Source: an uncultured Lachnospiraceae bacterium (GTDB taxonomy: Bacteria; Bacillota_A; Clostridia; Lachnospirales; Lachnospiraceae). From it: a stretch of DNA of 13,761 nt. This document shows, piece by piece, positions 1 to 13,761 of the stretch (the first letter of the stretch is position 1; each line of letters begins with the position of its first letter). The notes beneath the pieces are model-generated. The model made no database searches. It worked only from the letters and a program-made list of their open reading frames with translations, and was not told the DNA's origin. Where the stretch lies: NCBI GenBank assembly GCA_900553635.1, contig USDU01000050.1, forward strand, positions 1-13,761, given 5' to 3'. The translations under genes were made by a program, and so were the position numbers.

Positions 1-2
1 AT

Positions 3-29
3 CCGGACCGGGAGCGGGTGGAGATATAA
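3..29 (+). other. possible C-terminal end of an upstream gene
   Basis: One frame entering the window reads PDRERVEI and then stops with TAA at 27-29. The stretch is GC-rich, like the element's genes, and the sequence turns sharply AT-rich just after the stop, as expected at the end of a gene. Eight residues are too few to name a product. A site-specific recombinase often sits at such a place, but nothing here proves it. Confidence 0.25.
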
Positions 30-402
30 TAAATTATCAGATAAATATGTCTGAATTGTTATGATTATTATGCAAATATTATAATTCTAAACAATCTCTA
101 AAATGTTAGCACTCCTACTTGATTATAAATATATAGGATTTATCCTGTTTTGTAGAAAAAGCGAAAATGCCAGAAACCTTGATTTTATAAGGATTCTTGG
201 CATTTTCTTTTTGTGACAGGGTGTGTCTGGATTTGTCATAAGCAAATGAAAATATGTAAAAAATATGTATGAGGAAAATACAGGTACAATTCAGAATTTT
301 GAAATGAGTGATAGGGATAAGGAATGAAATGTTTTATAAAAGCGGATACCTCTTATATGGGAATGTAAAGAAGCATCCACTCAATTTACAAAAAAATTTC
401 TA
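30..402. other. AT-rich non-coding stretch
   Basis: Apart from the terminator at 156-212 no gene or clear promoter is seen. The stretch 30-115 is very AT-rich with many short TTAT/ATAA words. The motif AAATATGTA recurs twice around 249-269. A TTGTCA at 233-238 could be a -35 element but no well-placed -10 follows. The base composition differs clearly from the genes downstream, so it may be a module border of the element. Confidence 0.35.
156..212. terminator. strong bidirectional intrinsic terminator
   Basis: The left arm (163-180, GAAAATGCCAGAAACCTT) pairs with the right arm (189-207) over about 18 bp with one single-base bulge and one mismatch, around a loop at 181-188. The right arm is followed by TTTTT (208-212). 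The left arm is preceded by AAAAA (156-160), which gives a U-run for transcripts on the minus strand. It therefore probably stops transcription from both sides and insulates the element's operons from upstream DNA. Confidence 0.8.
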
Positions 403-495
403 TTAAAATAATTGCTCTATATCTTGAGCTGTAAGTGTTCTCCATTCTGTTGAAGGAATACTAATCTGAGGAACAGTTTTTTGACTAGGATTCGA
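403..495 (-). pseudogene. short minus-strand coding remnant, unidentified
   Basis: Read on the minus strand this frame gives 30 residues, with parts such as VPQISIPSTEWRTLTAQDIE, ending ELF-like in QLF and TAA. The composition looks like the C-terminus of a real globular protein rather than a random AT-rich frame. An in-frame TAG (496-498) closes it upstream and no start codon or ribosome site is visible, so it would be the eroded tail of a gene. The family is not recognised. It could be a remnant of an insertion sequence or of host DNA; chance remains possible. Confidence 0.25.
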
Positions 496-537
496 CTAGC
501 ATTCAATGTCATCATTTATCTATAAAATTCCTTCAAA

Positions 538-556
538 TTCGGCCTCTCAGGCCGAA
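538..556. repeat. tight 8-bp hairpin
   Basis: TTCGGCCT (538-545) and AGGCCGAA (549-556) form a perfect 8-bp stem with a 3-base CTC loop. There is no T-run after it on either strand, so it is not a typical terminator. It may be a protein-binding palindrome or the trace of a mobile element end. Confidence 0.4.
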
Positions 557-951
557 GACAAATCCCCAAACATCATTTATGATTATATCAAGAACAGCAA
601 AAACCTGTTCACAGACAACTGAATAGCAGTTACAGCATGGAAAATTCCGGCGTATATTCGGCAGAATATCAGCGGGGCCTGCGAGGAGAGTTGATGGACC
701 GAGAGGTGAAGATGGAGCAGGTACAGATTGGATTGATTACGGCGGAAGGATAATAACTCACGAAGGGAGCTGAAGTGGTTTCCTGGCCCTCGAAATAAGC
801 AGCAGAGGGGACGAGCGGTATATAGAATACCGGTCTTGTGAACATCAGAGGATGTCATGCGGCAGGATTGCCAGTAACTCCCACGTACACGGGGCGAAGA
901 GGAACAAGCGTGTACTTACATGGAAAATATGAAATGGAGGGATAAGGAAGG
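557..951. other. intergenic region without a confident gene, rich in small inverted repeats
   Basis: No frame here is convincing. The best + strand candidates are 637-753 (ATG start, 38 residues beginning MENSGVYSAEYQ, no clear ribosome site) and 838-945 (GTG start, 35 residues, with TGRRGTSVYLHGKYEMEG near its end). Small inverted repeats cluster before the parM-like start: CGGTAT/ATACCG at 816-821 and 827-832, ACATC/GATGT around 842-855, and GTACACG/CGTGTAC at 885-891 and 909-915. Type II partition operons often have their centromere and operator just upstream, so this stretch is a candidate regulatory site. No tandem iterons are visible. Confidence 0.35.
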
Positions 952-1866
952 ATGTACAAAGGAATCGAGGTTATCGGGATTGATCATGGCTGGTCGTATA
1001 TGAAGACGATTTCTCATGTGTTTGTGACAGGTGTGGAAGAGATAGCGACAGAACCGGCCTTTACGAAAAATCTGCTGGAATTCGGTGGAAAATTCTATAA
1101 GATAGGCGGCACCCGGCTTGAAGTCCAGGATGTAAAAACGAAGAATGATAATTTTTTCCTGCTGACGCTGGCGGCCATTGCTAAGGAGCTGAAAAGCAGG
1201 GGAAAAAGGGAAGCAAAGATTTATCTGGCAGTGGGGCTTCCACTTACACGTTTCGGGCAGGAGCGTGCAGATTTCATTCGATATCTGACAGCCAGAAGGT
1301 GTGTGAAGTACCAGTTTGAAAAAGAAGAGTACCGGATAGAGGTTTTGAATGCGTTCGTGTTTCCTCAGTGTTATGCGGCGGTTGCTGATAAGCTTAGCAC
1401 TTATAAGCGAAAGGTACTGGTGGTAGACATTGGAAGCTGGACGATTGATATGATGCCGGTAGTCGATGAAGAGCCGGACGAGCCCAGATGCTCTACGCTA
1501 CAGAGAGGGTTGATTACCTGTATGCGCTCCATTAATGAACAGTGTGTCCGGCAGTTGAATGGAGAGGTAGATGAAAGCGATATTCAGGCAGTGATGCGGA
1601 TGGAGCGTAGCGGGTTGAATGGAGATTATACCAGAATCATTGAAAATGAGGTTCGGACTTTCATGGGGCAGATTTATCATTCCATCCGGGAGCACGGCTA
1701 TAATCTTCAGACTACGCCGTTGATTTTCGTAGGAGGCGGGGCAGTCGTGATGAAAAATTATGGCCCGGCACAGCAGGGAAATGTAACCTACAATGTGGAT
1801 ATCAAGGCCAATGCAAGAGGATATGAATATCTCACCTATACGGCGCTTAAGCAGATGCGTAGATAA
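952..1866 (+). CDS. ParM-like actin-family ATPase (plasmid segregation type)
   Basis: The 304-residue protein has the actin/Hsp70 ATPase signature. The phosphate-1 loop is around residues 9-14 (GIDHGW), the phosphate-2 loop at 157-166 (VVDIGSWTID) and the adenosine loop at 261-268 (GGGAVVMK). These are the defining motifs of ParM/StbA and Alp-type proteins, which polymerise to push or pull DNA copies apart. The length fits the family (about 300-330). The ATG follows a purine-rich ribosome site (GGAGG at 936-940, AAGGAAGG next to the start). A ribbon-helix-helix gene starts 9 bp after its stop, the usual partner arrangement of a type II partition operon. In an ICE it would stabilise the excised circular form; that role is inferred. 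There is no membrane segment, so it should be cytoplasmic. Confidence 0.85.
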   Translation: MYKGIEVIGIDHGWSYMKTISHVFVTGVEEIATEPAFTKNLLEFGGKFYKIGGTRLEVQDVKTKNDNFFLLTLAAIAKELKSRGKREAKIYLAVGLPLTRFGQERADFIRYLTARRCVKYQFEKEEYRIEVLNAFVFPQCYAAVADKLSTYKRKVLVVDIGSWTIDMMPVVDEEPDEPRCSTLQRGLITCMRSINEQCVRQLNGEVDESDIQAVMRMERSGLNGDYTRIIENEVRTFMGQIYHSIREHGYNLQTTPLIFVGGGAVVMKNYGPAQQGNVTYNVDIKANARGYEYLTYTALKQMRR

Positions 1867-1875
1867 GGAGCGGAT

Positions 1876-2319
1876 ATGAGTTTATCGACAATTCGTAAAA
1901 TGACGCTCAGGCTCAATATGGAGGAGCCGAAGCAGGCCGAGATCTACCAGATACTGACCAGTCTGGACAAATATATTTATAAATCCCAGAATCAGTTTCT
2001 GGTAGACGCGCTGCAGTTCTACATTGAACATAGCGGAAAAGATATGTTGACCCAGCAGGAGCAGGCCGAACAGCAGCGATACATCACGGCAGAGGAACTG
2101 GAGCAGATAAAAAAGGAGCTGCGTGAAGAACTGCTGGAAGAGGCGAGGAGGGAACTGCTGAAGCTGCTGGGACAGTATGCGGCAGGTACACAGAACCCGA
2201 TAGCTGGTCAGAGAAAGGCAGTGACGGAGCAGACAGATGAAATGGAACTGGAAAATGATACAGAGGGAGAAAACTCTGTAGTAGGCAATCTGGCATGCAG
2301 ATGGATGGGAGAGATTTAA
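1876..2319 (+). CDS. ParR-like ribbon-helix-helix DNA-binding adaptor
   Basis: The protein has 147 residues. Residues about 6-52 look like a ribbon-helix-helix fold: a basic N-terminal strand (RKMTLRLNM) followed by two helices ending in QFLVDALQFYIEH. Residues about 68-107 are a highly charged helix likely to form a coiled coil (EELEQIKKELREELLEEARREL). The C-terminal 40 residues are acidic and look disordered. ParR proteins bind centromere repeats with the ribbon-helix-helix part and touch ParM with the C-terminal part. The position directly after the ParM-like gene, with AAGGAG at 1864-1869, supports that role. ParR sequences diverge widely, so the call rests on fold and context, not close similarity. 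Its target site could be the inverted repeats at 816-915 or the array at 6152-6334. Confidence 0.65.
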   Translation: MSLSTIRKMTLRLNMEEPKQAEIYQILTSLDKYIYKSQNQFLVDALQFYIEHSGKDMLTQQEQAEQQRYITAEELEQIKKELREELLEEARRELLKLLGQYAAGTQNPIAGQRKAVTEQTDEMELENDTEGENSVVGNLACRWMGEI

Positions 2320-2493
2320 ATGAAATCGGTACTTGAGACAATCGGAAAAGGTTTTTGTGGAATCGGAAAGGTATCTCTGTGGATTGCGATTTTTGTATGG
2401 GTAATCGCAGTAACGGCGGCAAAGATATTTTTTGTATTGTTCTTAACACTTGCCAGAATGGTGCTGATTCTTATCAGTGCTGTGGAACCATAG
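2320..2493 (+). CDS. 57-residue single-span membrane peptide
   Basis: The ATG at 2320 directly abuts the TAA of the ParR-like gene (2317-2319), which suggests translational coupling. The product is 57 residues. It has a short N-terminal segment with a few Lys and Gly residues (MKSVLETIGKGFCGIGK), then an almost continuous hydrophobic stretch from about residue 18 to 55 with one Lys and one Arg inside, and ends ISAVEP. It probably crosses the membrane once or forms a hairpin. A terminator follows 12 bp after the stop, so it is the last gene of the partition operon. The function is unknown. It could anchor the partition apparatus or be a small toxin-like peptide, but the sequence alone does not decide. 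Confidence 0.6.
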   Translation: MKSVLETIGKGFCGIGKVSLWIAIFVWVIAVTAAKIFFVLFLTLARMVLILISAVEP

Positions 2494-2505
2494 GGAAAGG
2501 TAAGG

Positions 2506-2531
2506 AAAGCGCTTCTTCGGAGGCGCTTTTT
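2506..2531 (+). terminator. intrinsic terminator with UUCG tetraloop
   Basis: AAAGCGCTTC (2506-2515) pairs with GAGGCGCTTT (2520-2529) in a 10-bp stem with one G-T wobble. The loop is TTCG closed by a C-G pair, the exceptionally stable C(UUCG)G form, and TTTTT (2527-2531) follows. It ends the ParM/ParR/membrane-peptide operon. Confidence 0.9.
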
Positions 2532-2590
2532 GTATTATAAAGTCCCGTAAGGGGCTGGTAGTATCGGGTCCTGTGGGTAAAGGAGGAAGA

Positions 2591-2644
2591 ATGAGGTATA
2601 TACGTGACAAGCCGGGAAAGGCTGGATGGAGCGGTTGGCAATAG
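2591..2644 (+). CDS. 17-residue putative leader peptide
   Basis: A perfect AGGAGG (2581-2586) lies 4 bases before an ATG that opens 17 codons: MRYIRDKPGKAGWSGWQ, then TAG. Such a strong ribosome site for such a short frame suggests that translation itself is the purpose. The last five codons cover the left arm of the hairpin at 2630-2659, and the stop sits in its loop. Leader peptides that control attenuation have this layout. The codons show two Trp and several Arg/Lys/Gly but no run of one amino acid, so the signal could be general ribosome stalling, not the supply of one amino acid. The role is inference. Confidence 0.4.
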   Translation: MRYIRDKPGKAGWSGWQ

Positions 2645-2659
2645 GCTGGCTGCTTTTTT
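2630..2659 (+). terminator. possible attenuator-type terminator overlapping the leader peptide
   Basis: AGCGGTTGGC (2630-2639) can pair with GCTGGCTGCT (2645-2654) over 10 bp, including four G-T wobbles, around the loop AATAG (2640-2644); TTTTTT (2654-2659) follows. The stop codon of the 17-codon leader is in the loop, so a ribosome finishing the leader would mask the left arm and let transcription pass. An AGCC (2610-2613) upstream could form a competing small stem with GGCT at 2619-2622 or with the right arm. The wobble-rich stem is weaker than the one at 2506-2531. Confidence 0.5.
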
Positions 2660-2686
2660 ATTGTAAATGATATTTAAAGAGAGAGG

Positions 2687-2803
2687 GTGTGTAACGTAAA
2701 AGTACAGAAATCAGACCAGAGAAAGGAAAAGCCGGACAGGGTTCCGGGATATTGGAAGAGAAAACCAAAAAGGAAAGGGGATGAAAGATGGAGGCGAACC
2801 TAG
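2687..2803 (+). CDS. possible small, very basic peptide overlapping the next gene
   Basis: A frame from GTG 2687 to TAG 2801-2803 encodes 38 residues rich in Lys and Arg (for example DRVPGYWKRKPKRKGDERW). It overlaps the start of the first DUF5688 gene by 16 bp. The purine-rich AAAGAGAGAGG runs straight into the GTG without normal spacing, so initiation is doubtful. The stretch 2660-2787 is purine-rich on this strand, and such DNA yields Lys/Arg-rich frames by chance. It is listed as a low-confidence possibility; otherwise 2660-2787 is a plain untranslated leader. Confidence 0.2.
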   Translation: MCNVKVQKSDQRKEKPDRVPGYWKRKPKRKGDERWRRT

Positions 2804-3729
2804 AATTTTCAGATTTTTGTAGAAGCATACAAGAGGGGCTGGAACAGAAAAAAGAGCTTAAAAAATATCAGTTTACTATAGAGAATGGCGCGATTCTAAT
2901 TGCAAGGATAAGAAACGGACAGACAAGCAGTGCGGAAATGAAGCTGGATGATTCCTATGAACGGTATTGTAAATCAGGTGACTATGCAAGTGTATATGAG
3001 AGTCTTGAAAAATATCTGACAGAAATCGGAGCAAATTTGGATAAGTGCCTGGAGAGCAATCAGAAAGAGAAACTGATAAAGGAAAACTTGATTTTTAAGC
3101 TGGTCAATACACGTTATAACAGTGACTATTTGCAGGATGCTCCGCATAGAGAAATCGGCGATATGTCAGTGGTATATTGCTGGAAAATCTCGGACAAATT
3201 GTTTGGAAAACTTACAAATAACGTGATGGAAAAGCTGGGGTGGACAGAGGAGATGCTGTATGAGATGGCTTATAAGAATACAAGAGAAATGAATCCGCCT
3301 GTACTGGAAAGCATCTATGAAGCGATTGGCCCAACATGGGATACAAGCTATGAGAAAGAAATCAGAGCAAAAAGAATGCTGGTTCTTACGAATCAGAGTA
3401 AGGATTATGGAGCGGTCATGATGCTATATGATGATTTACTGCAAAGCGCGGCAAAACGTGCAGGAGAGGATATATATGTACTTCCATCGTCTGTGCATGA
3501 AGTAATTTTGATGCCGGTATCACTGACGAATGGTGTCATGGCGCAGTTGCGCTTACGTGAAGTAAATCGGAAAGAAGTAAAACCGAAAGACACGTTATCG
3601 TATACGGCATACAAATATGATGCGAAGGCTCATACTTTGAAACCAGTAGATTTCGGTGGTAGGAAACGAAAAAGTAAAAAAACGGAAAAGCAGCCTATAA
3701 ATTTAGATATTGCCGATAAGGTAAGATAG
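2788..3729 (+). CDS. DUF5688 family protein, copy 1
   Basis: This 313-residue soluble protein belongs to the DUF5688 family, found in clostridial mobile elements and genomes and of unknown biochemical function. Typical blocks are PHREIGDMSVVYCW (residues 119-132), GWTEEMLYEMAYKNT followed by NPP, and a C-terminal part with YDDLLQ, PSSVHEVIL and YDAKAHTLKP. It ends in a Lys/Arg-rich tail (GGRKRKSKKTEKQ). There is no signal peptide or membrane segment. The ATG has AAAGGGGAT upstream, with a competing ATG at 2781 that opens only a short frame. A second copy starts 8 bp after the stop, so both are made from one transcript. The gene is more AT-rich than the transfer genes downstream. A role in element maintenance or host interaction is possible but not shown. 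Confidence 0.8.
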   Translation: MEANLEFSDFCRSIQEGLEQKKELKKYQFTIENGAILIARIRNGQTSSAEMKLDDSYERYCKSGDYASVYESLEKYLTEIGANLDKCLESNQKEKLIKENLIFKLVNTRYNSDYLQDAPHREIGDMSVVYCWKISDKLFGKLTNNVMEKLGWTEEMLYEMAYKNTREMNPPVLESIYEAIGPTWDTSYEKEIRAKRMLVLTNQSKDYGAVMMLYDDLLQSAAKRAGEDIYVLPSSVHEVILMPVSLTNGVMAQLRLREVNRKEVKPKDTLSYTAYKYDAKAHTLKPVDFGGRKRKSKKTEKQPINLDIADKVR

Positions 3730-3737
3730 GAGGAAAA

Positions 3738-4697
3738 ATGGCAGGAAGAATGAATTTTGAAGAGTTTTGTAACCGTGTAGTACAGGAAATAAACCAGGAA
3801 AAAGCGCTGGGGGAGAGCGTTGCCAGTTATGAGGATAAAAAAATTCGTGTAACGGAAAGAAAAAATGGCCGCAGTGTGAGTACCGGACTGGAACCGAAAG
3901 GGTGTTATGACTGGTATGCTGCTACAGGAGATTTTACCAGGGTGTATGCTGATATCAAAGAAAATCTGCAGGCCGCAATGGAAGAGTTTCATGTGAAGAT
4001 GGGAGAGCTGAGAGTGGATAAAGAGTCCATTATGGAAAATCTGTATTTTCAGTTAGTAAATACGAAGAATACAGGGGAAATTCTGGATCACATGCCGCAT
4101 CGTGAAATGGGCGATATGTCGGTAGTCTACTGTTGGCATATTACAGATGAAATGGTTGGAAAAATCACGAATCAGGTAGCAAAAAGCTTTGGCTGGACAG
4201 AAGAAATGTTGTATCGGAGGGCCTATGAGAATACCCGGAAAGTGAATCCCCCGAGATTGGAAAGCATGGAGGATATATTGAAACGGCTGGGAGGTCCTGA
4301 GTTTGAAGTAGGACCGCTCTCGGTTCCAATGTATGTCCTCAGCAATCAGAAAAGCACGGCGGGAGCGGCAATGGTGTTGTATGACGATTTACTGCAGGAG
4401 GCAGCCAGAGAAATAGGTGGAGACCTGTGTGTTATTCCATCTTCAGTCCATGAAGTGATTTTAGCTCCTGGAGAGGGAGTGAATGTATTGGAATTACAGG
4501 AACTGATACGTGATATGAATAATAGGGTGGTAAGACCGGGTGATCTGTTATCAAATACTCCGTACATGTACGATGCCCAGGCGCATGAACTCAAACCTGC
4601 AGACGTACATCCGATAGAACGCACCAGCAGCCGGGAGGCCAGGGAACGGGACTATGAACCGGTATTTCAGCCCACTTATGCAGGCAGTGCCAGATAG
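3738..4697 (+). CDS. DUF5688 family protein, copy 2
   Basis: This 319-residue paralogue of the preceding gene shares its order of blocks: N-terminal NFEEFCNRVVQEI, PHREMGDMSVVYCW (residues 120-133), GWTEEMLYRRAYENTRKVNPP, LSNQKS, YDDLLQEAA, PSSVHEVIL and YDAQAHELKP. The N-terminal 90 residues and the C-terminal tail differ strongly from copy 1, and this copy lacks the Lys-rich tail. The ATG has an ideal site (TAGGAGGAAAA) overlapping the end of copy 1, so translation is probably coupled. The function is unknown. Two diverged copies side by side suggest duplication followed by specialisation, perhaps as partners in a heteromer. Confidence 0.82.
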   Translation: MAGRMNFEEFCNRVVQEINQEKALGESVASYEDKKIRVTERKNGRSVSTGLEPKGCYDWYAATGDFTRVYADIKENLQAAMEEFHVKMGELRVDKESIMENLYFQLVNTKNTGEILDHMPHREMGDMSVVYCWHITDEMVGKITNQVAKSFGWTEEMLYRRAYENTRKVNPPRLESMEDILKRLGGPEFEVGPLSVPMYVLSNQKSTAGAAMVLYDDLLQEAAREIGGDLCVIPSSVHEVILAPGEGVNVLELQELIRDMNNRVVRPGDLLSNTPYMYDAQAHELKPADVHPIERTSSREARERDYEPVFQPTYAGSAR

Positions 4698-4705
4698 GAG
4701 ACACT

Positions 4706-5215
4706 ATGGAGGAAGGATTTAAGCTGGAGCAGGTGGCTATACGTCTGGTTCCGGAAGCAGCCGTGTGGGATGCCGAGCCGATTCGAAGTCCGGAACGGGC
4801 AGTAGAAGTGTTGGGCAAATATATCCGGGATATGGATCGGGAAGCAGTCTGTGTAGTGAATTTCAATGCAAGGTTGCAGCCAATCAATTTTCAGATCGTC
4901 AGTATAGGAACCTTGGATCGGGCGCTATGTGAGCCCCGGGAGCTCCTAAAAGCAGGTATCCTGTCCAACGCAAGCTCCATGATGATCCTGCACAATCATC
5001 CGGCAGGAAGCATCGCGCCTTCTGGATGTGATATACAAATGACGGAAAGAATGGAAAAGGTGTGTGAATTGGTCGGAATCCCACTGATGGATAGTATCAT
5101 TGTCGGGTTTGGCCGGGAAGATTATTTCAGCTTTCGGGATGCTTCGATGCTGGTAGAGGAAAATCAGCAGATCGATAGAGCGGCTGAGGAAAGGAGCGGG
5201 AGAGCAGGAAGATGA
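4706..5215 (+). CDS. radC-like: RadC-like JAB/JAMM domain protein
   Basis: This 169-residue protein has a complete JAMM metal-binding motif: Glu46 (DREAVCV), His96-x-His98 (HNHPAG), Ser106 and Asp109, with the seven- and two-residue spacing of the family. This is the RadC/MPN+ zinc-metallohydrolase fold without the N-terminal helix-hairpin-helix region of chromosomal RadC. Such short forms are common on ICEs and plasmids, where their substrate is unknown. A role in DNA repair was proposed for RadC but is not well supported. The gene has AGGAGAC just before the ATG, 8 bp after the DUF5688 copy, and its stop overlaps the next start by 4 bp (ATGA, 5212-5215). The conserved active-site residues suggest a working enzyme, not a relic. 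Confidence 0.85.
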   Translation: MEEGFKLEQVAIRLVPEAAVWDAEPIRSPERAVEVLGKYIRDMDREAVCVVNFNARLQPINFQIVSIGTLDRALCEPRELLKAGILSNASSMMILHNHPAGSIAPSGCDIQMTERMEKVCELVGIPLMDSIIVGFGREDYFSFRDASMLVEENQQIDRAAEERSGRAGR

Positions 5216-6186
5216 GTGAAGCAGGCAGACGGTATACAGAGGAAGAACTTCGGATTGCGAAGAGTGTAGATTTGACGGCAGTGGCTCAGCGGCTGGGCTA
5301 TACGGTGGTACGGGTCGGATCTATGTACACCTTAAAAGAAATGGATTCCATCCGTATCTATAATCGCCGGAGCTGGTTCCGATGGTCAAGGGTTGCTGAA
5401 AAGGGCAGTAACGGAGGAACCCAGATTGATTTCCTGCGGGTGTTTGGTGGTATGACGGTCAAGGACGCAGTGTTCTGGCTTCTGGATTTTGCAGGATATC
5501 GGCGATTGGACGAGAAAGGGTTACAGTCACTCAAATATCAGGTGAAGGAAGAACAAGCGAAGAAGAAACCGTTTTGTCTGCCAGAGCCAGCGACAGATCA
5601 TAGGGAGGTTTACCGGTATCTAGGAGAAGAACGAAGCATCGACAGGGATGTGATTGACTTCTTTATCCGTCAGGACTTGATATATGCTTCCAAAAGATAC
5701 GGGGATGTGGTGTTCAAGGGAAATGACCGGAATGGGGTTACCCATTTTGCCAGCCTGCGTGGGCCGGATATCAAGTGGGATGTGGCCGGAAATAATAAGC
5801 ATTACGGCTTTAACTGCTGGAATGATGACAGTACAGAATTGGAGGTATTTGAGGGCGCAATAGATTTGTTGAGTTTCACGGAGCTGACACAGGACTATGA
5901 GACGAACAAGCTGGCGCTTGGAATGCTGGCAGACGCACCTTTGGAGACTTTTTTGGCAGAGCACCCACAGATCCGAAGCATAGCCTTCTGCCTGGATAAT
6001 GACCAGCCGGGAAGAGAGGCGACGGAGAGGCTGATGCGGAAGTATTACGAGAGAGGGTATGAAGTAGAGGACGCACCGCCGCCGTCAGCCTATAAGGATT
6101 ATAACGAGTGTCTGGCAGACTTGAAGAGACAGATGTTGCAGGAACGTGATTTGACGGCAAAAAGTGCTGGCAAAATGAAAAAATGA
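5212..6186 (+). CDS. DUF3991/TOPRIM domain protein (primase-like)
   Basis: The protein has 324 residues. Residues about 10-100 form the DUF3991-type N-terminal region (AVAQRLGYTVVR, a basic RIYNRRSWFRWSR patch, GGTQIDFLRVFGGM). Residues about 205-300 form a TOPRIM domain with the catalytic Glu214 (EVFEGAIDLL) and the Asp262-x-Asp264 pair (CLDNDQPG). TOPRIM domains cut or join nucleic acid phosphodiesters or make primers. This subgroup lacks the CHC2 zinc finger of DnaG and is typical of conjugative elements, probably helping replicate or process single-stranded element DNA. It is translationally coupled to the RadC-like gene through ATGA. The last residues (DLTAKSAGKMKK) are encoded by the first unit of the repeat array, and the TGA stop is part of a TGACGGCA box, so the array has either invaded or grown from this gene's 3' end. 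Confidence 0.8.
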   Translation: MSEAGRRYTEEELRIAKSVDLTAVAQRLGYTVVRVGSMYTLKEMDSIRIYNRRSWFRWSRVAEKGSNGGTQIDFLRVFGGMTVKDAVFWLLDFAGYRRLDEKGLQSLKYQVKEEQAKKKPFCLPEPATDHREVYRYLGEERSIDRDVIDFFIRQDLIYASKRYGDVVFKGNDRNGVTHFASLRGPDIKWDVAGNNKHYGFNCWNDDSTELEVFEGAIDLLSFTELTQDYETNKLALGMLADAPLETFLAEHPQIRSIAFCLDNDQPGREATERLMRKYYERGYEVEDAPPPSAYKDYNECLADLKRQMLQERDLTAKSAGKMKK

Positions 6187-6334
6187 CGGCAAAAGATGAC
6201 GGCAAAGCCGGAAAAGTGACGGCAAAAAGTGACGGCACAGAGGAAAAGTGACGGCAAAAAATGCCGTCAAAACGAAAAAATGACGGCAAAAGATGACGGC
6301 AAAGTAAGAAAATGACGGCAAAAAGTGCCGTCAT
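6152..6334. repeat. ordered iteron-like array: six 32-33 bp units with paired TGACGGCA boxes
   Basis: TGACGGCA boxes begin at 6152, 6184, 6197, 6217, 6230, 6249, 6281, 6294 and 6313. Inverted boxes (TGCCGTCA) begin at 6262 and 6326, and a degenerate one (TGCTGGCA) at 6165. They form six pairs starting at 6152, 6184, 6217, 6249, 6281 and 6313. Within every pair the offset is exactly 13 bp, with a 5-base spacer of A and G only. Between pairs the period is 32 or 33 bp, with spacers that mostly contain A-runs. Units 4 and 6 have an inverted second box and form perfect 8- and 9-bp hairpins. A 31-bp sequence (6177-6207) recurs exactly at 6274-6304. The 32-bp period is about three helical turns, so all pairs lie on one face of the DNA. 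This is typical of protein-binding iterons at replication origins or centromeres. Which protein binds is unknown. Confidence 0.85.
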
Positions 6335-6352
6335 TCTATGATATCAGGGGTT

Positions 6353-6414
6353 TTAGGGGATTTTCCCCTAACCAGAGGCATTTGGACGGTGACGTCACAA
6401 ATGCGTATCTGGCA
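6353..6414 (+). other. oriT: candidate origin of transfer (oriT)
   Basis: A strong hairpin TTAGGGGATTTTCCCCTAA (6353-6371) is followed by an imperfectly nested structure. The inverted repeat GCATTTG (6378-6384) and CAAATGC (6398-6404) encloses most of the 10-bp palindrome GTGACGTCAC (6389-6398). Just after the right arm comes GTATCTGGCA (6405-6414), which resembles the IncP/MOBP nick region (TATCCTG/C) and lies at similar spacing from the inverted repeat, about 7 bp. The site is just upstream of mobC and a MOBP-type relaxase gene, where oriT is expected. No T-run follows the hairpins, so they are not terminators. The exact nick position is inference. Confidence 0.6.
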
Positions 6415-6509
6415 AGAGACCGACAGGGCTCTTGAAAAGAAGGGAGGAATAGAGCACGGAAGAAACAAAAGTAGAGTGGATAAAAAATGCGGATGATTTT
6501 CTGGACTGG

Positions 6510-6977
6510 ATGACGGTCCACCAAAGCTATTCGGCAGTTTTCAAAAAGGATGCGGCGGCTGTGCTGTTCTATGTAGAGCAGATGCAGTACGAGATTGGCA
6601 GTCGGGACGGGGAACTTGTACGGCGGAAAATTGGAAAAGAGGAAGTAGAGTCATACCGGTATGAGGATTTGATTGATGATGTAGATATCTGGATTTTTGG
6701 AAAAATATTGGAATTGAATGGGCTTCGAGATGATTGTCGTAATGACATTGAGCGGGCTGTCCATGAAAGTGAATATCAGAAGCTGAAGGAGGATGAGCGG
6801 CGTGTCGGAAAACTGTACGAGAAGACTTGTTACGGGAAGGCAGTAGATGTCTTAGCGGAGCGGTTGGCAGAAAAACTGTTTGATAATATCCTGAAGGGCA
6901 AGTATAAGCAGGAAATTCAGGATATAGCAGAGAAAATCTGCAGTTTTGCGGAAGAGGAAAAGAAGTATGGCCGCTAA
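6510..6977 (+). CDS. unidentified helical protein between oriT and mobC
   Basis: From the first ATG the product is 155 residues. It is charged, mostly helical and without membrane segments (QSYSAVFKKDAAAVLFYVEQM, ERAVHESEYQKLKEDERRVGKLYEKTC, LFDNILKGKYKQEIQDIAEKI). No family is recognised. The ATG at 6510 has no ribosome site, but the frame stays open back to 6453. An AGGGAGG (6441-6447) lies 8 bases before ACG at 6456, which would give 18 more residues beginning with EETKVEWIKNADDFLDW. The natural start may therefore be ACG, or an ATG lost by one base change; the ATG is used here because ACG is rarely used. The stop overlaps mobC by 11 bp, so it is part of the mobilization operon and may be an accessory relaxosome protein. 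Confidence 0.65.
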   Translation: MTVHQSYSAVFKKDAAAVLFYVEQMQYEIGSRDGELVRRKIGKEEVESYRYEDLIDDVDIWIFGKILELNGLRDDCRNDIERAVHESEYQKLKEDERRVGKLYEKTCYGKAVDVLAERLAEKLFDNILKGKYKQEIQDIAEKICSFAEEEKKYGR

Positions 6978-7293
6978 ATGGGTGCGGAAAACCGTACGAT
7001 TAACGGAGATGGAAGCGAGGCTTTTGGCAGAAAGAGCTGCCGAGAGCGGGTTACCGGAAAATCAGTACATTCGTTTCCAGATACGGCAAAGACCGTCAGA
7101 TTATCCGGCGGTGCAAAAATTGTTAAAAGAGCTGATCAATGAGATAAACCGGATAGGGAACAATATCAACCAGATTGTTCACGGAAATCACATGGATTTT
7201 TATACAGAAGCAGACAAAGAACAGCTTTCGGCTTATATGAGGCGGCTGAATCTGTCCATGCGTGAGGTGATAGAGAAAATTGGCAATCAGTAA
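6967..7293 (+). CDS. mobC: MobC-like relaxosome accessory protein
   Basis: This 108-residue protein has a ribbon-helix-helix-like N-terminus (VRKTVRLTEMEARLLAERAAESGLPENQYIRFQI). It is followed by the block typical of MobC proteins (LLKELINEINRIGNNINQIVHG). MobC binds oriT near the nick site, helps open the strands and recruits the relaxase. ATG 6967 is preferred over a TTG at 6946 because GAGG (6954-6957) is well spaced to it and MAAKWVRKTVRL matches family N-termini. It overlaps both neighbours: 11 bp with the upstream gene and 14 bp with the relaxase. The candidate oriT is about 550 bp upstream. Confidence 0.85.
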   Translation: MAAKWVRKTVRLTEMEARLLAERAAESGLPENQYIRFQIRQRPSDYPAVQKLLKELINEINRIGNNINQIVHGNHMDFYTEADKEQLSAYMRRLNLSMREVIEKIGNQ

Positions 7294-8770
7294 AATTACC
7301 TGTATGAAAGATTGCGGAAAGAGTTATCACGGAAAACATTTGAGGGCAGCTCTTGCATATATCACAGTCCCGGAAAAGACACAGCAAGGGAGGCTGGTGG
7401 CAGGTATAAATTGCGTACCGGAATTTGCTTTTGAGCAGATGAAGGAGACAAAACGGAAATACGGGAAGTTAGACAAGCGGCAGGGATATCATTTGGTCTT
7501 ATCCTTCAAAGAAAATGAGGTCACCCCGGACACCGCCATGGAATTAACTTCCCGCTTCGTAAAGGAATACCTCGGCAGCGAATACGAGGCCGTCTACGCC
7601 GTCCACGACAACACCCGGCATATCCACGCCCATATCGTATTCAACAGTGTGAGCTTCCTAACCGGGAAAAAGTACCGCTATGAAAAAGGTGACTGGGCCA
7701 GGGAGATACAGCCTATCACCAACCGACTCTGTCAAGAGTATGGTCTGTCCACAATCGAAATTGAGGACGATAAGCTGAATCAGGATGTGGAATACCGGGA
7801 AACCCGGAAAGAGCAGGCAATTCAGCATGTCTGGAATTCGGCTATCCGGCGGGATCTGGATGCTTGTATCATTCTGTCGGCCACGTATGAGGAGTTTCAG
7901 CAGAAGCTTACAGAACGGGGCTATGAGTGTAAAGAAAGCAAGTATCTGGCTATCCGTCCGCCGGGCATGAAGCGGTTCCGCAGGACGCAGCGACTGGGAG
8001 AAGATTATACGATAGAACGGATACAGGAGAGAATTGAGACCGAAACTTTGCGGTCAGCCGCTAAGGCAGGCCTGGGTCGTGCCCCGCGGATCGTGGGCGG
8101 CAGTGTCCGTAGACACCAGAGGGCGAAACTGACGGGTCTGCAGAAGCGGTACTTTGCCCGCCTGTACAGGACCGGCAAGCTGAAAAGGCGGCCATACAGT
8201 CAGGCGTGGAGATACCGGGATGATATCCGGAAAATGAAAAAACTCCAGAATCAATATCTATTTTTGGCCAGAGAGGACATCACGACGGTTCCGGAGCTTC
8301 AGAATGCCGTACAGACTCTGACTGCCAGACAAAAGGAAGCGGCCAGGGAGAAAAGCCGTCTGGGAAAACAGAAACACCGTTTTCAGGAACTGTTTGAATT
8401 GGCGGCAAAGATGGAGGAGCTGGAAGCAGCGTTTCATTCCTATGAGCGTGGCGATTCCTTTTTTACGGAAGAGCATCAGGATTATGAGGCGCGCCAGAAG
8501 GACTTGGCGGAAAAGGGATATACCTACGAGGAAATCTGCGCGGTCAGGGAGCGGATTACCCGGGAGTATGCGGAAGCGACTTCCCGGGAACGGCAGCTCT
8601 ACAGGGAACTGAAAACCGGAAAAGGACTGTTAAAAGAAATGGAAACAGAGGATAAAACACAGAGACAGACAAAGGGGGAAATAGATGGAACAGAACGAAG
8701 AGAAGAGCAGGAAACTCAGCGCCAGGGAGATCGAGGCGTATCTGCAGAAAATGAAAAAATCACATTATAG
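7280..8770 (+). CDS. relaxase (MOBP-type mobilization nuclease)
   Basis: This 496-residue relaxase nicks oriT, binds covalently to the 5' end and leads the strand into the recipient. The metal-binding motif is HDNTRHIHAHIVFN, with His109, His114, His116 and His118. The probable catalytic Tyr is Tyr27 (AALAYITVPEKT). The first 150 residues are the catalytic domain. The rest is basic (about 220-320) and then long charged helices (about 330-470), a likely coiled coil for contacts with MobC or the coupling protein. The start is a TTG at 7280 inside mobC; it gives the family's MAISKI beginning, while the next ATG would cut into the domain. The gene overlaps the next one by 86 bp. Codons at about 7511-7690 favour C in third position far more than the rest, a possible recombination patch. 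Confidence 0.9.
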   Translation: MAISKITCMKDCGKSYHGKHLRAALAYITVPEKTQQGRLVAGINCVPEFAFEQMKETKRKYGKLDKRQGYHLVLSFKENEVTPDTAMELTSRFVKEYLGSEYEAVYAVHDNTRHIHAHIVFNSVSFLTGKKYRYEKGDWAREIQPITNRLCQEYGLSTIEIEDDKLNQDVEYRETRKEQAIQHVWNSAIRRDLDACIILSATYEEFQQKLTERGYECKESKYLAIRPPGMKRFRRTQRLGEDYTIERIQERIETETLRSAAKAGLGRAPRIVGGSVRRHQRAKLTGLQKRYFARLYRTGKLKRRPYSQAWRYRDDIRKMKKLQNQYLFLAREDITTVPELQNAVQTLTARQKEAAREKSRLGKQKHRFQELFELAAKMEELEAAFHSYERGDSFFTEEHQDYEARQKDLAEKGYTYEEICAVRERITREYAEATSRERQLYRELKTGKGLLKEMETEDKTQRQTKGEIDGTERREEQETQRQGDRGVSAENEKITL

Positions 8771-9632
8771 TGGTGATGTGATGGAGCTGGTGAAGGATGA
8801 TCTGGAGTATGGCCTGAGCCCGGCCCAAGTGGAGAGCTATCTGAACCGGGCCGATTTTTCGTCTCGACAGAAAAAACTATATTCCGAGGCGCTCCGGGAT
8901 AACTTCCCGAAGGAAGTGTTGGAAATTGCGTTCGCCCGTGGCCTGAAGGTTCAGCAGATGCAGGTGGCCTGTGGGTATGTCCGGAAGGGAATCTCAGAAG
9001 ACGCACTCAGGGAAGTCCTCAGCGAAGAACGCAGTGCAAAAGAAATGAGTGACATGATGCAGGATATCTTAAACCGTCAGGAGGAAGACGCGGCTGTCCC
9101 GGTAACGGAGCTTTCGGATAGCCTGCAGGAGCAACTGGATGAGGCGCTACAGCAGAAAGAATATCTGGAACAGCAGATAGCGGCGAAGGAAAAAGAGATT
9201 CAGGAGGGGCTTGCGAAAGTGGCCAGCCAGCGAGGCATCATCGAGGAGCAGGCAGCCCGGATTCGGGAACTGGAGGAGCGACTGGAAAAGCGTCCGGCCC
9301 GCCCGCAGGTGTCCTACGAAGTGCAGGTGCCGATGGAGCAGGGAAAGCCGCCTGTACAGATACCGGTAGAGGTGGAACGAAAGAGAAGCAATGATGTCGG
9401 TAGATTCAAGATGTTGTTTGAAAAAAGGAAAGCCAGGACCGACATGGTAAAGCTGGTGTCCCAGGCCGATTTGTCGGAGGGACAGCTTGCGGCGATCCTT
9501 GCGGGAATGGAGCAGGGCCTTACCCAGGAGCAGCTTACAGAGCTGGTACACTGCGGAGCTACCCCGGAGAAGATGCAGATTATTGTGGAAATTGCCGTGC
9601 TGGAGAACAGCATGAGAAGAGAGGAGGCGTGA
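8685..9632 (+). CDS. coiled-coil mobilization accessory protein
   Basis: This 315-residue soluble protein is built mainly of helices. Residues about 140-205 form a clear coiled coil (LQEQLDEALQQKEYLEQQIAA then RGIIEEQAARIRELEERLE). A proline-rich linker follows (about 206-230), then a helical C-terminal part containing RFKMLFEKRKARTDMVKL. The first 120 residues contain short similar helical repeats (YGLSPAQVESYLN, RGLKVQQMQVACGYVRKG), and DLSEGQLAAILAGMEQGLTQEQL at the end resembles them. Proteins like this sit between relaxase and PcfB genes in clostridial ICEs and are annotated only as mobilization or hypothetical proteins. The ATG has AAAGGGGGAAA upstream and lies 86 bp inside the relaxase gene. 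It probably helps assemble the relaxosome, by context only. Confidence 0.7.
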   Translation: MEQNEEKSRKLSAREIEAYLQKMKKSHYSGDVMELVKDDLEYGLSPAQVESYLNRADFSSRQKKLYSEALRDNFPKEVLEIAFARGLKVQQMQVACGYVRKGISEDALREVLSEERSAKEMSDMMQDILNRQEEDAAVPVTELSDSLQEQLDEALQQKEYLEQQIAAKEKEIQEGLAKVASQRGIIEEQAARIRELEERLEKRPARPQVSYEVQVPMEQGKPPVQIPVEVERKRSNDVGRFKMLFEKRKARTDMVKLVSQADLSEGQLAAILAGMEQGLTQEQLTELVHCGATPEKMQIIVEIAVLENSMRREEA

Positions 9633-9633
9633 G

Positions 9634-10572
9634 ATGGCGGAAGAGATTCAGGAGGCGATCCAGATTATCCGGGTAGCCTATGACGGCGTGGAGATCTGCA
9701 TGAAAGCAGGTTCCAGTGGTCTGAAAGCGCTGCAGCAGATCGTGCAGCTCTTCAAATATCTGCTTGACCAGGAGAAGCTGAGCGGAAAAACCAGTATGAA
9801 AAAGCTTCTGATGCGGGGCGGTGATCTGCAGGTTTTAAAGTTTCCGGAACAGGATTTGAAACGGATCGAAAAGGCCGCAAAGAAATACGGGATTCTGTAT
9901 ACGAGACTGCCGGATATCAATGCAAAGGATGGATATGCAGAGATTCTGTTCCATTCGGAAGCAGTCCCACGGGTCAATTTGTTGATTGAAAAGCTGAAAT
10001 CCGGAAAGATAGCGACAATAGAGGATTACCTGAACAACGGGGTAGAGGAAGAAATGGAGAAGCTGCCCGGTTTTTTAAAGGAACGGCTGCCCGGCGGTAA
10101 TTACAGGGAAGAAGAGTTGGAGGAACTGCAGGAGCTGGCGGCCCGGATACAGGCGAACGCAATCCGAAAGGATACGCCCTGCGTCGCGATCACACTGGAT
10201 CAATCGCTCATCGCAGAGGAGACAGCAGAGCGGATAAAAACCAGAATTCCCGGCACCTGGGGCGAGCATATCCGGTATCTGTGGATTGATAAGGCAGATA
10301 TGGTGAAAATCCACGGCGGGAAGACAATGCTGACATTTCTTGATCCGGAAAAAGACTATACCATCGTTGGAAAAGAGGAAAAGCTGAGGGAGCAGATCCG
10401 GGGAGCCGAACTGTATGAGAAGCATTATGATCCGGTAGAAAAGGAATTACGAAAGAAGGCGGAGACGACTGAGAAACAGCAAACGAAAAATGAAAGAGCG
10501 AAGAATTGGAAGAAATCCGGAGAGACCGGCGCGAAAAACAGTAGAAAAACTGGCAGGAAAAAAGGCAGGTGA
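9634..10572 (+). CDS. PcfB-like (DUF3801) relaxosome-coupling protein
   Basis: This 312-residue protein resembles the PcfB/DUF3801 family. The N-terminal block has EAIQIIRVAYDGVEICMKAGSSGLKALQQIVQLFKYLL, then a compact domain with GDLQVLKFPEQDLKRIEKAAKKYGILYTRLPD and a beta-rich middle region (CVAITLDQSLIAEETAERI). The C-terminal 45 residues are almost only Lys, Arg, Glu and Thr and are probably disordered and DNA-binding. In the Enterococcus plasmid pCF10, PcfB binds the relaxase PcfG and the coupling protein PcfC and delivers the relaxosome. The gene starts 1 bp after the coiled-coil gene and is directly followed by the VirD4 gene, as in pCF10 and Tn1549-like elements. There is no membrane segment. 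Confidence 0.8.
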   Translation: MAEEIQEAIQIIRVAYDGVEICMKAGSSGLKALQQIVQLFKYLLDQEKLSGKTSMKKLLMRGGDLQVLKFPEQDLKRIEKAAKKYGILYTRLPDINAKDGYAEILFHSEAVPRVNLLIEKLKSGKIATIEDYLNNGVEEEMEKLPGFLKERLPGGNYREEELEELQELAARIQANAIRKDTPCVAITLDQSLIAEETAERIKTRIPGTWGEHIRYLWIDKADMVKIHGGKTMLTFLDPEKDYTIVGKEEKLREQIRGAELYEKHYDPVEKELRKKAETTEKQQTKNERAKNWKKSGETGAKNSRKTGRKKGR

Positions 10573-10581
10573 TGAAAACGT

Positions 10582-12675
10582 ATGCAGACGGGAAAGAAGA
10601 AGCCCGCCCTTCCGTGGCTGCTTGCTGGTGCAGTGCTGGCCGGATATCTGGGCTACATGCTTGGCGGAATCTGGAAGGAAGGAATAACCTATGAGGAGTT
10701 CATGGAGCGCTTGAGCGCAGTCTGTGAAAGACCCCTAGCCAATAATTGGAGCGCCTATTCGCTGAAACTGATTGCTTTTGCGGAGCTGATATATGCGATG
10801 GCAATGCTCATGTACTACACCAGTGGACGGAACCTTATGCCCGGTAAGGAGCATGGTACAGCACGTCTAGAGTCTCCGGCGCAGGCCGCCCGGCTTCTGG
10901 AGGATAAAGACCCGGAAAGAAACCGGATCTTGAGTAAAAATGTCCGTATGTCTATGGATTTCCGGAAACTAAAACTCAACGGGAATATCCTGATCTGCGG
11001 AGGCTCAGGAGCCGGAAAGACCTTTTACTTTGTAAAGCCCAACCTGATGCAGCTCCCCAGGAACTGCTCCTTTATCTGTACCGATCCGAAGGGAGAGATC
11101 CTGCGAAGCTGCGGACAGATGCTAAAGGACAACGGCTATCAGGTGAAGGTCATCAACCTGTTGGAGATGGAAAAATCAGATTGCTATAATCCATTCCGTT
11201 ATATCCGTGAAGAAACAGATGTAGTGAAGCTGATTACGAACCTGATTGCCAATACTACACCAAAGGGAGCCAATTCTTCCGATCCGTTCTGGGAGAAAGC
11301 AGAGAGTATGTTGCTGCAGGCTCTCTTTTATTATGTCTGGCTGGAGGAACCGGACGCCACAAAGAACATGGGAACCGTGATGAAGCTTTTGGGAGAAGCG
11401 GAGGTAACGGAGCGGAACAAGCCGTCTAAGCTGGATCTGCGGATGCAGAAGCTGGCAGAGCGCTCTAAGCTGGGGGAGCAGCACCCGGCCATTGTCCAGT
11501 ATAACAAGTGTATGCGGGGAGCCGGGGATACGGTGCGGAGCATTATCATCAGCGCCAATTCTCGCTTGGCCTATCTGGAAAATCAGAAGGTACTGCGGCT
11601 GTTGTCCAGGGATGATATGAATCTGGCGGAGCTTGGGACCGGCGTCAACCGGGACGAAAAGACTCGGACAGCACTTTTCTGTGTCATCCCGGATTCCGAT
11701 AAGTCCTATAACTTCATTATCGGTATGCTTTACACCCAGATCTTTCAGGAACTATACTATCAGGCCGACTTTGAGTACGGCGGGCGGCTGCCGATTCATG
11801 TGACCTTTATGCTGGACGAGTTTGCGAATGTGGCACTGCCGGATGATTTTTGTTCCCTGCTTTCCACCATGCGAAGCAGGGAGATCAGCAGCATTATCAT
11901 CATCCAGAATTTCGCGCAGCTTAAAGCGCTGTTCAAGGATACCTGGGAGACGATACCCGGAAACTGCGATACGTTTATTTATCTGGGCGGCAATGAGCAG
12001 AGTACCCACAAATATGTGTCGGAGCTTCTGGGTAAAAGTACCATTGACAAGAAGTCCACGGGAGAAACAAAAGGGCGGCAGGGCAGCTCCAGCCGAAACT
12101 ACGATGTTCTTGGGCGGGAGCTTCTGACGCCGGATGAGGTACGGAAGCTGGATAACAAGAAATGTATTCTCTTTATCCGTGGCTTGAATCCGGTTCTGGA
12201 TGATAAATACGTTCCGTTTTCCCATGCAAGGTTTCGCGAGACGGCAGACGGAGGCGGGGCTGCTTATGAGCATGAGCCAAAGGAGAACCGGAAGCCCTAT
12301 GAGCTGTTGAATAAAAAGGCAATGAGCTATTACGAGAAGCAAAAGAAAGCGGGAGCGCCGGTTTATATCAATACGGTGACCTATGAGGCGTTTATGCAGC
12401 TGGGTGATGATGGGCAAAGGGAAAACCAAAGCGCAGACGGGCATAAGGGCCAGAAGGGACAAAACCGACAGAAAGCCAGGGAAAATCAAGCGGATACTAT
12501 CGAAGTCCGGATCGCAAGGTGGGACTATTCTGCTGAGCAGATCGAAGAGTTGAAAAAAGCAATCCAGGCAGGGATTCCAAAAGAGAAACTACTGGAAATA
12601 TTCTATCCGGATGTACGCGTGGAAGAAATGCGAACCTTTCGGATGGCTTACAAGAAAGGAATGAAGAACGATTGA
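10582..12675 (+). CDS. virD4: VirD4/TcpA-type coupling ATPase of the conjugative type IV system
   Basis: This 697-residue protein pumps the relaxase-bound strand to the secretion channel. Two N-terminal membrane spans are seen at residues about 9-31 and 61-80. Walker A is GGSGAGKT (140-147) and Walker B is MLDEFAN (410-416). ICTDPKGE and YNPFRYI after Walker A are typical of the VirD4/TraG family. After about residue 590 comes a Gln/Lys-rich linker and a helical tail (YSAEQIEELKKAIQAGIPKEKLLEIFYP), probably for substrate choice. ATG 10582 is chosen because the earlier ATG at 10572 is in another frame and the reading starts MQTGKKKPALPWLLAGAV, a normal positive-inside N-terminus. It lies 9 bp after the PcfB-like gene. 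The stop overlaps a TTG of the next frame. Confidence 0.93.
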   Translation: MQTGKKKPALPWLLAGAVLAGYLGYMLGGIWKEGITYEEFMERLSAVCERPLANNWSAYSLKLIAFAELIYAMAMLMYYTSGRNLMPGKEHGTARLESPAQAARLLEDKDPERNRILSKNVRMSMDFRKLKLNGNILICGGSGAGKTFYFVKPNLMQLPRNCSFICTDPKGEILRSCGQMLKDNGYQVKVINLLEMEKSDCYNPFRYIREETDVVKLITNLIANTTPKGANSSDPFWEKAESMLLQALFYYVWLEEPDATKNMGTVMKLLGEAEVTERNKPSKLDLRMQKLAERSKLGEQHPAIVQYNKCMRGAGDTVRSIIISANSRLAYLENQKVLRLLSRDDMNLAELGTGVNRDEKTRTALFCVIPDSDKSYNFIIGMLYTQIFQELYYQADFEYGGRLPIHVTFMLDEFANVALPDDFCSLLSTMRSREISSIIIIQNFAQLKALFKDTWETIPGNCDTFIYLGGNEQSTHKYVSELLGKSTIDKKSTGETKGRQGSSSRNYDVLGRELLTPDEVRKLDNKKCILFIRGLNPVLDDKYVPFSHARFRETADGGGAAYEHEPKENRKPYELLNKKAMSYYEKQKKAGAPVYINTVTYEAFMQLGDDGQRENQSADGHKGQKGQNRQKARENQADTIEVRIARWDYSAEQIEELKKAIQAGIPKEKLLEIFYPDVRVEEMRTFRMAYKKGMKND

Positions 12676-12695
12676 ATAAAAGAAAAGAGAGAAAT

Positions 12696-12998
12696 ATGAG
12701 AAAAAAGGTGCTGACGGTAACGGCCATTGTGTCCGGGATCTATGTGGCGGCCCGGTGGGTGATCACCAGCCACGCTGCAGGCACGGAGGTGGTGACGCAG
12801 CCGCTGGACAACCTGAAGACACTGGTGATCGCCGTGATCGGGGCGGTGGGCCTGATTATTCTGGCAAAGAACATCATGGAGTTTGCCCAGGCATATCAGA
12901 ATCAGGATTCCTCGTCCATGAACTCGGCGCTGAAGGGAATCGTGGCGGGAACGATTATGGCGATGATTTCGCCGGTACTTTCCTTCCTTGGATTCTGA
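12696..12998 (+). CDS. Maff2-family small membrane protein (VirB2-like?)
   Basis: This 100-residue protein has three hydrophobic segments at residues about 5-27, 40-60 and 81-99. The first is preceded by MRKK and followed by SHAAG, so it may be a cleaved signal. The mature part would then have two membrane helices joined by a polar stretch (AQAYQNQDSSSMNSALKG), the shape of VirB2/TrbC pilin-type subunits. Maff2-family proteins are constant members of clostridial ICE transfer regions, always between virD4 and virB6-like genes. ATG 12696 follows AAAGAGAGAAAT; an earlier TTG at 12672 has no suitable ribosome site. The pilin-like role is inference. Confidence 0.82.
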   Translation: MRKKVLTVTAIVSGIYVAARWVITSHAAGTEVVTQPLDNLKTLVIAVIGAVGLIILAKNIMEFAQAYQNQDSSSMNSALKGIVAGTIMAMISPVLSFLGF

Positions 12999-13047
12999 AA
13001 TTGGATTCCAATAGAAGAGAAAAGGGAAAGAGAGGTGAGAACAGGAT

Positions 13048-13761
13048 ATGGATGTATTTAAGCTGGGGGACAAAATTCTGGACTTGCTGGAAATGGTATT
13101 CGGTTTCTGGAACAATCAGATCGGCATGATTTTCGCACTGCTGGGTCAGTCCCCGACCACCTTCAAGGGTGGCGGCCCGTGGAAGGTCATTATGGATATT
13201 GAACCTACTTTTGTAGCAGTTGGGTCGTCCTTAGTGGTCTTATTTTTCGTGATTGGCTTCTGCTCGGAGAGTGTGGATGTCAAAGAGGAGCTTCGATTTG
13301 AGGCGATCCTTCGGATGCTGATGCGGCTGGGAATAGCGGAATGGCTGGTGACGAAAAATGTAACAATAATGCGGGCCTTCTTCACGTCGGTGGGCAGGCT
13401 GGTGGGGCTCTTGTCAGCGGGCGAGAGCACCACATTGACAATTAACGCAGAACAGGCGGAGATTATCAAGGGACTGGGCTTTGGTGAGAGCCTGATTATG
13501 CTGATTTTGGCGGCGCTTTTGTCCATCATCGTGATTATCTGTGGTTTTTTTATGGTGTATACGGTGTATTTCCGTTTCCTGAAAATTTTGGTTCTGGTGC
13601 CTTTCGGGGCGCTGGCCTTTTCGACTACGGGCGGTAACCGGATGGTGAGCAGCACGGCGGTATCCTACAGTAAATACTTTTTATCGGTGTTATTGGAAGC
13701 AGTGACTATGGCCCTTGCGATTATCGTCTGCAACGCATTTATCAATGCAGGGCTGCCTTCC
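13048..13761 (+). CDS. VirB6/TrbL-like membrane channel protein, 3' end outside the window
   Basis: The frame is open from ATG 13048 to the last base, giving 238 residues without a stop. AGAGAGGTGAGAACAGGAT precedes the ATG. Hydrophobic segments are at residues about 53-72, 148-175, 178-192 and 211-233. A polar part (about 73-147) with EELRFEAILRMLMRLGIAEWLV and AFFTSVGRLVGLL lies between the first two. Polytopic proteins with this pattern, directly after the Maff2 gene, are the VirB6-like inner channel components of Gram-positive type IV systems. Family members are usually about 270-300 residues, so most of the gene is present. A PrgI-like and a VirB4 ATPase gene would be expected next. Confidence 0.82.
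   Translation, partial: MDVFKLGDKILDLLEMVFGFWNNQIGMIFALLGQSPTTFKGGGPWKVIMDIEPTFVAVGSSLVVLFFVIGFCSESVDVKEELRFEAILRMLMRLGIAEWLVTKNVTIMRAFFTSVGRLVGLLSAGESTTLTINAEQAEIIKGLGFGESLIMLILAALLSIIVIICGFFMVYTVYFRFLKILVLVPFGALAFSTTGGNRMVSSTAVSYSKYFLSVLLEAVTMALAIIVCNAFINAGLPS

Follow-up and report, generated by a model that had tools for sequence, protein, structure and literature searches.

The accessible sections of published accounts describe several partition systems that resemble the locus reported here. The ParMRC systems of the pCW3-like plasmids of Clostridium perfringens are composed of an actin-like ParM, a small DNA-binding ParR and a repeat-array centromere (parC) located upstream of parM (PMC9426499). 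About ten ParMRC families with different parC repeats are distinguished in these plasmids, and ParR binds the parC of its own family only; ParR_B binds two 8-bp repeats lying 3 bp apart, an offset of 11 bp (PMC9426499). R1 also contains a ParMRC with an actin-like ParM and a ParR; its parC consists of 11-bp repeats (PMC9426499), and its partition proteins have been linked to the relaxase (PMC4949242). The srpMRC system of the SXT/R391 ICEs, whose host group is Gammaproteobacterial, includes an actin-like SrpM and a small SrpR without homology to known ParR, and srpC is located immediately upstream of srpM (PMC4489591). In R388, the stbDRs (two sets of five 9-bp repeats with 2 nt spacing) are positioned around the stb promoter near oriT, and the StbA protein bound there affects both stability and transfer; the system is described without an actin-like motor (PMC3098194).

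The window analysed here (the whole stretch of DNA, 13,761 bases) belongs to an ICE with comparable components. These are an actin-like protein (ALP; 952..1866), which matches Pfam ALP_N with 44.7 bits (cutoff 26.3) and, weakly, ALP12 in the PDB (E 0.0017), a ParR-like protein of 147 aa (1876..2319) and a six-unit paired-box array (6152..6333), all on the forward strand, as are the array units, the TOPRIM, MobC and relaxase genes and the oriT-like stretch described below. Comparison of related elements indicates that the ICE probably has a ParMRC-like system of actin type (type II-like), in which the array serves as a parC-like centromere and is bound and read by the ParR-like protein. Unlike the parC of the pCW3-like plasmids, the array is carried by an ICE, lies kilobases from the parMR genes and beside oriT, and is built of 32-bp units, each a 13-bp pair in inverted or direct orientation; the 11-bp repeats of R1 parC differ likewise from these paired boxes placed away from the par genes. 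The ICE resembles SXT/R391 in having an actin-like protein and a small partner which, like SrpR, shows no convincing similarity to known ParR, but srpC adjoins srpM, and the accessible sections of the srpMRC account mention no lineage-wise switching of repeats of the kind seen here (PMC4489591). The stbDRs of R388 share with the array a place near oriT. No earlier description of this array was found in the open-licence literature searched.

A segment of 183 bp holds 11 exact copies of the 8-letter box TGACGGCA, and a single further exact copy is present in the rest of the window. When one mismatch or fewer was allowed, 23 box matches were found in the window, compared with a mean of 9.21 and a maximum of 18 in dinucleotide shuffles (0 of 200 shuffles reached 23). 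The boxes start at positions 6152, 6165, 6184, 6197, 6217, 6230, 6249, 6262, 6281, 6294, 6313 and 6326, and the box at 6165 is degenerate (TGCTGGCA). They form six pairs with an inner offset of 13 bp in each and unit-start spacings of 32, 33, 32, 32 and 32 bp, which bears out the geometry given in the first-pass annotation. Unit 1 (6152..6172) is composed of a box at 6152-6159 and the degenerate second box at 6165-6172, and shares sequence with the 3' end of the TOPRIM gene, whose ORF reaches 6186. The second box is direct in unit 2 (6184..6204; boxes 6184-6191 and 6197-6204), unit 3 (6217..6237; 6217-6224 and 6230-6237) and unit 5 (6281..6301; 6281-6288 and 6294-6301), and inverted in unit 4 (6249..6269; 6249-6256 and 6262-6269) and unit 6 (6313..6333; 6313-6320 and 6326-6333), the final box ending at 6333. 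These orientations, including the degenerate box of unit 1, agree with the same annotation, and the geometry would suit the dimeric or cooperative binder that it proposed. A reading of the array as an RNA or hairpin element is disfavoured because the direct-repeat classes of array form no such hairpins and Rfam gave no match at the array at gathering thresholds.

The array is situated between a gene encoding a DUF3991/TOPRIM protein (5212..6186; Pfam) and an oriT-like stretch read from the sequence (6353..6413). This stretch contains a hairpin (6353-6371), an inverted repeat (6378-6384/6398-6404) and a nic-like GTATCTGGC (6405-6413), which we take to resemble the IncP nic; this likeness and its place beside the mobC-relaxase genes suggest a putative oriT. 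The downstream genes encode a MobC/NikA-like protein (6946..7293) and a MobA/VirD2-type relaxase (7280..8770), both identified by Pfam, and the element also encodes DUF3801 and a CD1115-family VirD4. The gene orf155 (155 aa, 6510-6977), which has no Pfam or NCBIfam match, is found between the oriT-like stretch and mobC. The ALP and ParR-like genes lie about 4 kb upstream of the array. A Clostridiales-3 sRNA (RF02942) is present at 684-920, with 32 bp separating it from the actin-like gene downstream, and was also detected upstream of this gene in two of seven relatives scanned (L044, 3288-3553; L072, 5975-6230).

Related loci were collected by a TOPRIM-alignment scan of genome contigs, in which 107 were found and 80 kept; the window and two plasmid loci brought the comparison to 83. 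Lachnospiraceae-type ICE relatives carry an array in the same slot, from the DUF3991/TOPRIM gene to oriT, with the same helical phasing and different box sequences. The box score of the stretch 3' of TOPRIM exceeded the highest of five shuffles in every locus of the 83 except L074; the score of L025 was marginal (3.2 versus 2.8), with one clear unit only. Lineage-specific boxes include TGGGGGCA, GTCAACTG, TGATAGCA, TGGCTACA, GTGGCTCC, GGTGTAG and others. Addition of 15 new loci gave 98 stretches (including L025; 57 non-redundant), which form 34 box clusters at a cosine of at least 0.4 (28 at 0.3 and 38 at 0.5). Same-strand repeat distances in the 57 non-redundant stretches are most often 32, 128, 64 and 96 bp, the period strength at 10.7 bp is 0.67 against a shuffle maximum of 0.15, and the modal distance within 20-80 bp is 31-33 bp in 39 of them. 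Three units, a blank unit and three further units form a common layout (e.g., L006 and L035), and the window has six units with no blank. Inner pairs of 13 bp, inverted or direct, occur in many lineages. The GGTGTAG group has direct pairs of 11 bp and a ParR strand of another kind, in which RFS replaces RLN or RMN.

At E <=1e-60, a sample of 397 genomes of one family gave TOPRIM relatives in 25; at E <=1e-80, two genera gave them in 13 of 29 and 2 of 28 genomes. The distant TOPRIM relatives L139 and L140 have no array within about 400 bp 3' of the gene. The motif GTATCT[AGT]GC was found downstream of the array in 77 of the 83 loci; among the other six, a closely similar variant is present in L044, L057 and L060, L061 groups with L060, and two loci, L025 and L028, are disrupted. 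Relatives of DUF5688, which is encoded by two tandem genes at 2788-4697 of the window, occur upstream of RadC/TOPRIM in 79 of the 83 loci. A pattern scan of viral contigs yielded three loci, two of which (L001 and L002) look like isolated matches within unrelated sequence.

A textbook parC sits at the par promoter, and a place upstream of parM is usual, not universal. The array differs from it in position: in the window it follows parR at a distance of about 4 kb, away from the par promoter, and in the relatives it is about 2.8 to 17 kb from parR. When each locus was scanned with a matrix derived from its own array, no outside site equalled or exceeded the sixth-best inside site in 80 of 83 loci, the exceptions being L025 (no real array), L028 (array trimmed in the analysis) and L074 (degenerate array). 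There is therefore no copy of the array, or box cluster, at the par promoter upstream of ALP in the stretches scanned, the window included. This result bears on the idea that the array is an operator by which the ParR-like protein or another regulator controls the downstream orf155-mobC-relaxase genes. Autoregulation is frequent among ParR-type proteins and the array does lie upstream of these genes, but with nothing equivalent at the par promoter, and with a length of about 180 to 300 bp and at least six phased units in most loci, which is large for an operator, such a role is improbable.

A ParR-like homologue was detected by HMM in 58 of the 83 loci (73 with the new set) and is next to ALP wherever the stretch compared contains both. 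The 25 loci in which ParR was not found (mostly contig ends; L018 among them) and pairs of intermediate box similarity were left out of the comparison of pairs; a further 12 kb of the contig of L053 (L118) contained no ParR. At a TOPRIM identity of at least 0.75, with 62 of 73 loci remaining after removal of near-identical ones, 71 same-box and 31 different-box pairs were available. The AUC for separating these two groups was 0.975 for the 8-residue N-terminal strand of ParR and 0.947 for the whole ParR, compared with 0.733 for RadC, 0.721 for orf155, 0.675 for DUF5688, 0.674 for TOPRIM, 0.626 for ALP, 0.591 for the relaxase and 0.553 for MobC; a non-ParR protein equalled the ParR strand in 0.02 of bootstraps or fewer. 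In similar elements, a change of box is accompanied by a change of the ParR-like protein and much less by changes of MobC, relaxase, TOPRIM or actin. At a TOPRIM identity of at least 0.70, every protein reached an AUC of at least 0.84 save DUF5688 (0.705), and at 0.85 or more TOPRIM itself gave 0.910 versus 0.954 for the strand. Held-out pairs, scored by Jaccard, were less sharp for ParR (strand 0.923, ALP 0.835, orf155 0.812, MobC 0.777), the relaxase value of 1.000 resting on one same-box pair; a prediction set beforehand, that MobC and relaxase would be near 0.5 in these pairs, failed. Box similarity was measured by a count-based Jaccard index at first and by cosine after the held-out result was known, because by Jaccard the array of L121, which is interrupted, counted as different.

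The two ends of the ParR-like protein behave differently in 295 pairs with a TOPRIM identity of at least 0.7. The N-terminal strand tracks the box (partial 0.43 given ALP, versus 0.26 with ALP given the box), whereas the last 16 residues track ALP (0.45 given the box, versus 0.26 with the box given ALP), as expected for an adaptor linking centromere and filament.

A MobC or relaxosome binding site at oriT would be expected to change with MobC or the relaxase, and the first-pass annotation had offered a relaxosome platform next to oriT as one option. A platform read by MobC, TOPRIM or orf155 would suit the neighbourhood, MobC being RHH-like and TOPRIM primase-like. However, the AUC values of MobC and relaxase are the lowest obtained at a TOPRIM identity of at least 0.75, and MobC and the box change independently: MobC changes with box and ParR strand kept in L069/L063, L038/L022 (in which the oriT arms differ as well) and L050/L066, and the boxes change with MobC kept in L050/L069 and L066/L070. 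TOPRIM is 95-96% identical between L029 and both L032 and L027 despite their different boxes, and in eight array-bearing loci MobC starts 0.3-0.4 kb past TOPRIM, which leaves no space for orf155. This option is accordingly very doubtful.

The loci L029 and L032 represent a natural exchange of both parts. They are 96.6% identical over 16,701 aligned columns, and 14 of 333 100-bp segments fall below 0.88 identity, every one of them in parR or in the array, two places 10 kb apart. Identity is 68.9% in parR, 67.0% in the array and 97.96% in the remaining 15,880 columns. The two ParR proteins do not differ in their final 24 residues, and in the part compared ALP shows 97% identity. To the left of the actin gene, identity is 92-100% as far as a chromosomal gene (putatively lysS-like, by reading) that is itself only about 59-73% identical; the pair therefore represents the same element, occupying the corresponding site in two distinct hosts. 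Over these 16.7 kb and the left end, a comparison that extends to about +5.7 kb on the right, parR is the only gene that diverges with the boxes. The phased repeats beside a primase-like gene resemble iterons, and a Rep protein might read them as an origin from which the excised element replicates, but no other gene diverges with the boxes within the limits of this comparison, and to that extent an origin seems very unlikely. Because box changes go with ParR changes and both were exchanged together in L029/L032, the array is best read as a probable parC-like centromere that is separate from the par genes and adjacent to oriT. Among the options of the first-pass annotation, a centromere for the ParR-like protein encoded at 1876 is thus the one favoured by the relatives.

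Further joint switches of box and ParR were found in L050/L069, L008/L021 and L147/L077. The pair L036/L037 is a counterexample, in which array, TOPRIM, MobC and relaxase are identical and ALP and ParR differ (ParR 44% identical); it may stem from a module swap of recent date or from mis-assembly of a MAG. In L074/L075, ParR is nearly the same and array similarity is low because the L074 array is degenerate. None of 17 same-genome element pairs had a box similarity of at least 0.5 (highest 0.49, L050/L056), a result that bears on incompatibility and is not significant, because the background is 5.5% and the chance expectation 0.38.

Searches of Pfam, NCBIfam and PDB sequences gave nothing convincing for the ParR-like protein of the window. 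Its predicted model (pLDDT 79.8) contains an extended N-terminus, helices at 18-28 and 38-53, a long helix at 72-102 and a C-terminal helix, residues 110-131 being of low confidence. The sole sensible PDB match of this model in Foldseek is the ParR of pB171, and it is weak; a second model (L088) had no PDB match at E <=10, the further rows being spliceosome and ribosome helices. The N-terminal strand is identical in 87 of 92 close homologues among the matches listed (best 120 of 417).

In the proposed mechanism, the ParR-like protein would grip the boxes through its N-terminal strand in the manner of a ribbon-helix-helix protein, and the unit spacing of about three helical turns would load several dimers onto one face of the DNA. 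The C-terminal tail would join this complex to a filament of the actin-like protein encoded just upstream, which would segregate or position the excised circular element, and the specificities of box and ParR would shift together between lineages. An actin-like ATPase gene is present, a small adaptor gene adjoins it, and co-variation and co-exchange connect the repeats to the adaptor, L036/L037 apart. The system would work like ParMRC; its membership of that class is incomplete, since the site lies away from the par promoter and both fold and function are predicted ones.

Since the array lies beside oriT and away from the par promoter, the complex of ParR-like protein and array may in addition deliver oriT to the transfer machinery. 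A related explanation is that the ParR-like protein reads the array chiefly for conjugation, at oriT recruiting or restraining the T4SS, the coupling protein and the relaxosome, and only secondarily for segregation. It would agree with the oriT-like motif next to the array in most loci, with the stimulation of the TraI relaxase by R1 ParM and ParR (PMC4949242) and with the effect of StbA on R388 transfer as well as stability (PMC3098194). In SXT/R391, however, deletion of srpM or srpR cut transfer only 4- to 14-fold (PMC4489591). Sequence alone cannot tell transfer from segregation, and we regard a chiefly conjugative role as unlikely, though deserving some weight.

The centromere reading can be extended, somewhat short of an even chance, to many gut ICEs. 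The box sequence of their detached, oriT-adjacent centromere and its cognate ParR-like adaptor may often have been switched together while the rest of the element stayed constant, which would give rise to incompatibility types, and the shared complex may link the actin-driven positioning of an excised ICE with the loading of its oriT into the conjugation machinery. A testable candidate centromere is now available for the actin-like genes of these elements, and nature supplies specificity experiments in the swap pairs L029/L032 and L147/L077. From the roughly three dozen box types and the adaptors linked to them, it could be possible to derive the recognition code of a ParR-like family, one unnamed in the libraries used. 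A physical coupling of partition and conjugation at oriT, and the way in which similar ICEs share one cell, also become testable.

Two optrA-bearing plasmids of Enterococcus and Lactococcus (L004 and L005) carry a piece of a related ICE with TOPRIM and a TGATAGCA-type array. The actin gene was not found in two records of these plasmids, a search without a positive control that shows little. L004 additionally contains an oriT-like stretch, mobC and a relaxase gene. The strand type of MobC (RKTLRL, KPFRMT, KLLRMT or KHFRLT), judged by eye, seems tied to the arms of the oriT inverted repeat and not to the array, at 6378-6413 of the window and in relatives.
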